Shown here: one piece after another, positions 1-64,000 of the stretch
How the letters are laid out: each line of letters begins with the position of its first letter
Numbering within the stretch: position 1 is the first letter of the stretch
NCBI GenBank assembly: GCA_018676855.1
Contig: JABHDY010000003.1
Location: 509,907-573,906 of the forward strand
DNA: 64,000 nucleotides
Reading direction: 5' to 3'
Origin: Candidatus Woesearchaeota archaeon
GTDB lineage: Archaea; Nanobdellota; Nanobdellia; Woesearchaeales; GW2011-AR9
Notes under the pieces: generated by a model
Told to the model about the DNA's origin: nothing
Seen by the model: only the letters and a program-made list of their open reading frames with translations
The model's database searches: none
Program-made: the position numbers and the translations under genes

Positions 1-199
1 CATCATTAAAGCACAGGGTGAAGTAATGGCAGCAAATAATATGGCAAAGGCAGCAACAACGCTTGCGGGAGCTCCTGGTGCTTTACATCTGAGAACACTT
101 CAAAGCATTAATGATATGTCATCTGATCAGTCGAACACGATTGTCTTTGCTGTACCATTAGAAGTGCTTAAAGCGTTTGGAAGCATGAGTAAGAAATAA
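1..199 (+). CDS. Stomatin/SPFH (band 7) family protein, C-terminal end only
   Basis: Only the last 65 codons are in the window; the 5' part lies upstream. The reading frame starts at base 2 and ends with TAA at 197-199. The visible part has an Ala/Gly-rich helix followed by the motif GALHLRTLQSIND and a segment ending in TIVFAVPLEVLKAF, which is the characteristic C-terminal block of prokaryotic stomatins. Family members are membrane-anchored and oligomerise in membrane microdomains. They are often encoded beside an NfeD protein, which is not visible here. The gene converges on the NFACT gene with 28 bases between the stop codons. Confidence 0.8.
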   Translation, partial: IIKAQGEVMAANNMAKAATTLAGAPGALHLRTLQSINDMSSDQSNTIVFAVPLEVLKAFGSMSKK

Positions 200-227
200 T
201 TATTTTCTTTTTTTTAATTTTTAATTT

Positions 228-1313
228 TTATAATTCTATCAGAACTTTCTTATTCTTTAAATCAACTTTAGCAATCTTCTTTTCTTTCTTCAATTCTTTT
301 TCAACATCTTTCCAATCTTTAACTTTCCTCAACTCTTTAACTATATCTAATAATTTCTGGAGAGGAGTATACTTCTCATAAATCAGTTCGCCCTTTTGTT
401 TGTTTAATGCAATCTTTTCTGTAAGATTAACAATTGCTTCCTCTTGATTACGTACCATCCTAGTAACAGCACCAATTTTCTGTTCATATGGAGAAATTGT
501 AAGAAACGGATTTAATGTATCAATAGCTTCATTATATGTTTTCATAACTTTTTTAGGTTCCTTTCCTTCTAACAGAAATGGGGTGATTTGTTCGTCGTAT
601 ATGTGTCCTTGAGGTTTTTCTATCTTTTTCAAGATTTTGTTAATAGACATATAGATTTGTTTAATATGTTCTTTACCAATTTCATTTGGCAATATATTCT
701 TATCAACATTACTCAATGTACACACTTCTTCTGCATACAATCCACCAAATCCTAATTCTGTTGCTAAAGTGGTAGCAATATTTTTCTTATCACTTTTTGT
801 AATAATACCTGACAATTCTTTTTCTGTTATAGTTTTCCAATTAACTCCTTTAGCAGGAAATATATATTTTTCGTGAGGTTTAACAACCCGATCTTTCCAA
901 ATCTGTCTGTCAATAGAAGTAATGATAATATACTTATCATCAGTTAGAATTATATTGCCCTTTGAAAACAGTTCAATTATAAGATAATACTTCTTTTCCT
1001 TTTCTAATTCAAATACAACAATTCGTTCAGAATCTTTTTGTTCAATTTTTCGTACAAACGCATTATTGATATATTTACGTAATTGCATACAAAATCCTGT
1101 TGGTCGTAACTGCGTTTCTTTTTTTGTTGTTAATGATATCAATTTTCCAGGAATTATCTTAAGCAATTGTTTTCCTTTTCCTGATGCATGTAATTGTAAT
1201 AGTAACTCTTTATTACTTTGATGATATATTTGCGATATTCTTCCATTTACAATAAATTGTAGTTCATGTACGAGGGCTGCTAATTCTATTGATGCTATTG
1301 ATTTCTTTTGCAT
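228..1313 (-). CDS. NFACT-N domain protein (RqcH/Rqc2/NEMF family), short form lacking the C-terminal half
   Basis: The N-terminal ~200 residues match the NFACT-N domain of ribosome quality-control factors (SELQ-like start, GKGKQLLKI, FCMQLRKYI, RIVVFELE), followed by a helical region and a coiled coil up to residue ~345. In this family NFACT-N contacts the obstructed large ribosomal subunit and tRNA. Archaeal homologues usually run to about 650 residues and contain an NFACT-R (DUF814) domain. This protein stops at 361 residues, just past the coiled coil, with a clean TAA and no continuing frame. Either NFACT-R is encoded elsewhere or the function is reduced. The ATG at 1313 gives the expected family start. 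Confidence 0.8.
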   Translation of the reverse strand: MQKKSIASIELAALVHELQFIVNGRISQIYHQSNKELLLQLHASGKGKQLLKIIPGKLISLTTKKETQLRPTGFCMQLRKYINNAFVRKIEQKDSERIVVFELEKEKKYYLIIELFSKGNIILTDDKYIIITSIDRQIWKDRVVKPHEKYIFPAKGVNWKTITEKELSGIITKSDKKNIATTLATELGFGGLYAEEVCTLSNVDKNILPNEIGKEHIKQIYMSINKILKKIEKPQGHIYDEQITPFLLEGKEPKKVMKTYNEAIDTLNPFLTISPYEQKIGAVTRMVRNQEEAIVNLTEKIALNKQKGELIYEKYTPLQKLLDIVKELRKVKDWKDVEKELKKEKKIAKVDLKNKKVLIEL

Positions 1314-1363
1314 GGCCTTGTTATGTGTATTTTGTTTTTAAATTTATGTGAGAAAAAAATGGA

Positions 1364-1435
1364 GGGCCAGGAGGGATTTGAACCCTCGACCCGTCCCTCT
1401 GCAGGGGACTGCCTTAACCGCTTGGCCACTGACCC
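1364..1435 (-). tRNA. tRNA-Cys (GCA)
   Basis: The reverse strand folds into a full 72-nt cloverleaf: acceptor GGGTCAG/CTGGCCC with one T-G wobble, D arm GGC...GCC, anticodon stem GTCCC/GGGAC with loop CTGCAGA (anticodon GCA), and T arm GAGGG-TTCAAAT-CCCTC. There is no intron and CCA is not encoded. It lies 12 bases downstream of tRNA-Arg on the same strand, so the two are probably co-transcribed. Confidence 0.95.
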
Positions 1436-1447
1436 AGTAATAAATGT

Positions 1448-1573
1448 GGGCTTGGAGGGATTTGAACCCACGGTCCCCGGCTATCTTTCCCTAAAAAGGA
1501 TAGAAGGCCGGTGCATTCTTTGGCTAATGCTTAAAACTTGTCCGCATAAGTATCCAAACTATGCTACAAGCCC
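1448..1573 (-). tRNA. tRNA-Arg (TCT) with two introns (D-loop and position 37/38)
   Basis: The 126-base gene has acceptor GGGCTTG/CAAGCCC and a T loop TTCAAAT. Removing two inserts leaves a 74-nt tRNA with anticodon stem CCGGC/GCCGG and loop CTTCTAA (anticodon TCT). Insert 1 (1518-1551, 34 nt) lies in the D loop. Exon TTGG pairs with intron CCAA, 3-nt bulges sit at each splice site, and the intron has its own hairpin, which together give a relaxed bulge-helix-bulge. Insert 2 (1483-1500, 18 nt) sits at canonical position 37/38, with bulges TA|T and AT|A. D stem GCAT/ATGC forms only after insert 1 is removed. The T stem keeps one T-T mismatch. CCA is not encoded. Confidence 0.88.
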
Positions 1574-1628
1574 ATAAACCATCAAAACACCAGATAACTT
1601 TTAAACATTTCTGAATTATTGAGTAAAG

Positions 1629-2252
1629 ATGCCAAATTTCATAATGTATGAAGATAGAAACGTTAAGGCAAAAGGTCTTAACAAAGAGAACGTAATATCT
1701 GAAACTAAGCTTAAAGAGTATTTTTATGATAGTGATTATGATAATTTGTCTCTTATAAAAACCATAGAACCATTTGAATTACACGTGCCAATTCCCACAT
1801 TATTTTATCCTGGCTGTGGCGTTGATATTTTATTTCCATTACACTATCTAAATGCTCTCTTTCCACGTACAAAAGAAGTACATTTTGTGTTTATGGACAC
1901 AGAAAACACCCTTGGCATAATAAAAACAATACTTGATGATGTTGGCATTTCTTTTTCTGAAAATAAAACGTTCATTAATTTTTATTGGAATAATACGTTA
2001 GTTAATCTAGAGTTTAAAACAGCAAATGTGTTCAAGAATATTGATTCGTTACCTCAATTTCACATATATTTTGAACGAGCATTTAGAATTATGCGCGATA
2101 CATTCCCTGGGTATGAAGAAATAATTATCAAAAAGCTTCATAATGATGGTATTTTGATCAGCGATTCTGGATTTCAAGACAAAAAATTACAGTACAAAGA
2201 AGTGCCTAAAAGTCTCAGTTCATATAACGAAATGGTCTTGGCAACAAAGTAA
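1629..2252 (+). CDS. Predicted Rossmann-fold, methyltransferase-like protein
   Basis: A 207-residue protein of unassigned function. Around residue 60 a strand followed by FYPGCGVDILFPL resembles motif I of SAM-dependent methyltransferases. VHFVFMDTE about 30 residues later could be the acidic end of strand 2, and the late segment NDGILISDSGF resembles the usual strand 5 region. No target-specific motif is seen. It is a single gene upstream of the short Ada-like protein, and its stop codon is part of a perfect hairpin. The methyltransferase assignment is inferred from fold pattern only. Confidence 0.5.
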   Translation: MPNFIMYEDRNVKAKGLNKENVISETKLKEYFYDSDYDNLSLIKTIEPFELHVPIPTLFYPGCGVDILFPLHYLNALFPRTKEVHFVFMDTENTLGIIKTILDDVGISFSENKTFINFYWNNTLVNLEFKTANVFKNIDSLPQFHIYFERAFRIMRDTFPGYEEIIIKKLHNDGILISDSGFQDKKLQYKEVPKSLSSYNEMVLATK

Positions 2253-2269
2253 TCACTAATGAGTGATTA
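2250..2269 (+). terminator. Hairpin overlapping the stop codon (possible 3' end)
   Basis: TAATCACT and AGTGATTA form a perfect 8-bp stem around an AATG loop. The stem includes the TAA of the upstream gene. There is no strong T-run directly after it, so termination is a guess. Confidence 0.35.
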
Positions 2270-2282
2270 AATAATAGAAAAG

Positions 2283-2290
2283 TTTATAAA
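2283..2290 (+). promoter_or_regulatory. TATA box of the 2316 gene
   Basis: TTTATAAA lies 26-33 bases upstream of the ATG at 2316. This is the spacing of an archaeal promoter giving a leaderless mRNA. Confidence 0.65.
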
Positions 2291-2315
2291 TGGAGTTATC
2301 TCTTTCTATACTACA

Positions 2316-2684
2316 ATGAATACAACACAACTTGAAAGCAATATTATACAATCTTTTGCATTAGCAAAAAGAGATATGACAAAACTTTACGACAGTTTAT
2401 ATTTTTTAATGGATAAAGTTGATAAACTTGCGTTAGAAAACAAGAGTTTGGCACAAAAACTAGCTTCTCTCTCTCCAAAATCGCGAAGAACTGTTGTGAG
2501 AACGGCAAAAAAAGTTGCAACAAAAACTCTTTCACGAAAATTTGTTGCTGCTCGTGGTAGTACAAAAATGCACGACTCTAAATGTCCTTTTGCACGAAAC
2601 ATTAAACCTAAAAATAAAGTTGTTCTTAAATCAAAAGTTACAGCTCTTAACCAAGGTTTTAAATTGTGTAGTTGTTTACACTAA
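2316..2684 (+). CDS. Small protein with coiled coil and C-terminal Ada-like Cys/His domain
   Basis: 122 residues. Positions ~5-50 form a leucine-rich helical segment, followed by a lysine/arginine-rich linker. The last ~45 residues hold FVAARGSTKMH, CPFA and a terminal CSC. The pattern F-V-A-[SR]...[KY]-H...C-x-x-A...C is shared with the end of the membrane protein at 18505-19125 and resembles the small zinc-binding fold related to Ada metal-binding domains. The role is unknown; nucleic-acid binding through the basic linker is possible. It has its own TATA box and is probably leaderless. Confidence 0.6.
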   Translation: MNTTQLESNIIQSFALAKRDMTKLYDSLYFLMDKVDKLALENKSLAQKLASLSPKSRRTVVRTAKKVATKTLSRKFVAARGSTKMHDSKCPFARNIKPKNKVVLKSKVTALNQGFKLCSCLH

Positions 2685-2730
2685 TTTGTTAAAACATTTT
2701 TATTTTTTTAAATCTAATTTAATCTAATTT

Positions 2731-3828
2731 TTAAGGCAACCATGTCTTAGAATTCTTTAATTTATCAGGTAAGTATTTTTCCATAACGAAATTCAAACTA
2801 TGGGCAGAGAAGGCTTGCTGTTCAACCCTCACTTTCATCTTTGCCATCTGTTTCAATGCCTTTTGCCATTCTTTATGGTGAAGACAGAACGGATCGTTCT
2901 TAAGTACATCTTTAATTTTCTTAAAGTCAACTTCTTTTAACGGATGTGTTGGCAATTTATAATCAATAATGTCTTGTGGTGTTACGCCGATAAATTCTGC
3001 TTTAGGAACACAGAAAAACTCGTTAATGTGTGCAGCATTTCCTGATCCCACTTTAAGCGTTCTATAAATTGAAAAGTATCCATATGGGTCACCATCTGTA
3101 AACACAAATACTGGTAAGTTATTCTCGTCAGACAATTTTCTCATAAATCGTCGTGTTGCACGTGTAGGAACACCCGACATGGCAATAAGGACACAGTTAG
3201 CTTTCTTCCAATATTTATGTTTGTTAAGACGTTCAAACATACCTGCAGTTTCAACAGCCAGAACGAACTTAGCGTTCGTTTCAAATTTAAGATGTTCAAC
3301 AGAACTTGGAATTGAATATGCACCAGCACCAAATTTTGTACAATCTATATTAAGTTGTTTATCAGTTTCTTTATCAATATCAATAACTGTTAATTTTCCT
3401 GCAACTGCTCCACCCTTTTCTCCTGGAATGAAACCTATCTGTTCACGGTTAACACCCATCATCGCTTCAATATCGTCCATGACAGTGTCAGATTCTGGCT
3501 GTTCTTTAAACCGTGCATCACCCCAATTTTTACTCACGTAATACGCTTCTCTTTTAGTTGCAATATCATTAGTTTCAATAAGTTTCTTTGACAAGCCCAT
3601 CATTCTAAGGGTTTGTGCAAACGTTTTGATAGTTGATGCAGTTAGTGTCCTAGTTTTCTTTTTATCTAACTGTTTAAAGTATCCATCTTTAGAATTATAT
3701 TCAACGTTGTTTAATGAACGTATTGGCATTTCTATCTCTGGCTGTTTGATTAATTTAATTTTACCATAAATGCCTTTAGCTATTTCTGTGATTTTTGCAA
3801 TTACGTCAATTTCGTTTTTTTTAGTCAT
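2731..3828 (-). CDS. top6A: DNA topoisomerase VI subunit A (Spo11-like)
   Basis: 365 residues, a typical length for the A subunit of type IIB topoisomerase. The winged-helix (CAP) domain holds the cleavage tyrosine in the REAYYVS motif near residue 111. The Toprim domain follows, with VFVFTDGDPYGYFS carrying the DxD metal-binding pair. With subunit B it forms the A2B2 enzyme that relaxes and decatenates DNA using ATP. Its start is 4 bases after the stop of the subunit B gene, so the two are co-transcribed. No truncation or missing catalytic residue is seen. Confidence 0.97.
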   Translation of the reverse strand: MTKKNEIDVIAKITEIAKGIYGKIKLIKQPEIEMPIRSLNNVEYNSKDGYFKQLDKKKTRTLTASTIKTFAQTLRMMGLSKKLIETNDIATKREAYYVSKNWGDARFKEQPESDTVMDDIEAMMGVNREQIGFIPGEKGGAVAGKLTVIDIDKETDKQLNIDCTKFGAGAYSIPSSVEHLKFETNAKFVLAVETAGMFERLNKHKYWKKANCVLIAMSGVPTRATRRFMRKLSDENNLPVFVFTDGDPYGYFSIYRTLKVGSGNAAHINEFFCVPKAEFIGVTPQDIIDYKLPTHPLKEVDFKKIKDVLKNDPFCLHHKEWQKALKQMAKMKVRVEQQAFSAHSLNFVMEKYLPDKLKNSKTWLP

Positions 3829-3832
3829 TTTT

Positions 3833-5590
3833 CTAAATCAATGTTTTTTGTTTATCTTCTTTTTTGTCTTCAGGATTTTCTTCAATTTTTTTTTCTGGAG
3901 CTGATTTCTCTTTTGTTTCTTCCATTTTTTCCTCTTTTACTTCATCACGTTCTTCTTTTTTATTGTCCCTTGGCTCTTTACCAATATTTGCCAATTCTGC
4001 ATCATATTCTGGATTGTCAACTTTTATCTCCTCTAACTCACCACGTGTATGTTCTAAAATTTCACACAGATCATCTTCAATCTTTTTAGAATTAATTTCA
4101 TCAAACCCAATAAGTTCTTGTAATGCTTCTGCAACGTGAGGAATAAACTTTTCAATATAACTTCTTTTTTTCCCTTCATCTTTAATTCTTCTTTTTTTGT
4201 TTACAAACGATGCAAGTTTCCTACCACATTCTTGTAATGCACGTTTAATCTCTCGAATTATTTCTGGATAATGTGCAAGTGCTTCTTTTGATTCAGACGT
4301 AAAGGGTACCCATACAGATGACATGTGAACAACGATTGTACACGGACCAGAGGGGATAGAATTTTTACTCTGTTGTAAACCGTAGGATCGCCATGCAGTA
4401 TTTTGAATAGAGTTTGTTATTGCACATGCTCCCTGTTGATATAGGAGGGGTACTCTATTTGCAAACCGCATTACTCGTACAGTTTTATCTCCTTCCTGTT
4501 CTCCACCGTACGCAAGTGCAGCTTCAATAATGAACGGATTACCACGATACACTGCTGGTGGCCGTGTAGTTGAACAATAAAACTCTGCATTAATTTCCTT
4601 CCGAAGACCACTTTCAAGAAGTTCAGCAGTAATGGGAGAAATACAGTCTGTTGGCGGCGAAATTATTTTTGTTAATTTAACGCCTTTCAATAACTGTTCT
4701 GCCATTTCTCGAGTAAACTTTTTAGGTTTTGTATTTGGCAGAAGGGATGCGTTTCGACAAATTTCTTTTGCTGTTCCGACACCGACACGTACAAACTCAG
4801 TTGTTAAAAATTGTTGAAGAGTTTTGGTTGTTGTCGTTTCAAGCATTTTGATGAATCTGCCCAGCTCAACACCGTATGGGTGCGGTTTAATTTCCTTTGC
4901 TTCTGGTGGTAATTCGTTTGTTGCTCGTGGAAAGATTAATTGTTCAGCTTCAGGATTTGTATAAATGATGGTTGCGTGTGGGTTAACAATTGCAGTTTCT
5001 TTAATATACTCATCAACCGATTGTCGACCTTTCGTGTAACTTCCCTCAAGATCAATTTCTATACGTGTTCCATGTTCTTTCTCATCCCACGCAACTTCTT
5101 TATCATCTGAAACGTCTGGTTTATTTGTCGTTGTATTAATTTTAAGCTTAACATGATGCGCTGGACTATTCTTATCAGTTTTTGATGTAATCGATGCAGG
5201 TTTTCCCGTTGTTAATTGTCCATACAATACTGCTGCAGAAATTCCTATTCCTTGTTGACCTCTACTTTGTGCCAATTTATGAAATTTTGAACCGTACAAT
5301 AACTTTGCAAATATTTTTGGAAGTTGTGCTCGAACAATTCCTGGACCGTTATCTTCCATGATAAGTCTAAACCGTGTTTCGCCTAACTGAATAACTTCAA
5401 TATTAAGTTCTGGAAGGATTCGTGCCTCTTCACACGCATCAAGAGCATTATCAACACCTTCTTTAATAGCAGTAAGAAGTGATCTTCGAGGATTATCAAA
5501 CCCTAACAAGTGCCTATTCTTTTCAAAAAATTCAGCTATAGAAATATCTCGTTGTTTCTTTGCAAGTTCTTCAGCTGATCGTTGTGCCAT
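3833..5590 (-). CDS. top6B: DNA topoisomerase VI subunit B (GHKL ATPase)
   Basis: 585 residues. The GHKL ATPase domain begins near residue 30 with the [20 protein letters not shown] helix (N-box), then the DNGPGI motif (G1) and [11 protein letters not shown] (G2/ATP lid). The H2TH and transducer domains follow to about residue 500. The last ~70 residues are a low-complexity Glu/Lys tail that the core enzyme does not need. Together with top6A, it makes the ATP-dependent strand-passage enzyme. It probably belongs to the same transcription unit as the M23, RIO1 and KH genes upstream. Confidence 0.97.
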
Positions 5591-5655
5591 ACTTTAGAAA
5601 GAAAATGGATGCTTTTTAAAAGTTTTGGAAAGTAATGCTTCTAGAATATAAAATT

Positions 5656-6195
5656 TTACAACCGTTCAACCATCATCATTTCTTTCTTTTTCTTCTCAAG
5701 GAAGCTAAATACTGTCTTATGCATTGATCCCTGTAAGAGCATTGCAACTGCTTGTCGGGCAATGGCAACGTGCATTGCATCGCCTATAATCCCAACAGTT
5801 TTACCATACACAGAAATGTTACAATCAGTTAATCGTTCAATTTCTTCACGAGACTTTCCTTCTTTACCAATAACTCGTCCTTTTAACCGTTGCATAGTAT
5901 TTTGACTTTTTCCTGCAATGTCTTTCATGTCAATAAGTTCAAACGCATACTCTTCCTGTGCTAATAACAATGCAGTTTTAGGATTAAATCCTCGTGCAAT
6001 TGCTTTGACAATATGTTTCGCGTTATATAATGCAAGACCATCTTCACCTTTAATAGTAACGTCTCCTTCTTTGCTAATATCAAGTGTACATCCTGTAGCA
6101 TCTTCTATTTGTTTCTTTGTTGTACCATCTTTACCAATTAAAACGGCAACCCGTTCTTCAGGTATCTTAACTTCGTATGAAAATTCGTCTTCCAT
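5656..6195 (-). CDS. KH-domain RNA-binding protein (archaeal Dim2/Pno1-like)
   Basis: 179 residues with two KH domains: the first with VAVLIGKDGTTKKQIE (GxxG loop) near residues 13-30, the second with RVIGKEGKSREEIERLT near residues 105-125. This two-KH arrangement and its length match archaeal homologues of Dim2/Pno1, which act in small-subunit rRNA maturation. It lies 9 bases downstream of the RIO1 kinase gene. This gene pair is widespread in archaea and supports a shared ribosome-assembly role. Confidence 0.9.
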   Translation of the reverse strand: MEDEFSYEVKIPEERVAVLIGKDGTTKKQIEDATGCTLDISKEGDVTIKGEDGLALYNAKHIVKAIARGFNPKTALLLAQEEYAFELIDMKDIAGKSQNTMQRLKGRVIGKEGKSREEIERLTDCNISVYGKTVGIIGDAMHVAIARQAVAMLLQGSMHKTVFSFLEKKKKEMMMVERL

Positions 6196-6204
6196 TTTTT
6201 ATCA

Positions 6205-6909
6205 TTATTTTGTTATTTTTTTTAATACTTCCTCAAATTTTGCTTTAATTCCTACTTTTTTAAAAAAATGTAAAACATTTTTAACGTCCCTTTCTAGCAA
6301 CTCTTCAGAATTTGGCGTTTTTACAAGTGTAGCTTGTGAAAAGTCAATGATGACGGGCTTTTCATTATAATTAAGTATGTTAAATGAACTTAAATCGCCA
6401 TGAATAAGGCCATTTTGATACATTTTTGTCATTTGATCAATAACATCATCAAAAAACTCTTCAGGATTTTCTGGATATGCATCTTTAAGAGGTGGAGCAG
6501 GTTCTTCGTCACCAATAAATTCTTCAACAATAATATGATTTTTCCATCCTAATGCTTTTGGTACTCTCACGCCGGACCTTTCAGATTTTATAAGGTTTTT
6601 ATACTCACGTTGTGCCCATGAAAGAATAATCTCTCGCCGTTTTTGTCTTAAATTTTCATAGCGAGGATCTTTTCGAATATAATCGTACATTCGTTTAAAA
6701 TCACAGTTTTGCATACGATAAATCTTTACAATAACTCTATCATCTCCCTTTGACGCAATAAATACATTACTTTCTTTTCCTACGGGTAATGGTTGTACAA
6801 GTTCATCAAATACACCCTTACTTTGAAGCGTAAAGAGTGTTCTATTTGTAAACTCATCAAACACTCCTTTGATTGTTCTGAACCGTTCTTGATGCGTAAG
6901 GGTTACCAT
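6205..6909 (-). CDS. rio1: RIO1-type serine kinase/ATPase
   Basis: 234 residues. The RIO signature is present: nucleotide loop PVGKESNVF, Lys in VIVKIYR, the Rio1 insertion with DPRYENLR, catalytic loop LIHGDLSSFNIL (Asp and Asn), and metal-binding IIDFSQ. RIO1 acts on pre-40S/30S particles in late ribosome maturation. The ATG at 6907-6909 lies inside the end of the M23 gene upstream (7-base overlap), which suggests translational coupling, and the KH gene follows. Confidence 0.95.
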   Translation of the reverse strand: MVTLTHQERFRTIKGVFDEFTNRTLFTLQSKGVFDELVQPLPVGKESNVFIASKGDDRVIVKIYRMQNCDFKRMYDYIRKDPRYENLRQKRREIILSWAQREYKNLIKSERSGVRVPKALGWKNHIIVEEFIGDEEPAPPLKDAYPENPEEFFDDVIDQMTKMYQNGLIHGDLSSFNILNYNEKPVIIDFSQATLVKTPNSEELLERDVKNVLHFFKKVGIKAKFEEVLKKITK

Positions 6910-7364
6910 GATTGTAAGAAAAAGTGAGACTTTTTAATTCTTGTTAATTGAAATTGTAATGCTCTTCCTTCAAATTCATTGGAATCCATGTTATAAACAC
7001 CAATATGAACATGAGGTTCACTCATAAAACCTGAATAACCCGCAAATCCTAATACTTGGCCTGGGACTACTCTTTGTCCTTTTGTAACAACAACTTGATC
7101 TTTTCCAAAGTGAATATATTCTGCTCCCATTCCTCGACCAAGATTAGTTATAACATAATTGGCGTCTTTAGAAACCTCTGGATCGAGTCCCCATATATCA
7201 GAATCTGATTTTGTGTCTCTTACAATACCTTCAAGTACTGCAAGAATTGGGGTTCCATTTGGAACACGAAAATCAACTGCATGTTCATATTCAAGAATAC
7301 CTTCATGAGATATTGGCTTACCTGGAATGCTTTCTGGGAATGGTCTTATAATTTTCAAGGTCAT
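6903..7364 (-). CDS. M23-family peptidase-like protein (LytM fold), no signal peptide
   Basis: 153 residues covering essentially one M23 domain. The zinc-ligand pattern is complete: EHAVDF (His and Asp), then PHVHIGVYN (H-x-H) after VVPGQVLGFAGYSG. Family members are usually secreted endopeptidases acting on peptidoglycan. Here there is no signal peptide or membrane segment, and the gene heads an operon with RIO1 and KH genes, so a cytoplasmic role or a different substrate is likely. A TATA box at 7386-7393 suggests a leaderless start at 7364. Confidence 0.75.
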   Translation of the reverse strand: MTLKIIRPFPESIPGKPISHEGILEYEHAVDFRVPNGTPILAVLEGIVRDTKSDSDIWGLDPEVSKDANYVITNLGRGMGAEYIHFGKDQVVVTKGQRVVPGQVLGFAGYSGFMSEPHVHIGVYNMDSNEFEGRALQFQLTRIKKSHFFLQSW

Positions 7365-7385
7365 ATAATCACAATACTAAATACC

Positions 7386-7393
7386 TATATAAA
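7386..7393 (-). promoter_or_regulatory. TATA box of the M23-RIO1-KH operon
   Basis: On the reverse strand GTTTATATAGG lies 22-29 bases before the ATG at 7364. Confidence 0.6.
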
Positions 7394-7436
7394 CTTTCCT
7401 CAAAAATACTACTATTAAGTAATACTTACCAAAACA

Positions 7437-7446
7437 TTTATATAAA
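7437..7446 (+). promoter_or_regulatory. TATA box of a predicted short RNA
   Basis: TTTATATAAA sits where no coding sequence follows. A transcript would start near 7468 and run into the hairpin plus T-run at 7493-7526. Confidence 0.5.
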
Positions 7447-7467
7447 AACACCACTTCTAAGTAACAA

Positions 7468-7526
7468 ACACACCTCAAAACCACCTCTTTTGCCTCAGTG
7501 AACCTTCGGGTTGACTGGGGTTTTTT
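7468..7526 (+). ncRNA. Predicted short RNA (~58 nt) ending in a terminator-like hairpin
   Basis: The start is placed ~25 bases after the TATA box at 7437-7446 and the end at the T-run after the hairpin. No open reading frame of useful size lies inside. The 5' half is C/A-rich and unstructured, and the 3' half is the hairpin. It could be an independent small RNA or the terminated leader of a longer transcript toward dnaG. Confidence 0.4.
7493..7526 (+). terminator. TTCG-capped hairpin followed by six T residues
   Basis: CCTCAGT pairs with ACTGGGG (one T-G wobble), a G-G mismatch follows, then AACC-TTCG-GGTT closes the stem. TTTTTT comes directly after. The shape is that of a bacterial intrinsic terminator with a UUCG tetraloop, although archaea usually terminate on T-runs alone. 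Confidence 0.6.
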
Positions 7527-7614
7527 ATTTTATAATTGTTAAATTTAGCTCTATTTTTTCTTCAAAAACTATATTTTACCTCAATTTCAAAAAACACATT
7601 TTTGAACCATAATG

Positions 7615-7622
7615 TTTATAAA
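7615..7622 (+). promoter_or_regulatory. TATA box of the structured RNA before dnaG
   Basis: TTTATAAA places the predicted start at about 7645, exactly where the first helix of the structured RNA begins (GCCCGT at 7646). Confidence 0.65.
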
Positions 7623-7644
7623 GGAGAAATACTGCCAAATCTAT

Positions 7645-7916
7645 AGCCCGTCACGAGAGTACCTGTGGGAGCTAACGGCATAGCCAAGCTTTGAACTCAG
7701 GGGTTAGTGCCACGGGCTTCATAATCAACGAAAGGGATATATCACGTTCACATTCAATCACAAAACATTGAGTATCAACAACTAAATATGTTGTTATGTG
7801 TTCTAATCCCTTTAATACAAACAAAGAAATAGTATGCTTACGTTACTATCCCCATATCACTATTGTACACAAACACCAGTAGTATGTAGATTTACAGTAA
7901 ACAAGCTATTTCTTTG
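7645..7916 (+). ncRNA. Structured RNA of three helical domains (dnaG leader or independent RNA)
   Basis: No gene lies in 7365-7934. This part folds into three consecutive closed domains. Domain I: GCCCGT 7646-7651 with ACGGGC 7712-7717, enclosing CCTG/CAGG, AGCT/AGCT and GGC-ATA-GCC. Domain II: AAAGGGAT 7731-7738 with ATCCCTTT 7806-7813, then CACAT/ATGTG and two hairpins (TCAAT/ATTGA, AACAAC/GTTGTT), a three-way junction. Domain III: an 11-bp perfect helix, 7822-7832 with 7906-7916. The Shine-Dalgarno sequence of dnaG (GAGGT, 7921) follows 4 bases later. No SRP or RNase P signature was found. Confidence 0.6.
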
Positions 7917-7934
7917 AAGCGAGGTAACATAAAA

Positions 7935-9248
7935 ATGGCAAAAATAAGCCCAGTAGCGGCAAAATATATTATTCATTCAGTAATTAACATAGAAGGAGTT
8001 GTTGACAGACCAGACGTCATCGGCGCAATATTCGGCCAGACGGAAGGATTGTTAGGAAATGATCTTGAACTACGTGAATTACAACGAAGTGGAAGAATTG
8101 GAAGGATTGAAGTTAACGTTAACACCAGTTCTGGAAAGACAAAAGGTGAAATCATTATTCCTAGTTCTTTAGATAAAACAGAAACTGCAATTGTTGCTGC
8201 TGCATTAGAAATAATTCAGCGTATAGGTCCGTGCAATGCAAAACTTGAAGTTAATAACATAGAAGATGTAAGAACAAGCAAAAGACAGTTTGTTATTGAT
8301 AGAGCAAAAGAATTGTTACAACATCTTACAAATACGACTCTTCCTGATTCTCAGGAATTAGCTGATGAAGTTTCACAATCTGTTCGTATGATGGAAGTTC
8401 TTGATTTTGGTCGTGAAAAATTGGCAGCTGGTCCTTCTGTAGAAGAATCTGAAGATATTATCATTGTTGAAGGTCGTGCTGACGTATTAACATTGTTAAA
8501 ACATGGTTTCAAAAATGCTATTGCAATGAACGGTACATCATGTCCACAAACAATTAAAGATCTTACAAAGAGAAAATCAACAACTGTTTTTGTTGATGGT
8601 GACCGTGGCGGAAATCTTATCATACGTGAATTGTTAAGCGTTGCTGATATAGATTCTGTCTGTAAGGCTCCTGACGGTAAAGAAGTTGAAGAATTGACAA
8701 AGAAGGAAATTCATAAAGCGTTACGTGGAAAAATCACTGCGGAACAAGCAAAACTTGAACTTGGCGTTGACGATGATGGCGCATTAAAAAACGGACCTGT
8801 TGAAGCGTCTCGAAATTATACAAAATCACCGAGTCCTGTTCAACGACGAAATGCTCCTACCGCTAGGCCGCAACCTCGACCGGGAAATTTTTCTCGTGGT
8901 CCTCAACAATCTTCGGCTCCACGACCGTCTCGACCTCCTCAACAAAGTAAAAAACTTGTTGATGAAGAGAAACAGGTTCTTAAAAAAACCATGGAAGACC
9001 TTTTCGGTACACGGGGAGCATGCATCTTTGACCAGAAACTTAAAGTTCTTGGAAAAGTTCCATTAAGTGAGTTAGGAAGTACAATAAAGAGCCTTAACGG
9101 TGGAGTTTACACCCTTGCACTTGATGGTACGGTAGATCTTGACTTGGTACGTTTGGCAGAGAAGGTTGGAGTTACACATATCGTTGGAACATCTTCAAAA
9201 GTTAAAGAGAATCCACGGATTAATATCGTAACTGATGATCAGTTGTAA
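7935..9248 (+). CDS. dnaG: Archaeal DnaG primase-like protein (Toprim)
   Basis: The start at ATG 7935 was chosen because it has GAGGT at 7921-7925 and matches the usual family N-terminus (MAKISPVAAKYIIHS); the TTG at 7914 would lie inside the upstream helix. The 437-residue protein has the archaeal N-terminal domain (GVVDRPDVIGAIFGQTEGLLG), a Toprim domain (DIIIVEGRADV Glu; VFVDGDRGG DxD) near residues 170-240, a Pro/Arg-rich linker at ~290-345 and a C-terminal domain. Archaeal DnaG associates with the exosome and has weak primase activity. Confidence 0.95.
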   Translation: MAKISPVAAKYIIHSVINIEGVVDRPDVIGAIFGQTEGLLGNDLELRELQRSGRIGRIEVNVNTSSGKTKGEIIIPSSLDKTETAIVAAALEIIQRIGPCNAKLEVNNIEDVRTSKRQFVIDRAKELLQHLTNTTLPDSQELADEVSQSVRMMEVLDFGREKLAAGPSVEESEDIIIVEGRADVLTLLKHGFKNAIAMNGTSCPQTIKDLTKRKSTTVFVDGDRGGNLIIRELLSVADIDSVCKAPDGKEVEELTKKEIHKALRGKITAEQAKLELGVDDDGALKNGPVEASRNYTKSPSPVQRRNAPTARPQPRPGNFSRGPQQSSAPRPSRPPQQSKKLVDEEKQVLKKTMEDLFGTRGACIFDQKLKVLGKVPLSELGSTIKSLNGGVYTLALDGTVDLDLVRLAEKVGVTHIVGTSSKVKENPRINIVTDDQL

Positions 9249-9274
9249 GAACTACATATTGCTCTTTCAGAAAG

Positions 9275-9284
9275 TTTAAATATA
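9275..9284 (+). promoter_or_regulatory. TATA box of the first lipoprotein gene
   Basis: TTTAAATATA lies 24-33 bases before the ATG at 9308. Confidence 0.55.
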
Positions 9285-9307
9285 GTTTGCATGTTCCTAA
9301 ATAGAAC

Positions 9308-10699
9308 ATGTTAACTAAAGTTCTACAAAGACTAACTCCTTATGTTGCTGCTACAGCTATTGCTTTTAGTGGTGGGTGCAAGAGTGATGAAGAACATAAT
9401 GTTCCACAAAGAGAAACACCTTCATTTGCTTTAGAAGAAATAGTTCATTCAGGAAAAACTAATCAACAAGGAAAAACGATTTTTACTGAACGGTCAGGTG
9501 AGGTTGTTCCTGTAACCATTATAGATGAAACAAAAAAACCCATCACTGATACGTCTGTTGTTTTCTTTGATGGTAATGGTTTTAAAGCATATATGGTAAA
9601 TCATCCTAACTTTCTTCCAGATTTTCTAATTCATACACATAATAGTGGAAAAGTATTTCGATTAACAAAATCTCCCTTTCAGGCTCGCCATTATACTGGT
9701 TCAACTAATGAGAATTCTGTAGAAGCTACAAACAAGTTTGTTCAGAGTATGAAAACTACGAGAGAGAGACATTATGCAGAATGTATCACAGCAGAAGATG
9801 CAACATTTCGAGCAGAAGAAGAAAGTAACGTTTTTGATTTCATGGGAACATTACCCGGTGTTGGACAGGTTGTAACAGTAACACAAAGAGTGACTGGAAC
9901 ATATTATAAAGTAGTAGAGGCATTAGTTAATTCTGGTATCTTGAAAGGTGGAGAATGTGCAGCATTTCAAAAATGGTATATTGTTCCTCCTGCAACAGAA
10001 AAAGATGATAATATGCGGGCAGCATTATGGTTTTGGGAATGTTTACCATCTATTCCTGCAGAAGTGTGTGGTGATGGTATAGACAATGATTGTGATGGGA
10101 AAATAGATGATAAGGATAGTGATTGTAGCGATCAAGGTTTAGAAGAAAAAATTGGTAATACACATTCTGCAGATTATTTACCAAAGTCTCTTCAAACCAT
10201 TAAATTTGGTATGACATATGAACAAGTTCAATCCATACGAAACCTTACAAAATTAGAAAAACCTTCTTCAAGACGTCCTACACCAGGCATTGATGGTATT
10301 GCCTACGAAACTGTCGATAGTACTACATCGCAAGAAATTAGCAATTTCTTTGGTTCTGATTCTCTTGAAGGAGTTCGTGTCCAGTATATTTTTCAAGACG
10401 ATGGAAACAAAAAAGTTCTCAAAGTTATTTCTCTTGTTGTTGAAGGGGAAGGCAATGGTCCCTTTTTTGAATTAGCGGTTGAGAGAAACAATGAATATAA
10501 TAAACCTCGATTTCCAAATATGGCTCCTGGAGATTATTTAAGAAAAATGAGTGATAGTGATGCTATTTTTGTTCAAGCTTCAGTAAGTAAAAAGCCTGGA
10601 GAACCTAAAAAAGCGTTCTATCGTGTTGCACCTGGAAAGGATATGTGTGTTCTTACATGGCGTGATTGTGAACAATATGCTCATGCTTTATCTAAGTAA
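9308..10699 (+). CDS. Predicted lipoprotein with MopE-like motif, paralog 1
   Basis: 463 residues. The N-terminus has a short hydrophobic signal ending in the lipobox FSGGC (Cys 24), so the mature protein would start at a lipidated cysteine. Residues ~35-250 are shared with the next gene. Near residue 255 is VCGDGIDNDCDGKIDD, the Asp/Cys motif of the MopE-type putative metal-binding repeat. The C-terminal ~180 residues (from ~285) differ entirely from paralog 2. Substrate and partners are unknown. LspA and Lgt elsewhere in the window are consistent with lipoprotein processing. Confidence 0.75.
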   Translation: MLTKVLQRLTPYVAATAIAFSGGCKSDEEHNVPQRETPSFALEEIVHSGKTNQQGKTIFTERSGEVVPVTIIDETKKPITDTSVVFFDGNGFKAYMVNHPNFLPDFLIHTHNSGKVFRLTKSPFQARHYTGSTNENSVEATNKFVQSMKTTRERHYAECITAEDATFRAEEESNVFDFMGTLPGVGQVVTVTQRVTGTYYKVVEALVNSGILKGGECAAFQKWYIVPPATEKDDNMRAALWFWECLPSIPAEVCGDGIDNDCDGKIDDKDSDCSDQGLEEKIGNTHSADYLPKSLQTIKFGMTYEQVQSIRNLTKLEKPSSRRPTPGIDGIAYETVDSTTSQEISNFFGSDSLEGVRVQYIFQDDGNKKVLKVISLVVEGEGNGPFFELAVERNNEYNKPRFPNMAPGDYLRKMSDSDAIFVQASVSKKPGEPKKAFYRVAPGKDMCVLTWRDCEQYAHALSK

Positions 10700-10827
10700 C
10701 CACCTTATCGTTTACCACAACTTTTTTATCCTTCTTTTTTTTCATATTGCATACTGGGATGATCTTGTTGTTGATTGGTGAGGAAAGATAGAAAATAAAA
10801 AATAAAAAAGAATAGTCAAAATAAAAA

Positions 10828-12279
10828 ATGCTAACCACACTAATAAGAAAATTAACACCTTACGTTGCTGCTACAGCTATTGCTTTAAGTGGTGGGTGCA
10901 AGAAAGAGCATGATGTTAGAACTGTTTCTGATGAAAAAACTAGTGAAATAGTATTAGAAAAGATTGTTAAGTTCGAAAAAACAGATTCGCAAGGACAACT
11001 TACATTCATTGAACAATCTGGTGAAGTTGTTGATGTTACTGTTATCAATGAATCTGACAAACCTGTTTCAGGGGCCGAAGTAGTTTTTTTTGATGGTAAT
11101 GGGTTTAAAGCATATATGGTAAACCATCCTGATTTGACACCAGAGATTCCTATTTATGATCATAATAGCAAGAAAGTGTTTCGATTAACAAAATCTCCGT
11201 TACAAGTTAAACATTATACTGGTTCAACGAATGAGAATTCAACGAAAGCAGCTCAAGGATTTGTTGATACTCTTAAACTGACAAAAAGGCATTATGCAGA
11301 ATGTATAACTGCAGAAGATGCAAAATTTAGAGCTAAAGAGGAAAATAACATTTTTGATTTTATGGGTACAATTCCTGGTGCAGGACAAGTGGTAACGGCA
11401 ACTCAAAAAGTTACTAAAACATATTACAAAGTAATAGAAACTTTGGTTAATTCTGGTATCTTGAAAGGTGGAGAATGTGCAGCATTTCAAAAATGGTATA
11501 TTGTTCCTCCAACTGAAGATAAAGGAAATATACGGTCTGTATTATGGTACTGGGAATGTATACCATCTATTCCTGCTGAAGTGTGTGGTGATGGTATAGA
11601 CAATGATTGTGATGGAAAAATAGATGGTAAGGATAGTGATTGTATTGTTACTGACTCACAAGAAAAAAAAGGCTCTGTAACAATAGAAGAAACAATAAGA
11701 AGAATTTTCTCTTGTGAACCAGAAAACTTTGAGTTTACGTTACGCCATATTTATCTTCCTCGTTTTCATGAACAATATTCTGGAGATGAACTTGAAAAGA
11801 AAATGGCAGAATTTGTAAAAGATTATATGGGTCTGCCTCCATACACTAGTTATCACAATTTTCCCACCAAAAAAGAAGATCTTAAGAAAAAATGGCATGG
11901 CTTCTTTGTTGGATACGATTTTAATGTTTTAACACACACTATTGAAAATGACTGTTACTTGCATTCGTATATTCATTCTTCTAAAAGAAAAGTAGAGATT
12001 ACACGAGTTGTTGTTGGAAACCCGAAAGTATCAGATAAAAGTTTGGATGAACTCAAACCACGCTTTAGTAAAGTTAAAGAACATTATACACAAGAACTTT
12101 TTGGCCCTAAATTTGTTCCTGCAACAAGGAGTGTTACTGAAGCTTTAGTTTCATATAAAATTCATGATGAACCTATAACTCAAACATATAAATATTTTCT
12201 TCTGTTTGTTGATTTAGGAGATGGTCAACCTTTATTTCTTGATGGATTACAGGTTGATTACGATCGAACAGTAAAATAA
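10828..12279 (+). CDS. Predicted lipoprotein with MopE-like motif, paralog 2
   Basis: 483 residues, tandem paralog of the preceding gene. It shares the signal and lipobox (LSGGC), the ~230-residue N-terminal module and the MopE-like motif VCGDGIDNDCDGKIDG. A 65-base stretch of DNA (9926-9990 versus 11446-11510) is identical. The C-terminal domain, from residue ~285, is unrelated to that of paralog 1 and is richer in aromatic residues and His. A shared anchor module carrying different effector domains is the simplest reading. Confidence 0.75.
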   Translation: MLTTLIRKLTPYVAATAIALSGGCKKEHDVRTVSDEKTSEIVLEKIVKFEKTDSQGQLTFIEQSGEVVDVTVINESDKPVSGAEVVFFDGNGFKAYMVNHPDLTPEIPIYDHNSKKVFRLTKSPLQVKHYTGSTNENSTKAAQGFVDTLKLTKRHYAECITAEDAKFRAKEENNIFDFMGTIPGAGQVVTATQKVTKTYYKVIETLVNSGILKGGECAAFQKWYIVPPTEDKGNIRSVLWYWECIPSIPAEVCGDGIDNDCDGKIDGKDSDCIVTDSQEKKGSVTIEETIRRIFSCEPENFEFTLRHIYLPRFHEQYSGDELEKKMAEFVKDYMGLPPYTSYHNFPTKKEDLKKKWHGFFVGYDFNVLTHTIENDCYLHSYIHSSKRKVEITRVVVGNPKVSDKSLDELKPRFSKVKEHYTQELFGPKFVPATRSVTEALVSYKIHDEPITQTYKYFLLFVDLGDGQPLFLDGLQVDYDRTVK

Positions 12280-12344
12280 CCTTTAATCAATCCTTCTCCC
12301 CAATTACCACAACCTTTTTATCCTTCTTTTCTTTCATATGAAAT

Positions 12345-13691
12345 ATGGCGTTTGATGTTATCATCGGAAGAAGCTCGAAAGATGTTGAAAAGTATGGAAA
12401 AAGGGGTACTATTCTTATAGGAAAACAGTACGTTACGATGGGCCAGACAACGTCTTTATCGAACCCTGTGTATATGGATGTTGCTGGCGCTCATGTAGTT
12501 TTTATTGTGGGGAAGAGAGGGTCAGGAAAGTCGTACTCAATGGGTGCAATTGCAGAAGGATTAGCAGACTTACCGGAAGAGATTAAACAGAACCTTTCAA
12601 TTCTTTTATTAGACACGATGGGAATTTATTGGACAATGAAATATCCTAACATGCAAGATACTGACATTCTTACAAAATGGAACATAACACCAAAACCATT
12701 AAACGTCCAAATTTATACTCCTTCAGGCTTTTATACAAAATATAAAAAAGAGGGTATACCAACAGACTTTCCATTTTCTATCCAACCGTTAGATGTTGGT
12801 CCTCATGATTGGTGTGCAGCCTTCACCCTTAACCCGAACTCTGCTGAAGGTGTTCTTATAACCAGAATTGTTCAAGAACTTAAGGAAAAGGGCGAAAGTT
12901 ATTCCATGGAAGAACTTATTGAAATAGTTCGTCATGATACAGAAAGTGATTCAGTAACGAAAAATATTATCATAAACGAATTTGAAAAGGCAAATGGTTG
13001 GAAAATATTTTCGCGTGAGGGAACACCACTTAAAGATATTGTTTCTGCTGGCCAAGTAACAGTTCTTGACGTTTCGCCGTATGCAACAATGGCATCTGGT
13101 TGGGAAATTAAAGCGTTAGTTGTCGGTTTAATTAGTCGAACATTGTTTAATCAACGTATGCTTTCACGAAAAACTGAAGAGTTTAAGTCTGTTGATGCTG
13201 CCATGCATTACTTTTCAAAAGATGTTGAAGAAAAATTGTCAGAACCGCTTGTCTGGTTAGCTATTGATGAAGCTCATGAATTATTACCTAAGGAAGGTAA
13301 GACGGCAGCTACCGATGCATTAGTAACAATTCTGCGTGAAGGCCGCCAGCCAGGAATTTCGTTAATCTTAGCATCTCAACAACCTGGAAAAATAAGTACT
13401 GACGTTATGACACAATCAGATACAGTTATTGCACATCGATTAACAGCAAAGATGGATACGGATGCCCTGGGACAGTTAACACAGAGTTATATGCGTGCAG
13501 GTCTTGAACAAGAGATTAACATGCTGCCACGTGTTAAAGGTGCAGCAGTCATTTTTGATGATGCAAATGAACGAGTATTTCCTGTACAGATGCGTCCTCG
13601 GTCAACATGGCACGGTGGAAGTTCTCCCGTTGCAATACAAGAAAAGAAAAAGTATTTTGAAGATTCGTTAAAGAAGTTAAAGGAATTATGA
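12345..13691 (+). CDS. HerA/FtsK-superfamily ATPase (DUF87-type)
   Basis: 448 residues. Walker A is FIVGKRGSGKSYSMG near residue 58, Walker B is LVWLAIDEAHELLP near residue 307, and sensor-like LASQQPGKIS follows. The N-terminus carries a short beta-barrel-like HAS segment. HerA proteins are hexameric DNA translocases that work with the NurA nuclease in end resection; archaea also have stand-alone paralogs of this class. No NurA is adjacent. A hairpin starts directly after the stop codon. Confidence 0.88.
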   Translation: MAFDVIIGRSSKDVEKYGKRGTILIGKQYVTMGQTTSLSNPVYMDVAGAHVVFIVGKRGSGKSYSMGAIAEGLADLPEEIKQNLSILLLDTMGIYWTMKYPNMQDTDILTKWNITPKPLNVQIYTPSGFYTKYKKEGIPTDFPFSIQPLDVGPHDWCAAFTLNPNSAEGVLITRIVQELKEKGESYSMEELIEIVRHDTESDSVTKNIIINEFEKANGWKIFSREGTPLKDIVSAGQVTVLDVSPYATMASGWEIKALVVGLISRTLFNQRMLSRKTEEFKSVDAAMHYFSKDVEEKLSEPLVWLAIDEAHELLPKEGKTAATDALVTILREGRQPGISLILASQQPGKISTDVMTQSDTVIAHRLTAKMDTDALGQLTQSYMRAGLEQEINMLPRVKGAAVIFDDANERVFPVQMRPRSTWHGGSSPVAIQEKKKYFEDSLKKLKEL

Positions 13692-13747
13692 ACCCAACGT
13701 GTAACGCCCAAGGTCATGATCATCCCAGGGGAAGTGCTACGTTGGGT
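13692..13747 (+). terminator. Hairpin with 9-bp perfect stem after the HerA-like gene
   Basis: ACCCAACGT (13692-13700) pairs with ACGTTGGGT (13739-13747) around a 38-base interior that includes CCC/GGG pairing and the palindrome ATGATCAT. It begins right after TGA and a T-rich stretch follows at 13757-13775. It lies between two convergent genes, so it may serve both. A small structured RNA is an alternative. Confidence 0.45.
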
Positions 13748-13785
13748 ATGGTATGGTAATTTTGTTTGTTTTTTAAAAATGTTTG

Positions 13786-15216
13786 TTAAATTCTATTTTC
13801 AAGAGTTTCACGAAGACGTTTTTTTGCCTTTCCTAAACTAATTTGTATTGCTGTTTTTGAAACGTTAAAATGTTCTGCAATCTCGGTTTGGGAAGATTCC
13901 TCATATCCATTTAAACCATAATGCATCCAAAGGTATTCCTTCCAACGTTCTTGTGGTAAATCTTCTATTGCAGTCATTAACGCTGAGTTTCTTGTATTTC
14001 TTTCATGCGCTTCATCAGGCCTTTCGGAAGTTTTACCATCTTCTAATCCACTTCGATCATGATTACTTCGCTCAATAAACTCTCCAAATGTTACGTCATC
14101 ACCATCGCCTAAAGATTGCGATTTGTCTAAAGAGGTGGTGCCTTTTGCCGCACCCTGTAACCTATTCAAAGCTTTTGGCGTAAATGTTGTTCCATCTAAA
14201 ATTTCTTCTTCAATTGGATATCTTCCATGTTCACTACGATATTGTGCTATAAATTTTCGCAATGTTTTCATTTCTCTTTGAGCATTGTCAGGGATGCGAA
14301 TTGTGTCAGATTTTTTATCAATTGCATGTGTTATTGCTCCTTTTATCAAAATACCTGCATGCGAACTGAACTTATTGCCAAGTCTGTAATCAAACGTCTC
14401 TGCAGCTTTCATTAAACCAAAACTACCCTCATGAAGCAGATCAGCATAATCTAAACCACGATTGAGGTACATTTTTGCTATAGTAGCAATTAATCGAATA
14501 TTTCTCGTTACAAAAATTTCTCGCGCTTCAGAATAATTTGTCTCAGCTTTTTCAAAATTGTGAATATATTCTGCAAGGGTTGCTAAACGTGGAACTTCAA
14601 GTTGGTAATCCTTACTAATGACCATTCTTCTCGCAACAACTCGATGTTTTCCAATTCCTTGTGTATCTTTCTCATTTTCAAACTCAGTTAAAACATTCCA
14701 TGCCAATCTATATGTTTCCTTTCTAAAATGACTTTCCTTTTCCTTTTTATCAAATGTAACGTGTCGTGTAAGAAGTGCAGTATAAATTGCTAGTGCATCA
14801 TCCTGTTCATCTTCTGGGAAATCATTTAACAAATCCGTTTCATCTAACGCATACACTTGTTCTTTAAGTGTATCAAAATCTTGTGGAAGAATAATTGGTG
14901 GAACGTATCCTCTCTCACTCACCACTTTTCCCTTGAGAGTTTTGCTTGCACTTACTAACTTTTTTAATACTCTATATGTTGCTTCTTCTTTTTCTCCTCT
15001 TTGCGATCTTTTTAATGATTGATATAATTCATTAAGTGGTGCCGGAAATGCTGATGGATAACATAACGTTAACGTTGCAGCAATACCGCTCACTAGGAGA
15101 CGCGGTTCTTCTATTTTCCGAGCCAAATTCACTTCTCCACTTTGTGTGAGAAGAGAATACTGGCTTGCTTTATTGAGTAAAGATCGTGCCGCATCAGGTT
15201 CGTTTTGTATTGCCAT
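13786..15216 (-). CDS. Sigma-70 family RNA polymerase sigma factor (complete, in an archaeal background)
   Basis: 476 residues with all the hallmark regions: 1.2 (residues ~8-37, YSLLTQSGEVNLARKIE), a ~190-residue non-conserved region, 2.1-2.4 (~228-300; NIRLIATIAKMYLNRG, DLLHEGSFGLMKAAETFDY, KFSSHAG), 3.0-3.1 (~301-345; TIRIPDNA, HGRYPIEEEI), 3.2 (SLDKSQSLGDGDD...FGEFIE) and 4 (~411-474; ALMTAIEDLP, TEIAEHFNVSKTAIQ). In bacteria these recognise promoters for core RNAP. The region 2.3 tryptophan pair is replaced by Ile289-Leu290. Base composition matches its neighbours, and its own promoter has an archaeal TATA box. HtpX is upstream on the same strand. Confidence 0.93.
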   Translation of the reverse strand: MAIQNEPDAARSLLNKASQYSLLTQSGEVNLARKIEEPRLLVSGIAATLTLCYPSAFPAPLNELYQSLKRSQRGEKEEATYRVLKKLVSASKTLKGKVVSERGYVPPIILPQDFDTLKEQVYALDETDLLNDFPEDEQDDALAIYTALLTRHVTFDKKEKESHFRKETYRLAWNVLTEFENEKDTQGIGKHRVVARRMVISKDYQLEVPRLATLAEYIHNFEKAETNYSEAREIFVTRNIRLIATIAKMYLNRGLDYADLLHEGSFGLMKAAETFDYRLGNKFSSHAGILIKGAITHAIDKKSDTIRIPDNAQREMKTLRKFIAQYRSEHGRYPIEEEILDGTTFTPKALNRLQGAAKGTTSLDKSQSLGDGDDVTFGEFIERSNHDRSGLEDGKTSERPDEAHERNTRNSALMTAIEDLPQERWKEYLWMHYGLNGYEESSQTEIAEHFNVSKTAIQISLGKAKKRLRETLENRI

Positions 15217-15238
15217 ATGTATTTCCTATTATCAAATC

Positions 15239-15247
15239 TATAATAAA
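15239..15247 (-). promoter_or_regulatory. TATA box of the sigma factor gene
   Basis: On the reverse strand TTTATTATA lies 23-31 bases before the ATG at 15216. The sigma gene itself therefore appears to be driven by a TBP/TFB-type promoter. Confidence 0.55.
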
Positions 15248-15275
15248 CATCCATAATCTTCAGAACTTTTTTTAA

Positions 15276-16133
15276 TTAAAACTGTTTCATTGCTCGTAAT
15301 CGTTTAACTCTTGCTTCCATTGGTGGATGTGTTGAAAACCAATTTAAAAAACTTTTGCCACGGAACGGATTTGAAATGAACATGTGTGCAGTAGCTTCCG
15401 TAGTTCCCATTTTCTTAAATGGATTACGTGAAACGTTATGATGAATTTTTTCTAATGCTGAAGCCAAAGAAAATGGATCCCTAACTAATTTTGCACCAGT
15501 TTCATCTGCAAGGAACTCTCTTGACCGAGAAATTGCCATTTGGATAATAAGTGCCATGATCGGTGCAACAATTGCAAGGACTAACAATTCTAAAATGTTA
15601 TTGTCTCCGTCTCTACCACCAAATCCACCAAAAATTGCTGACCATCGTGCCATCATGGCAACATACGATATGACTGCTGCAATTGTTGCAGCAACTGTTG
15701 ATATTAATATGTCACGATTCTTAACATGGGCAAGTTCATGAGCAATGACTCCTTTTAACTCATTTCTGCTTAAAATATCTACAATTCCCGTTGTAACAGC
15801 AACAGCTGAATGTGTAGGGTTCCTTCCCGTTGCAAACGCATTTGCTTGAGGCGTATCAATCACATACACTTTCGGCATTGGCAATTTTGCTGAATGACGA
15901 ACTTCATCAACCATAGAATATAATTCTGAATATGTATTTTTATCAGCTTCCTTTGCCTTATAAATTTTAAGTACAATTTTGTCTGACCACCAATATGAAA
16001 CGAAATTGATACCTATTGCAAATATTAACGCAATAAACATACCGTTAACTCCTCCAATCAGTCGGCCAATGAACATAAGAACGATAGCTAACAGTGTTAA
16101 CAATACAACTGTTTTAACTTGATTTTTTATCAT
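15276..16133 (-). CDS. htpX: HtpX-like M48 membrane metalloprotease
   Basis: 285 residues. Two N-terminal membrane helices (residues 8-50), zinc motif HELAHVKNRD, two further hydrophobic segments (~150-200) and a downstream Glu in SREFLADETGA complete the HtpX pattern. The C-terminus has FSTHPPMEARVKRLR, typical of the family. It degrades misfolded membrane proteins. The sigma factor gene follows on the same strand after 59 bases, but that gene seems to have its own promoter. Confidence 0.95.
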   Translation of the reverse strand: MIKNQVKTVVLLTLLAIVLMFIGRLIGGVNGMFIALIFAIGINFVSYWWSDKIVLKIYKAKEADKNTYSELYSMVDEVRHSAKLPMPKVYVIDTPQANAFATGRNPTHSAVAVTTGIVDILSRNELKGVIAHELAHVKNRDILISTVAATIAAVISYVAMMARWSAIFGGFGGRDGDNNILELLVLAIVAPIMALIIQMAISRSREFLADETGAKLVRDPFSLASALEKIHHNVSRNPFKKMGTTEATAHMFISNPFRGKSFLNWFSTHPPMEARVKRLRAMKQF

Positions 16134-16182
16134 ATTACTGTTTTATACTCTTCTGTTTAAAAATGTTATGATAACAGTAAAC

Positions 16183-16190
16183 TATATAAA
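16183..16190 (+). promoter_or_regulatory. TATA box of the SpoIIM-like gene
   Basis: TATATAAA is followed ~25 bases later by GAGGTGAT at ~16215 and the ATG at 16229, giving a short leader with a Shine-Dalgarno sequence. Confidence 0.5.
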
Positions 16191-16228
16191 CAAAAAAGTA
16201 TTCCTTTGCAGTAAGAGGTGATAGATGC

Positions 16229-17110
16229 ATGGTCCTAGAACACATTTTTCCTGAAGATTGGTTAGAAAAGAAAGGAAGGTACGCGTTTCTTTTAGGAGTT
16301 GGGTATTCTATAGTTGGAGTGCTTCTTGCATCTATCCTTTTTCCAGGCGATCCTGCACTTGTTGCGGTTGCCTTTACGTCATTATTATTATTACCTGAAT
16401 TGTACAAAATATTTTCTATTGAGGAACGACAGGAAAGTATGGAACAACGAATTTCTCTCCGTTCATTATGGAAAGACGATATTGGAATTGTGCGAATTTA
16501 CATTTTCCTTTTTTTAGGAATATTATTAGTATATTCCATTGGAACAATGGTTATGCCACAAATGCAAACTAACACATTGTTTAGGGAACAGTTAGAAATT
16601 AGGTTTGGTCAGGGCTTTGCCGGTCAGGCAGTTTCTGGTGGACTATTTTCAAGCGGTTTATTTTTTAGTTTATTAAGTAACAATTTCTTAGTACTTTTAG
16701 CATGTTTTATTATGGCGCTGTTAACGGGCGATGGAGCAATATTCCTTATAACATGGAACGCTTCGGTATGGGGTACAATTTTTGGTGTCACGGCAAAGAA
16801 TGCGGCACTCTTCTCTGGCCAGAATACGTTTTACTTGTTTGGCCTTATCATGCTGGTTGTTTTCCCCCACATGATGATTGAAGCAATTTCATATTTCCTT
16901 GCAGCCATATCGGGATCGGTAATATCAAAAGACGTAATATTAGAAAAATTTGCGTCTCATAGATTCCTTGAAGTGTTCGGATTCAATTTGTATTTGTTAC
17001 TCTTTGCATTAATTTTCTTGCTTTTAGGAGCAGCGGTAGAAGCGTTCGTTTTAGAACATGTCAGCATCTATCAAGAAATTATTAGAATGAGTATGCAAGC
17101 AATTGTTTAA
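16229..17110 (+). CDS. SpoIIM-like (DUF95) integral membrane protein
   Basis: 293 residues with about six membrane segments and the family block VVFPHMMIEAISYFLAAISG near residue 210. SpoIIM/DUF95 proteins occur widely outside spore formers; in sporulation SpoIIM is part of an engulfment complex, but the archaeal role is unknown. The ATG at 16229 is preferred over the out-of-frame ATG at 16225 and has GAGGTGAT upstream. Confidence 0.8.
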   Translation: MVLEHIFPEDWLEKKGRYAFLLGVGYSIVGVLLASILFPGDPALVAVAFTSLLLLPELYKIFSIEERQESMEQRISLRSLWKDDIGIVRIYIFLFLGILLVYSIGTMVMPQMQTNTLFREQLEIRFGQGFAGQAVSGGLFSSGLFFSLLSNNFLVLLACFIMALLTGDGAIFLITWNASVWGTIFGVTAKNAALFSGQNTFYLFGLIMLVVFPHMMIEAISYFLAAISGSVISKDVILEKFASHRFLEVFGFNLYLLLFALIFLLLGAAVEAFVLEHVSIYQEIIRMSMQAIV

Positions 17111-17141
17111 TTATTTTTTTTAAATTCTTTCAAATAAAAAT

Positions 17142-17969
17142 CTAATTATTAATAGGACTATGTGGTTTACACGTATCGTAAAAATCACATTTTCCTGTTG
17201 ACCATTTACATAACCCTGTAACGGTTCTAGGATAATCAATTTCTTGTTCAGTTATGGAAGTATGTCCATGAATAAGTTCAATTTCTTGTTTTGCTAACTG
17301 TATCAGTTCCTGATCAACGTTCATTACTTTTAACTTGTTTCGTAAAAAGAAAATGCCAACCTTGTGAGGCATTTTTCCATGCAATTCTTCATATAATAAT
17401 GAATAAATTGCTAATTGTAATTTTATACTATCTTTCATATCAAACCGCGCATTCGTTTTATAATCAATAATGTGTACTTCATCTTCAACGTAATGAATTG
17501 CATCAATAAAACCACGGATAGAATGTTTTTCAGACATATATTTCTGTTCTCGTACGGGCGTCAGTTTAATGAACGATTCTTGACAACTTATAGTATTTTT
17601 TTCCATCACTTTTTCCATATCGGTAATAAAATGGTTCATCCAGTTCATTACCATAAGCATTGATTCTTCAAAATAAAATCGTTCTTTATCTTGACTAAGA
17701 TGTAACGCTTTAATCTTTGGTTCATACTGTTTCCAGTAATGGAGAGATAACTTTTGAATAATTTCTTTACATTTTAATTGATAATTTTCACGTGTAAATG
17801 AGCTTGTATCAATATCATAAAAATTTTCTAATATGGTGTGAACCATGTTTCCTCTAACTTGGTGTATGTTAGGAACGCCAGGCAATTTCTTAATATAATT
17901 ATAATAATATTTTCGTTTACACTGTTTAAACGTGTTAATAGATGATGGTGATTCAACTCTTTTTGCCAT
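17142..17969 (-). CDS. RecB-like PD-(D/E)XK nuclease with predicted 4Fe-4S cluster
   Basis: 275 residues. The N-terminal SPSSINTFKQCKRKYYY block and the C-terminal LCKWSTGKCDFYDTC supply four cysteines spaced as in Cas4/AddB-type iron-sulfur nucleases. Catalytic motifs are RGFIDAI, HIIDYKTNA (D-x-K) and QLAIYSLL (Gln of motif QxxxY). Such proteins process DNA ends in repair; no CRISPR genes are present here, so a Cas4 role has no support. GAGGG lies before the ATG at 17969, with TATA at ~18016-18022. Confidence 0.88.
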   Translation of the reverse strand: MAKRVESPSSINTFKQCKRKYYYNYIKKLPGVPNIHQVRGNMVHTILENFYDIDTSSFTRENYQLKCKEIIQKLSLHYWKQYEPKIKALHLSQDKERFYFEESMLMVMNWMNHFITDMEKVMEKNTISCQESFIKLTPVREQKYMSEKHSIRGFIDAIHYVEDEVHIIDYKTNARFDMKDSIKLQLAIYSLLYEELHGKMPHKVGIFFLRNKLKVMNVDQELIQLAKQEIELIHGHTSITEQEIDYPRTVTGLCKWSTGKCDFYDTCKPHSPINN

Positions 17970-18053
17970 GTAACCCTCTTTTCACTCTTTATTGTACAAA
18001 AAGGAAAGAAGGTCCTTTATATGTTTTTCCAATGTAGACACTTTGTACAAACT

Positions 18054-18061
18054 TTTATAAA
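18054..18061 (+). promoter_or_regulatory. TATA box of the aIF1A gene
   Basis: TTTATAAA lies 25-32 bases before the ATG at 18086, favouring that start (leaderless) over the in-frame GTG at 18062, which directly abuts the TATA box. Confidence 0.65.
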
Positions 18062-18085
18062 GTGCGTCTTGAATTTATATACATA

Positions 18086-18409
18086 ATGGGAAAACCACCA
18101 CAACCTGATCAACCAGAATTTATTCGAGTACGAATTCCTCGAGGTAAAGAAGTGCTTGGTATCGTAAAACAACGGTTAGGTGGAAGTCGAATGCGTGTTC
18201 TTTGTTTAGACGGTCGTGAACGAATCTGTCGAATTCCTGGACGATTACGTCGTGCATTATGGGTCCGAGAGAATGATGTTGTTATTATTGAACCATGGGA
18301 ATTGGGTGGCGATGCAAAAGCAGATATTATTCATAAGTATCGTAGTAAAGCAGAAGTTGGATTCCTTCGTAGGAAGGGATATCTGAAAAGTATTGAAGAC
18401 GAATTCTAA
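18086..18409 (+). CDS. aif1A: Translation initiation factor aIF1A
   Basis: 107 residues from the ATG at 18086. The S1/OB-fold sequence is complete: EVLGIVKQRLGGSRMRVLCLDGRERICRIPG is split by no insertion, and VIIEPWELGGDAKADIIHKY follows. aIF1A binds the ribosomal A site during initiation and helps in subunit joining with aIF5B, which is also encoded in this window. The basic Arg-rich surface segment GRLRRALWVR is present. Confidence 0.95.
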   Translation: MGKPPQPDQPEFIRVRIPRGKEVLGIVKQRLGGSRMRVLCLDGRERICRIPGRLRRALWVRENDVVIIEPWELGGDAKADIIHKYRSKAEVGFLRRKGYLKSIEDEF

Positions 18410-18435
18410 TATAAAATTCTTATGACAAATTCTAA

Positions 18436-18457
18436 TAGTCATGTTTGAGAATGACTA
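18436..18457 (+). terminator. Hairpin between the aIF1A gene and the next gene
   Basis: TAGTCAT/ATGACTA forms a perfect 7-bp stem with loop GTTTGAGA, 26 bases after the aIF1A stop. It lacks a good T-run, so its function is uncertain. Confidence 0.3.
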
Positions 18458-18473
18458 CTCTGAGATGGAAATG

Positions 18474-18484
18474 CTTATATATTA
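18474..18484 (+). promoter_or_regulatory. TATA box of the 18505 gene
   Basis: CTTATATATTA lies 21-31 bases before the ATG at 18505 (leaderless). Confidence 0.55.
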
Positions 18485-18504
18485 TTTTTCGTTGTTTCTT
18501 ATAG

Positions 18505-19125
18505 ATGTCTGACACTAAAAGTAAAACAAAAATGGTAGTATATGCAATACTTCTTGTGATTTTACTTTTTGGAATTTTAAGCATATTTATTCATTTTACT
18601 GGAAAGATGTTTGCATTAGAATTGGTTGGATTTGTTGTTTTATTGGTGTTAAGTTTCGTAGGATTAGCAGGTTATTTTACTCGGTGGGGAGAAAGAGTTC
18701 TTTTTTTTGTGTTTTTATTGTACATTATTAATCTTCTTTTAATTTGGTATTTTACAGATTCTTTATACATGATTTTGGTCGTTATCGCACTTATAGGATT
18801 TTTATTTTCAATTCCAAAGAGAGCATCATCAAAAAAACCAGAAGAAACCTTTGTTGATAAAGAACCACATAGCGTTATATTTGATGCGCCAGAACCACCT
18901 CAAAAGACTTCAGTTACAAAAAAAACTGTTTCTAAATCAAAACCAAAAACTGAATTTTCTCCGGGAAAATTTGTTGCAAGTAAGAACGGTAAAGTTTACC
19001 ATTTACCAAAATGTGAATGGGCAAAACGTATTGCAAAAAATAGCCACGTATGGTTCAAAAAGAAAGAAGATGCGTGGGAAAAAGGGTATAGAGCACATAA
19101 TTGTATTGAATCATTAAGTAAATAA
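18505..19125 (+). CDS. Four-helix membrane protein with C-terminal Ada-like domain
   Basis: 206 residues. Hydrophobic helices lie at ~10-30, 35-55, 62-82 and 85-105, followed by a Lys/Pro-rich cytoplasmic-type linker (~107-155). The last ~50 residues (FVASKNGKVYHLPKC...A...HNCIES) share the F-V-A-S...H...C..A pattern with the small protein at 2316-2684 and with Ada-like metal-binding folds. The function is unknown. Such a design could tether a small zinc or nucleic-acid-binding module to the membrane. Confidence 0.65.
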   Translation: MSDTKSKTKMVVYAILLVILLFGILSIFIHFTGKMFALELVGFVVLLVLSFVGLAGYFTRWGERVLFFVFLLYIINLLLIWYFTDSLYMILVVIALIGFLFSIPKRASSKKPEETFVDKEPHSVIFDAPEPPQKTSVTKKTVSKSKPKTEFSPGKFVASKNGKVYHLPKCEWAKRIAKNSHVWFKKKEDAWEKGYRAHNCIESLSK

Positions 19126-19126
19126 G

Positions 19127-19441
19127 ATGCCTCCTGAAAAAAAGCCACTTGAAAAACTAGTTGAAGGTTCTGATAGATTGATTATTTCTTGTAATCCAAG
19201 GCAACGTCCAGTAGTACCTGTATACATTGGTGCCCCACAAATTTTAGTAGTAGGTACTTCAGAGAATGAAGATGAAAAAGCCCGTTCTTTTGCTCCATCA
19301 AAAGCAGTTGCGTATGTTCTGTCTCAGGTCCCTGCTTGTAGTGGGTTTGGTCGGGACGATTCAAACAAAGAAAATGTTGTTTTTTGGTATTATGCAGTTC
19401 ATTACTGTTCATCTTTTACAGAAATACCAAACGATGAATGA
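19127..19441 (+). CDS. Small protein of unknown function
   Basis: 104 residues, not recognised. It begins one base after the stop of the membrane protein gene (TAAGATG), which suggests coupled translation. It has two cysteines in the C-terminal half (VPACSG and HYCSS) and one near residue 22, no membrane segment, and a predicted alpha/beta composition (IGAPQILVVGTS). Confidence 0.45.
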   Translation: MPPEKKPLEKLVEGSDRLIISCNPRQRPVVPVYIGAPQILVVGTSENEDEKARSFAPSKAVAYVLSQVPACSGFGRDDSNKENVVFWYYAVHYCSSFTEIPNDE

Positions 19442-19496
19442 TTATTTCTTTTTCCAAAATAAATGACTTATTTTGTCTAGCAAATAAGATTTTATC

Positions 19497-19937
19497 TTAT
19501 TTTCTATGCCAATAATACACAAGAATACCAATAACAGCAACAGTAATGGAAGCATCAGCAATGTTAAACACTGGCCAAAAAGAGATATCAATAAAATCAA
19601 TTACGTACCCTCGAAGTAACCTATCAATAAAGTTTCCCATCACTCCTCCAAGAAATAAACCAAAGATTATCTGAGGAAATCGTTCCTGTGGAATTTTTTT
19701 GTATTGGGAAATGAGTAGTACGGTAACAATGAACGATATGATTGCAAGTAAAACTGTTTGATTCTGTAAAATACCAAATCCTGCCCCCGTATTTTTTACA
19801 AAATGAATACGTATCAAATCATTTCCAAAATCTAATCTTGTAGAATTAACAATATATTTCAACAATTGATCAACACATACTGTACCAAACACAATTATAC
19901 TAAAAAGAAGTCCATATTGTTGTTTTGTGTTTACCAT
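19497..19937 (-). CDS. lspA: Lipoprotein signal peptidase (signal peptidase II)
   Basis: 146 residues with four membrane helices, the standard length. Conserved blocks are VDQLLKYI, FVKNTGAGFGI, GGVMGNFIDRLLRGYVIDFI (first catalytic Asp region) and FNIADASITV (second catalytic Asp). LspA cleaves prolipoproteins before the lipid-modified Cys and is typically bacterial. Its presence matches the Lgt gene at 43761-44555 and several lipobox proteins here. It overlaps the upstream gene by 7 bases. Confidence 0.95.
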   Translation of the reverse strand: MVNTKQQYGLLFSIIVFGTVCVDQLLKYIVNSTRLDFGNDLIRIHFVKNTGAGFGILQNQTVLLAIISFIVTVLLISQYKKIPQERFPQIIFGLFLGGVMGNFIDRLLRGYVIDFIDISFWPVFNIADASITVAVIGILVYYWHRK

Positions 19938-20305
19938 AACTTTTGTTCTTTCTTATGGCTTCCCATGGAACGTTCCATACCTGCAACACGTTGATCAAGG
20001 GATGTAAGAAGTGCTTTAATAGTATCAAGTTTACTGCTCAACAATTCAATGTCACGTTGTGGCGACCCAGTTGAAGGTACTTGTTGAAACGCAGGTTTAG
20101 GCGTTATGCTAGGTTCTTCAGAAAAACGTACGGGTCCCTCTGGTCCATCAAACGGAGACGTTTCTTCAGTTCCCATAGGCTTTTTATCTAATCCAAGATC
20201 ATCTGATGGTGGGATACCACTTTCACCAAATTTATCGTTTGAAATGGTATCTAACGCAAAATCATCATCCCTTTTCCAAAACTTTAATTTACCGAATATG
20301 CTCAT
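19931..20305 (-). CDS. Acidic small protein upstream of lspA, unknown function
   Basis: 125 residues from the ATG at 20305 (MSIFGKLKFWKRDDD); longer in-frame starts would enter the upstream promoter region. The middle is Pro/Glu-rich and disordered; the last ~45 residues form a heptad-type helix (IELLSSKLDTIKALLTSLD). No membrane segment. It is co-transcribed with lspA (7-base overlap). The function is not recognised. Confidence 0.6.
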   Translation of the reverse strand: MSIFGKLKFWKRDDDFALDTISNDKFGESGIPPSDDLGLDKKPMGTEETSPFDGPEGPVRFSEEPSITPKPAFQQVPSTGSPQRDIELLSSKLDTIKALLTSLDQRVAGMERSMGSHKKEQKLW

Positions 20306-20394
20306 TATAGTTAAGAAAGTTGTTTGTGGTTTTAAAAGTTTTCTTTCTGTGATGTACCACAACATTAATAAAAACATCATTGTATCGTCATATT

Positions 20395-20625
20395 ATGGCA
20401 GAAAACAAAGAATCAAAAGATGAAAAAATTGGATTTCATAAAGGGTCGCTTGCAACTTTAACAAAAGAACGGGAAGAAATGTTGCGTATCTTACAAATTG
20501 TTGAACAATTGATGCAAATGCACATTAAAGAACTTAAAGATCTTGGCATTGATTTAATTGCACAGGCAAAGAAAGAAGCGAAAAAACTTAAAGGTAATAA
20601 ACCAATTGAAGACGTCTTAAACTAG
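20395..20625 (+). CDS. Small helical protein, unknown function
   Basis: 76 residues from ATG 20395. It is a charged, almost fully helical protein (LTKEREEMLRILQIVEQLM...HIKELKDLG). No cysteines or membrane segment. The C-terminus overlaps the 3' end of the convergent PUA-like gene by 4 bases. Confidence 0.6.
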   Translation: MAENKESKDEKIGFHKGSLATLTKEREEMLRILQIVEQLMQMHIKELKDLGIDLIAQAKKEAKKLKGNKPIEDVLN

Positions 20626-21098
20626 ACAATAACAGTACCGCGATGAGTCTTCGGTAAAAAATTAATTATTTTCTTATCTTTATATTTTGCGCATCCTACA
20701 ATATTCTTCTCATATTGTAACAATACAAATCTGTTTTCTTCTCCACAATCCTTTTCAAGATCAACTCCCTCAAAATACGTTTTGATTTCTTTCTCGTCCA
20801 ATTCAACAATGTTTTTAATATCGTGATTAATAGTTTCATTCTCTTGTACTAATAATTGGGATCCCTCTTTACTTAGTCTTGCTTGTGTATCTTTATACTC
20901 CGCGAAGTAAAGGCCAATCTTATCAATTCGTAGTTTGTTAAGGTCAACTTTTGCAATATCTTTGTTAACAATAAAAACTCTATTTTTTTCATTCAAAAAA
21001 TATGCATATTCCTTTTGTAGTGTTGTGCCAAACTGTTTTATGAGAACCTTATTGAACTCTTTAATTCTACGAGTGTTAAGGATGGTGAGTTTTTGCAT
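20622..21098 (-). CDS. Predicted PUA-type RNA-binding protein (Nip7/RsmF C-terminal-like)
   Basis: 158 residues. An N-terminal alpha/beta domain (ILNTRRIKEFNKVLIKQFG) is followed by a beta-rich part with GLYFAEY and a C-terminal KTHRGTVIV that resembles the conserved end of pre-PUA/PUA proteins such as Nip7 and the RNA-binding tail of RsmF-type rRNA methyltransferases. It follows the aIF5B gene at once (start and stop adjacent), so it likely has a ribosome or tRNA-linked role. The family assignment is tentative. Confidence 0.6.
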   Translation of the reverse strand: MQKLTILNTRRIKEFNKVLIKQFGTTLQKEYAYFLNEKNRVFIVNKDIAKVDLNKLRIDKIGLYFAEYKDTQARLSKEGSQLLVQENETINHDIKNIVELDEKEIKTYFEGVDLEKDCGEENRFVLLQYEKNIVGCAKYKDKKIINFLPKTHRGTVIV

Positions 21099-22886
21099 TT
21101 ATCCTGCACCCCATACAGGATTATTCTTCCTTTTAATCTCAGCAATTTCTCTAAGAACGTTAATTTCTATTGTTGACAAATGTTTTCTCATATGTTTAAG
21201 TTTAATGAAATCATCTTCAGGAATGTCACTGTACAAAAAATCGCCCTCGTCAATCTGTCTTCCTACTGTAACGCCGTCCATTGCCATTGCAACTTGTTTA
21301 CCCTGATCAGCTATAGTCACATTTTCCTTACCCTCTTTCATACTTTTTACATGGGTAATCATCTTTCCTTCAATATTCATGATAGGGTCACCAGTTTTTA
21401 TCCTTCCAATTTCTATCTCAACACCAACGATAGCGGGATTGTTTTGTCTGAACGTGTATCCCTTTAGTATAGCAAACTTACACGGTCGTACTAATTTACT
21501 TAATTCTTCCAATTCAATATTTTTTGTGAGAGTTTCTACATACTTTTCATATTTTTCTATTGTTTGATAAATAACGTCATGCGTAATTACTTTAAGTTTT
21601 TTAACGATAAGGGTTTCTTCAATATCTGCTGGAATTTTAATATTGAATCCCAAAATAACGCCGTGAAACATATCTTTATCTCTCATAGCTTCCAATTTTG
21701 AGACATCTTTTTTTGTAACATCTCCAAGTGACGATGAAGATATAGGTATGTTCTTCTCTTGTAATAATGTTCGCAATGCTTCTAAACCACCAATTGTATC
21801 AGCTTTAATGATAACTCCTTCTGTATCATCACTTTCCGTTACAATTTCGCCAACTTCTTCCTGAACTTCATTCTTGGCAGCGGTAATTTCATCTTCTTTA
21901 TTTGAACAACTTCGTATTGGCATTCCTGCAATCGCGTTGTCTAACCCTGGCGCAGAAATTTTAACGCCCGTTGCTGCGTGAACTTCCTTAACATTCTTGA
22001 ACTTACTTTTCATGTCACGCATCTCAGCCAATTCTGCTGGTTCAAGTAACGCACGTACTTTAACAACAATTGGTTCGTCAATGGAACCAATAACAAGCGT
22101 ATCATTCACTTTTAGTTGACCATTATATATTATAGCGTTCAATGTTGTCCCTAACCCCTTTTCTTCTTTAACCTCTAAAATAGTTCCTTTTGCAGGCCCA
22201 GTTTCTTCAATCTGTAATGTTTGTTCAAAATATTTTTGTGCAAGTCCCGTAAGTACCATAAGTAATTCAGGAATTCCCTGGCCTGTCTGTGCAGATACGG
22301 GAATGATAGCAACTTGTTTAGTATAATCTTCAACCCTATCGAACCGTTCTGCTGTAAGTTCAATTTTTTGAAATTGTGCAACAAGTTCATATAACCGTTT
22401 TTCGAACTCTCCCTGAATTTCAAGATTAAGAGTACTAATATTTTCCATAAGAAACTTTTTCTCATCATGTTGCCAATGTGGTATTAAATCAATCTTGTTA
22501 GCAGCAACAATGAACGGTACTTTCTGCGCTTTTAAGATTTCTATAGATTCAATAGTTTGTGGTTTGAACCCTTCATTAATGTCAACCACAAGAATTGCTA
22601 TGTCTGCGAGTGATCCCCCTCTCTTTCGTAGTGAGGTAAAGGCTGCATGGCCAGGAGTGTCAATAGTTAGTAAACCAGGTACTGTAAGGTTTTGTTTGAT
22701 AGCATCTAATAGTTTTCCACATATCTTTTTGATAGTTTCAATGGGGATGGCAGAAACTCCAATAGCTTGCGTTATCGCTCCTGCTTCGCCAGATGCAACA
22801 ACGGTTGCTCTAACTTTATCTAATAAACTCGTTTTACCATGATCAACATGGCCAAGTACGGTTACAAGGACTTTACGGGTTGCCAT
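21099..22886 (-). CDS. infB: Translation initiation factor aIF5B
   Basis: 595 residues. The GTPase domain carries GHVDHGKTSLLD (P-loop), IDTPGH (G3) and ANKIDLIP (G4), followed by domain II, the alpha/beta/alpha domain III and a C-terminal domain IV. It catalyses ribosomal subunit joining. There is no intein in the P-loop region, a common intein site in archaeal IF2 genes. The PUA-like gene follows directly. Confidence 0.97.
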   Translation of the reverse strand: MATRKVLVTVLGHVDHGKTSLLDKVRATVVASGEAGAITQAIGVSAIPIETIKKICGKLLDAIKQNLTVPGLLTIDTPGHAAFTSLRKRGGSLADIAILVVDINEGFKPQTIESIEILKAQKVPFIVAANKIDLIPHWQHDEKKFLMENISTLNLEIQGEFEKRLYELVAQFQKIELTAERFDRVEDYTKQVAIIPVSAQTGQGIPELLMVLTGLAQKYFEQTLQIEETGPAKGTILEVKEEKGLGTTLNAIIYNGQLKVNDTLVIGSIDEPIVVKVRALLEPAELAEMRDMKSKFKNVKEVHAATGVKISAPGLDNAIAGMPIRSCSNKEDEITAAKNEVQEEVGEIVTESDDTEGVIIKADTIGGLEALRTLLQEKNIPISSSSLGDVTKKDVSKLEAMRDKDMFHGVILGFNIKIPADIEETLIVKKLKVITHDVIYQTIEKYEKYVETLTKNIELEELSKLVRPCKFAILKGYTFRQNNPAIVGVEIEIGRIKTGDPIMNIEGKMITHVKSMKEGKENVTIADQGKQVAMAMDGVTVGRQIDEGDFLYSDIPEDDFIKLKHMRKHLSTIEINVLREIAEIKRKNNPVWGAG

Positions 22887-22998
22887 AGAATTAGTTTGTT
22901 ATTACTTTATTTTAAAGCTTTGTGGTAATTCTCATTCGTCTTTGTATCAAAAGAAGAAATAATATATAATAATAAAAAAGAAATTAACGGATTGGTTT

Positions 22999-23220
22999 TT
23001 ATTTTCCTTTACGTATGGCTTTGATTGCGGCTTCAAGTGAAGCAATTCCATCACTTATTTTATGAAGTTTGTCTCTATCAAAGTTACCTGCTCCATACAC
23101 TGCTGTCAACGATTTTAATTGAACTTTAAGAAATTCAAGAACATCATCCAAATGATCACATGCTCTAAATATTTTGCTATCTGGACCACCACTCATGTCT
23201 TCCGGTTCATAATATCCCAT
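22999..23220 (-). CDS. Small helical protein, unknown function
   Basis: 73 residues with good start context (AGGTGAAACTTAATG). Amphipathic helices at ~20-45 and 50-70 and an acidic N-terminus (YYEPEDMSGGPDS). Not recognised. Confidence 0.55.
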   Translation of the reverse strand: MGYYEPEDMSGGPDSKIFRACDHLDDVLEFLKVQLKSLTAVYGAGNFDRDKLHKISDGIASLEAAIKAIRKGK

Positions 23221-23300
23221 TAAGTTTCACCTCTCATTAATCAAATTCTTACTATGTTATAAATCTTATGAATCGATTTTTGTTCAATCTTGAAGAAGTA

Positions 23301-23308
23301 TTATATAG
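23301..23308 (+). promoter_or_regulatory. TATA box of the trm1-msrB operon
   Basis: TTATATAG is 23-30 bases before the ATG at 23331, which fixes that start over the upstream ATG at 23268. Confidence 0.6.
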
Positions 23309-23330
23309 CCTATTCATAATTAATCTTAGT

Positions 23331-24443
23331 ATGCCAAAAATCACAGAACAAGGAGTAACGTTAAACATAGCATCAATAAAGAAAGATCCTCATAAAAAGA
23401 TGCCCATATTCTATAATCCAGTCATGAAATCCAATAGAAATATCTCTATATTATTACTCAATTCAATTTCAAATACAAAAATGCATGTTGCCCTACCATT
23501 AACAGGTTCCGGTATTCGCGCTCTTAGGTTTCTTAGGGAATTAAAGAAAGGAAAGATTGATACAATATTTGTTAATGATAAAAAAGCGGACTTTGTAAAT
23601 ACTTTTACTCAAGCTCTTACAACAAACAACTTAAAAAAAACAAATTCAGTAAAGATATGTAATGATGATGCTAATCATTTCTTATTAAACCAGCATACAG
23701 ACGATTTTTGTGGATACTTTGATTATATTGATATTGATCCGTTCGGGACGCCTAATCCTTTCCTATCAGCATCTGTCTCTCAAGTTAAGAGAAATGGCAT
23801 ACTTGCAATAACTGCAACTGATACTGCTGCCCTTACAGGAACATATCCAAGATCAACTAAAAGAAAGTATTGGGCAACATCGTTAAAGAGTTATATGATG
23901 CATGAAACTGGGCTAAGAACACTTATTAGAAAAGTTCAGTTACAAGGAATTCAGTTTGATAAAGCACTTACACCAATTTTATCATATCATAAAGATCATT
24001 ATTTTAGAATATATTTCAAACAAGAAAGTGGCAAAGAAAGGTGCGATGAAATAATCAAACAGCATAAATATATGTTATATTGTCCTAGTTGTTTGAATCA
24101 TACCACTTCACATTTTAATAAGGAAACATGTTCCTGTGGCACACAATTCTTATTTATTGGCCCATTATGGATTGGAAAGTTGTTTGATACAAAATTAATT
24201 ACTACAATGGCAAAGAACAATCCATTTCCAGAAGAACAAAAGTTTTTAGACGTTCTAAAAGAAGAATCAAAAAAAGATATTGTTGGATTTTATGATTTGC
24301 ATGTTATTGAAAAGAAGTATAAATTTCCTATTGGTAAGATGGATTCAGTATTGAAGAAATTGAAAGCAGTAAGAACACACTTTTCTTTAACGGGGATAAA
24401 AACAAATATAAACATTAAAGAAATAATACGGTTGTTAAAATGA
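23331..24443 (+). CDS. trm1: tRNA (guanine-26 N2)-dimethyltransferase Trm1
   Basis: 370 residues. Family blocks: MPIFYNPVMKSNR, motif I ALPLTGSGIRALRFL, DYIDIDPFGTPNPFL (catalytic loop), TDTAALTGTYPRSTKRKYW, YHKDHYFRIYF, and zinc cysteines CPSCLN...CSCG near residues 250-270. It dimethylates G26 of tRNA. It overlaps msrB by 4 bases (ATGA). Confidence 0.95.
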   Translation: MPKITEQGVTLNIASIKKDPHKKMPIFYNPVMKSNRNISILLLNSISNTKMHVALPLTGSGIRALRFLRELKKGKIDTIFVNDKKADFVNTFTQALTTNNLKKTNSVKICNDDANHFLLNQHTDDFCGYFDYIDIDPFGTPNPFLSASVSQVKRNGILAITATDTAALTGTYPRSTKRKYWATSLKSYMMHETGLRTLIRKVQLQGIQFDKALTPILSYHKDHYFRIYFKQESGKERCDEIIKQHKYMLYCPSCLNHTTSHFNKETCSCGTQFLFIGPLWIGKLFDTKLITTMAKNNPFPEEQKFLDVLKEESKKDIVGFYDLHVIEKKYKFPIGKMDSVLKKLKAVRTHFSLTGIKTNINIKEIIRLLK

Positions 24444-24805
24444 ACACAAAGAAACTTACTCCAGAACAACATCATATTCTAGAAGAAAAAGGGACTGAAC
24501 CACCATTTTCGGGAACACTTTTACATAATACAAAGAAAGGAACGTATCGTTGTGCTGCGTGCGGAAATGAAATTTTTTCTTCAGACACTAAATTTGATTC
24601 TGATTGTGGCTGGCCAAGTTTTTCTGATGCAAAGAAAGGTTCAATAAAATTGTCTGAAGATAATTCGTTAGGAATTAAACGTATTGAAGTTACATGTACA
24701 CACTGTGGTGGTCACCTTGGTCATCTTTTTGACGATGGACCTAAACCTACTGGTAAACGATATTGTATAAATTCTTTAGCAATGGAATTTAAAGAGAAAA
24801 AGTAA
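24440..24805 (+). CDS. msrB: Peptide methionine-R-sulfoxide reductase MsrB
   Basis: 121 residues, a full MsrB domain. Zinc sites CAACGNE and CTHCGGH, substrate segment GHLFDDGP, and the catalytic Cys in RYCINSLAMEF. It repairs methionine-R-sulfoxide. Translationally coupled to trm1. Confidence 0.95.
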   Translation: MNTKKLTPEQHHILEEKGTEPPFSGTLLHNTKKGTYRCAACGNEIFSSDTKFDSDCGWPSFSDAKKGSIKLSEDNSLGIKRIEVTCTHCGGHLGHLFDDGPKPTGKRYCINSLAMEFKEKK

Positions 24806-24819
24806 AAATTATTAATGGT

Positions 24820-25098
24820 TTATCCTAATGCCAAATCCATTTTAGCAACTTCTGCAGACTGAACCTGGTCAATTTCTTTCAGTTTAGCAGCAGTTCCGTC
24901 AAAGTCAGCACCTTCAACTTCATACATTACCATAACCAAGACTGCTTTTAACCCAAACGCTATTGGATCTTCTTTCACTTGCATTTCTCCTATTGCACCA
25001 GCTTCTCGTGCAATAGCTTCTGCTTTTTCTTTAATTGGCGCTAAATCAACGTCAGGTGATTCAGGCATTAATTTAAATGTTATAATTGCTTTTGCCAT
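24820..25098 (-). CDS. ef1b: Elongation factor aEF1B (EF-1 beta)
   Basis: 92 residues, the standard archaeal length. The alpha/beta sandwich sequence AIITFKLMPESPDVDL...IAFGLKAVLVMVMYEVEG matches the GDP exchange factor of aEF1A. It follows the 59-residue zinc-ribbon gene in an arrangement common in archaea; GAGGTAAAAGTGT precedes its ATG. Confidence 0.95.
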   Translation of the reverse strand: MAKAIITFKLMPESPDVDLAPIKEKAEAIAREAGAIGEMQVKEDPIAFGLKAVLVMVMYEVEGADFDGTAAKLKEIDQVQSAEVAKMDLALG

Positions 25099-25113
25099 AC
25101 ACTTTTACCTCAT

Positions 25114-25293
25114 TTAGTTAGGACCTATAAATCCACATTCGTGACAGGTATATTTTGTTGCAATACTTCTGCAATTAGTACACCGTACAATCTCTTGATT
25201 GCTACATTTTGGACATTTGAAGATAACACTTGCTTTATCATTAACGACCTTTTTCTTACATGAACTACATATTTTGCTTTCCATTGTTACCAT
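25114..25293 (-). CDS. Small zinc-ribbon protein (HVO_2753-like) upstream of aEF1B
   Basis: 59 residues read directly from the reverse strand: four C-x-x-C/H knuckles (CSSC, CPKC, CTNC, CHEC) and terminal GFIGPN. Small archaeal proteins of this type have two zinc sites and are typically encoded next to aEF1B. An alternative ATG is at 25284. It is 15 bases upstream of the aEF1B gene. Confidence 0.85.
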   Translation of the reverse strand: MVTMESKICSSCKKKVVNDKASVIFKCPKCSNQEIVRCTNCRSIATKYTCHECGFIGPN

Positions 25294-25310
25294 ATCATTC
25301 TGTAGATTCT

Positions 25311-26408
25311 TTATAAATCTTTTTGCGATTGAATAGTTGTTCCCTCAACTTTATATCCAATATTGAGAAATTTTTCTACAATATACATGTTAGTTTTTGC
25401 ATGATTACTTACATCCCGCACGTTGATTTGTGAACCAGGAAGAATTCCCATAAACATGATTAATTGGTCTGCTAGATTTCTATCAACAGAAGCACCTGAA
25501 TCAATTTCTTTTTGGAGGTCTCTTGCAGCTTCTTTTCCTATCTCTTCTGACGTTTTTCCTTTTTCTATCAGTGCACTACTTCCAAGACGAGTAGGATTAT
25601 CAAAATCAATACTATCATTAGTACTATACAACGCCCATAATAACAATTCGCCCCCAACACTTTGGGTCTTCGCATAATCAACGCGTATTTGTATTGGCAC
25701 TTCATACTTTTTCAATTCTCTCTCAGTAGATTGTGTAATTCGTTCTCCAACTTTTTTAGTTTCCAATTCAGATGAAACATTTACAATACCTTTAATTTGT
25801 TCTAAATTTCCTTGCGTAACAAGATCAATTTTTGGTACTTTTAACTCAATTTCTTCTAAGAATTGTTGAACAGTATCAAAATTGTTTAATTTAATTTTTG
25901 GCGATATTTCTACTTGTACTTCTCCTCCACCTTTTGGGTAATATCCACGTTTGAGAACTTTTAATTCAATCTTCTCTGCAAACTTTGCTACATGTGGAAG
26001 AAGTACATTTTGAAGGTAATCAACTGAAGCTTGCCATTTCCCGCATGTTCCACCTTTAATATGTAATGTTACTTTGCTTGGTGCGAAAAGTGAAGGAAGA
26101 ATTAGTGCTTGGAGGAGTAGTGTTATGCTTCCTGCTGTTCCAATATCAATATCATATTTACCACTTTTAATTTTTCCAGGTTTGAAATGAAGTTCCGTCG
26201 ATCCAATATCAACATCATTAGTTTCTGCATTACATAATTGTGTAAGAGCTTTAATTGCGTGTAAATGTTGCGCTTTTAATCCTGGGTTTGGCCGTCCTGC
26301 TCTGATATTGTTCACAGTAAACTCTTTTCCAGTGAGTGAAGATAGTGCTAATGCTACTCTTGTTAGGGACCCTCCCCCTTCTCCATATGAACCGTCTAAT
26401 TGTATCAT
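25311..26408 (-). CDS. rtcA: RNA 3'-terminal phosphate cyclase
   Basis: 365 residues. N-terminal LDGSYGEGGGSLTR, RAGRPNPGLKAQHL, the RYYPKGGGEV-type block (RGYYPKGGGEVQVE) and C-terminal SNHAKTNMYIVEKFL with the catalytic His that is adenylylated. RtcA makes 2',3'-cyclic phosphate ends on RNA. It lies 54 bases from the intron-containing tRNA-Trp, divergently arranged. Confidence 0.95.
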   Translation of the reverse strand: MIQLDGSYGEGGGSLTRVALALSSLTGKEFTVNNIRAGRPNPGLKAQHLHAIKALTQLCNAETNDVDIGSTELHFKPGKIKSGKYDIDIGTAGSITLLLQALILPSLFAPSKVTLHIKGGTCGKWQASVDYLQNVLLPHVAKFAEKIELKVLKRGYYPKGGGEVQVEISPKIKLNNFDTVQQFLEEIELKVPKIDLVTQGNLEQIKGIVNVSSELETKKVGERITQSTERELKKYEVPIQIRVDYAKTQSVGGELLLWALYSTNDSIDFDNPTRLGSSALIEKGKTSEEIGKEAARDLQKEIDSGASVDRNLADQLIMFMGILPGSQINVRDVSNHAKTNMYIVEKFLNIGYKVEGTTIQSQKDL

Positions 26409-26462
26409 TCTCTATATAAAACAATAAACTTAATAAAAAACTTTACTTTTTAAGGTTATTGT

Positions 26463-26586
26463 GGGGACGTAGTATAACCTGGTTAGAATAGGGGCCTCCA
26501 GTGATGGAGGGTTGAGCGCAAGCAATGACAAAAACCTTTCCCGAAGTAAGCCTTAGATCCGTGTTCGAATCACGGCGTCCCCACCA
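26463..26586 (+). tRNA. tRNA-Trp (CCA) with 47-nt intron; 3' CCA encoded
   Basis: Acceptor GGGGACG/CGTCCCC, T arm CCGTG-TTCGAAT-CACGG, discriminator A and an encoded CCA (26584-26586). Removing 26502-26548 gives an anticodon stem GGGGC/GCCTT (two G-T wobbles) with loop CTCCAGA, anticodon CCA. The splice bulges AG|T and TA|A flank a short exon-intron helix and the intron has its own GGTT/AACC-based stem. The D stem is weak. It is the only tRNA of the four in the window with an encoded CCA. Confidence 0.88.
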
Positions 26587-26597
26587 TTCTCCAAAAC

Positions 26598-26606
26598 TAT
26601 TATAAA
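26598..26606 (+). promoter_or_regulatory. TATA box of the permease gene
   Basis: TATTATAAA lies 23-31 bases before the ATG at 26629 (leaderless). Confidence 0.6.
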
Positions 26607-26628
26607 CACTAAATAAAGTATTCTTCTC

Positions 26629-27810
26629 ATGTACAAAAAAAGGGGTGCTCCTATAGAGTATAAAGGATTCTTTGGTCGGCATAGGGTGGCCATTGCCGCA
26701 ACAACTTTATTAGGAACAATTGTTGGTGCAGGAATTCTTGGCATTCCGTACGTTATTGCTCAGACAGGAATTTTGTATGGGTTCATTCTTATTGTATTGC
26801 TTGGCATCATGTATCTTTTTTTGAACTTGTTTCTTGGAGAGGTTGTTCTAAGAACAAAAACGCAACATCAACTTACAGGTTATGCTGGAAAATATCTCGG
26901 TAAATGGGGAAAACGTATATTTACAGTTTCGATGCTCATAAGTTTGTATGGTGCACTAACGGCCTATTTAATTGGTGAGGGAGCAACCCTATATTCAATA
27001 TTTAAATTCGGTACACCATTATTATACACGTTAATATTTTTTGTAGTAACATTTTTTATTGCATACAAAGGTGTTAGAGCAACGGGCAAAGCAGAACTTA
27101 TTTTGATATCTTTATTATTGTTTATCATTGTATTGATTGGCATTATTTCCTTTAGAGACATTAATGTAAGTAATTTAACTCATATGGATATTTCCAAATT
27201 CTTTATCCCGTATGGTGTCATTGTCTTTGCATTTCTCGGCCTACCCGCTATACCTGAAATGCAGGAAGAATTGGGTCGAGAGAAGAAGAAATTTAAGATG
27301 GCTATCATTCTTGGATCTATTTCTCCAATTGTTATTTATTTGTTATTTACTCTTTTTATTGTCGGTATTGTTGGTTTAGACAATTTTAATATTTTGGGAC
27401 CAAATGAAAGAATAGCAACGATTGCGTTAAGTATGTTTTCTAATCCTATTCTTGGTATTCTGGCAAATATATTGGCAGTGTTGGCAATGTTTACATCATT
27501 TTTAACGATAAGTTTAGCATTGATAGAAATGTACCATTTCGATTATCATTTTCCGAGAAGTGTTTCTTTAGGTTTAGTATTTTCATTTCCGTTGATTTTT
27601 GCCGTATTGAACCTTGCAACATTCATAACAGTTTTGGGATTGACAGGAGCAATCGCGGGAGGAATAGAAGCTATATTGGTAATTTTAATGTTTTGGAAAG
27701 CTAAAACATTAGGTAATAGAAAACCAGAGTATACCATTTCTAAAATGAAAGCGTTAGGATTCTTTATGATGTTATTGTTTGCATTCGGCATTTTATATCA
27801 GTTCTTATAG
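26629..27810 (+). CDS. Amino acid permease-like transporter (AAAP/APC superfamily)
   Basis: 393 residues with about 11 membrane helices. Helix 1 carries TTLLGTIVGAGILGIPYV, the unwound GxGxxxxP-type motif of LeuT-fold amino acid carriers, most like the tryptophan/tyrosine permease branch. Conserved GLPAIPEMQEE lies after helix 6. The substrate cannot be told from sequence. The adjacent tRNA-Trp gene is not evidence of specificity. Confidence 0.8.
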   Translation: MYKKRGAPIEYKGFFGRHRVAIAATTLLGTIVGAGILGIPYVIAQTGILYGFILIVLLGIMYLFLNLFLGEVVLRTKTQHQLTGYAGKYLGKWGKRIFTVSMLISLYGALTAYLIGEGATLYSIFKFGTPLLYTLIFFVVTFFIAYKGVRATGKAELILISLLLFIIVLIGIISFRDINVSNLTHMDISKFFIPYGVIVFAFLGLPAIPEMQEELGREKKKFKMAIILGSISPIVIYLLFTLFIVGIVGLDNFNILGPNERIATIALSMFSNPILGILANILAVLAMFTSFLTISLALIEMYHFDYHFPRSVSLGLVFSFPLIFAVLNLATFITVLGLTGAIAGGIEAILVILMFWKAKTLGNRKPEYTISKMKALGFFMMLLFAFGILYQFL

Positions 27811-27901
27811 ACTTTCATAATATTTATAATATTACAATATAGACACGTTCTACAGACAAATTATTTAGTTACTACTCAAAACTAATGAAATTATAGAAAT
27901 G

Positions 27902-27909
27902 TTTATAAA
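27902..27909 (+). promoter_or_regulatory. TATA box of the envelope operon
   Basis: TTTATAAA overlaps the first possible ATG (27899), so the gene more likely starts at 27953 with transcription from ~27932. Confidence 0.6.
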
Positions 27910-27952
27910 GTGGTTATTATTCTTGAGTGGTGTTGGGGGTTTAATAGTAAAT

Positions 27953-30388
27953 ATGGTATCAAATTACGATTGGAAAGCAAATAATAAAGTTGTTGATGTA
28001 CAAAGAGCTCGAAATTTAATTAGAGATTATAATCCTAGTTTACAAACATCTTCTCCTGGAGAGATTCAATTATGGGCACAAGATTCTTTAGGTGTTATCA
28101 TTTCTGATGATGGTGTTCGTGATAAGAGACGTATGGATGCAGGAGAACAATCAAATCAAGCATTTATGACCCCTCATAGATTTTCTGTTCGTGTTAAATT
28201 ATTCTTTGGAGAAGACATTTCTCCATATGAACTTCTAAAAGCTCAAGAAGTTACTCCCTCAAAAGAAGTTGTTGGAAATGCTCTTCAAAATAGAATGTCT
28301 CCTGATGTTCATTATCCTGGACTTACTGAACAATATATAGAAGAAATATCTCAACAAAAACCAGATTCTGTTGTACGTCGTCTTGACCTTATTTACGGAA
28401 TTCAACCTGAACAACTTGCAGAATGTCCTGGAGCTACTGCGAATTATACTTCTATTGTAGAAGCTCGTGTTTTACTAACGGGCGAATCTCGTGAAGAGGC
28501 TTCAAAATCAGTAAATAATGAAGGAATTAAAGAAGATGGAATACATGCTGTTCATGGTAATGATTTTTTAACGAACGGCGATTTATTAAGTTATATCACT
28601 AAATGGAGAGAAGACGGTTCTGCTCCACTACCAGCTATAGAACAAGTTTTAGGAAGGCCTCAAGAACCTGAACCTGAACCGCTTAGAATTGAACAAGTTC
28701 GGGGAAGAATTGCAACACCTGATATTGCTCCTACACCACAATATACTCCTGACCTTTTAGCTGTTGATCATAGAATATTACGGGACAGATTAAAAGATGA
28801 AGGTTTTGTGTTCTCAGATCCTGAATTTGATGCTTATATTCATGAAAGTCAGATGGTAATATTTGGTGACTCTTTATATCAATCAGTTGGATTCCCAGAA
28901 AGTGGTTCTCTTGAGAATCATGGAATTCATAAAAGTCATTTAGATGAGCTTGTAAAAGGGTATGTTGAAAGTCATAAACCATTACCTGTTAGTTCAATAC
29001 CTTCAATCCCTCTTGAAACTTTTGGACCAAAACCTAGAGGTCCAGTTGAAATTAAACCCCGTTCTGTTTCAAAACCTAAGATTCAAGGAGAAGAAAGGGT
29101 TATGATACCTGCTGTACAAGAATCTGACGTGTATACTCCTGCACCAAAACTATCTGAATTAGTAACTGAAGCTGTAGAACAGGGTGGATACGCAAGAGCA
29201 AAAACAGAATTTGAACAAGAAATTATTGGTTTAAGGGAAGAACTTAATAGAAGTACAACTCAACTTGTAGATTTAGAGACTTACCAACGTGAAGCTGCAA
29301 GAGTTCCAGGTTTAACTTTACAATTGGAAGAACTTGCCGAAATTAATACAGAAAAAGAAAAAACTATTGGAAGAAAGAATTGGGCACTTGCTGCGTATCG
29401 TTCTTTAAATGTTTCAGTCCGTACAGCTTTATTTACGTTAGCAGGATCAGCAGTTGCTTTTGTTGGTGCTCAGATTCATAATGATTTTAGTTATAATGCT
29501 TTAGTGAGAGAAAGTACAGAATCTTCTGCAGAATTAATACAACATTATGAAAGTGATAGAGAACGTTCCGCTATTGATATTCTGAATTTAGAAAATAGAA
29601 ATGGGGAACTTACAACTGAACTTGGAACTACCAAGAAAAGCCTTGCAGAAGAAGAACGCCGTGCAGAAAAAGCAGAAAAAGTTGTACAAGGATTATATGA
29701 CCTTGCTCTTGAAAGAGATAGAAAAATACAATCATTAAATATTCAATTAGAAACTTTTAAAGGAACCGATGAAGCTCGTGAAAAACTTTCTGGAAAAGTT
29801 GCTACTTTAGAAACTGAGTTACAAACTGTCAGAGATCAATATCAAACACAAAGTGCTCAATTAAAAGCATCTAAGGAATCATACAAATTATCTGTTGCTG
29901 AGCGAGATTTATTGAAAATAGATAATGAAGATTTGACATCTGCAAACGATGTTTTAATCAGCGCATTTGATGTTGATACAGAATTGATTGAAGGGTATGA
30001 ATTAGATTTGGCTAATGCAAATGGTTTGTTACAAGAAGCTGAAGTATTAGACAAAGTACAGGAGGAAGATATTGATGATCTTACACTGTTAGTTCGGGGC
30101 CTTGAATCAGATATTACTAAAAAAGATTTTGCATTTGGTGCTCAACAAGAATTGTTTGATTCAACAGTTACTAGCTGGACACAAAAATACCAATTATTAG
30201 AGGGCGGAGTTGCAAAATTAAAACAGGACTTAAAGGATGCTCATAAAGCTACTTTGGACGAGACAGCTTCTTGTGAAGAAGACAGAAATAAATTGGAAAG
30301 AATGAGATTACGATGGCGAGATGAACAACGACAAACAACACCAGAAGCACCTCACGTTCCCCAAAAAACTCGACCAATTGATATTTAA
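27953..30388 (+). CDS. Large coiled-coil membrane protein, unknown function
   Basis: 811 residues from ATG 27953. The N-terminal ~270 residues look globular with several YxPxL-type segments. Residues ~200-420 include Pro/Glu-rich linkers and repeated ~70-residue units ending in KP/RP-rich stretches. A coiled coil (~425-480) leads into a single membrane helix (TALFTLAGSAVAFVGAQI, ~490-508), followed by ~270 residues of near-continuous coiled coil and a polar tail. No known domain recognised. It is the first gene of an operon with the barrel-like and adhesin-like genes. Confidence 0.75.
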   Translation: MVSNYDWKANNKVVDVQRARNLIRDYNPSLQTSSPGEIQLWAQDSLGVIISDDGVRDKRRMDAGEQSNQAFMTPHRFSVRVKLFFGEDISPYELLKAQEVTPSKEVVGNALQNRMSPDVHYPGLTEQYIEEISQQKPDSVVRRLDLIYGIQPEQLAECPGATANYTSIVEARVLLTGESREEASKSVNNEGIKEDGIHAVHGNDFLTNGDLLSYITKWREDGSAPLPAIEQVLGRPQEPEPEPLRIEQVRGRIATPDIAPTPQYTPDLLAVDHRILRDRLKDEGFVFSDPEFDAYIHESQMVIFGDSLYQSVGFPESGSLENHGIHKSHLDELVKGYVESHKPLPVSSIPSIPLETFGPKPRGPVEIKPRSVSKPKIQGEERVMIPAVQESDVYTPAPKLSELVTEAVEQGGYARAKTEFEQEIIGLREELNRSTTQLVDLETYQREAARVPGLTLQLEELAEINTEKEKTIGRKNWALAAYRSLNVSVRTALFTLAGSAVAFVGAQIHNDFSYNALVRESTESSAELIQHYESDRERSAIDILNLENRNGELTTELGTTKKSLAEEERRAEKAEKVVQGLYDLALERDRKIQSLNIQLETFKGTDEAREKLSGKVATLETELQTVRDQYQTQSAQLKASKESYKLSVAERDLLKIDNEDLTSANDVLISAFDVDTELIEGYELDLANANGLLQEAEVLDKVQEEDIDDLTLLVRGLESDITKKDFAFGAQQELFDSTVTSWTQKYQLLEGGVAKLKQDLKDAHKATLDETASCEEDRNKLERMRLRWRDEQRQTTPEAPHVPQKTRPIDI

Positions 30389-30402
30389 TGGAGGATATAC
30401 AA

Positions 30403-31623
30403 ATGTCACAAAATTCAAAACATACACTTGGAAAAACAATTGCTGGTCTTATGGCAGCAACAGCTCTTACTGTTGGAGTAGGAGAAGAGGCAGAAGCAAA
30501 GAGATACACATTATCACCCTCAGAAAAAGTAGCTATTGCTGCAATAGAAGCTGATCCACGATATAAAGGAAAGATTACTGTTAAAGAGTGTGAAAATCCT
30601 GGAGAGGTTCACGGTTTAGATATTCAGAAAAGAGACGGAGATGAATTTTGGTACTTACTTGAATGTAAACCACGAGGAAAGGGTTTACCGGATGGTGTTA
30701 TGTTTAGTGAAGGTTCTATAGAATTATGGTTACGTCATGCTGGATATTCTCCTAATGATATGCATGATAAATTAATGACATGGGAACATAAACGAGGACA
30801 TTATTTTGTTCCTGATGCAGACTTTGCAGATTTACAAAGACGTATGAAAATAGAACATGGTAGGTTAGGTATTGTTGAAACTGGTTTAGATGATCTTGCT
30901 GGAAGAACAACAGAATTAGAAACAACACAGAAATTACAAGATATGTTATTAGATGAACATGGAAAAAAAATACATGAACTTGGAAAAAAATCTACTGACT
31001 TACAAAAGAAAACAGACGATTTAACAAGACAAGTTGACCGATTATACGATGGAGATATTCGTGTTTATGGTGCAGTTCGTGGAGGAGCAACAGGAAAAGG
31101 AGATCTTTTACTATCAGGAGATGTTCATGTAAAAACACAGTTCCTTGCAGATCATATTCGTGCAGGATTAGATGTTAGTGCAGGAATACTTGATGTACAA
31201 ACAGCAGATGATTCATACACACGAACAACACATGAAGGTCAAGCAGTTACGATTGACGATTCTTCACGAGATACATTATTATTTAGAACTGGTGCTTGGT
31301 TAGAAGGATGTTATAATGGTATTTGTGCAATGGTTGGTGGCGGTGCAGGCATTGTTGATAGAAAACAAGCTCGTACAGATACAATTGCAGGAACTTCAAA
31401 AAAACATTGGACAGGAAGTACCAAACCTGAAGGATACGGTAAAGTAGCAGTTTCAGTTGAAGGAGACGCATACAAAGTTTCTGCTGGAGCAGAACATTCA
31501 GACGTTTTAGGTACTAGGGGAGTTGTTTCTGGAGCCGTTAGAGTATCTGATAAACTTACAATTACAACTGAACATAAAGCTGGTAAAGCTGGATATAGTG
31601 GAACTGTGGGGGTTCGATTTTAG
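30403..31623 (+). CDS. Secreted protein with coiled-coil stalk and beta-barrel-like C-terminus
   Basis: 406 residues from ATG 30403, chosen for GGAGG at 30391 (an in-frame ATG at 30388 overlaps the upstream stop codon). A signal peptide ends near AEA-KRY (~residue 33). Residues ~146-215 form a coiled coil; ~217-406 are alternating polar/hydrophobic strands rich in Gly (RVYGAVRGG, HIRAGLDVSAG, YKVSAGAEH, TVGVRF). The chain ends in an aromatic Phe preceded by alternating hydrophobics, like the C-terminal strand of bacterial outer-membrane barrels. Such a barrel in an archaeon is an inference from pattern. Confidence 0.65.
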   Translation: MSQNSKHTLGKTIAGLMAATALTVGVGEEAEAKRYTLSPSEKVAIAAIEADPRYKGKITVKECENPGEVHGLDIQKRDGDEFWYLLECKPRGKGLPDGVMFSEGSIELWLRHAGYSPNDMHDKLMTWEHKRGHYFVPDADFADLQRRMKIEHGRLGIVETGLDDLAGRTTELETTQKLQDMLLDEHGKKIHELGKKSTDLQKKTDDLTRQVDRLYDGDIRVYGAVRGGATGKGDLLLSGDVHVKTQFLADHIRAGLDVSAGILDVQTADDSYTRTTHEGQAVTIDDSSRDTLLFRTGAWLEGCYNGICAMVGGGAGIVDRKQARTDTIAGTSKKHWTGSTKPEGYGKVAVSVEGDAYKVSAGAEHSDVLGTRGVVSGAVRVSDKLTITTEHKAGKAGYSGTVGVRF

Positions 31624-31626
31624 AAA

Positions 31627-34600
31627 ATGAAATTAACAACATTATTACTTGGAATGCTTATGCTTGTGTTGGTATTACCCTTCGCAAGTGCAAATGATGC
31701 TAGTGTTATAACATACTGGCTAGACAATGGTCAAAATGCTGGAGCAGGAGCACGGACAGTATTTGAAGGAGAGACAGTTAATTTCAAAGTTTATGCCGAT
31801 CCATGTTACAATTATAATGATTGTCGAGACATGGATTTGAGAGGAGTTATCCTTGACGAAAACAATAATGTAGTTGAAGAACTATTTAATTATAATAATT
31901 TGAGAGAAGTATTTGGCGATGATGAAACATCAGTATTTTCGTTTACTCCACAAACAGAAGGTACATACTATGTTGTTGTTGATACAGATGGTGCACAAAA
32001 TGCAGTTTGTGAAAACGAAAATAGTTGTTCAGTATTAGAATTATCAGTTGAAGAAGTACCACCAGTTCCAGAAGAAATTGTATGGGGTTGTACAGATTCT
32101 ACAGCAATAAATTATGATTCAGGGGCAAATAGAGATAATGGTTTTTGCAATCACAATCCTAGAATAGTTGTTATGGGACCACCAGCATATGATGATGTTG
32201 ATGGAGTTTATTATTACGATGGAAACATTGGTCGAGAATTTTATGTTAGACTTCGAGGACTAGATCAAGAACAAACAGACCTTACGTTTGCATGGAATCA
32301 TGCTGTTAATGGTGAAGGTAGCACCCCTCGTGGATTTACAATAGAGAACACTGACAATAGTAGAAATGGGTATTTTAGATGGACACCAACAACAACAGGA
32401 ACATTTGCCGCTAATATCATTTTAAACGATGGGTATGGTGGACAAGATACACAAATTGTTGTATTTACAATTGGCAATCATGCTCCAACATTAGACGTTA
32501 CTCCTGAACCTGATATGGAAACTATAAATCTGTGGAAATATGACGTTTATACAAATGAAGAGATTGATCTTGCAATAACCGCACATGATGTTGATAATGA
32601 CGAACTTGACATGTCTATTCAATGGACAAATGAATATGAACATCCTGGACTTGACTTTTCATACGGAGATGATTTAATTAATGTTCAATGGACACCTGAA
32701 GAATCTGGTGAGTATGGATTTATTGTTCGTGTGACAGATGGTAAAGTCTTTACAGAAAAAACCGTTGTGTTTAATGTTCTTAGTCCACAATTATTAGTAT
32801 ATCCAGTACAAGATTATTCTTTAACTGAAGAGTCTAACGCAGTATCATTTACACTTAACACTGCACAATTTAATCCGTTTAATGATGATGTGACATATGA
32901 TGTTCGTGTAGAACGTGAGGAATGTACAGGATTTTTCTGTGTTCCAGATAGATTCCGTGAATTGTTCTTACCAAGCGAAGCAGAATTTGATTCAGAAACT
33001 GGAGAATTTACATTTACACCAACGTACGATACTGTTGAACATCCAGACGAACACATTGAATACACATTCAAATTCCGTGCACAAGATGGATATCAAGAAT
33101 CTGAATGGGTAGAATCAACCATAAATATTGGTGATGTTAACAGAGAACCAGTTGTTGAACTATTATATCCTACAACTCTTTTGGTTGGGGAAGAAGGAAG
33201 TTTCGGCGCAATTATTGTAGAAAATGATGCAGACGGAGATGACCTTCGATTCATTTGGAACTTTGATGACATGGACGATTTATTTGGTCAGTATGTTGAT
33301 TATACATTTACTGTTGCAGGTGAACATTATGGAACTTTATTAGTTGACGATGGATTCGGTGATGTACTTGAATTTTCTTTTACCGTTATGGTAGAAGAAG
33401 AACCAGTAATTATTGTTCCAGTAAATCATGTTCCTACAATTAAAGGAATTACTGATAAAGAAGTTATGGAAGGTGAAACACTTGTCTTAAATATTGATGC
33501 ACGAGACGAAGATAACAGGGATACGTTATCGTACGAAATGCAACTTGTTGGACCTGTTAGTGAAGTTATGCAATCTAGTGGTTCATTTGATTCAGAAACT
33601 GGTAGATTTACGTTTACACCTAACTTTGACTTTGTTGCACATCCAAATTTAGAACGATCATTTGATGTAGAATTCAGAGCAGTTGACAATCATGGCGAAG
33701 CAACTGAATGGCAAGACGTAACTATTACTGTTATTGATGTTAATAGAAATCCAGAAATTATAGAATTTAACGTTCCAACAACAGTTATTATCGGAGAAGA
33801 ATTTGACGTTTCAGGAAATGCAGAAGATGCAGATAATGATGACCTTACCTATGAATGGATTTTTGCAAACGATGTAACTACAGAGAAAGAAGGTCAAGAA
33901 GCAACTCATACATTTGATCATTTAGGAGATTTTAGTGTTACTCTTAACGTCTATGATGCATTTGGTGGTTCAGATTTTCAAATAGTAATTCTTACTGTAG
34001 AAAATGAACCTGTTTGTAATCCTGCTGAAGTTGATAATGCAAATGTAGCTCCGTACCCAGAATGTACAGTAACTTGTAAAAAAGATTTTCATATGGAACG
34101 AGGCATTTGTGTAGCAGATCCTGACCCAGTTCCAGAAGTATGTGATCCTGCAGAGGTTGAGAATGGTCATGTAAGTTCATATCCAGCATGCGGAATTATG
34201 TGTGATAGAGGATATTACTTAGAGGGTACCGTTTGTATAGAAACTCCTGTACCAGAAGTATGTACTCCTGCTGATGTTGACAATGGTGACGTAAGTGCGT
34301 ACCCAGAATGTACAATCACGTGCGATACAGATTATCATCTTGAAGATAATACATGTGTTCAAGATATAGTACCTAATGTATGTACTCCTGCTGAAGTTGA
34401 TAATGCAAATGTTGCTCCCTACCCTATGTGTACAGTAACTTGTAAAAAAGATTTTCATATGGAAAGAGGTACATGTGTTGCGGATCCTGACCCAGTTCCA
34501 GAAGTATGTGATCCTGCAGAAGTTGCTAATGGTCATGTAAGTTCATATCCAACATGCGGAATTATGTGTGATAGAGGATATTACTTGGAGGGTACTGTTT

Positions 34601-36045
34601 GTATAGAAACTCCTGTACCAGAAGTATGTACTCCTGCAAGTGTTGACAATGGTGATGTAAGTTCATATCCAAAATGTACAATTACTTGCGATGTTGATTA
34701 TCATGTAGAAGGAAATGTTTGTGTTGCAAATCCTGAACTTGAAAATAACGTTCCAGTTATGGAACAATTAGATAACATGGAAGTGTATGAAGGAGAATCA
34801 ATTTCATTTAATGTTGAAGCTGAAGATGCAGATAGTGATAGATTAACATACAAAGTACGTGTTGATGGTAAACTGTTTAGTTTCATCTTACCCTCTGGAG
34901 CAAGTTTCAATAAAGCAACTGGCGAATTTACATTTTCACCAGATTATGACTTTGTTAATCATCCAGATTTAGAGAAAGATATAACGCTTAAATTCCGTGC
35001 ATATGATGGAGAAGATTGGTCTGAATATATGTTCGTTACTATTACTGTACTTGATGTTAACAGAAATCCTGTTATTACTGATGTATCAGTTCCATCACAA
35101 TTATTTGTTGGTGAAGAGGGAGAGTTTAGTGTTGACGCAAACGATGCTGATAACGATGCATTACAATACAGATGGAATTTTGGTGATAATACAAAAGTTC
35201 TTGGTGAAAATCAAGAACATGCATTTGATCGGGTTGGTACATATACAGTTACAATAATTGTAAAAGATGACTTCGGTGGACGTGTAGTAGAACAACGAAC
35301 TGTTCGTGTTGCACGAGAACCTGTATGTACTCCTGCTGATGTTGCGAATGGTCATGTAAGTTCATATCCAGCATGTACAATATCTTGTGATACAAATTAT
35401 CATGTAGAGGGAAGCGTTTGTGTGGCAGACCCAGAACCAGAAGTATGTACTCCTGCAAGCGTTGACAATGGCGATGTAAGTTCATATCCTGCATGTACAA
35501 TAACATGCGATACAGGATATCATAAAGAGAGTAATACGTGTGTAGCAGACCCAGTAGTTGTTCCTGGTTGTACAGATCCAGCCGCTTTAAACTATAATGC
35601 TGCAGCAACTGTTAGTGATAATAGTTGTGAATATGAAGTTGTTGTTGTTCTTGGTTGTACTGATGTAGAAGCGTCAAACTATAACGAGAACGCAAATAGT
35701 GACGATAATAGTTGTACATATCCTGTATTACGAGAGAACTTCTTTATCTCTCATGCTCATCCTTCGCAAGAAGTAGCAATGCCTGGAGACATTATTTTGT
35801 TTAGTATTGGTGTTGCAAACAATGGTGATGTAGAGTATGAAGATTTACGAGTAAAAGTGGTTTCGTACGACTTTGGCGTTATGGCATCATCTGGAAACTT
35901 TGACTTAGATAATGATGAAAGAACATCTGAAATTGTTCCATTTCACGTACCTTATGATGCATGGCCAGGCCAGTATACTGTGAAGATTACGGCAGGTAAT
36001 GATTACGTACGAAAAACAACCTATAGAATGATAACTATAGTCTAG
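31627..36045 (+). CDS. Giant secreted adhesin-like multidomain protein
   Basis: 1,472 residues with a signal peptide (1-22, ending PFASA-ND). Order: an N-terminal beta domain; a GCTDSTAINYD repeat (~155); several PKD/cadherin-like beta-sandwich domains (~190-795, D-x-N-x-D calcium-type motifs such as DADNDDLTY); six Cys-rich ~40-residue repeats (VC-PA-V-N..., four Cys each, ~796-1038); more PKD-like domains; two further Cys-rich repeats; two GCTD...NY...C repeats (~1316, ~1340); and a C-terminal beta domain. No sortase motif or C-terminal membrane helix is evident. Likely cell-surface binding. It starts 3 bases after the barrel-like gene. Confidence 0.8.
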   Translation: MKLTTLLLGMLMLVLVLPFASANDASVITYWLDNGQNAGAGARTVFEGETVNFKVYADPCYNYNDCRDMDLRGVILDENNNVVEELFNYNNLREVFGDDETSVFSFTPQTEGTYYVVVDTDGAQNAVCENENSCSVLELSVEEVPPVPEEIVWGCTDSTAINYDSGANRDNGFCNHNPRIVVMGPPAYDDVDGVYYYDGNIGREFYVRLRGLDQEQTDLTFAWNHAVNGEGSTPRGFTIENTDNSRNGYFRWTPTTTGTFAANIILNDGYGGQDTQIVVFTIGNHAPTLDVTPEPDMETINLWKYDVYTNEEIDLAITAHDVDNDELDMSIQWTNEYEHPGLDFSYGDDLINVQWTPEESGEYGFIVRVTDGKVFTEKTVVFNVLSPQLLVYPVQDYSLTEESNAVSFTLNTAQFNPFNDDVTYDVRVEREECTGFFCVPDRFRELFLPSEAEFDSETGEFTFTPTYDTVEHPDEHIEYTFKFRAQDGYQESEWVESTINIGDVNREPVVELLYPTTLLVGEEGSFGAIIVENDADGDDLRFIWNFDDMDDLFGQYVDYTFTVAGEHYGTLLVDDGFGDVLEFSFTVMVEEEPVIIVPVNHVPTIKGITDKEVMEGETLVLNIDARDEDNRDTLSYEMQLVGPVSEVMQSSGSFDSETGRFTFTPNFDFVAHPNLERSFDVEFRAVDNHGEATEWQDVTITVIDVNRNPEIIEFNVPTTVIIGEEFDVSGNAEDADNDDLTYEWIFANDVTTEKEGQEATHTFDHLGDFSVTLNVYDAFGGSDFQIVILTVENEPVCNPAEVDNANVAPYPECTVTCKKDFHMERGICVADPDPVPEVCDPAEVENGHVSSYPACGIMCDRGYYLEGTVCIETPVPEVCTPADVDNGDVSAYPECTITCDTDYHLEDNTCVQDIVPNVCTPAEVDNANVAPYPMCTVTCKKDFHMERGTCVADPDPVPEVCDPAEVANGHVSSYPTCGIMCDRGYYLEGTVCIETPVPEVCTPASVDNGDVSSYPKCTITCDVDYHVEGNVCVANPELENNVPVMEQLDNMEVYEGESISFNVEAEDADSDRLTYKVRVDGKLFSFILPSGASFNKATGEFTFSPDYDFVNHPDLEKDITLKFRAYDGEDWSEYMFVTITVLDVNRNPVITDVSVPSQLFVGEEGEFSVDANDADNDALQYRWNFGDNTKVLGENQEHAFDRVGTYTVTIIVKDDFGGRVVEQRTVRVAREPVCTPADVANGHVSSYPACTISCDTNYHVEGSVCVADPEPEVCTPASVDNGDVSSYPACTITCDTGYHKESNTCVADPVVVPGCTDPAALNYNAAATVSDNSCEYEVVVVLGCTDVEASNYNENANSDDNSCTYPVLRENFFISHAHPSQEVAMPGDIILFSIGVANNGDVEYEDLRVKVVSYDFGVMASSGNFDLDNDERTSEIVPFHVPYDAWPGQYTVKITAGNDYVRKTTYRMITIV
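34012..34743 (+). repeat. Two 366-bp tandem copies inside the adhesin-like gene
   Basis: Block A (34012-34377) and block B (34378-34743) each encode three Cys-rich repeats; repeat 1 matches 4, 2 matches 5 and 3 matches 6, with long identical DNA stretches. The copy is in frame, adding 122 residues. Confidence 0.85.
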
Positions 36046-36069
36046 GACAACTATTTAAGAGTAGTTGTC
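36046..36069 (+). terminator. Hairpin after the adhesin-like gene
   Basis: GACAACTA/TAGTTGTC is a perfect 8-bp stem with an 8-base loop, starting one base after the stop codon TAG. No long T-run follows. Confidence 0.4.
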
Positions 36070-36107
36070 TCGTGTACCTACTCAACAATACTAAATGTTA
36101 CGAAACA

Positions 36108-36115
36108 TTTATATA
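36108..36115 (+). promoter_or_regulatory. TATA box of the S-layer-like gene
   Basis: TTTATATA would start transcription near 36138, giving a ~50-nt leader with GGAGGAAGAT before the ATG at 36189. A longer leader than usual here, in line with a highly translated surface protein. Confidence 0.55.
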
Positions 36116-36188
36116 TGGTGAGGTGTTTTGAAGAGTAAAATCACAACAAAATGTTCAAAAAAATCAATACAATTTGGAGGAAGATAAA

Positions 36189-37517
36189 ATGAGAAAAGGG
36201 ATACTTTTGATGGCGTTTTTCGTCATGAGTTTTTTAAGTGTAGCACTTGTTAGCGCTAGTACGTTAGACAATACTATGCTAGAAGTTACAGAGGTAGAAA
36301 TAGATGATCAAGAAGTTTCAGAACTTTATACTCGAGCACAACTTGACGTTCTTGACGTTAATGATTTGAGTGGAGTTTCTGTTGATGAAGGTGAAACCAT
36401 TCATGTTGATGTAGAATTAACAGCTTGGGCTGACCTTGAAGACGTTGAAATGGAAGTTGAAATTCGTGGATACGAATACAGCGACTATGAAGATTTATCA
36501 GATCGAACACATATGTTTGACATTGATGTTCCTGGTGACGGTTCAACAACAAAAAGAAAATCAATGAGTATTGACTTGCCTAACAAGTTAGACAAAGATA
36601 GATACTTACTAAGATTAACTGTTGATAATAAAGACAGTGCAGAACTAGTTCGATATGTAGTATTACAGGTTGAACCTGCACGACATGGTGTTGACATTGC
36701 TGATGTAACGTTTTCACCTGGAAACAGCGTTAAAGCTGGTCGTTCTTTACTAACAACTGTTCTTTTACGGAACTACGGAGATAAGCATGAAAAAGACGTT
36801 AAAGTAACTGTTGCTATTCCTGCATTAGGAGTAAGTGCATCAGAATTTGTTGATCTTGTTGAGATGGACGAAGAAGATGGACTAAACAACATTGATTACG
36901 AAGACGTTCCTGAAATGTTTCTTCCATTACCTCCAACTGCAGAAGCTGGAGATTATGAAGTTGTTGTACGAGCACAATACGATGATTTACGGGAAACTGT
37001 ATCTGAAACATACACAATCTCAGTTGTTGCGAACGAAATGTTCCAAGAAACATCTGATAAGTTAGTTTTAGCTATCGGTCCTGAAAGTCAAACTGTTGCA
37101 ACTGGAAGAACAGCTATGTACGGTGTTGCGTTAACAAACGCAGGTAGAACATCAAAAGCATACACTGTTGATGTTGTTGCTGGAGATTGGGCAACCACTT
37201 CTGTAAGTGATAGCTTAGTAGTTCTTGAACCTGGTAAGAACAAAGTTGTTTACGTTGACCTTGCTGTTTCAGCAGACGCACCTTTAGGAGAACATATGGC
37301 TTCAGTATCTATTAGATCTGGAAGTGATGTTCTTGAAACCGTTGCATTACGAGCAAACGTTGTTGTTGGCCAATCAGCTGATGATGGTGTAAGCTTACGA
37401 AACGGTCTTGAGATTGCGTTAATCGTACTTGTAGTTTTACTGGTTATAATTGGTTTAATAATTGGATTCAGTAGACTTAAGAAAGACGACAACGAAGAAG
37501 AACAAACGTACTACTAA
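36189..37517 (+). CDS. S-layer-like surface protein with C-terminal membrane anchor
   Basis: 442 residues from ATG 36189 (strong Shine-Dalgarno GGAGG). Signal peptide to ~residue 23 (LVSAS), three or four Ig/CARDB-like beta domains rich in Val/Asp/Glu, and a C-terminal membrane helix (ALIVLVVLLVIIGLIIGF) followed by an acidic tail. The architecture resembles archaeal S-layer/COG1361-type proteins. It has its own promoter, separate from the upstream operon. Confidence 0.75.
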   Translation: MRKGILLMAFFVMSFLSVALVSASTLDNTMLEVTEVEIDDQEVSELYTRAQLDVLDVNDLSGVSVDEGETIHVDVELTAWADLEDVEMEVEIRGYEYSDYEDLSDRTHMFDIDVPGDGSTTKRKSMSIDLPNKLDKDRYLLRLTVDNKDSAELVRYVVLQVEPARHGVDIADVTFSPGNSVKAGRSLLTTVLLRNYGDKHEKDVKVTVAIPALGVSASEFVDLVEMDEEDGLNNIDYEDVPEMFLPLPPTAEAGDYEVVVRAQYDDLRETVSETYTISVVANEMFQETSDKLVLAIGPESQTVATGRTAMYGVALTNAGRTSKAYTVDVVAGDWATTSVSDSLVVLEPGKNKVVYVDLAVSADAPLGEHMASVSIRSGSDVLETVALRANVVVGQSADDGVSLRNGLEIALIVLVVLLVIIGLIIGFSRLKKDDNEEEQTYY

Positions 37518-37590
37518 TTGTAGTATAACGTTTTATCTTCCTCGAAATTTTTTTCTTTTTCTTTTTTTTTCTTGCTTTTGTTTAATAAAA

Positions 37591-37598
37591 TTTTTATA
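37591..37598 (+). promoter_or_regulatory. TATA box of the prenyl reductase gene
   Basis: TTTTTATA lies 25-32 bases before the ATG at 37623, supporting that start over an in-frame one at 37572. Confidence 0.6.
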
Positions 37599-37622
37599 GG
37601 GCTACGGAAGAGTTTTTTTTGT

Positions 37623-38711
37623 ATGGATATTACTATTGTAGGGGCTGGTCCAATTGGTTGTTATGCAGGATATTTACTTGCACAATATGGCCATACTGTG
37701 TCTATTTATGATAAGAAGAAAGAGATAGGGTTACCTATACAATGTACTGGCATTCTAACATCAGATTTTGATCAGTTTAATATTTCGCTTGATTCTTGTC
37801 TTGTAAACACTGTTACCACAATTGAAGCATTTTCTCCTAATAATCTTAAGATAGGAATACAACAAAAAGATTATATTGTATGTCGAAAAAGGTTTGATTC
37901 ATTTTTAGCTGATAAAGCTGCACTGGCAGGAGCAAAACTCTTTTTTAATCATTCTTTTGTTCGCAGGGAGGAAAATTATTTAGTAATTAATGATGGTATA
38001 AATAATACTCAGAAGAGAATTCAAAGCGACATAATTATCGCTGCTGATGGACCATTATCACCGGTTGCCAAGGCATATGGTTTATTTCATCCTTCAAGAA
38101 AGTATTATTATGGTATTCAAGCAGTTGTTGAAGGAAATTTTGAAAATAATGTCACAAAAACGTACTTTGGGAAAGATCGTTGTCCCGGTTTCTTTGCATG
38201 GGTCGTTCCTGAGTCTAGTACCAGAGCGAGAATTGGACTTTATACAACAAAGAATCCTAAACAGCATTTTGATACATTCATGTTTGATAATGGCTTTACA
38301 GCGCAAGAAATACAAGCGGGAACGATTCCCATATTCAATCATCATCAGAAGTTAAAGAAAGGAAACTGTTATGTTATAGGTGATGCATCTGGATATGTAA
38401 AAGCAACAACGGGTGGTGGTATTGTTCCTGGTATGAAACAAGTTCAGATTTTGGTAGATTGTATTAATAATAATAAAGATTTTGAGAAAGAAATTTTACC
38501 ATTAAAGAAAAGAATGAAATTACATTTACATATTAGTAAAGCAATGAACAAATTTTCTGATAAAGATTGGAACAAACTATTTCGGTATGTTAATCAACCT
38601 AAAATAACAAAAGTATTTGAACAATATTCTCGAGATAATCCTGTTCCATTAGTCATGAAAGCGTTACTGAAAGAACCACGCTTTTTGTATTTTGGAAAGT
38701 ATTTGTATTAA
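37623..38711 (+). CDS. Geranylgeranyl reductase family FAD-dependent oxidoreductase
   Basis: 362 residues. Dinucleotide-binding GAGPIGCYAGYLL at the N-terminus, the IQCTGIL block, and GDASGYVKATTGGGIVPGM near residue 260 (FAD contact) match archaeal geranylgeranyl reductases, which saturate the prenyl chains of membrane lipids. Closest by pattern to digeranylgeranylglycerophospholipid reductase; the exact substrate is inferred. Converges on the next gene with a 4-base overlap. Confidence 0.85.
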   Translation: MDITIVGAGPIGCYAGYLLAQYGHTVSIYDKKKEIGLPIQCTGILTSDFDQFNISLDSCLVNTVTTIEAFSPNNLKIGIQQKDYIVCRKRFDSFLADKAALAGAKLFFNHSFVRREENYLVINDGINNTQKRIQSDIIIAADGPLSPVAKAYGLFHPSRKYYYGIQAVVEGNFENNVTKTYFGKDRCPGFFAWVVPESSTRARIGLYTTKNPKQHFDTFMFDNGFTAQEIQAGTIPIFNHHQKLKKGNCYVIGDASGYVKATTGGGIVPGMKQVQILVDCINNNKDFEKEILPLKKRMKLHLHISKAMNKFSDKDWNKLFRYVNQPKITKVFEQYSRDNPVPLVMKALLKEPRFLYFGKYLY

Positions 38712-39454
38712 ATGAACTTTGTAAGAACTTTAACATACTCTTTATCTAATCCTCCTAAACGAAAAATAACAACTTCTTTAATTCCTATTTTTTTCATGTT
38801 ATGAAGATCTCTCTCAAGATTCTGAGGTGATAAAATCGGTTCATTTCCAAGAATTCCTGTCGCAATTGTTCCAAGGCCAACGTGAAGACTATTACCATAC
38901 TTTGTATGAAGAGATTTTACATTATTAAGAAGGTGGTGTGATAACGATTTGTGCATTGATGTGTAATACATGATTATCTTCTTGTTATTATATTTCTTTG
39001 GAGAGAAAGAAACTCCCATCATTCTGAGAACGAAACTAGAAAACACATTTCTCATAGCATATTCACTTGTGTAAATATTTTTACCATATCGTTTGAAGAA
39101 CTTTTTAATTTTAAACACGTTTCTCCAGTATCGATCACATCGTAAAAAGAACCATGGGTGTCTAAATGGAAGTTCTGCGTCCCACATGACTTTAGTTTTT
39201 GGATTAGATTTAACCTCAGTAATAACTCTTTTAATGGCTTTAGCTGAACTAAACGGACTTAACCAATACCCCTCATTCTTTTCAAGAATTGGCCAATATC
39301 CACACGTGACATTTTTCTTCTTGATTGAATGTTGTATTTTTTCAAAATCTTGCACACTTTTTGCTGCAACATATAATGTTGTAGGCCATGTAATGAGATT
39401 GATTTTTGCTAAGTTCCGTTTTGTAGGAAATTCTTCAAAAAAGCTGATACGCAT
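38708..39454 (-). CDS. Conserved-looking protein of unknown function, TIM-barrel-like pattern
   Basis: 248 residues, no signal peptide. Repeating strand-helix pattern with late segments HVGLGTIATGILG and KEVVIFRLGGLDKEYV, as at the C-terminal side of a beta/alpha barrel. Many basic and aromatic residues. Not recognised. Confidence 0.55.
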   Translation of the reverse strand: MRISFFEEFPTKRNLAKINLITWPTTLYVAAKSVQDFEKIQHSIKKKNVTCGYWPILEKNEGYWLSPFSSAKAIKRVITEVKSNPKTKVMWDAELPFRHPWFFLRCDRYWRNVFKIKKFFKRYGKNIYTSEYAMRNVFSSFVLRMMGVSFSPKKYNNKKIIMYYTSMHKSLSHHLLNNVKSLHTKYGNSLHVGLGTIATGILGNEPILSPQNLERDLHNMKKIGIKEVVIFRLGGLDKEYVKVLTKFI

Positions 39455-39524
39455 AATACTAGAATATTCTTATGCTTAATATGTTTTTCGAGTAGAAGAA
39501 AAAAAAATAAAAAAAGATTTATGT

Positions 39525-39899
39525 TTATTCTCGTGCTAAACTCATAATTGCTCTAAGACCAACAATAATCACTGATGGTACAATAAATGCCATTATGCTT
39601 GCAAAAACACTTTCTAGGTATGGACCAACAATTTGTACTGATCCAAGGACTCCTTTGCTTAGACTAGCAACAATAACAAGTGCCGTTACAAACAAAATGT
39701 AATCTTTTCGTTCATCATGTGTTATGTTAAAGAACCCTACAACAATTCCTGCAATAATAAGAATACTTGTCAGTACTGCTACTGAACTTGCAGATAATGA
39801 TGCTGAAATAAGTCCAAGAATTAACGCAACGAAAACACCAACTGCAAATGCGTACGCAATTACTCTGTTTGTTACCCTACTTACAACTTTTTTTGCCAT
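39525..39899 (-). CDS. Small four-helix membrane protein
   Basis: 124 residues with hydrophobic helices at ~14-34, 40-60, 68-86 and 96-118, and a short basic N-terminus. GGAGGTAAT precedes the ATG. The function is unknown. Confidence 0.7.
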   Translation of the reverse strand: MAKKVVSRVTNRVIAYAFAVGVFVALILGLISASLSASSVAVLTSILIIAGIVVGFFNITHDERKDYILFVTALVIVASLSKGVLGSVQIVGPYLESVFASIMAFIVPSVIIVGLRAIMSLARE

Positions 39900-40002
39900 T
39901 ATACTATTACCTCCTTTTTTTTGATAAATAACTCTATTCCTTCCTATTTAACAGAAACACATTTTTAAATATTTGTTATCTCTCAAAAGTAGAACTTCTT
40001 AT

Positions 40003-40692
40003 TTAATCTATAATTCCATACCATTTGTAGAGAACACGATCAATCGCTTTTACCAATTCATATTCATTGCCCGTTACTTTCATACACGTACCAGACAGTT
40101 CAATCTTTGCTTCTTCACCAATTACTAATTCTAACACTGGTTTTCCGTCAGTGTTATCGCAACTAATAATTGTACGATCATCACACGCCGGATGTTCTTT
40201 AATACAAGAACCTATGGGGTACCTATTAATTCCCTTCGCCATGTTAAAACTTAATTCAGATAGTGCTAGTGTGTAATACTTATTTTGAACATCGGGGTCA
40301 ATCGCAACGTAGACGTTCATTCCTGTATTAAAAGCAGGATCTAATTGACCATACATAGGAATTGATTTAACTTCTTTGGGTCCGAAATGTAATGGTATCC
40401 GTATAATTTTACCAAATGCTTGAACATCTGTCCACCATAATCCATCTGCTTTGACAAAACTAAAACCGTTATAGACGTATCCCTCTTCCTCATCAAGATC
40501 ATTGTTAAGGTTATCCTCATGAAGACCATCTATACTCACAACGGTTGATCCTGTTATATTTCCATAGAACATAAACGAAACAAATAATATAGCGAATAAA
40601 CCTACAATTATTGCAGTTACCAGAATTATTTTTCTACCTTCTGGTTCTTGTTTCCCTTCAGATTGTATTGGTTCAACATCAATATCGTTCAT
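40003..40692 (-). CDS. Membrane-anchored protein of unknown function
   Basis: 229 residues. One N-terminal membrane helix (~21-42), then YGNITGSTVV and the segment YVYNGFSFVKADGLWWT. The external domain carries four cysteines in two close pairs (CIKEHPAC, ISC...GTC). Similar tethered proteins appear to recur in DPANN genomes, but I know no function. It has its own strand neighbours only in tRNA-Thr upstream. Confidence 0.6.
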   Translation of the reverse strand: MNDIDVEPIQSEGKQEPEGRKIILVTAIIVGLFAILFVSFMFYGNITGSTVVSIDGLHEDNLNNDLDEEEGYVYNGFSFVKADGLWWTDVQAFGKIIRIPLHFGPKEVKSIPMYGQLDPAFNTGMNVYVAIDPDVQNKYYTLALSELSFNMAKGINRYPIGSCIKEHPACDDRTIISCDNTDGKPVLELVIGEEAKIELSGTCMKVTGNEYELVKAIDRVLYKWYGIID

Positions 40693-40751
40693 ATGGAACC
40701 TCTATTGCTTCTATATTTAAGAAGGTTTCTGTTTTTTAGTGAGGAAAATGA

Positions 40752-40838
40752 GCCCCCGGTGGGAATTGAACCCACGACCTGCGCTTCGCTCGAATGAACA
40801 TATACGAGAGCGCCGCTATACCGCTAAGCCACGGAGGC
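40752..40838 (-). tRNA. tRNA-Thr (CGT) with 16-nt intron
   Basis: Acceptor GCCTCCG/CGGGGGC, T arm GTGGG-TTCAATT-CCCAC, anticodon stem GCGCT/AGCGC. Removing 40787-40802 leaves loop CTCGTAA, anticodon CGT, in a 71-nt tRNA. Exon CTCG pairs with intron CGAG between bulges TA|T and CG|A, a clean splicing motif at position 37/38. CCA is not encoded. Confidence 0.93.
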
Positions 40839-40840
40839 AT

Positions 40841-41020
40841 TTATTTAATGGCTTTCAATAACTCTTCTTTACTTGCATGTTTTTTCTGACATTCAAAACA
40901 AACATGATATTGTTTTCCAGATCCTTCTTTCTTTATTACTGTGCCTTTAACTTTATTCAAAAACAGTTCAACAAGCTTGTTTCCACATATTGTACACTTT
41001 GCCATTGTTGGTTTTGACAT
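40841..41020 (-). CDS. Small zinc-ribbon protein upstream of tRNA-Thr
   Basis: 59 residues read from the reverse strand: CTICGN near residue 9 and CFECQKKH near residue 41 make one zinc site, with lysine-rich surroundings. An alternative start is the ATG at 41005. The stop codon is 2 bases from the tRNA-Thr 5' end, so mRNA and tRNA are likely cut from one transcript. Confidence 0.7.
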   Translation of the reverse strand: MSKPTMAKCTICGNKLVELFLNKVKGTVIKKEGSGKQYHVCFECQKKHASKEELLKAIK

Positions 41021-41048
41021 TCTTCTCTTTTTAAAGTTTTACCCAAAA

Positions 41049-41057
41049 TAATATAAA
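41049..41057 (+). promoter_or_regulatory. TATA box of the ABCE1 gene
   Basis: TAATATAAA lies 23-31 bases before the ATG at 41080 (leaderless). Confidence 0.55.
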
Positions 41058-41079
41058 AAACAGCCATAACTTCCTCATT

Positions 41080-42843
41080 ATGAAAAAACGTATTGCAGTA
41101 ATTGATCGGGAAAAGTGTCATCCTATAGAATGTGGAAATTATCTCTGTGCATCCCTTTGTCCGGTTAACAGGACAGGTGCAGATTGTATAACACCTGGAG
41201 AAGATGATACAAAAGCGCGGATAGACGAAGTCTTATGTACAGGTTGTTCAATATGTCCTAAACGGTGTCCCTTTGGTGCAATTACTATAATCAATCTTCC
41301 CGATACGCTCAAAAAGTCTCCCGTGCATCGATATGGTGCAAATATGTTTGAGTTATATTCTCTTCCAACACCATTATTTGGTAAGGTAACGGGAATTGTG
41401 GGAAAAAATGGGTTGGGAAAAACGACTGCGTTAAAAATCATTGCAGATTTGTTAAAACCGAACTTTGGAAAGTTTGGTGAAGACGTCTCGTTCAAAGATG
41501 TTATTCAATATTTTAAAGGAACTGAAACTCAGAAATTTATGGAAAAAGTTCATAATCATGAAATATCATTTTCGTACAAACCACAGCAAGTAGATTTAAT
41601 ACCTAAAAAGTTTAAAGGAACTGTTAAAGAATTGTTAAAGAGCGTTGATACGAATGGAAAGCTTGATGATATTGCACAACAATTAAACTTACACAACTTT
41701 CTCGATACTGACATTGCAAAAGTCTCAGGGGGAGAATTACAACGAGTAGCAATGGCAGCTTCTGTACTTAAAGATGCGAACCTATATCTTTTTGACGAGC
41801 CAACTTCATATCTTGATATTAAACAGAGAATTAACATTTCACAATTTATACAGTCTTTAGCAAAACCTGATACTGCACCGTTAGTGATAGAACACGATTT
41901 AGTTATTCTTGACCACATGACAGATCTCGTGAATATCATGTATGGGTTTGAAGGTGTCTATGGTATTGTATCCGGTGTAAAAACAACGCGGGAAGGTATT
42001 AACGCTTTTTTAGAAGGATTTCTGAAAGAAGAAAATGTACGGTTTAGAGACAGAGCAATTTCGTTTGAAAAGAGTGATGATCGTGGTGGCACTCAATTAC
42101 AAAAATTAGTTGCATGGAAAGATATTCAAACCAAATTGGGCAAATTTTCTTTGAAAGCTCATGAAGGAATATTACATAAGAACGAGATTGTTGGTATCCT
42201 TGGAGAGAACGGTATTGGTAAAACGTCTTTTATTAAAATTTTAGCAGGAGTGTTAAAACCTGATTCTGGTGAGTTAGATACAGAAGTTCGTGTTGCGTAC
42301 AAACCACAATATTTAGATACTGAATCTGATGCAACTGTACTTGAATTTTTACAGGATGCGGTGTCACAGTATCATAATCAAATAATTAAACCATTAAGTA
42401 TAGAAAAGTTATTTTCTCAAAAATTAACTGAGTTGTCTGGTGGTCAGTTGCAAAGAGTAGCTATTGCACATTGTTTATCTCAAGATGCAGAATTGTTTTT
42501 GTTAGATGAACCGTCTGCATACGTAGATGTTGAACAACGGTTATTAATTTCAAAAGTTATCAAGAACATTGCTGAAGAAAGAAATGTTACGATACTTGTT
42601 GTTGATCACGATTTAATGTTTTTAGATTACCTCTCTGATAGGTTAATTGTCTTTTCTGGGACGCCTGCTAAAGAGGGTGTTTTGAAAGGGCCGTTCGATA
42701 TGAAAGAAGGAATGAACATGTTCTTACAAGATTTAGGAATTACATTACGACGTGACGTGTCTAGCAAGCGACCTCGGATAAACAAGCTTGGTTCTGTGAA
42801 AGATAGAGAACAGCGTGAAAATGATAGTTGGTATTATGGTTGA
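41080..42843 (+). CDS. abcE1: ABCE1/Rli1 ribosome recycling ATPase
   Basis: 587 residues. The N-terminus has two 4Fe-4S clusters (CHPIECGNYLC...CPVNRTGADC; CTGCSICPKRCPFGAI). Two ABC ATPase domains follow: Walker A GKNGLGKTTALK and GENGIGKTSFIK; signatures VSGGELQR and LSGGQLQR; Walker B LFDEPTSYLD and LLDEPSAYVD. It splits ribosomes after termination with aRF1/aPelota. Full length. Confidence 0.97.
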   Translation: MKKRIAVIDREKCHPIECGNYLCASLCPVNRTGADCITPGEDDTKARIDEVLCTGCSICPKRCPFGAITIINLPDTLKKSPVHRYGANMFELYSLPTPLFGKVTGIVGKNGLGKTTALKIIADLLKPNFGKFGEDVSFKDVIQYFKGTETQKFMEKVHNHEISFSYKPQQVDLIPKKFKGTVKELLKSVDTNGKLDDIAQQLNLHNFLDTDIAKVSGGELQRVAMAASVLKDANLYLFDEPTSYLDIKQRINISQFIQSLAKPDTAPLVIEHDLVILDHMTDLVNIMYGFEGVYGIVSGVKTTREGINAFLEGFLKEENVRFRDRAISFEKSDDRGGTQLQKLVAWKDIQTKLGKFSLKAHEGILHKNEIVGILGENGIGKTSFIKILAGVLKPDSGELDTEVRVAYKPQYLDTESDATVLEFLQDAVSQYHNQIIKPLSIEKLFSQKLTELSGGQLQRVAIAHCLSQDAELFLLDEPSAYVDVEQRLLISKVIKNIAEERNVTILVVDHDLMFLDYLSDRLIVFSGTPAKEGVLKGPFDMKEGMNMFLQDLGITLRRDVSSKRPRINKLGSVKDREQRENDSWYYG

Positions 42844-42887
42844 TTCTTAGAAACTAATTTAAAAAAAAAATAAAAGAAATAAAAAAT

Positions 42888-43334
42888 TTAATGTACAATT
42901 ATTCTACCCTGCATGCTTGGATGGAACTGACACAAGTACGCAAATTCTCCAGCTTCTGTAAATGTATACGTTGTCGTTGATCCTGGCGGAAGTTGTCTGT
43001 CAATACCCATACTTTCGAATGTAATTGTATGACTGATACCCTCTTCTCTTCCTAAAGCATCTCTATCCTGTTCATCATCAGTTTCTTCATGGTATGAGCT
43101 GTAATCTTTGTTTACCCATTCAACGGTATCTCCAACAACAATCTCAAGGTCAGCAGGCATAAATTCAATGTTATTAAGTACAACTTGGTACGTCATTCCT
43201 GTTGGAACAACAACACTGTCTGTTTCTACAGTAACTGTTTCTAGAACGTCTATATCTTCTTGTGGTGCGGGTGCACATGCAACTAATCCAAACACAACGA
43301 TAAGAGACAGTAGTCCGAATACTATTTTATTCAT
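42888..43334 (-). CDS. Cupredoxin (plastocyanin/halocyanin-like) lipoprotein
   Basis: 148 residues from ATG 43334 (GGGGGAT upstream). Signal peptide with lipobox GLVACAP, so Cys 17 is the predicted lipid site. The blue-copper ligands are present: His in SSYHEE, and Cys, His, Met in YLCQFHPSMQG. It would carry electrons at the cell surface. It lies third in a row with the DUF4870-like and lgt genes on the same strand. Confidence 0.9.
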   Translation of the reverse strand: MNKIVFGLLSLIVVFGLVACAPAPQEDIDVLETVTVETDSVVVPTGMTYQVVLNNIEFMPADLEIVVGDTVEWVNKDYSSYHEETDDEQDRDALGREEGISHTITFESMGIDRQLPPGSTTTYTFTEAGEFAYLCQFHPSMQGRIIVH

Positions 43335-43391
43335 TTTTAATCCCCCAAACAACCATCGCCCCTTATTAAAAAAATAAAATATAAAAAAAAA

Positions 43392-43715
43392 TTAAAGATT
43401 AATCTTTTTAGCAAATCCACCAATTATAGGAATATCTTTCTCTTCTCCTGATAACGAATAAACAATACCAATTATCCAAAAAATTAGTAGTAATAGATAT
43501 CCAACAGGCCATATTATGAACCATCCTATGAAAGGAATCATCCCTAATACTGCGACAATTACATATGCTATAAACAAGACAAGTCCCTGCTTTGCATAAA
43601 ACATTGCATACTTATTATCTTTCTTTGCTAACAATACGATAAAGAATCCGATTATTGTTAGGAATATTCCTAAAAATGCGAATACTTTTCCTTCTTCAAC
43701 GTCTTTATTTTTCAT
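43392..43715 (-). CDS. DUF4870-like small membrane protein
   Basis: 107 residues with three membrane helices (~13-30, 45-65, 68-90). The middle block NKYAMFYAKQGLVLFIAY resembles the conserved core of DUF4870 proteins. The function is unknown. Located between lgt and the cupredoxin lipoprotein. Confidence 0.7.
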   Translation of the reverse strand: MKNKDVEEGKVFAFLGIFLTIIGFFIVLLAKKDNKYAMFYAKQGLVLFIAYVIVAVLGMIPFIGWFIIWPVGYLLLLIFWIIGIVYSLSGEEKDIPIIGGFAKKINL

Positions 43716-43760
43716 GGTAAAAACACCCCCAATAGTAACTCTATACTTCCTTTTTCCTTT

Positions 43761-44555
43761 TTAAGTCTTTCTCATTTTCTGACAATCTTTCCTATAATAC
43801 TTCAAAAATACGATAATGGATATAATGACCATTATTACACTGAACCATTGGCCAATACTTAATCCAACGTATAAAACATCTTCTCGATAGAAATCTACAA
43901 TGAATCTTCCTAAACCTTCAAAGAAGACAAAGTTCCAGAAAATAAAGCCTGGTTTGAACGTATTTCGAAATGTTAAGAATAATAACCAACCAAACACAGC
44001 GAACCTTTTAGCAGCTGCATATAATGTACTTGGGTGTCTACAACCTGATGGCAGATTTGCAACATACTGATTTTGTGAATGATCAATGCACCATGAAACA
44101 TTAGTAACTCTTCCGATCAATTCAGCGTTGATAAAATTAGCAATTCTTCCTAATGCAAGAGCAAGAATCATTGGAACGCTAAGAATGTCTGCCATTGTCC
44201 AAAAGTTAAGTTTATGTTTTTTACAATACCACCATCCTGCTACCACAATTCCTACAAAACCACCATGGAACGACATACCACCTTCCCAAATTTTTAACAA
44301 ATTCCATGGTTTGAATAAATAAACACTAGGTTGCCAGAATATCATAAACAATCGTGCACCTATAAGAACTCCAACCATACAATAAAATGTGAAGTCCCAT
44401 ATTTGTTCTTTTTGAATATGCAACTTCCCCTTCTTTTGGAGGTAAAACATCCACCAGACTGAAAGAAAAAAACCGAGGACGTACATTATGCCGTACCATC
44501 TAATTTCTAATGGTCCTAGACTGAGCAATACAGGATTAAAGTTTGGGAAATACAT
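43761..44555 (-). CDS. lgt: Prolipoprotein diacylglyceryl transferase
   Basis: 264 residues with seven membrane helices. Lgt landmarks: GVLIGARLFMIFW, SFHGGFVG with the essential His, the signature ALGRIANFINAELIGR, HPSTLYAA, and GLGRFIVDFYRED with SIGQWFSV near the end. Lgt transfers diacylglycerol from phosphatidylglycerol to the lipobox Cys in bacteria; in an archaeon the donor would have to be an ether lipid or an unusual lipid. A predicted lipoprotein gene is two genes downstream. Confidence 0.95.
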   Translation of the reverse strand: MYFPNFNPVLLSLGPLEIRWYGIMYVLGFFLSVWWMFYLQKKGKLHIQKEQIWDFTFYCMVGVLIGARLFMIFWQPSVYLFKPWNLLKIWEGGMSFHGGFVGIVVAGWWYCKKHKLNFWTMADILSVPMILALALGRIANFINAELIGRVTNVSWCIDHSQNQYVANLPSGCRHPSTLYAAAKRFAVFGWLLFLTFRNTFKPGFIFWNFVFFEGLGRFIVDFYREDVLYVGLSIGQWFSVIMVIISIIVFLKYYRKDCQKMRKT

Positions 44556-44621
44556 CTGTTTGTACAGTAATACGTCTTGTTTTATTAAGTTTTTCTGCGT
44601 ATGTGTTTCACCACCGTAAAC

Positions 44622-44629
44622 TTTATATA
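44622..44629 (+). promoter_or_regulatory. TATA box of the PRC-barrel gene
   Basis: TTTATATA is followed by GTGAGGGTGA and the ATG at 44687, giving a ~35-nt leader. Confidence 0.5.
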
Positions 44630-44686
44630 CTCACCTTCCTCTCTCATGTTTAGTCATATTTAAAAGAAACGTGAGGGTGAATCATA

Positions 44687-44950
44687 ATGGTCGAAAAAGA
44701 TAAAGTCTATTCTAAAGAACTCTTAGGAAAAACTATAGTCTCAAAATCAGGTAAAAAGTTTGGTGATGTTGGGGATTTAGTGTTTGAAGCTGGTTCAGGT
44801 GAACTTATTCATCTTGTTCTTCGTAATCCTACATCATACACTGATAGGATGGAACTTGAAAAAACGAAAGAGTCTCAAATTTTAATACCATTTTCAGCAG
44901 TTATCGCAACAGGCGATTTCATTGTTGTTGCTGAAGAAGATATTATTTAA
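44687..44950 (+). CDS. PRC-barrel domain protein
   Basis: 87 residues, one PRC-barrel: YSKELLGKTIVSKSGKKFG, VGDLVFEAGSGEL and ILIPFSAVIATGDFIVV. Archaeal stand-alone PRC-barrels are linked to RNA processing and cell division (CdpB-type), but this copy is not assigned. Confidence 0.85.
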   Translation: MVEKDKVYSKELLGKTIVSKSGKKFGDVGDLVFEAGSGELIHLVLRNPTSYTDRMELEKTKESQILIPFSAVIATGDFIVVAEEDII

Positions 44951-45165
44951 TTTTTTAATTTTTTCTTTCTTTCTTGAAATATTTTTATGTTCCTTTGAAC
45001 GTAATTTAATTGTTCTTGTACTATTTTCAACCTTCCCAATGCAGGATCAAAACCTCTTTTTAATTCCTCATCTTTATTTATTTCTATAAGAATTTCTTGA
45101 AGTTTTTCAACTTTTTCAATTATGCCTTTAATTCTAACGTCCGCCACTAATAATTTTCTACTCAT
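44947..45165 (-). CDS. Small helical protein, last gene of the GluRS operon
   Basis: 72 residues from ATG 45165, which overlaps the upstream stop by 4 bases (ATGA). Almost entirely helical and charged (IEKVEKLQEILIEINKDEEL). Its end overlaps the convergent PRC-barrel gene by 4 bases. Unknown function. Confidence 0.6.
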   Translation of the reverse strand: MSRKLLVADVRIKGIIEKVEKLQEILIEINKDEELKRGFDPALGRLKIVQEQLNYVQRNIKIFQERKKKLKN

Positions 45166-45527
45166 TGTTTGTTCCTCCCTATCCTTTCCATCCATTCAAA
45201 TTGGATAGTTGGATCATTTCTATCAAACACTTCTTTTACTATATATTTTCCTTTTGTCCACACTTCTCCATTTTTCATAAAGTGTGTTGCTTCAATAATA
45301 ACAATACTTGCAAGTGGCCGTGACAATTGTTGATTACCTTTTGTTTCTAAAAGTGCTAGCTCACCATGTAACCAATAATTACGTTGATCTTTCTTAAGAA
45401 AATTGTATGTTTGACCTTCTTCAATATTTTCTGGTAAACATTCTTCTTGTGCCCTTTCTCCTTTCTTAAAGTGTTCAATGTCTCGAAGTGCAAGGTCCGG
45501 ATTAAATTCAATAGTAATTCCCATCAT
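45162..45527 (-). CDS. Conserved-looking small protein, unknown function
   Basis: 121 residues, beta-rich, with GQTYNFLKKDQRNYWLHGE and ASIVIIEATHFM. Starts at an ATGA overlap with the upstream HTH gene. No membrane segment or Cys pair. Not recognised. Confidence 0.6.
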   Translation of the reverse strand: MMGITIEFNPDLALRDIEHFKKGERAQEECLPENIEEGQTYNFLKKDQRNYWLHGELALLETKGNQQLSRPLASIVIIEATHFMKNGEVWTKGKYIVKEVFDRNDPTIQFEWMERIGRNKQ

Positions 45528-45997
45528 TTCTTTTCCTCACCAAACTCTTCATCAATCTTCTGTACGTAATCTCTAACCCTACTAAGGACTGATTGTATTA
45601 AGAAGTTATGCACCTTTTCTTCAAAAATCTCTGAAATGTTGTTCCATTCAGAAACTCTATACAAATTAGCGTTTGTTTCAATTAAATGTAAATCTTTTAA
45701 CCGTTTTAATTGCCTTCTAATGTTAGATGATGCAATTCCTAACATTGGCAAACTGTTTTCTTTTCTATACGACATTACATGATTTTTAATTTCTTCTGAA
45801 TGTAATTCTTCCCTACGTTGTTTCGCTTTCAATAATGTATGTAACACATCAACGACAACATCTCGTGAATCTCCCGGTTGTAATAATCCAAGTGATAAAC
45901 AGAACTTTCGTACTAAATCTCTGTCTCCCATTGTTGGTTTTTCGTATCGTCGTAATGTAATCTCCGCCAGGGGAGTATCCCTACTGATTTTTCCCAT
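45524..45997 (-). CDS. Winged-helix-type protein, unknown target
   Basis: 157 residues. The segment IASSNIRRQLKRLKDLHLIET is a recognition helix plus wing of a winged HTH, followed by YRVSEWNNI and a C-terminal helix. The N-terminal LAEITLRRYEKP motif looks characteristic. GAGGTGGTTATACA precedes the ATG, 14 bases after GluRS. It may regulate this operon, by inference only. Confidence 0.65.
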   Translation of the reverse strand: MGKISRDTPLAEITLRRYEKPTMGDRDLVRKFCLSLGLLQPGDSRDVVVDVLHTLLKAKQRREELHSEEIKNHVMSYRKENSLPMLGIASSNIRRQLKRLKDLHLIETNANLYRVSEWNNISEIFEEKVHNFLIQSVLSRVRDYVQKIDEEFGEEKK

Positions 45998-46011
45998 TGT
46001 ATAACCACCTC

Positions 46012-47712
46012 TTATTTATGTAAATACCACAATATAATCTTATTTTTTTCTATTGTATCAACACGTGCAAAGTATCGCCTTTCTAATTGGACAATAGTTC
46101 CCTTACTCAATTGTTTCATTGTTTTCTCGCCAATTCCTCGAACTAATTTTCCATCTTCCAATAAAACTTCAACATCTATTTCCTCATTAACAGGAACCCA
46201 ATGAATTATAATTCCTTTATTTTCTGAATTTTTAAAATCATCATACTTTGTAGATACAAATAAAAACTTTTTCTTTACAATTTCAAAATTGCAATAATCC
46301 ATGAACCTATGCAACTTTCCTTCACCCAATTTTGTATAATCTGATTTTGCAATGTGAAGTTCCTTTTGCACTTTCAATTTTCTTTTTCCTCGTTTAGGAA
46401 AGTCTGGATGAAGATCTAACTCTACTATTTTCTTTGGTGCATCTTGAAGAATAATCTCTATTGGATTATCAACAAAAAAGTATCTGTTTGCTTTCGGTTC
46501 AACAATATCCTTATTGAACGCATTAACATTTTTCCAAAACTCTTCAATTGGAACTGTTTTATCGTTTAAACTTAATCCTATCTCGGTTGCATACTTTCTA
46601 AATGCACCTGCCTGATATCCTCTTCTTCTTAGGGCAGGAAGAAATGGTAAACGAATATCGTCCCAGCCAGTATATTTACCTTGATCGATGGCCATCCTTG
46701 TTTTTGATGCGCTTACTCTAAACCCTTCAAAATTTATTCTTCCCCAATGTTTATACTCTGGTGCTTTCCATCCTAAATATTCCATGATTATAGTTTCTTT
46801 CTTAGAATTATCTGCATGTTCCTTTCCATTCATAACGTGAGTTATACCCATTTCATGATCATCGATAGCAACTGAAAAAACCATCATTGGCCACATTCTG
46901 TTTTCCTTTCCAGTTTTTGGATGAACATGTTCATTAATTCTCATTAACGAAAAGTCTCGCATGGCAGGATTTTTATGTTGAATGTCAGTTTTTAATCTTA
47001 GAACAGCTTCTCCTTCAGCATACTCACTAAACATTTTGTTATATCGTGTATGTTGATCCTCTGTTTTTAATGAACGGCATGGACATTCTTCCTTCTGTGT
47101 TTTAAGAGTTCTCCATTCATCAACATTACATGTACACACGTACGCTTTTCCTTTTTGTACAAGCTGTTCTGCATAATCATAATATTTTCCTAATCGTGAT
47201 GATTGTATAACTACTTTGTTAAGATGATTCTCAGTTAACCATTGTGCATCATCTTCTATAAGTTTGTATGCAGGTTCGTAAATGTTTTCTGGATTTGTAT
47301 CTTCAATTCTAACAATAAACTTTCCGTTATACATTTTACTGTATTCATAATTCAATGATGCGCCGTACGCATGGCCAATATGTAATGGGCCACTTGGAGA
47401 AGGTGCAATTCGAACAATAACCTTACCCTTTGTTGCGTTTGGTAACGGTTTTAACGGTCCTTCAACAATTTTTTCTTTTTTATCTTTAAGAAGTTCAGGA
47501 GCAACTTTTTTCAATTGTTCTTTTATTTTTGCTTGTGTAAATGATTTAATTTCGTGCACAACATTTTCAATCTCCTTTAATAATTTGGGTATGTCAGTTT
47601 TAAGTTCAGGTTTATCTCTAAGAGTTAATCCCATAACAACTTTACTATTGACCTGACCATTAAATTCTAGTGCATTCTTGAGAGCATATTTCAGAATAGT
47701 TTTTCTCATCAA
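46012..47712 (-). CDS. gltX: Glutamyl-tRNA synthetase, archaeal/eukaryal type
   Basis: 566 residues. N-terminal archaeal extension (~1-100), HIGH motif in PSPSGPLHIGHAYG, zinc-like CTCNVDEW...CPCR, KMSKS equivalent VSASKTRMA and a beta-barrel anticodon-binding C-terminus, as in class I archaeal GluRS. Charges tRNA-Glu; in archaea often also tRNA-Gln via GatDE, not visible here. First gene of a four-gene operon with three small proteins. Confidence 0.97.
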   Translation of the reverse strand: MMRKTILKYALKNALEFNGQVNSKVVMGLTLRDKPELKTDIPKLLKEIENVVHEIKSFTQAKIKEQLKKVAPELLKDKKEKIVEGPLKPLPNATKGKVIVRIAPSPSGPLHIGHAYGASLNYEYSKMYNGKFIVRIEDTNPENIYEPAYKLIEDDAQWLTENHLNKVVIQSSRLGKYYDYAEQLVQKGKAYVCTCNVDEWRTLKTQKEECPCRSLKTEDQHTRYNKMFSEYAEGEAVLRLKTDIQHKNPAMRDFSLMRINEHVHPKTGKENRMWPMMVFSVAIDDHEMGITHVMNGKEHADNSKKETIIMEYLGWKAPEYKHWGRINFEGFRVSASKTRMAIDQGKYTGWDDIRLPFLPALRRRGYQAGAFRKYATEIGLSLNDKTVPIEEFWKNVNAFNKDIVEPKANRYFFVDNPIEIILQDAPKKIVELDLHPDFPKRGKRKLKVQKELHIAKSDYTKLGEGKLHRFMDYCNFEIVKKKFLFVSTKYDDFKNSENKGIIIHWVPVNEEIDVEVLLEDGKLVRGIGEKTMKQLSKGTIVQLERRYFARVDTIEKNKIILWYLHK

Positions 47713-47748
47713 TGATTAGAATAATGAAATGATTATTAAATGTTTTGA

Positions 47749-48555
47749 TTAGTACCGTTTATCAACTAACCTTCTCATACGTCGAACAAAAGCTTCTGCT
47801 TCATCATGATACCGTTCATATTCAGGACCTTTAATCTCTTTAATTTCTCTATGTGTAATCATTTTACTTAACTTGTAGAATTTACGCATGGTGTCAACAT
47901 ACTTTTTTTCTAACAATTTATTTTTTACATATGCCTTATCTAAGAGATCAGCAACATGTTCTGGCGTTGGAGGTATTTGATGTGCACGCATAAGAACTGC
48001 ATGTGCAGCATCTATAACTGCCCAATATAAATCAAGAGTAGCTTGTAATAAATGCCATCGTGAATTAAGTAATGTTCTTGGAGCCCTCCCAAAATATCGC
48101 CAGACACTTTCTTCTGATGGTCGTACTCGACCTTGTTTTAACAATTTCTGTAATGGATAGAAAAATCCTTTATCAATTAATGCAACACCATCACGTAAAA
48201 TATTAACAACAACAGGGTCACCGTTTCGCGTATGTTCCCAGAATGACGTAAAAGTCATTGACGTAACATGAAGTTTCATTGATACTTTTCGTATAAGATT
48301 TTCAACAATTATTCTATATCCTTCAATAAGCGGTTCTGAAATGGGAAATGATGCATCATCAGTAATGACAAGAACGTCAATATCACTTGCTTTTGTTGCT
48401 TTCTTTCGTGCAGTACTTCCAAACAAGATAACGCCAACACAGAATTCTTGCAGTTCATTTTGTACGTCTGTAGCAAATTTCTTTGCTATTCTAAGATCTT
48501 CCGTTGGATACTTATGAATATTCTCATTATCCTTTTTCTCAATTTTAAACTCCAT
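47749..48555 (-). CDS. Nucleotidyltransferase-domain protein with helical (HEPN-like) C-terminus
   Basis: 268 residues. The polymerase-beta-type motif LFGSTARKKATKASDIDVLVI (GS...D-x-D) lies near residues 43-65. The last ~110 residues are helical, with AVLMRAHQIPP and Lys/Arg-rich ends resembling a HEPN partner domain. Such fused proteins are chromosomal in several archaea and bacteria. Toxin/antitoxin function cannot be claimed. Confidence 0.7.
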   Translation of the reverse strand: MEFKIEKKDNENIHKYPTEDLRIAKKFATDVQNELQEFCVGVILFGSTARKKATKASDIDVLVITDDASFPISEPLIEGYRIIVENLIRKVSMKLHVTSMTFTSFWEHTRNGDPVVVNILRDGVALIDKGFFYPLQKLLKQGRVRPSEESVWRYFGRAPRTLLNSRWHLLQATLDLYWAVIDAAHAVLMRAHQIPPTPEHVADLLDKAYVKNKLLEKKYVDTMRKFYKLSKMITHREIKEIKGPEYERYHDEAEAFVRRMRRLVDKRY

Positions 48556-48644
48556 TATTGCTCTATAAAGAATGAGTGCTTATTAAGATTTTTTAACTAT
48601 TACAAAGTAGTTCTCTAAAAACATTCATTTATGTGACCAATATA

Positions 48645-48652
48645 TTTATAAA
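48645..48652 (+). promoter_or_regulatory. TATA box of the MacB-like ABC operon
   Basis: TTTATAAA gives a transcript from ~48675; the ATG at 48687 has AAGGTGG upstream. Confidence 0.5.
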
Positions 48653-48686
48653 TCATTTTATTCTCTTTAATCAAAAAGGTGGCTGT

Positions 48687-49973
48687 ATGAAAAAACACAT
48701 TTTTATTATCATAGTTCTCATCCTATTTATTGTTCCATTAACACAAGGTATTCTCGTCGGAGATTTTCCTAAAATAGATGTCACTCTCAATTCTCAATCA
48801 CCAGATCCTGTTGAGCCAGGTCAAATTGTTACTGTTAAATTTCAGATAGAGAATGGTGGTCGTGAATTGTATGATGATGCAATCGTTACAATCGTTCCTA
48901 AATTCCCGTTTAAATTATATGGTGATACTGCAATACGAAACATCGGTAAATTACGTGCAGGATCAACGGGAGCAGATTCAGTTGTTGTCGAATATAAACT
49001 TAAAGTTGACGATGATGCAATTGAAGGAGAATCAGAAATTGAACTTAAAGTTGATTGGGGAGAGAATAGTATTAGTTACAAAAATGATGAGTTTGTTATT
49101 GACATTCAAACACATGATGCAGTGTTAGAAATATCATCAATAACCTCTGACCCTTCAGAAGTTCCTCCTGGTGGAACAGCAGAAATAAGTTTCCTTGTTA
49201 AAAACCTGGCAGATTCATTATTGAAAGACATCAATTTTAAATTAGATTTAGACGATGACGATTCACCACTTGCACCGTACCGTTCTTCGTCAGAAAGAAT
49301 TCTTGCACAACTTAAATCGGGGTATCAAAATACACTTGTCTTTAACGTTATTGCTGAGCCTGATGCTGTTGGCGGTTTATACAAAATTCCATTGGACATA
49401 ACATATAATGATGAAAAAGGAAATGTGTACACTGTAAGTGACATTCTTGCTGTTAATGTTGGCAGTGCTCCATCAGTACGACCATTCATTAAAAAAAGTA
49501 CTGTTCTCCAAGAAAAGAAAGAAGGGGTTGTAACATTAAGTATCGTGAATGCAGGAACAACAGACGTTAAACTTCTTGAATTATATATTGAACCATCTGA
49601 TGATTATCAACTTATTTCAACAACTGATTATTTTTATATTGGTGATGTTGATTCTGATGATACAGAAACTGAAGAGATAGACATTTATATCAACAATCGG
49701 GTTGACGTTTTACATCTTCCCGTAAAATTACAATATCATGATGCAAATAATAAACCATACCAACAACATTTTGAATTGGAAATGAACTTATATTCTTCTT
49801 CACAACTTAAACGGTTTGGTGTACTTGAACAAAGTAAAGCTGGAATCTACTTTTTCCTCTTAATTCTTATTGTTGTGGGAATTATCTTGTATAGGAATTA
49901 TAAGAAAAATCCTCAAGAATTTGTACAAAAATGGCAAAAAAGAATTCCTTTTCTTAAAAAGAAAAAGAAATGA
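48687..49973 (+). CDS. Surface COG1361-like protein, first gene of the ABC operon
   Basis: 428 residues from ATG 48687. Signal peptide (~1-19, VPLTQG), three or four CARDB-like beta domains (LNSQSPDPVEPGQIVTVKF; TSDPSEVPPGGTAEISF) and one C-terminal membrane helix (~395-415) with a basic tail. The operon position, 19 bases before two permeases, suggests an extracytoplasmic adaptor of the transporter. Confidence 0.75.
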   Translation: MKKHIFIIIVLILFIVPLTQGILVGDFPKIDVTLNSQSPDPVEPGQIVTVKFQIENGGRELYDDAIVTIVPKFPFKLYGDTAIRNIGKLRAGSTGADSVVVEYKLKVDDDAIEGESEIELKVDWGENSISYKNDEFVIDIQTHDAVLEISSITSDPSEVPPGGTAEISFLVKNLADSLLKDINFKLDLDDDDSPLAPYRSSSERILAQLKSGYQNTLVFNVIAEPDAVGGLYKIPLDITYNDEKGNVYTVSDILAVNVGSAPSVRPFIKKSTVLQEKKEGVVTLSIVNAGTTDVKLLELYIEPSDDYQLISTTDYFYIGDVDSDDTETEEIDIYINNRVDVLHLPVKLQYHDANNKPYQQHFELEMNLYSSSQLKRFGVLEQSKAGIYFFLLILIVVGIILYRNYKKNPQEFVQKWQKRIPFLKKKKK

Positions 49974-49992
49974 GTGATGGTGTGTATATATA

Positions 49993-51213
49993 ATGGTAAA
50001 GGATTACTTCCGTCTTGCCTATAGGAGTGCTCGTCAAAGAAAACTGCGAAGCTGGCTGACGATGATTGGAATTTTTGTTGGTATTGCTGCAGTAGTTGCA
50101 CTCGTATCTCTTTCTCAGGGTATGCAAAATGCTATTGCGGAACAATTTGTAAGTTTAGGTTCTGATAAATTAGTTGTCCAATCGGCAGAGACAGGTTTTG
50201 GACCTCCTGGAACTGACGTTTCTAATCCTTTAGTATCTAAAGATAAAGATGTTATAGAGAAAGTTAATGGTGTAGATGTTGCAGTTGGCCGTCTTATACG
50301 TTCGTCAAAGATTGAGTTTGAAGATGAAGTCAAGTATGATTATCTTTTATCAATGCCCGACGATGGAACAAGTAAAGAATGGGACTTGGCTGTTGAAGCA
50401 AATGATTATGAAGCTGAGTTTGGCCGTATGCTTAAAAGAACAGATAAATCTAAAGTTGTCGTTGGATATAATTATTATGACGATTATTTTGATACTCCTA
50501 TTACTGTTCGTGACAAAATAAAAATTTGGGATCAAAACTTCGAAGTTGTGGGTATACTAAAAAAGTCAGGTAATCCAATAAAAGATAATTCAATAATTAT
50601 TATTGAAAGTGTTTTTAGAGATATTATGAGTATTGGTGATGAGTATGATCTTATAGCAGTTAAGGTTCTTGTTGAAGGAGATCTTTCCTTAGTAGAAGAA
50701 AGGATAAATAAAGAGTTACGTAAACAACGAAATGTTGATGAAGGAAAGGAAGATTTTAGTGTTCAGACTCCAGGTAAGATACTTGAAACATTAAACTCAA
50801 TTCTATTAATTGTACAGGGGGTTCTAATAGGAATTGCTGGCATCTCATTGCTTGTCGGCGGAATTGGTATTATGAATACGATGTATACTGCCGTTACAGA
50901 GAGAACGCGCGAAATTGGCATCATGAAAGCTACAGGTGCACAGAACAAACAAATCTTATTATTGTTCCTTATAGAATCTGGATTCTTAGGATTCTTCGGT
51001 GGTGTTATTGGAATTAGTTTAGGGTTTGGTATCAGTAAAATGGTTGAGGTTATTTCGTTTCAAATTTATGGTTCATATTTGATAAAAGCAGATTTTAGTA
51101 TTGGTCTTTTACTGGGAATGTTATTTTTTGGGTTTATTGTTGGCGCCATGTCGGGTGTCTTTCCCGCAAAACAAGCATCAAAGCTGCGTCCTGTGGATGC
51201 GTTAAGAAAATAA
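49993..51213 (+). CDS. FtsX/MacB-family ABC permease, copy 1
   Basis: 406 residues. N-terminal helix in RKLRSWLTMIGIFVGIAAVV, a ~230-residue external MacB-PCD domain and three C-terminal helices with GGIGIMNTMYTAVTERTREIGIMKA, PAKQASKLRPVDALR. These transporters act as mechanotransmitters with an external domain. Paired with the next gene. Confidence 0.9.
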   Translation: MVKDYFRLAYRSARQRKLRSWLTMIGIFVGIAAVVALVSLSQGMQNAIAEQFVSLGSDKLVVQSAETGFGPPGTDVSNPLVSKDKDVIEKVNGVDVAVGRLIRSSKIEFEDEVKYDYLLSMPDDGTSKEWDLAVEANDYEAEFGRMLKRTDKSKVVVGYNYYDDYFDTPITVRDKIKIWDQNFEVVGILKKSGNPIKDNSIIIIESVFRDIMSIGDEYDLIAVKVLVEGDLSLVEERINKELRKQRNVDEGKEDFSVQTPGKILETLNSILLIVQGVLIGIAGISLLVGGIGIMNTMYTAVTERTREIGIMKATGAQNKQILLLFLIESGFLGFFGGVIGISLGFGISKMVEVISFQIYGSYLIKADFSIGLLLGMLFFGFIVGAMSGVFPAKQASKLRPVDALRK

Positions 51214-51246
51214 TAAAATGATAAAAAATAAAACTATATTTTTTAG

Positions 51247-51276
51247 CATGCAAAAAACCAGAGGTTTTTCAGCATG
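51247..51276 (+). promoter_or_regulatory. Hairpin enclosing the Shine-Dalgarno and start codon of the second permease
   Basis: CATGC (51247-51251) pairs with GCATG (51272-51276), and AAAAACC with GGTTTTT inside, loop AGA. The stem includes the ATG at 51274 and part of the AGAGG Shine-Dalgarno (51260-51264). If formed, it would limit initiation until opened, for instance by upstream translation. Confidence 0.45.
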
Positions 51277-52488
51277 ATTAAAGATTACATAAAAATTCCG
51301 TGGAAAGAAATCAGAAGACGAAAAGTTAGATCGTGGTTAACACTTATTGGAATATTTATTGGTATTGCAACAATTGTGTCACTTATCACACTTGGTCAGG
51401 GATTAGAAAATGCAATCGAGGGCCAGTTTTCAGCATTAGGAAAAGATAAATTGTTTATTACACCAAAAGGTGGAACATTTGGGGGTTTAGGTTCTTCTGA
51501 AGTGTTAACAGACGATGATCTTGACGTCATTCGTTCAACTTCAGGAGTTAAGCGTGCTGCAGGTATGGGATATACCACTGGAAGATATGAATTTAATGAT
51601 ATTGTTCGATACAATTTTGTTGCTGGAATACCTTTACATCCTGAAGAAAGAGCACTGATTGGTGAAGCACAAACATGGCACATTGGAAAAGGTCGATCTA
51701 TTGAACGGGGAGACAAGTATAAAGTTCTTCTTGGATACGAATATACTCAAACGACCCAATTTGAAAAAGCGTTAGATTTAGGTGGTAAGATTGACATTAA
51801 TGGGATTGAATTTAAGATTGTAGGATTTTTAGAAAAGATAGGGTCTCCTCCTGATGATAAGTCAGGATTTATTCCACTTGATACCTACGCAGAAATTTAT
51901 GATAAAGAAAATGAATTAGGGTACATTATTGCGCAAACAGATTTGGGTGAAGAAACGGGAAAAATTGCTGAAGAGATAAAAAAAGATCTTCGAAAAAAGC
52001 GTGACGTTGATGAGGGGGAAGAAGATTTTGTAGTAGAGACACCTGAACAATTAGCAGCAACATTTGCTATAATACTCGACATTGTACAGATTGTATTAAT
52101 TGGCATCGCAGGAATCTCCCTTTTTGTTGGTGGAGTTGGTATTATGAATACTATGTATACGTCTGTATTAGAGAGGACAAAAGAAATTGGTGTTATGAAA
52201 GCGCTTGGAGCTAAGAACTCTCATGTTATGGCACTTTTCTTAGTCGAATCCGGAATATATGGGTTTGGCGGTGGTCTTATTGGTGCAATTATTGGAATAG
52301 GTTTCGCAAAACTTGTTGAAGCAATATTTCTTATTGCTGTCGGTCCCGCATTTTTGCTGATAGAAATCGATTGGATACTTGTTTTAGGCACGTTACTCTT
52401 TTCATTTATCGTTGGGTGTTTATCTGGAATTGCTCCTGCAAGGCGAGCATCTAAATTACATCCTGTAGATTCATTGAGATACGAATAA
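51274..52488 (+). CDS. FtsX/MacB-family ABC permease, copy 2
   Basis: 404 residues, a paralog of the upstream permease with the same layout (RKVRSWLTLIGIFIGIATIV; GGVGIMNTMYTSVLERTKEIGVMKA; PARRASKLHPVDSLR) but a different external domain sequence. Two permeases of equal length suggest a heterodimer. Followed by the ATPase gene after 32 bases. Confidence 0.9.
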   Translation: MIKDYIKIPWKEIRRRKVRSWLTLIGIFIGIATIVSLITLGQGLENAIEGQFSALGKDKLFITPKGGTFGGLGSSEVLTDDDLDVIRSTSGVKRAAGMGYTTGRYEFNDIVRYNFVAGIPLHPEERALIGEAQTWHIGKGRSIERGDKYKVLLGYEYTQTTQFEKALDLGGKIDINGIEFKIVGFLEKIGSPPDDKSGFIPLDTYAEIYDKENELGYIIAQTDLGEETGKIAEEIKKDLRKKRDVDEGEEDFVVETPEQLAATFAIILDIVQIVLIGIAGISLFVGGVGIMNTMYTSVLERTKEIGVMKALGAKNSHVMALFLVESGIYGFGGGLIGAIIGIGFAKLVEAIFLIAVGPAFLLIEIDWILVLGTLLFSFIVGCLSGIAPARRASKLHPVDSLRYE

Positions 52489-52520
52489 TTTTATATAGAT
52501 TAAAAAAAGAAATAAAGAAA

Positions 52521-53234
52521 ATGAAACCATTAATAGAACTTAAAGATGTCTGGAAAACGTATTATTTGGGAGAAAACGTATTAGATGTTCTTAAAGGTGT
52601 TAATGTTACGATTGATAAAGGCGAGTTTGTTGTTATTATTGGCCCCTCTGGAAGTGGAAAAAGTACGTTAATGAACCAAGTTGGTGTGCTTGACATTCCG
52701 ACAAGTGGAACAATATTTCTTGAAGATAAAGACATCTCAACACTTGAAGAATCTGAACTTGCACAATTACGAGGTAAGAAAATTGGATTTGTATTTCAAC
52801 AGTTTAATTTAATTCCAACACTTACAGCACTTGAAAATGTTATTCTGCCAAGTATTTTTCAGAACACTCCTGAAGTAGTAAGATTAAAAAGGGCAAAAAG
52901 TCTTCTTACAAAGGTGGGTCTTGGCGATAGAATGGACCATAAACCAACAGAACTTTCAGGTGGACAACAACAACGAGTTGCAATTGCACGGGCATTAATT
53001 AATGATCCTGACATTATTCTTGCTGATGAACCAACGGGAAATTTAGATTCAAAAGCTGGTGAACAAGTAATGGAAATGCTTGCAGAGTTACATACTAAAG
53101 AAAAAAAGACTATCATTTTGGTAACACACGACACAAATCTTGTTGGATATTCAGAAAAAACTATTCGAATAAAAGATGGCCTTATTGTTAGTATTTCGGG
53201 CGGTAGGTCTTCCCATAAGAATGGAAAGAAATAA
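52521..53234 (+). CDS. MacB/LolD-type ABC transporter ATPase
   Basis: 237 residues. Walker A GPSGSGKSTLMNQ, Q-loop FVFQQFNLIPTLTALENV, signature LSGGQQQRVAIARAL, Walker B IILADEPTGNLD and H-loop THD. This is the LolD/MacB/FtsE class that powers FtsX-type permeases. Completes the four-gene module from 48687. Confidence 0.97.
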   Translation: MKPLIELKDVWKTYYLGENVLDVLKGVNVTIDKGEFVVIIGPSGSGKSTLMNQVGVLDIPTSGTIFLEDKDISTLEESELAQLRGKKIGFVFQQFNLIPTLTALENVILPSIFQNTPEVVRLKRAKSLLTKVGLGDRMDHKPTELSGGQQQRVAIARALINDPDIILADEPTGNLDSKAGEQVMEMLAELHTKEKKTIILVTHDTNLVGYSEKTIRIKDGLIVSISGGRSSHKNGKK

Positions 53235-53304
53235 TTCAAGAAAAATGTAGAAAATAACGTATACTATATCTCTATACAAGAATATCTTCTAAATCATATA
53301 AATC

Positions 53305-53312
53305 TTTATAAA
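53305..53312 (+). promoter_or_regulatory. TATA box of the DsbA-cupredoxin gene
   Basis: TTTATAAA with a ~22-nt leader containing GGTGAGGGTGAT before the ATG at 53359. Confidence 0.55.
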
Positions 53313-53358
53313 TCATCCTTACTAAAAATATACGTAAAAAAAGGGTGAGGGTGATTTT

Positions 53359-55014
53359 ATGGAACAAAAACAATTAGATGAAATTGATGAGTCATATTTA
53401 GGAGAAGAATTTCTTGACGAGGATCTTATGGAAGAAGAGGTCAAAGTTGAAAAAGTACGTGCTTCTCCAAAGAAAGTTAAAAAACCAGTTAAGAAAGCAA
53501 AAGCAGTCAAATCTACTTCCAAAAAAGTAGAAGATAATGTTGTTTCTAAAAAAGTGCCAGAAACAGTTCATGTTATGAATGAGGATCCTATTTTTGAAAA
53601 GAAAGAAGAAATTGTAGAACCAGTAATTCAAGTTACACCAAAAGAACCGAAACAAGAAGAGCCTTCAAGTCCATCTCCATCAACTCCTGTTGATCCTTGG
53701 AACGAAGATGATTCTGATTCTGGTACGGGCCTTTTCAAAGAAATTTCTACGTGGAAAACTCTTGCAGGAATTCTTGTAATACTACTTGTTGTTTCAGTAT
53801 TCACTCAAGGTTTTCATCTTTCTGAGGGTAATACCGTAACAGGGGATGCAACGTTATCATTATCTGAAGCTGAACAGAAAGCATTGACGTATGTGAACAC
53901 AAACTTACTTCAACCACCATTTACTGCAGAAGTTGAGGGGTCTAAAGAATTAAATCAATTATATTTGGTAACACTCTCTGTTGCCGGCCAAGCAGTTGAT
54001 TCGTACGTGACAAAAGATGGAACACTATTTTTCCCACAGGGATTTGATCTTACTGGGGACGTAATTGTTGATGTTAATGATGAACCACAAAATTTAGGTT
54101 CACCTGTTGACGTTCGTGTTGATGACGATGCTGTTAAAGGAAGTGCAGATGCACCCGTAACAATAATTGAATTTAGTGATTATGAATGTCCATTCTGTGG
54201 TAAGTATGTACAGGAAACATATCCACAGATTGTAACGGAATACATTGATACTGGAAAAGTACAATATGTTTTCAGAGATTTTCCTTTAGACTTTCATCAA
54301 AACGCACAGAAAGCGTCAGAAGCTGCAGAATGTGCAGGTGAACAGGGAAAGTATTGGGACATGCACGACCAATTATTTGCAAATCAGAATTTGTTAGATG
54401 TTGATAATCTTAAACGGTACGCACTAAACCTTGGTTTAGATACGGATGAGTTTGATACGTGTTTAGATTCTGGTTCAATGGAAGCGGAAGTTCAAAAAGA
54501 TATGGCTGATGGCCAAAAAGCTGGCGTGTCAGGCACTCCTGCATTTTTCATTAACGGAAAAATGATTAGTGGCGCTCAACCATTCTCTGCGTTTAAAACA
54601 GAGATTGAAGCGGCATTATCTGCGTCTGGTGTTGAACCTACACCTCTTCCTGTAGAACTTGAAGATCCCGTTGATGAGGAACCTGTTGAGGTAATTGAAG
54701 AACCTGAGCCCGTTGTTGAAGAACCTGAACCAGAACCGGCGCCTGTTGGTCAAGACGTTTCTATGGCTCTTTCAGCAAAACGATGGTTATTCTCACCAGA
54801 ACAAATTACTGTTCAGGAAGGAGATAGAGTGAAACTACGAATAAGTCCAGTAAATTTAGATTTCACATTTGCCATACCAGGTTTAGATGTTGCAGAAGAT
54901 GTTTCGGGTACAACTACAATTGAGTTTACTGCAAGTAAGGCAGGTTCATACGAATTTCTTTGTGGAAGTTGCGAAGATTGGCGCGGAATGGTTGGAACAT
55001 TGGTTGTTAAGTAG
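53359..55014 (+). CDS. Membrane-anchored DsbA-like thiol oxidoreductase fused to a cupredoxin-like domain
   Basis: 551 residues. A cytoplasmic ~125-residue Lys/Glu/Pro-rich N-terminus, one membrane helix (~130-152), then SEGNTVTGDATLSLSEAEQ, an alpha/beta domain, a DsbA-like thioredoxin fold with YECPFCGKY (CPFC near 277) and cis-Pro SGTPAFFING, an Glu/Pro linker, and a C-terminal beta domain ending YEFLCGSCEDWRGMVGTL. The last motif resembles a cupredoxin copper loop with Trp-Arg where His is expected. Likely acts on extracellular disulfides or copper. Confidence 0.88.
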   Translation: MEQKQLDEIDESYLGEEFLDEDLMEEEVKVEKVRASPKKVKKPVKKAKAVKSTSKKVEDNVVSKKVPETVHVMNEDPIFEKKEEIVEPVIQVTPKEPKQEEPSSPSPSTPVDPWNEDDSDSGTGLFKEISTWKTLAGILVILLVVSVFTQGFHLSEGNTVTGDATLSLSEAEQKALTYVNTNLLQPPFTAEVEGSKELNQLYLVTLSVAGQAVDSYVTKDGTLFFPQGFDLTGDVIVDVNDEPQNLGSPVDVRVDDDAVKGSADAPVTIIEFSDYECPFCGKYVQETYPQIVTEYIDTGKVQYVFRDFPLDFHQNAQKASEAAECAGEQGKYWDMHDQLFANQNLLDVDNLKRYALNLGLDTDEFDTCLDSGSMEAEVQKDMADGQKAGVSGTPAFFINGKMISGAQPFSAFKTEIEAALSASGVEPTPLPVELEDPVDEEPVEVIEEPEPVVEEPEPEPAPVGQDVSMALSAKRWLFSPEQITVQEGDRVKLRISPVNLDFTFAIPGLDVAEDVSGTTTIEFTASKAGSYEFLCGSCEDWRGMVGTLVVK

Positions 55015-55052
55015 AAAGATTTTTAACTTCTTTTTCTTTTTCTTATTTTATT

Positions 55053-55628
55053 ATGGCAAAACGAAAGAAATCACAACGTGTGTACAAGATTGGAATGCTT
55101 GTGTTACTTGCATTAATAGTTCTTGGCTTTACTATTCCAGGATTCATTGACCCTACTGGTGAAGATCAGCAAGTTAATGTAGAACCACGATTATGTCAAT
55201 CTGATGCTGATTGCTACTTATTATGTGATGACGTGCCTGAACAAGTTTTATGTTCACAGAACATGTGTGTACGAAATTCTTGTCAAGAGTACGATTTATA
55301 TCCGTACAATTTAGATGCAATACAATTTTCATTAGCAGTTTTTATAGACTCTGATCAGATTGATATTACAAAAAATATGAATGATCAGGATAGTTTTATT
55401 ACATTTGATGGAACAACAGTTTCTGTTTTCTCTGCAGGAATTTCACTTGGTCATATCTTAGAGAAAGTTGATGTTGCGTTTGATTCTGAATGTATTTTTG
55501 TAAATTCTGAAAATTATTGCCGTTCAAACGATGCAGAAGTATCATTGTTTGTGAATAATGAACCATCTTTTGAGTTTGCTTCTTATGTACCGGAGAATGG
55601 TGATGTTGTACGGGTTGTGTACGAATAA
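55053..55628 (+). CDS. Membrane-anchored Cys-rich protein, unknown function
   Basis: 191 residues. Basic start, one membrane helix (~13-33), a compact Cys-rich segment with CQSDADCYLLC, CSQNMC and RNSC, then a beta-rich domain ending FVNNEPSFEFASYVPENGDVV, which reads like a small beta-grasp unit. The gene follows the DsbA-like gene by 38 bases, so it could be a substrate or partner in disulfide formation. Confidence 0.6.
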   Translation: MAKRKKSQRVYKIGMLVLLALIVLGFTIPGFIDPTGEDQQVNVEPRLCQSDADCYLLCDDVPEQVLCSQNMCVRNSCQEYDLYPYNLDAIQFSLAVFIDSDQIDITKNMNDQDSFITFDGTTVSVFSAGISLGHILEKVDVAFDSECIFVNSENYCRSNDAEVSLFVNNEPSFEFASYVPENGDVVRVVYE

Positions 55629-55655
55629 TTTTAGGTTAATCACTCCTTCCAAATA

Positions 55656-55664
55656 TTTATATAT
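55656..55664 (+). promoter_or_regulatory. TATA box of the malic enzyme gene
   Basis: TTTATATAT lies 22-30 bases before the ATG at 55686; in-frame starts at 55668 and 55671 are too close to it. Confidence 0.55.
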
Positions 55665-55685
55665 CTCTTGATGTCTAGAAATACA

Positions 55686-56972
55686 ATGAACAAAGATGAA
55701 AAAAAAGCATTAGAGTATCATTATGAACCTTCTCCTGGCAAGATTGCAGTTGTTCCAACAGTATCATGTACAACTGCTGACGAATTGTCTCTTGCGTACA
55801 CACCAGGAGTTGCGTATCCCTGTATAAAAATTAAAGAGAATGCTGATGATGCGTACAAATACACTATAAAAGGAAATTTAGTTGGCGTTATAAGTAATGG
55901 TACTGCAGTCTTAGGTTTAGGTAATATTGGACCGTTTGCAAGTAAACCAGTGATGGAAGGAAAAGGAATTTTGTTTAAACGGTTTGCAAACATTGACGTG
56001 TTTGATATTGAAGTTGATGAATCAGATCCGCAAAAGTTTATCGATATTGTTGCACCGTTAGAACCAACATTTGGCGGAATCAATCTTGAAGATATTAAAG
56101 CTCCTGAATGTTTTGAAATTGAAGAAAAACTTCGCAAGCGAATGAACATTCCCGTGTTTCACGATGATCAACATGGAACTGCAGTAATTCTTGCAGCAGG
56201 TTTACTGAATGCGTTAGAAATTGCAGATAAGAAAATTGAAAGTATTAAAGTTGTTATGGTAGGCGCTGGCGCTGCAGGAATTGCGTGTGCAAAACTTATT
56301 GTTGACTTGGGTGTTCAGAAAAAGAATATATTTATGTTTGATAGTCAAGGATTGATTGTGAGGTCGCGTAATGTTAATCAGTATAAAGCAGAATTTGCGC
56401 AGGAGAAAGATACAAATTTAGTTGACACAATGAATGGTACTGACGTTTTTATTGGCGTGTCTAAAGCAGGATTATTGTCACAAGATATGGTTCGTTCAAT
56501 GAACAAAACTCCTATTGTGTTTGCTATGGCAAATCCTGATCCAGAGATTACGTATAAAGATGGGGTCGCAGCAAGGAAAGATATCATCATGGCAACGGGC
56601 AGAAGTGATTATCCTAACCAAGTCAATAACGTTTTAGGATTTCCATTCATTTTTCGTGGTGCTCTTGACGTTCGTGCAACGACAATAAATAAAGAGATGA
56701 AATTGGCAGCGGTGCATGCATTAGCGGACCTTGCACACGAACTTGTTCCTCAAGAAATTGTTACGGCATATGGGAAGACGTTTTCTTTTGGAAAAGAATA
56801 TATTATTCCTAAACCGTTCGATCCACGTGTTTTGTATTATGTCGCTCCTGCAGTTGCGAAAGCAGCAATGGAAAGTGGTGTAGCACAAAAACCTTTACAA
56901 GACCTTGATACCTATACAGAAATTCTTAAAGGAATGGCAACACGCCTTTCTCAGGGAAATTTTCATCGGTAG
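55686..56972 (+). CDS. NAD(P)-dependent malic enzyme (oxaloacetate-decarboxylating)
   Basis: 428 residues from ATG 55686. N-terminal domain with [12 protein letters not shown], the substrate/metal block [13 protein letters not shown] and [14 protein letters not shown], and the NAD-binding [16 protein letters not shown]. The C-terminal [10 protein letters not shown] and [25 protein letters not shown] are diagnostic. It makes pyruvate plus CO2 and NAD(P)H from malate. This length is the short MaeA/B-like form without a phosphotransacetylase domain. Confidence 0.97.
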
Positions 56973-57011
56973 TGCACAGTTTCATCACATTTATTCTACA
57001 TTTCACAAATG

Positions 57012-57019
57012 TTTAAATA
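57012..57019 (+). promoter_or_regulatory. TATA box of the gdhA operon
   Basis: TTTAAATA lies 23-30 bases before the ATG at 57042. Confidence 0.55.
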
Positions 57020-57041
57020 CAATGAATTATGTTAAAATGAT

Positions 57042-58253
57042 ATGACATTTGCAGCAGTTATGACGTTTTTGAAGAAGATTTCTCCTTTGATGAACTTGGG
57101 AGATAAAGAGTTAGAAATACTCTCAACACCAGAAAATGTTTTGCAAGCAGAATTGGATGTTAATGGCAAGAAATATCCTGCGTATCGTGTGCAGTTCAAT
57201 AGTGCTAGGGGACCATACAAAGGTGGTATACGGTATCATCCAGAAGTAGATTTGGATGAAGTTAAGTCGTTAGCATTCTGGATGGCATTAAAAACTGCTG
57301 TTGCAGACATTCCTCTCGGTGGTGGAAAAGGTGGCATTACCGTTAATCCTAAAGAATTGTCTGTTTCTGAGATTGAGGAATTAAGTAGAAAATTTGTTCG
57401 TGCATTTTATGAACATTTGGGACCTAGGAAAGATATTCCTGCACCTGACGTGTACACCACACCACAAATTATGGCATGGATGAGAGATGAATTTGAAAAG
57501 ATTACTGGCGAGAGTGCACCTGGTATGATTACAGGAAAACCGTTAGAATTGGGTGGTTCACTTGTGAGAGATATTGCAACTGCATTGGGAGGAGTGTATG
57601 TTTTAGAAGAGGCCATGGATAAATTAAGTTTGAAAGAAAAGACTGTTGCTATTCAAGGGTTCGGTAATGCTGGAATGAATGCTGCAAAATTATTGATAGA
57701 AAGAGGTTTTACTATTGTTGCCGTCTCTGATTCAAAGGGCGGCATTTATAATAAAGAAGGAGTAGATATTGATGCTGTTATTAACACAAAAAAAGAAAGT
57801 GGAAGCGTTATACATTATTCTAATGCAGAAAAAATAACCAATGAACAATTATTATCTATAGGCTGTGCTGTTCTTGTTCCATCAGCATTAAGTGATGCTA
57901 TTACTAAAGATAATGCTTCTAATGTCAAGGCAAAGATAATTGTTGAACTTGCAAATGGTCCAACAACAACAGAAGCTGACGAGATTCTTCATTCAAAGAA
58001 CGTGTTAGTGTTGCCAGACATTCTTGCTAATGCTGGTGGTGTTACCGTTTCATATTTTGAATGGGTTCAAAATAATACAAATGATTATTGGGACGAAGAA
58101 TTAATTAAAACTCGTCTTAAAGAAAAGATGGTTACTGCGTTTAATGGTATTTGGCAATTGTACTCTCAGAACGATCATGATTTTAGAACGAACACGTACA
58201 TGATTGCTATTACAAAGATACTTACTGCAGAAAGGTTACGCGGAAGAATTTAA
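57042..58253 (+). CDS. gdhA: Glutamate dehydrogenase
   Basis: 403 residues. GPYKGGIRYHPEVDLDEVKSLA..MALKTAVADIPLGGGKGGI with the catalytic Lys, PAPDVYTTPQIMAWM, Rossmann VAIQGFGNAGMNAAKLL and ILANAGGVTVSYFEWVQN. Interconverts glutamate and 2-oxoglutarate with ammonia. The ferritin-like gene starts 11 bases later, so the two share a transcript. Confidence 0.97.
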   Translation: MTFAAVMTFLKKISPLMNLGDKELEILSTPENVLQAELDVNGKKYPAYRVQFNSARGPYKGGIRYHPEVDLDEVKSLAFWMALKTAVADIPLGGGKGGITVNPKELSVSEIEELSRKFVRAFYEHLGPRKDIPAPDVYTTPQIMAWMRDEFEKITGESAPGMITGKPLELGGSLVRDIATALGGVYVLEEAMDKLSLKEKTVAIQGFGNAGMNAAKLLIERGFTIVAVSDSKGGIYNKEGVDIDAVINTKKESGSVIHYSNAEKITNEQLLSIGCAVLVPSALSDAITKDNASNVKAKIIVELANGPTTTEADEILHSKNVLVLPDILANAGGVTVSYFEWVQNNTNDYWDEELIKTRLKEKMVTAFNGIWQLYSQNDHDFRTNTYMIAITKILTAERLRGRI

Positions 58254-58264
58254 GAGGTGGAAAT

Positions 58265-58561
58265 ATGTTACATGAAGATAGAAATAAAATGAACGAAAAA
58301 ACGTTAAATTTGAAAAGAGCAATTGATTCGTTAAAAGAAGAACTTGAAGCTGTCGATTTTTATAATCAACGAGCAGACGCGTGTACTGACGAGAATCTAA
58401 AGAAAATTTTAGTACACAATGCAAATGAAGAAAAAGAACATGCAGCCATGCTTTTAGAGTGGATTCGTCAGAATGATACTGATTTTGCAAAAGAGCTTAA
58501 GGAATATCTTTTCTCTGAAGAGAAAGATGTAGCTTCCGTCGAAGAGAAGAATTTTTCTTAA
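58265..58561 (+). CDS. Encapsulated-ferritin-like (EncFtn) iron oxidase
   Basis: 98 residues from ATG 58265 (GAGGTGG upstream). The core SLKEELEAVDFYNQRADACTD and NEEKEHAAMLLEWIRQND matches the EncFtn family. By alignment with the Rhodospirillum rubrum protein, Glu26, Glu56 and His59 correspond to the ferroxidase residues; Tyr33 is kept while the neighbouring Trp is Phe32. The C-terminus (SVEEKNFS) lacks the usual encapsulin targeting peptide, and no shell gene is in the window. It may act without a shell. Co-transcribed with gdhA. Confidence 0.88.
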   Translation: MLHEDRNKMNEKTLNLKRAIDSLKEELEAVDFYNQRADACTDENLKKILVHNANEEKEHAAMLLEWIRQNDTDFAKELKEYLFSEEKDVASVEEKNFS

Positions 58562-58583
58562 TTTTTCTTATTTTCTTTCTTTT

Positions 58584-59249
58584 TTATTCTTGTGGGTTCC
58601 ACAATTTCATGGTTTCTATGCCTTCTTTTGTTTGTAAACAGAATGCAATTTGTTCAGGAGATACTTTTTCATCAGTAGAACTTACTGTGGAAAGACAATC
58701 TACAAAGTATATGTTATTGTGCATATCTCTCGTATCAAACATTGTTCTAAAAATCATTGGATCAACAGGAGTATTTACCGTAACTATTTCTGCCATACTA
58801 ATATCAAAAATAAATGCCTTATAACTATCTTCTATAATTAACCACTGTGCAATTTCTTGTAATGTTTCTTGTTGCGCACCAGCATATACTTGATCAACAA
58901 GTTTACGAGTTGACGCATACGTGTTTTTCATTACTGCTCGTTCATCTTCAAAATTAATAAATGCATCTCTTAGAAAGACATTACTTCTGTACAACGAATC
59001 TGTTAAATCTTCAAATGTTGCACCATCTTTATGAAAACTGTAATAATTATATATCATGAAATATGGGTCAAGTGGTCCTTCTAATGCTGTCCTTTGTGCT
59101 TCACCAATCATTGCTTCTTCACTGTCTCCTAACAATACAAGTATGGTAAAACCACCAACAATGATAAAGACCATAAGAATACTTAACACGTGCTTATGTT
59201 GTAAAAAGTCTATAAATGGTGTGTGTTGCGTACTTTTCTTTTTTTGCAT
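58584..59249 (-). CDS. Membrane-anchored protein, unknown function
   Basis: 221 residues. One N-terminal membrane helix (~20-42), then EEAMIGEAQR and a helical external domain with a single Cys pair (FVDCLS, IAFCLQ). The [VI]-x-G-E-A-Q stretch resembles that of the lipoprotein at 61478-61957. Function unknown; it is divergent from aspS. Confidence 0.6.
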   Translation of the reverse strand: MQKKKSTQHTPFIDFLQHKHVLSILMVFIIVGGFTILVLLGDSEEAMIGEAQRTALEGPLDPYFMIYNYYSFHKDGATFEDLTDSLYRSNVFLRDAFINFEDERAVMKNTYASTRKLVDQVYAGAQQETLQEIAQWLIIEDSYKAFIFDISMAEIVTVNTPVDPMIFRTMFDTRDMHNNIYFVDCLSTVSSTDEKVSPEQIAFCLQTKEGIETMKLWNPQE

Positions 59250-59313
59250 AGTAGGAATAAGTAAAATTTACTCCTATTTAAATGTTAATGTTTGTTTCAC
59301 AACCGAAAACTGC

Positions 59314-59329
59314 GTTTCTGAAACAGAAA
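59314..59329 (+). promoter_or_regulatory. Palindrome in the divergent intergenic region before aspS
   Basis: GTTTCTGAAAC (59314-59324) and the overlapping TTTCTGAAACAGAAA form inverted repeats just upstream of a weak TATA-like CATAAAA. A possible operator; no regulator is implied. Confidence 0.3.
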
Positions 59330-59364
59330 ACCATAAAAACTACCTCCTATTTTAGCATTCTACA

Positions 59365-60672
59365 ATGGAAAGAACACTTATACAAGACCTTACAAAGAAT
59401 GTTGGCAAAGAAGTCCTCCTTCAGGGATGGGTTCAAGAATTACGTAATTTAAGTAAAATTAAATTTATTATTCTCCGTGATCGAAGCGGCGATATGCAAA
59501 CCCTTGCATTTAAGGGAGAAACGCCAGATGACGCTTTTAATCTGATAGATACTGTTACAAACGAATCTGTTGTTGAGATTGTTGGTATTCCAAAAGAGAA
59601 TAAAGAATCTCGATGGGGTATTGAAGTTATGATAAACTCTATAAAAGTACTTTCTGAATCGGCTGTACCATTACCAATAGACAATTCAGATAAAAGTCAA
59701 ACAAATATTGATAAACGTCTTGACTTTCGTTTTTTAGATACACGAAACAAAAAACATCACGCAATATTTACTGTACGAAGTAAGATTTCAAAGATTGTTA
59801 CAAATTTTCTTGATGGTAAAGGTTTTACAAATATTAACACGCCGAAGATAACAACGTTAGGTGTTGAATCTGGAGCAGAATTGTTTAAAGTAGATTATTT
59901 TGGTAAGCCGATTTATTTATCACAATCACCACAAATTTATAAACAAATGTTTGTTGCTGGCGGTTTTGAAAGAGTGTACGAAATAGCACCCGTTTTTAGA
60001 GCAGAAAAATCTCACACTACACGACATTTAACAGAATTTACTGGCGTTGACTTTGAAATGGGTTTCATTAAGGACGAAACAGAGATAATGGACCTTATTG
60101 AAGAAATGTTTATTGATTTGGTAACAATGTTGAAGAAAGAAGCTGGTGACGAACTTACTTTATTAGGGGTTGAACATACAGTTCCTACAAAGATTCCTCG
60201 TATGACAATGAAAGAAGCGAAAGAAATGCTTAAAGCGAAAGGTCGATCCTATAAAGATGATGACGATCTAGATCCAGAGGGTGAAAAGTTGTTAGGAAAA
60301 CTTGTAAAAAAGAAATTTGATTCAGACTTTGTGTTCGTGACAAATTTTCCCTGGGAGATCCGCCCATTTTATCATATGAAACCAGAAGACGATCCAAAAG
60401 GAACAAAGTCATTTGATTTATTGTTTAACGGTGTTGAGATTTGTACGGGTGCACAGCGTGAACATCGATTAGACATTTTATCTGAACAAGCTAAGGAGAA
60501 AGGAATGGACATGAAAGATATGGTAAAGTACGCAGAAATCTTCAAGTATGGTTGTCCTCCTCACGGCGGTGTTGGGTTTGGATTAGATAGGATAACTCAA
60601 AGATTACTCCAATTAGATAATATTCGTGAAGCTGTTTTACTTCCGAGGGATCCTGAAAGGATGGACCCTTGA
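59365..60672 (+). CDS. aspS: Aspartyl-tRNA synthetase, archaeal type
   Basis: 435 residues. N-terminal OB fold (VLLQGWVQELRNLSKIKFIILRD), then class II motif 1 (FLDGKGFTNINTPKI), motif 2 (YEIAPVFRAEKSHTTRHLTEF) and motif 3 (HGGVGFGLDRITQRLL). It lacks the bacterial insertion domain. Archaeal AspRS may be discriminating or also charge tRNA-Asn; I cannot decide which from the sequence. Confidence 0.97.
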   Translation: MERTLIQDLTKNVGKEVLLQGWVQELRNLSKIKFIILRDRSGDMQTLAFKGETPDDAFNLIDTVTNESVVEIVGIPKENKESRWGIEVMINSIKVLSESAVPLPIDNSDKSQTNIDKRLDFRFLDTRNKKHHAIFTVRSKISKIVTNFLDGKGFTNINTPKITTLGVESGAELFKVDYFGKPIYLSQSPQIYKQMFVAGGFERVYEIAPVFRAEKSHTTRHLTEFTGVDFEMGFIKDETEIMDLIEEMFIDLVTMLKKEAGDELTLLGVEHTVPTKIPRMTMKEAKEMLKAKGRSYKDDDDLDPEGEKLLGKLVKKKFDSDFVFVTNFPWEIRPFYHMKPEDDPKGTKSFDLLFNGVEICTGAQREHRLDILSEQAKEKGMDMKDMVKYAEIFKYGCPPHGGVGFGLDRITQRLLQLDNIREAVLLPRDPERMDP

Positions 60673-60697
60673 TTTTTCTTTATTTTAATTATTAAAT

Positions 60698-61387
60698 CTA
60701 AGAACAAACTGGTCTTTCATAGTTATGGTGAGGTTGATTAGGATATTGACATAATTTAGTCTTCATCTCTCGTTCTGCTAAGTCAAACGCGTATTGTTGG
60801 TATTCACATGGAACAACTTCATTTTGTGATACAGAAAAAAGATAGTTTATATGTGTGCCATACACACTCTTAAAATCGTAATCTCTTCTATTAACTCCTG
60901 GCTCATAAGGTGTGGGAAAGCTACAAGAAGTCCTTATAACTGTTTCTGCTAATTCTTCAAACGAATTGAAATCATGGTCCTCTTTATGACTGTATTGGTG
61001 ACCTTCTTGATATTTGTGGTTCGCTTCATGGTACAAAATTGCTGCATTACCTACTTTCTTTGAAATTCTATCTTGGTCATCATTAAAAAATGTGGGACAG
61101 ATAAAAACAAAACTATTACTTTCACGATTTTGATAATTTGCCGGTCCTTCATAATCACGACATTTTGCACTTATTAATGTTTCTCCATACGCTTGTGGAA
61201 AGGATGCATCATAATATTTAATGTTATTTGATAGGACGAAACGGTATGGAGATGTTTGTTCTTCAATTAATCCATTATTATGGTCCTCGTTGCTCGTATA
61301 TAATAAAAATGTTAAGTACGTAATAACTTGATCAAGATTATTATCTTTTTGCATTCCGCTTATATTAATCTCATTAAAACAGTACAA
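60698..61387 (-). CDS. Zinc metalloprotease-like domain, downstream part of a stop-interrupted reading frame
   Basis: 229 residues counted from a TTG at 61387. HEANHKYQEGH (residues 120-130) has the HExxHxxxxxH layout of metzincin-type zinc sites, but lacks the usual Gly at position 8. The frame stays open upstream without any ATG to 61477, where a TAA is the stop codon of the lipoprotein part in the same frame. Cys residues at 76, 97 and 146 suggest an extracellular location. Either the two parts form one protein by readthrough, or this is a pseudogene, or translation starts at an unusual codon (TTG 61387, ATG 61354). Confidence 0.55.
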   Translation of the reverse strand: MYCFNEINISGMQKDNNLDQVITYLTFLLYTSNEDHNNGLIEEQTSPYRFVLSNNIKYYDASFPQAYGETLISAKCRDYEGPANYQNRESNSFVFICPTFFNDDQDRISKKVGNAAILYHEANHKYQEGHQYSHKEDHDFNSFEELAETVIRTSCSFPTPYEPGVNRRDYDFKSVYGTHINYLFSVSQNEVVPCEYQQYAFDLAEREMKTKLCQYPNQPHHNYERPVCS

Positions 61388-61477
61388 TTGAAATCCAAAA
61401 TAATTTATTTCTTGACATCTTGTTGCAGAAAAACCGTTTCTAATATTTACTAGATTATTTATTTCATTTCCATCTTT

Positions 61478-61957
61478 TTAGAAAATGATTAATCTATTCT
61501 CTGTATCAATAATCTCTTCCTCAGTAAAACCAGTATATCCTAAATAGGTAAGTAGCTTATAGAAATCTTGTCTTCCAACAAAAGATTTTGCTATAAAAAC
61601 ATCTTCACAATTCGGAAGAGAGTTTCCTAATTTAATATCCTTATCGTTTATTTGAAGATGACACCCATCTAAAAATTTTGTAGAAATCACGTCTCTCTGT
61701 GCTCTTCGTAATAGTATTTTTTTGGCAGTTCTTAAGATAATCTCTGGTTTAGCTTTATATTTCTGAAAGAAAAACTTTTGTGCTTCACCAACTATTGTAT
61801 TTTCATCGGAAGTGTTCGTTTCTTGAAGTAATAAATTTAATTCTTGGTCTGAAAGTTTCTCTAATTCCTCTTCTAACTGTTCTTCTGTTAGTTCTTGTGA
61901 ACAACCAATGATAAATAGTGCTATAATGATAGTAATGATGATTAATTTCTTGTGCAT
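61478..61957 (-). CDS. Predicted lipoprotein, upstream part of a stop-interrupted reading frame
   Basis: 159 residues. Signal with lipobox LFIIGCSQ (Cys 19), then a Glu-rich helix (EEQLEEELEKLSDQELNLLL), TIVGEAQKFFFQKYK and an alpha/beta segment with two Cys (DGCHLQ, LPNCED). The sequence ends in TAA at 61478-61480 and the same frame continues open for 260 codons to 60698. No recognised family for this part. Confidence 0.6.
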   Translation of the reverse strand: MHKKLIIITIIIALFIIGCSQELTEEQLEEELEKLSDQELNLLLQETNTSDENTIVGEAQKFFFQKYKAKPEIILRTAKKILLRRAQRDVISTKFLDGCHLQINDKDIKLGNSLPNCEDVFIAKSFVGRQDFYKLLTYLGYTGFTEEEIIDTENRLIIF

Positions 61958-62045
61958 GTATTACTGTAATAAGAGAGAGAATATAAAATTATTCGTTTTT
62001 GAGTCAATTATAGTAACTTCAATCCAATTCAAACTCTTTGTAATG

Positions 62046-62053
62046 TTTATATA
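62046..62053 (+). promoter_or_regulatory. TATA box of the DUF4349 gene
   Basis: TTTATATA puts the transcript start near 62076. CGGAG at 62086-62090 then favours ATG 62100 over the ATG at 62091, which touches it. Confidence 0.55.
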
Positions 62054-62099
62054 CTTCTCTGCATCTTCTTCATAACATAAACATACGGAGATGATACTT

Positions 62100-62978
62100 A
62101 TGGGAATGAAAGAACAATTGAAAAAGGTAAAAGAGAATTGGTTATTAGCGGTAGTTTTACTGATTATAGTAGCAATACCATTATTTTCAGGATCTACATC
62201 TATAGGATTTTCTAAGTCATTTGATAGCATGGGTATGATGATAGAACCTGAAATGATGGTGGCATCTGAATCGTTCCGTGGTGGCGGAGTATATTATGGT
62301 GATGACTTCGCTCCTGAGATTGAAGAACGGAAAATAACGAAAAATGCGTACTTGAACAGTGAAGTTAATCGTGGCGAGTTTTATGATTCACAGACAAAAT
62401 TAAAATCGTTCGTAAGTGCAACTAATTCTTTTATTACAAATGAAAATGTTCAGAAGTATGGCGAAGATCGGAAATCGTATTATTCTGGAACATACCAAAT
62501 AAAAGTTGAAACGAAAAAATACGACGCTTTAATTATACAGTTAAAAGATTTGGGTGACGTACAATCATTTTCTGAAAACCTTAGGGACATAACTGGTAGT
62601 TATACAAAAACTGAAGTTGAGTTAGAGGTTGAAGAATCACGTTTATTACGGTATAAACAAATGTATTCTGAAGCAACAACCGTTACTGAAAAGATTGAGT
62701 TAAATGATAGAATATTTAACCAGGAACGGCGTGTGAAGTACCTTCAGGATTCGTTAATAAACAAAGATAGGCAGGTTGATTACTCAACTGTTTCTGTAAC
62801 ACTTCAAGAAGAACGGTCTGAATATGCAAACATTGTCTTGGTAACTTTTTCACGTTTAATACGAAACCTTGTAAACAGTTTTAACGGTTTGTTAAGTTTA
62901 ATCTTCATGGCATTACCATACGCAGTTATTGTATTACTTGTATGGGTTGGTGTTAGGGTTGTGAGAAAAAGACGATAA
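62100..62978 (+). CDS. DUF4349-like membrane protein
   Basis: 292 residues from ATG 62100. A membrane helix (~15-35), an acidic extracellular start, an alpha/beta domain with TYQIKVETKKYDALIIQLKDLG (the DUF4349 core), a coiled coil (~170-215) and a C-terminal helix (~260-285) with a basic tail. Bacterial homologues are often lipoproteins. Convergent with a membrane-bound regulator, 6 bases between stops. Confidence 0.75.
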   Translation: MGMKEQLKKVKENWLLAVVLLIIVAIPLFSGSTSIGFSKSFDSMGMMIEPEMMVASESFRGGGVYYGDDFAPEIEERKITKNAYLNSEVNRGEFYDSQTKLKSFVSATNSFITNENVQKYGEDRKSYYSGTYQIKVETKKYDALIIQLKDLGDVQSFSENLRDITGSYTKTEVELEVEESRLLRYKQMYSEATTVTEKIELNDRIFNQERRVKYLQDSLINKDRQVDYSTVSVTLQEERSEYANIVLVTFSRLIRNLVNSFNGLLSLIFMALPYAVIVLLVWVGVRVVRKRR

Positions 62979-62984
62979 ATTGTT

Positions 62985-63593
62985 TTATTTTTTCATTTTT
63001 TCTTTTATCAATATTATAAGAATATAGATAACAATGGTAAATATGCTTCCTAGAAGAAACCATAGTGCAATGTCAGGTTGTTGAACAGGAGTAACAGTGT
63101 TCATCATCTGTGGAACTGCTTCTCGTACCATTGCAGTATCTGCAACCATCTCTTCAACCATTGGAGCTGCCATTTCTTTCGCTGCACTGAAACTTGATCG
63201 CTGTATTGATGTCAAAAACTTAATAACTGCACTTATACCTAGCGCAATAAGACCAACGGGAAGAATGCCCTTCAACTTTTGTTTCAAACCAGCAACTTTT
63301 CGTGGTGCAATAATAATATATTTGTTTGCTAACTTGTAATGATTAACTTCTCTTCCTTTAGGACTATAATGAAACTCTTCTACCATTACCAACTTTGCAT
63401 CTTGTAACTTTTGTAAGTGATAATGAACAGTAGAAATTGGAATGTTAAGTATCTTAGACATATTAGCTTCTGTATCATCTTTCTCTGCAAGATAATTAAG
63501 GATCTTTCTACTTGTATCTGATGTAATTGTTTCTGCTAATTTCTTAGTCTTTGTATCATTAAGATCTAATAGTAACAGGTTATTTTTTGTCAT
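62985..63593 (-). CDS. Membrane-bound ArsR-like winged-helix regulator
   Basis: 202 residues from ATG 63593, chosen because TATA TATTTAAATA lies 21-30 bases before it. The N-terminal HTH (TSDTSRKILNYLAEKDDTEANMSKILNIPISTVHYHLQKL is the recognition region, split by residues ~20-60) is followed by a wing, then two membrane helices (~110-130 and ~175-195) with an external Met/Ala-rich loop. It may sense an envelope signal and bind DNA at the membrane. The DUF4349 gene beside it is a candidate target. Confidence 0.8.
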   Translation of the reverse strand: MTKNNLLLLDLNDTKTKKLAETITSDTSRKILNYLAEKDDTEANMSKILNIPISTVHYHLQKLQDAKLVMVEEFHYSPKGREVNHYKLANKYIIIAPRKVAGLKQKLKGILPVGLIALGISAVIKFLTSIQRSSFSAAKEMAAPMVEEMVADTAMVREAVPQMMNTVTPVQQPDIALWFLLGSIFTIVIYILIILIKEKMKK

Positions 63594-63613
63594 TTTTTTG
63601 TTTTTACTTTCTG

Positions 63614-63623
63614 TATTTAAATA
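63614..63623 (-). promoter_or_regulatory. TATA box of the HTH regulator gene
   Basis: TATTTAAATA on the reverse strand, 21-30 bases before the ATG at 63593 (leaderless). Confidence 0.6.
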
Positions 63624-63653
63624 GGTTTTGATAACTTCAAACAAAACTAAACT

Positions 63654-64000
63654 CTAAAAATCTACTGGGAAATATATCTGCCGTACAATTAAATAGATAA
63701 TAAATAATGCAATCAAAACAGCAGCTTCCCATTTGTTTAATTTTTCATTCCGTAAAAGGAAATATAATATCAAAAATGCAGTAACTATTTTTATAGGTAA
63801 ATCATAAAATACTGTTACATTAGGAACTTTATAGGTAGATATCAATGCACCAATACCAATACCAAATAATGGGTTCGTAATATTACTTCCGATAAGAATG
63901 CCTGCAGACATTTCTTTATTTCCTTTAATAATGGCAGTTAAAGAGGTTGTAAGTTCAGGTAGTGCAGTTGCAATTCCTAACATAATAATACCAAAAAATG
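63654..64000 (-). CDS. Sodium/calcium exchanger family protein, C-terminal part
   Basis: The 5' end lies beyond the window; the frame stays open to base 64000. The visible part begins within the conserved alpha repeat (GIATALPELTTSLTAIIKG, NITNPLFGIGIGAL), typical of CaCA/YrbG-type cation antiporters, and continues through three membrane helices to the end. Partial; specificity for Na/Ca is inferred from family. Confidence 0.85.
   Translation of the reverse strand, partial: FFGIIMLGIATALPELTTSLTAIIKGNKEMSAGILIGSNITNPLFGIGIGALISTYKVPNVTVFYDLPIKIVTAFLILYFLLRNEKLNKWEAAVLIALFIIYLIVRQIYFPVDF

Follow-up and report, generated by a model that had tools for sequence, protein, structure and literature searches.

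The window, a stretch of 64,000 nucleotides from the genome of a Woesearchaeon, carries on its minus strand at 13786-15216 an uninterrupted open reading frame of 476 amino acids (P0001) whose product belongs to the sigma-70 family. The initial annotation had located such a gene at this position; the intact frame was confirmed, and the strand, which that claim did not give, is added here. Promoter finding by RNA polymerase (RNAP) is held to differ between archaea, which use TBP/TFB, and bacteria, which use sigma factors. The features of the locus are as follows, with residue changes numbered after RpoD; the congener is Candidatus Woesearchaeota archaeon CG10_big_fil_rev_8_21_14_0_10_36_11.

12345..13691 (+), HerA/DUF87-like ATPase gene, the other flank, opposite M48, of the variable slot holding the sigma gene
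13786..15216 (-), sigma-70-family gene P0001, 476 aa, identified by profiles, PDB search and model
13807..14001 (-), region 4, residues 406-470; helix fold retained; R584K, E585T, R588Q, Q589I
14062..14265 (-), region 3 match, residues 318-385, extending into the 3.2 linker
14308..14391 (-), regions 2.3-2.4, residues 276-303; FSSHAGILIKGAITH against FSTYATWWIRQAITR in RpoD (Y430H, W433I, W434L, Q437G, R441H)
14392..14532 (-), regions 2.1-2.2 (core-binding), residues 229-275; equivalents of D403 and E407 retained; Q406H, N409S
14533..15105 (-), NCR-like helical segment, residues 38-228; 59% identical to the congener, above regions 3 and 4
15106..15177 (-), region 1.2-like segment, residues 14-37 (PF00140)
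15238..15247 (-), TTTATTATAG, probably the "TATA box" of the initial annotation; no BRE, poor score
15276..16133 (-), M48 peptidase gene, on the strand of the sigma gene and separated from its upstream end by 59 bp; same pair in the congener
16156..16170 (-), leaderless BRE-TATA element preceding the M48 gene, 13.9 bits at -37; likely promoter of the M48-sigma pair

P0001 genuinely belongs to the sigma-70 family and is probably of the RpoD-like (group 1/2) kind. It passed the cut-offs of Pfam Sigma70_r2 (PF04542; 45.1 bits, cut-off 24) and of the NCBIfam sigma70 superfamily model TIGR02937 (81.1 bits, cut-off 42.9), and the RpoD-like models TIGR02997 and TIGR02393 aligned to residues 220-473 with E values of 1e-42 and 1e-40, respectively; its 139.5 bits against TIGR02393 lie below the cut-off of 354 set for an RpoD equivalog. 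A sequence search of the PDB returned RpoD and SigA (E = 8e-30). In an AlphaFold model built from 41 Woesearchaeal sigmas the pLDDT exceeds 90 across most of regions 2, 3 and 4, and the top Foldseek matches in the PDB are sigma70 chains of RNAP complexes, aligned over the full length including region 1.2 and the NCR (E = 3e-15). The global TM score to these chains is 0.42-0.46, a low value which in this model probably stems from a different placement of the domains and a poorly modelled NCR. With the bacterial primary and group 2 sigmas (RpoD, SigA) the protein shares the fold, the core-binding motif GLDYADLLHEGSFGLMKAA and, as far as the weak region 1.2 match shows, the order 1.2-NCR-2-3-4, whereas its identity to them in the fold alignment is ~21-23%.

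Regions 1.2, 2, 3, 3.2 and 4 had all been described as recognisable. Their order holds; taken singly, regions 1.2, 3 and 4 each score below their own Pfam cut-offs (15.9/22, 23.8/25.3 and 16.5/24.1 bits, respectively). Region 1.2 (PF00140) reaches 37.2 bits in the congener's orthologue, and in P0001 the part N-terminal to region 2 is long and helical. The order and fold of regions 3 and 4 are as in other sigma factors, the single domains lie just short of the cut-off, and the full-length models extend to residue 473. Profile searches, structure prediction and phylogeny had been suggested at the outset as checks on the gene: the first two place P0001 inside sigma-70 (Pfam and NCBIfam) and match its model to sigma70 chains over the whole length, while the third gives a partial answer. 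In a tree with 19 bacterial sigmas and one phage sigma, P0001 groups with the congener's protein (99), and the Woesearchaeal sigmas intermingle with the RpoD-like ones without a resolved order.

A likeness was also seen to MzaA of the MZA anti-phage system (NF041931, PDLC02203), whose profiles match residues 7-469 (NCBIfam, E = 1e-34) and 205-469 (PADLOC). P0001 attains 120 bits against the MzaA cut-off of 800, however, and the seven window proteins scanned gave no further mza match, so that an MZA defence system was rejected. A viral or plasmid origin was likewise discarded: the phage and plasmid matches are generic RpoD/RpoS-type sigmas with ~26-33% identity. IMG/VR, searched with the congener alignment, contained no relative.

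The source genome (944 kb in 4 contigs, 93% complete) bears the gene on a contig of 704 kb, and P0001 is the sole protein in it with a sigma-70 region 2. One archaeal RpoA', one TFB and one TBP are encoded; a bacterial beta', as a second copy of the largest RNAP subunit, was sought in this genome and not found. The neighbouring genes are indeed archaeal in type, as first proposed, with aIF2/5B (21099-22886), topoisomerase VI A and B, and ABCE1 nearby. Further along the window (31627-36045) lies a gene for a 1472-amino acid protein with PKD/Ig repeats, likely a large surface protein.

Since the sigma-70 family is bacterial by origin, an assembly chimera or bacterial contamination had to be considered; we regard its probability as negligible. 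In the congener, an independently assembled MAG, the orthologous sigma gene lies between the same neighbours, with 12 matched genes and synteny on both sides, and a chimera is therefore excluded. The length of the 704-kb contig, a GC content (0.36-0.39) like that of the neighbourhood, the wide occurrence of sigma-70 in the phylum and a published check for mis-binning (Castelle et al. 2021, PMC8204110) argue in the same direction. The claim of the initial annotation that a sigma-70-family protein is encoded in an archaeal chromosome is thus upheld as to both family and native location; of the two findings that might have overturned it, a chimeric contig and a protein lying outside sigma-70, neither emerged when tested.

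As a class, the Woesearchaeota sigma-70 proteins are of an already known kind, of which P0001 is a diverged variant. They have been published as fam00359 by Castelle et al. (2021, PMC8204110), no anti-sigma factor having been found for them, and the first description of archaeal sigma factors is credited, in PMC6126073, to Rinke et al. (2013). P0001 resembles the proteins of these reports in being RpoD-like, in residing in a DPANN host which keeps TBP/TFB/TFE and in having no known anti-sigma factor. "Rare", the word first used for the class, does not fit: about one third of the sampled genomes of the phylum (127/371) have a sigma-70 region 2, and the domain is kept in 93 of the 243 better genomes. 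Within the family, matches to P0001 itself occur in 34 of 49 genomes. Unlike most Woesearchaeota sigmas, P0001 is without the residues that melt the -10 and read the -35 element.

This was established from an alignment of E. coli RpoD with 66 Woesearchaeal sigmas, a set of best matches that leans to canonical members. In the E. coli protein, the -10 element is melted and recognised through Y430, W433, W434 and Q437, and the -35 element is recognised through R584, E585, R588 and Q589. Among these best matches Y430 is kept in 59/66, W434 in 57/66 and Q437 in 55/66, and in region 4 R584 is kept in 56/64, E585 in 57/64, and R588 and Q589 each in 58/64; Y430, W433 and W434 together with all four region-4 residues are present in 37 proteins of the 66. 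P0001 has H, I, L and G at positions 430, 433, 434 and 437, and K, T, Q and I at 584, 585, 588 and 589, and is one of five in the set (5/66) with no aromatic residue at 433/434. In the congener's orthologue the region-4 residues are also gone, and Y430, W434 and Q437 are retained. The core-contact residues D403 (61/66) and E407 (56/66) are common to most of the Woesearchaeal sigmas, and both are kept in P0001. Judged by the alignment, one new point is that P0001 has dispensed with Y430, W433, W434, Q437, R584, E585, R588 and Q589, which most Woesearchaeal sigmas keep; in these replacements, and in having an archaeal RNAP as the resident enzyme, it also differs from the bacterial RpoD/SigA situation. 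The initial annotation called the sigma factor complete, which in a functional sense it is not, the residues by which 2.3/2.4 and 4.2 read promoters having been substituted.

The sigma gene had also been credited with a leaderless-type TATA box of its own. To test this, a BRE+TATA matrix was learnt from the 511 free upstream regions of the source genome itself, with shuffled sequences as controls. Leaderless BRE-TATA promoters are found at -37 to -23 in this genome, 56% of the 511 testable genes scoring above the 95% point of the shuffles; the pattern, an A-rich block followed by TTTATAAA, thus applies to at least 56% of testable genes, and the TATA-poor genes have a GAGGTGA-type ribosome-binding site. 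Upstream of the sigma gene the matrix scores -4.3 bits, at the 13th percentile and under the shuffled median, against 13.9 bits upstream of M48, and a TATA promoter of its own was accordingly rejected. Given the strong BRE-TATA before M48 and the retention of the M48-sigma pair in the congener, the sigma gene is probably expressed by co-transcription with M48, and a predicted M48-sigma operon with M48 as first gene is likelier than a separate TATA promoter. TTTATTATAG itself sits within an upstream stretch (15216-15260) common to both species, ATGTTTAWTATAGAT; this has a single exact match across the source genome, at the sigma gene, and was rejected as a regulon marker.

The position of the gene is variable. 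Seven genomes of other genera, called sigma-less at this slot (G304, G101, G371, G167, G245, G199, G379), have the DUF87 and M48 genes close together, separated by 0.3-0.8 kb with unrelated small genes or nothing recognisable in between. The sigma gene is thus an accessory one, which the lineage of the genus either acquired at the slot or relocated to it. An NAD-kinase-like gene (L062:8405-9262) shares the slot in the congener and is absent from the source genome; a homologue of it, 33% identical, is located beside M48 in another genome (G062, L245).

Sigma identity between the two congeners is about 48-49%, with RpoA' at 95% and the other genes of the locus mostly at 83-92% (two small ORFs ~72%, MopE 61%). 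In this single comparison of two species, in which dS is near saturation (0.7-1.6), dN/dS is 0.32 for the sigma gene versus 0.04-0.16 in eight of the nine other genes compared (amino acid identity 71-92% for those eight), and only the MopE-like surface gene equals it (0.31). Two paralogous, fast-evolving MopE-like proteins with weak matches to Cu-binding motifs are encoded near the sigma gene (9308-12279). By part, the sigma identity is 57% in region 1.2, 59% in the NCR, 60% in 2.1-2.2, 51% in 2.3-3.0, 38% in region 3, 31% in the 3.2 linker and 30% in region 4; the segment between 1.2 and 2, initially described as long and non-conserved, is therefore among the better-kept parts. In other genera sigmas of congeners are 55-69% identical where RpoA' is 94-97% identical, which indicates fast evolution there too. 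Most of the other Woesearchaeal pairs compared (mainly congeners) keep 2.1-2.2 and 2.3-3.0 best and the NCR less so, and the pattern in the genus of the window is therefore unusual. Constraint there has been lost on the promoter-reading parts and retained on the polymerase-binding and N-terminal parts; on the preferred reading given below, purifying selection on P0001 is weakened yet real.

Decay could explain the relaxation equally well. A decaying or weakly used, horizontally acquired sigma, still constrained chiefly in its N-terminal half, would account for the elevated dN/dS, the 30-38% identity of regions 3-4, the changing location and variable slot, and the loss by the source-genome protein of key residues beyond those lost by the congener. 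We nevertheless give this explanation a rather low probability: the 476-codon frame is intact, as is that of the congener, despite a dS of ~1 in neighbouring genes, residues 1-275 are constrained at 57-60%, and the domain persists in the better genomes of the phylum at the frequency given above.

Our preferred reading, put forward tentatively, is that P0001 is an acquired, fast-evolving, polymerase-binding accessory factor whose promoter reading has been altered or lost. Family membership, native synteny, the variable slot, the dN/dS, the pattern of constraint, the loss of residues and the presence of archaeal RpoA', TFB and TBP support it. An ancestor of this Woesearchaeal genus would have acquired an RpoD-like sigma into a variable chromosomal slot. 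Because constraint is concentrated on 2.1-2.2 and on 1.2/NCR, the protein may be expected to bind a multisubunit RNAP through region 2.1-2.2, aided by a 1.2/NCR module, and the target would most likely be the resident archaeal enzyme, no other RNAP having been found in the genome. P0001 would no longer read -10/-35 elements as a bacterial sigma does and, being without that chemistry, would modulate rather than direct initiation, as an accessory regulator with altered or absent promoter sequence specificity. It would be expressed together with the M48 peptidase gene.

What seems to speak against the preferred reading is the clamp of the resident polymerase. At the positions equivalent to beta' R275, E295 and A302, which we take to be implicated in sigma binding, RpoA' has I, L and H. 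Its clamp coiled coil is nearly invariant in 30 family genomes with or without a sigma gene (only 3 of them sigma-less), so that nothing in this sample shows the resident polymerase to have adapted to sigma.

P0001 may instead be an active alternative initiation factor that directs the resident archaeal RNAP to a small number of dedicated promoters; its specificity would have moved away from TTGACA/TATAAT, which would explain the changed residues in 2.3/2.4 and 4.2. This we think possible, though unlikely. The -10/-35 residues are among the best-kept positions in proteins of the class that are ~20-25% identical to P0001 over their length, and their retention in so diverged a class suggests selection for promoter reading, be it in archaea or in whatever the sigmas act on. 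The predicted fold of regions 2-4 is intact, and the gene has a conserved non-BRE element upstream in both species. Yet that element has a single exact match in the genome, the melting aromatics are gone, and a scan for -10/-35-like elements, also suggested by the initial annotation, showed no enrichment of consensus pairs in sigma-carrying genomes. In 80 such genomes of the order TTGACA-N16-18-TATAAT occurs 116 times versus 115 at the wrong spacing of N22-24; in 119 sigma-less genomes of the order the counts are 188 versus 149. Two bacterial genomes gave 15 and 7 versus 2 and 2 in backwards controls, and the test is therefore able to see real promoters. There is no peak at a 17-bp spacing around the canonical sigma genes, and the DNA upstream of 30 of them has no more sigma-70-like promoters than expected by chance. 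A regulon of its own through bacterial consensus promoters and auto-regulation of the canonical sigma genes were both rejected on these grounds.

The absence of matching promoters from resident genomes would also be expected if Woesearchaeal sigmas reached a bacterial partner cell and redirected its RNAP. The sigma-side contacts stay bacterial (D403, E407) where the archaeal clamp is without the bacterial partner residues, and the fast evolution and the tandem copies in some genera are compatible with such a role. We hold it to be quite improbable: several genera have the sigma gene within a housekeeping operon with isoleucyl-tRNA synthetase (IleRS), and cultivated DPANN have archaea as partners, according to the abstract of PMC11291902.

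These operons differ from the arrangement at the present locus, where P0001 occupies the DUF87-M48 slot. In other genera of the family one to three sigma genes lie directly downstream of a gene for a small DUF7343 membrane protein and are often followed by IleRS. The arrangement was seen in about ten genera (G043, G101, G245, G027, G374, G375, G049, also G061, G054, G386, G094), for example:

DUF7343, then 1-3 sigma-70 genes, then (often) IleRS: L065:8689-12073, L070:2594-10136, L249:7172-12373, L250:4189-9567, L252:86-5275, L253:1817-6994, L069:11181-13299

The DUF7343 protein consists of an N-terminal signal, an Ig-like domain, one further predicted or likely transmembrane stretch and a C-terminal DUF7343 winged helix. 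It stays paired with sigma in G049 and G374, from whose operons IleRS has departed, and in G375, where IleRS was not seen adjoining sigma; in the source genome and congener it is found just before IleRS with no sigma gene between. As DUF7343 matches, some of them weak, occur in 45 of 49 family genomes, it is not exclusive to sigma, and common operon ancestry offers an alternative to functional coupling as the apparent cause of the adjacency. This membrane-anchored winged-helix protein is a candidate regulator or anti-sigma-like partner, and its place immediately before the sigma genes of about ten genera makes it a concrete candidate for the missing regulator.

Most sigmas in a large archaeal group thus keep the bacterial melting and reading residues despite an archaeal polymerase, a clamp that shows no adaptation and no excess of matching promoters; either sigma factors can act on archaeal RNAP, or their target is the polymerase of another organism. 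That bacterial-type sigmas drive transcription by archaeal RNAP (or target the bacterial RNAP of a partner) in a third of the phylum, with P0001 as a derived, polymerase-binding form devoid of promoter reading, is a combined proposal that we consider doubtful. P0001, as a natural variant without the promoter-reading residues, provides a ready-made separation-of-function comparison.

Some Woesearchaeal genomes have two or three diverged sigma-70 genes in tandem (L252:86-4498, L253:2557-6994, L254:8386-10803). In other Woesearchaeal sigma-70 genes an otherwise canonical RpoD-like core is preceded by a very long extension at the N-terminus, with lengths up to 1741 aa (L071:5316-10541, L067:9385-12018, L063:8220-10406); the extension in L071 contains repeated small modules of helix-turn-helix-like appearance.
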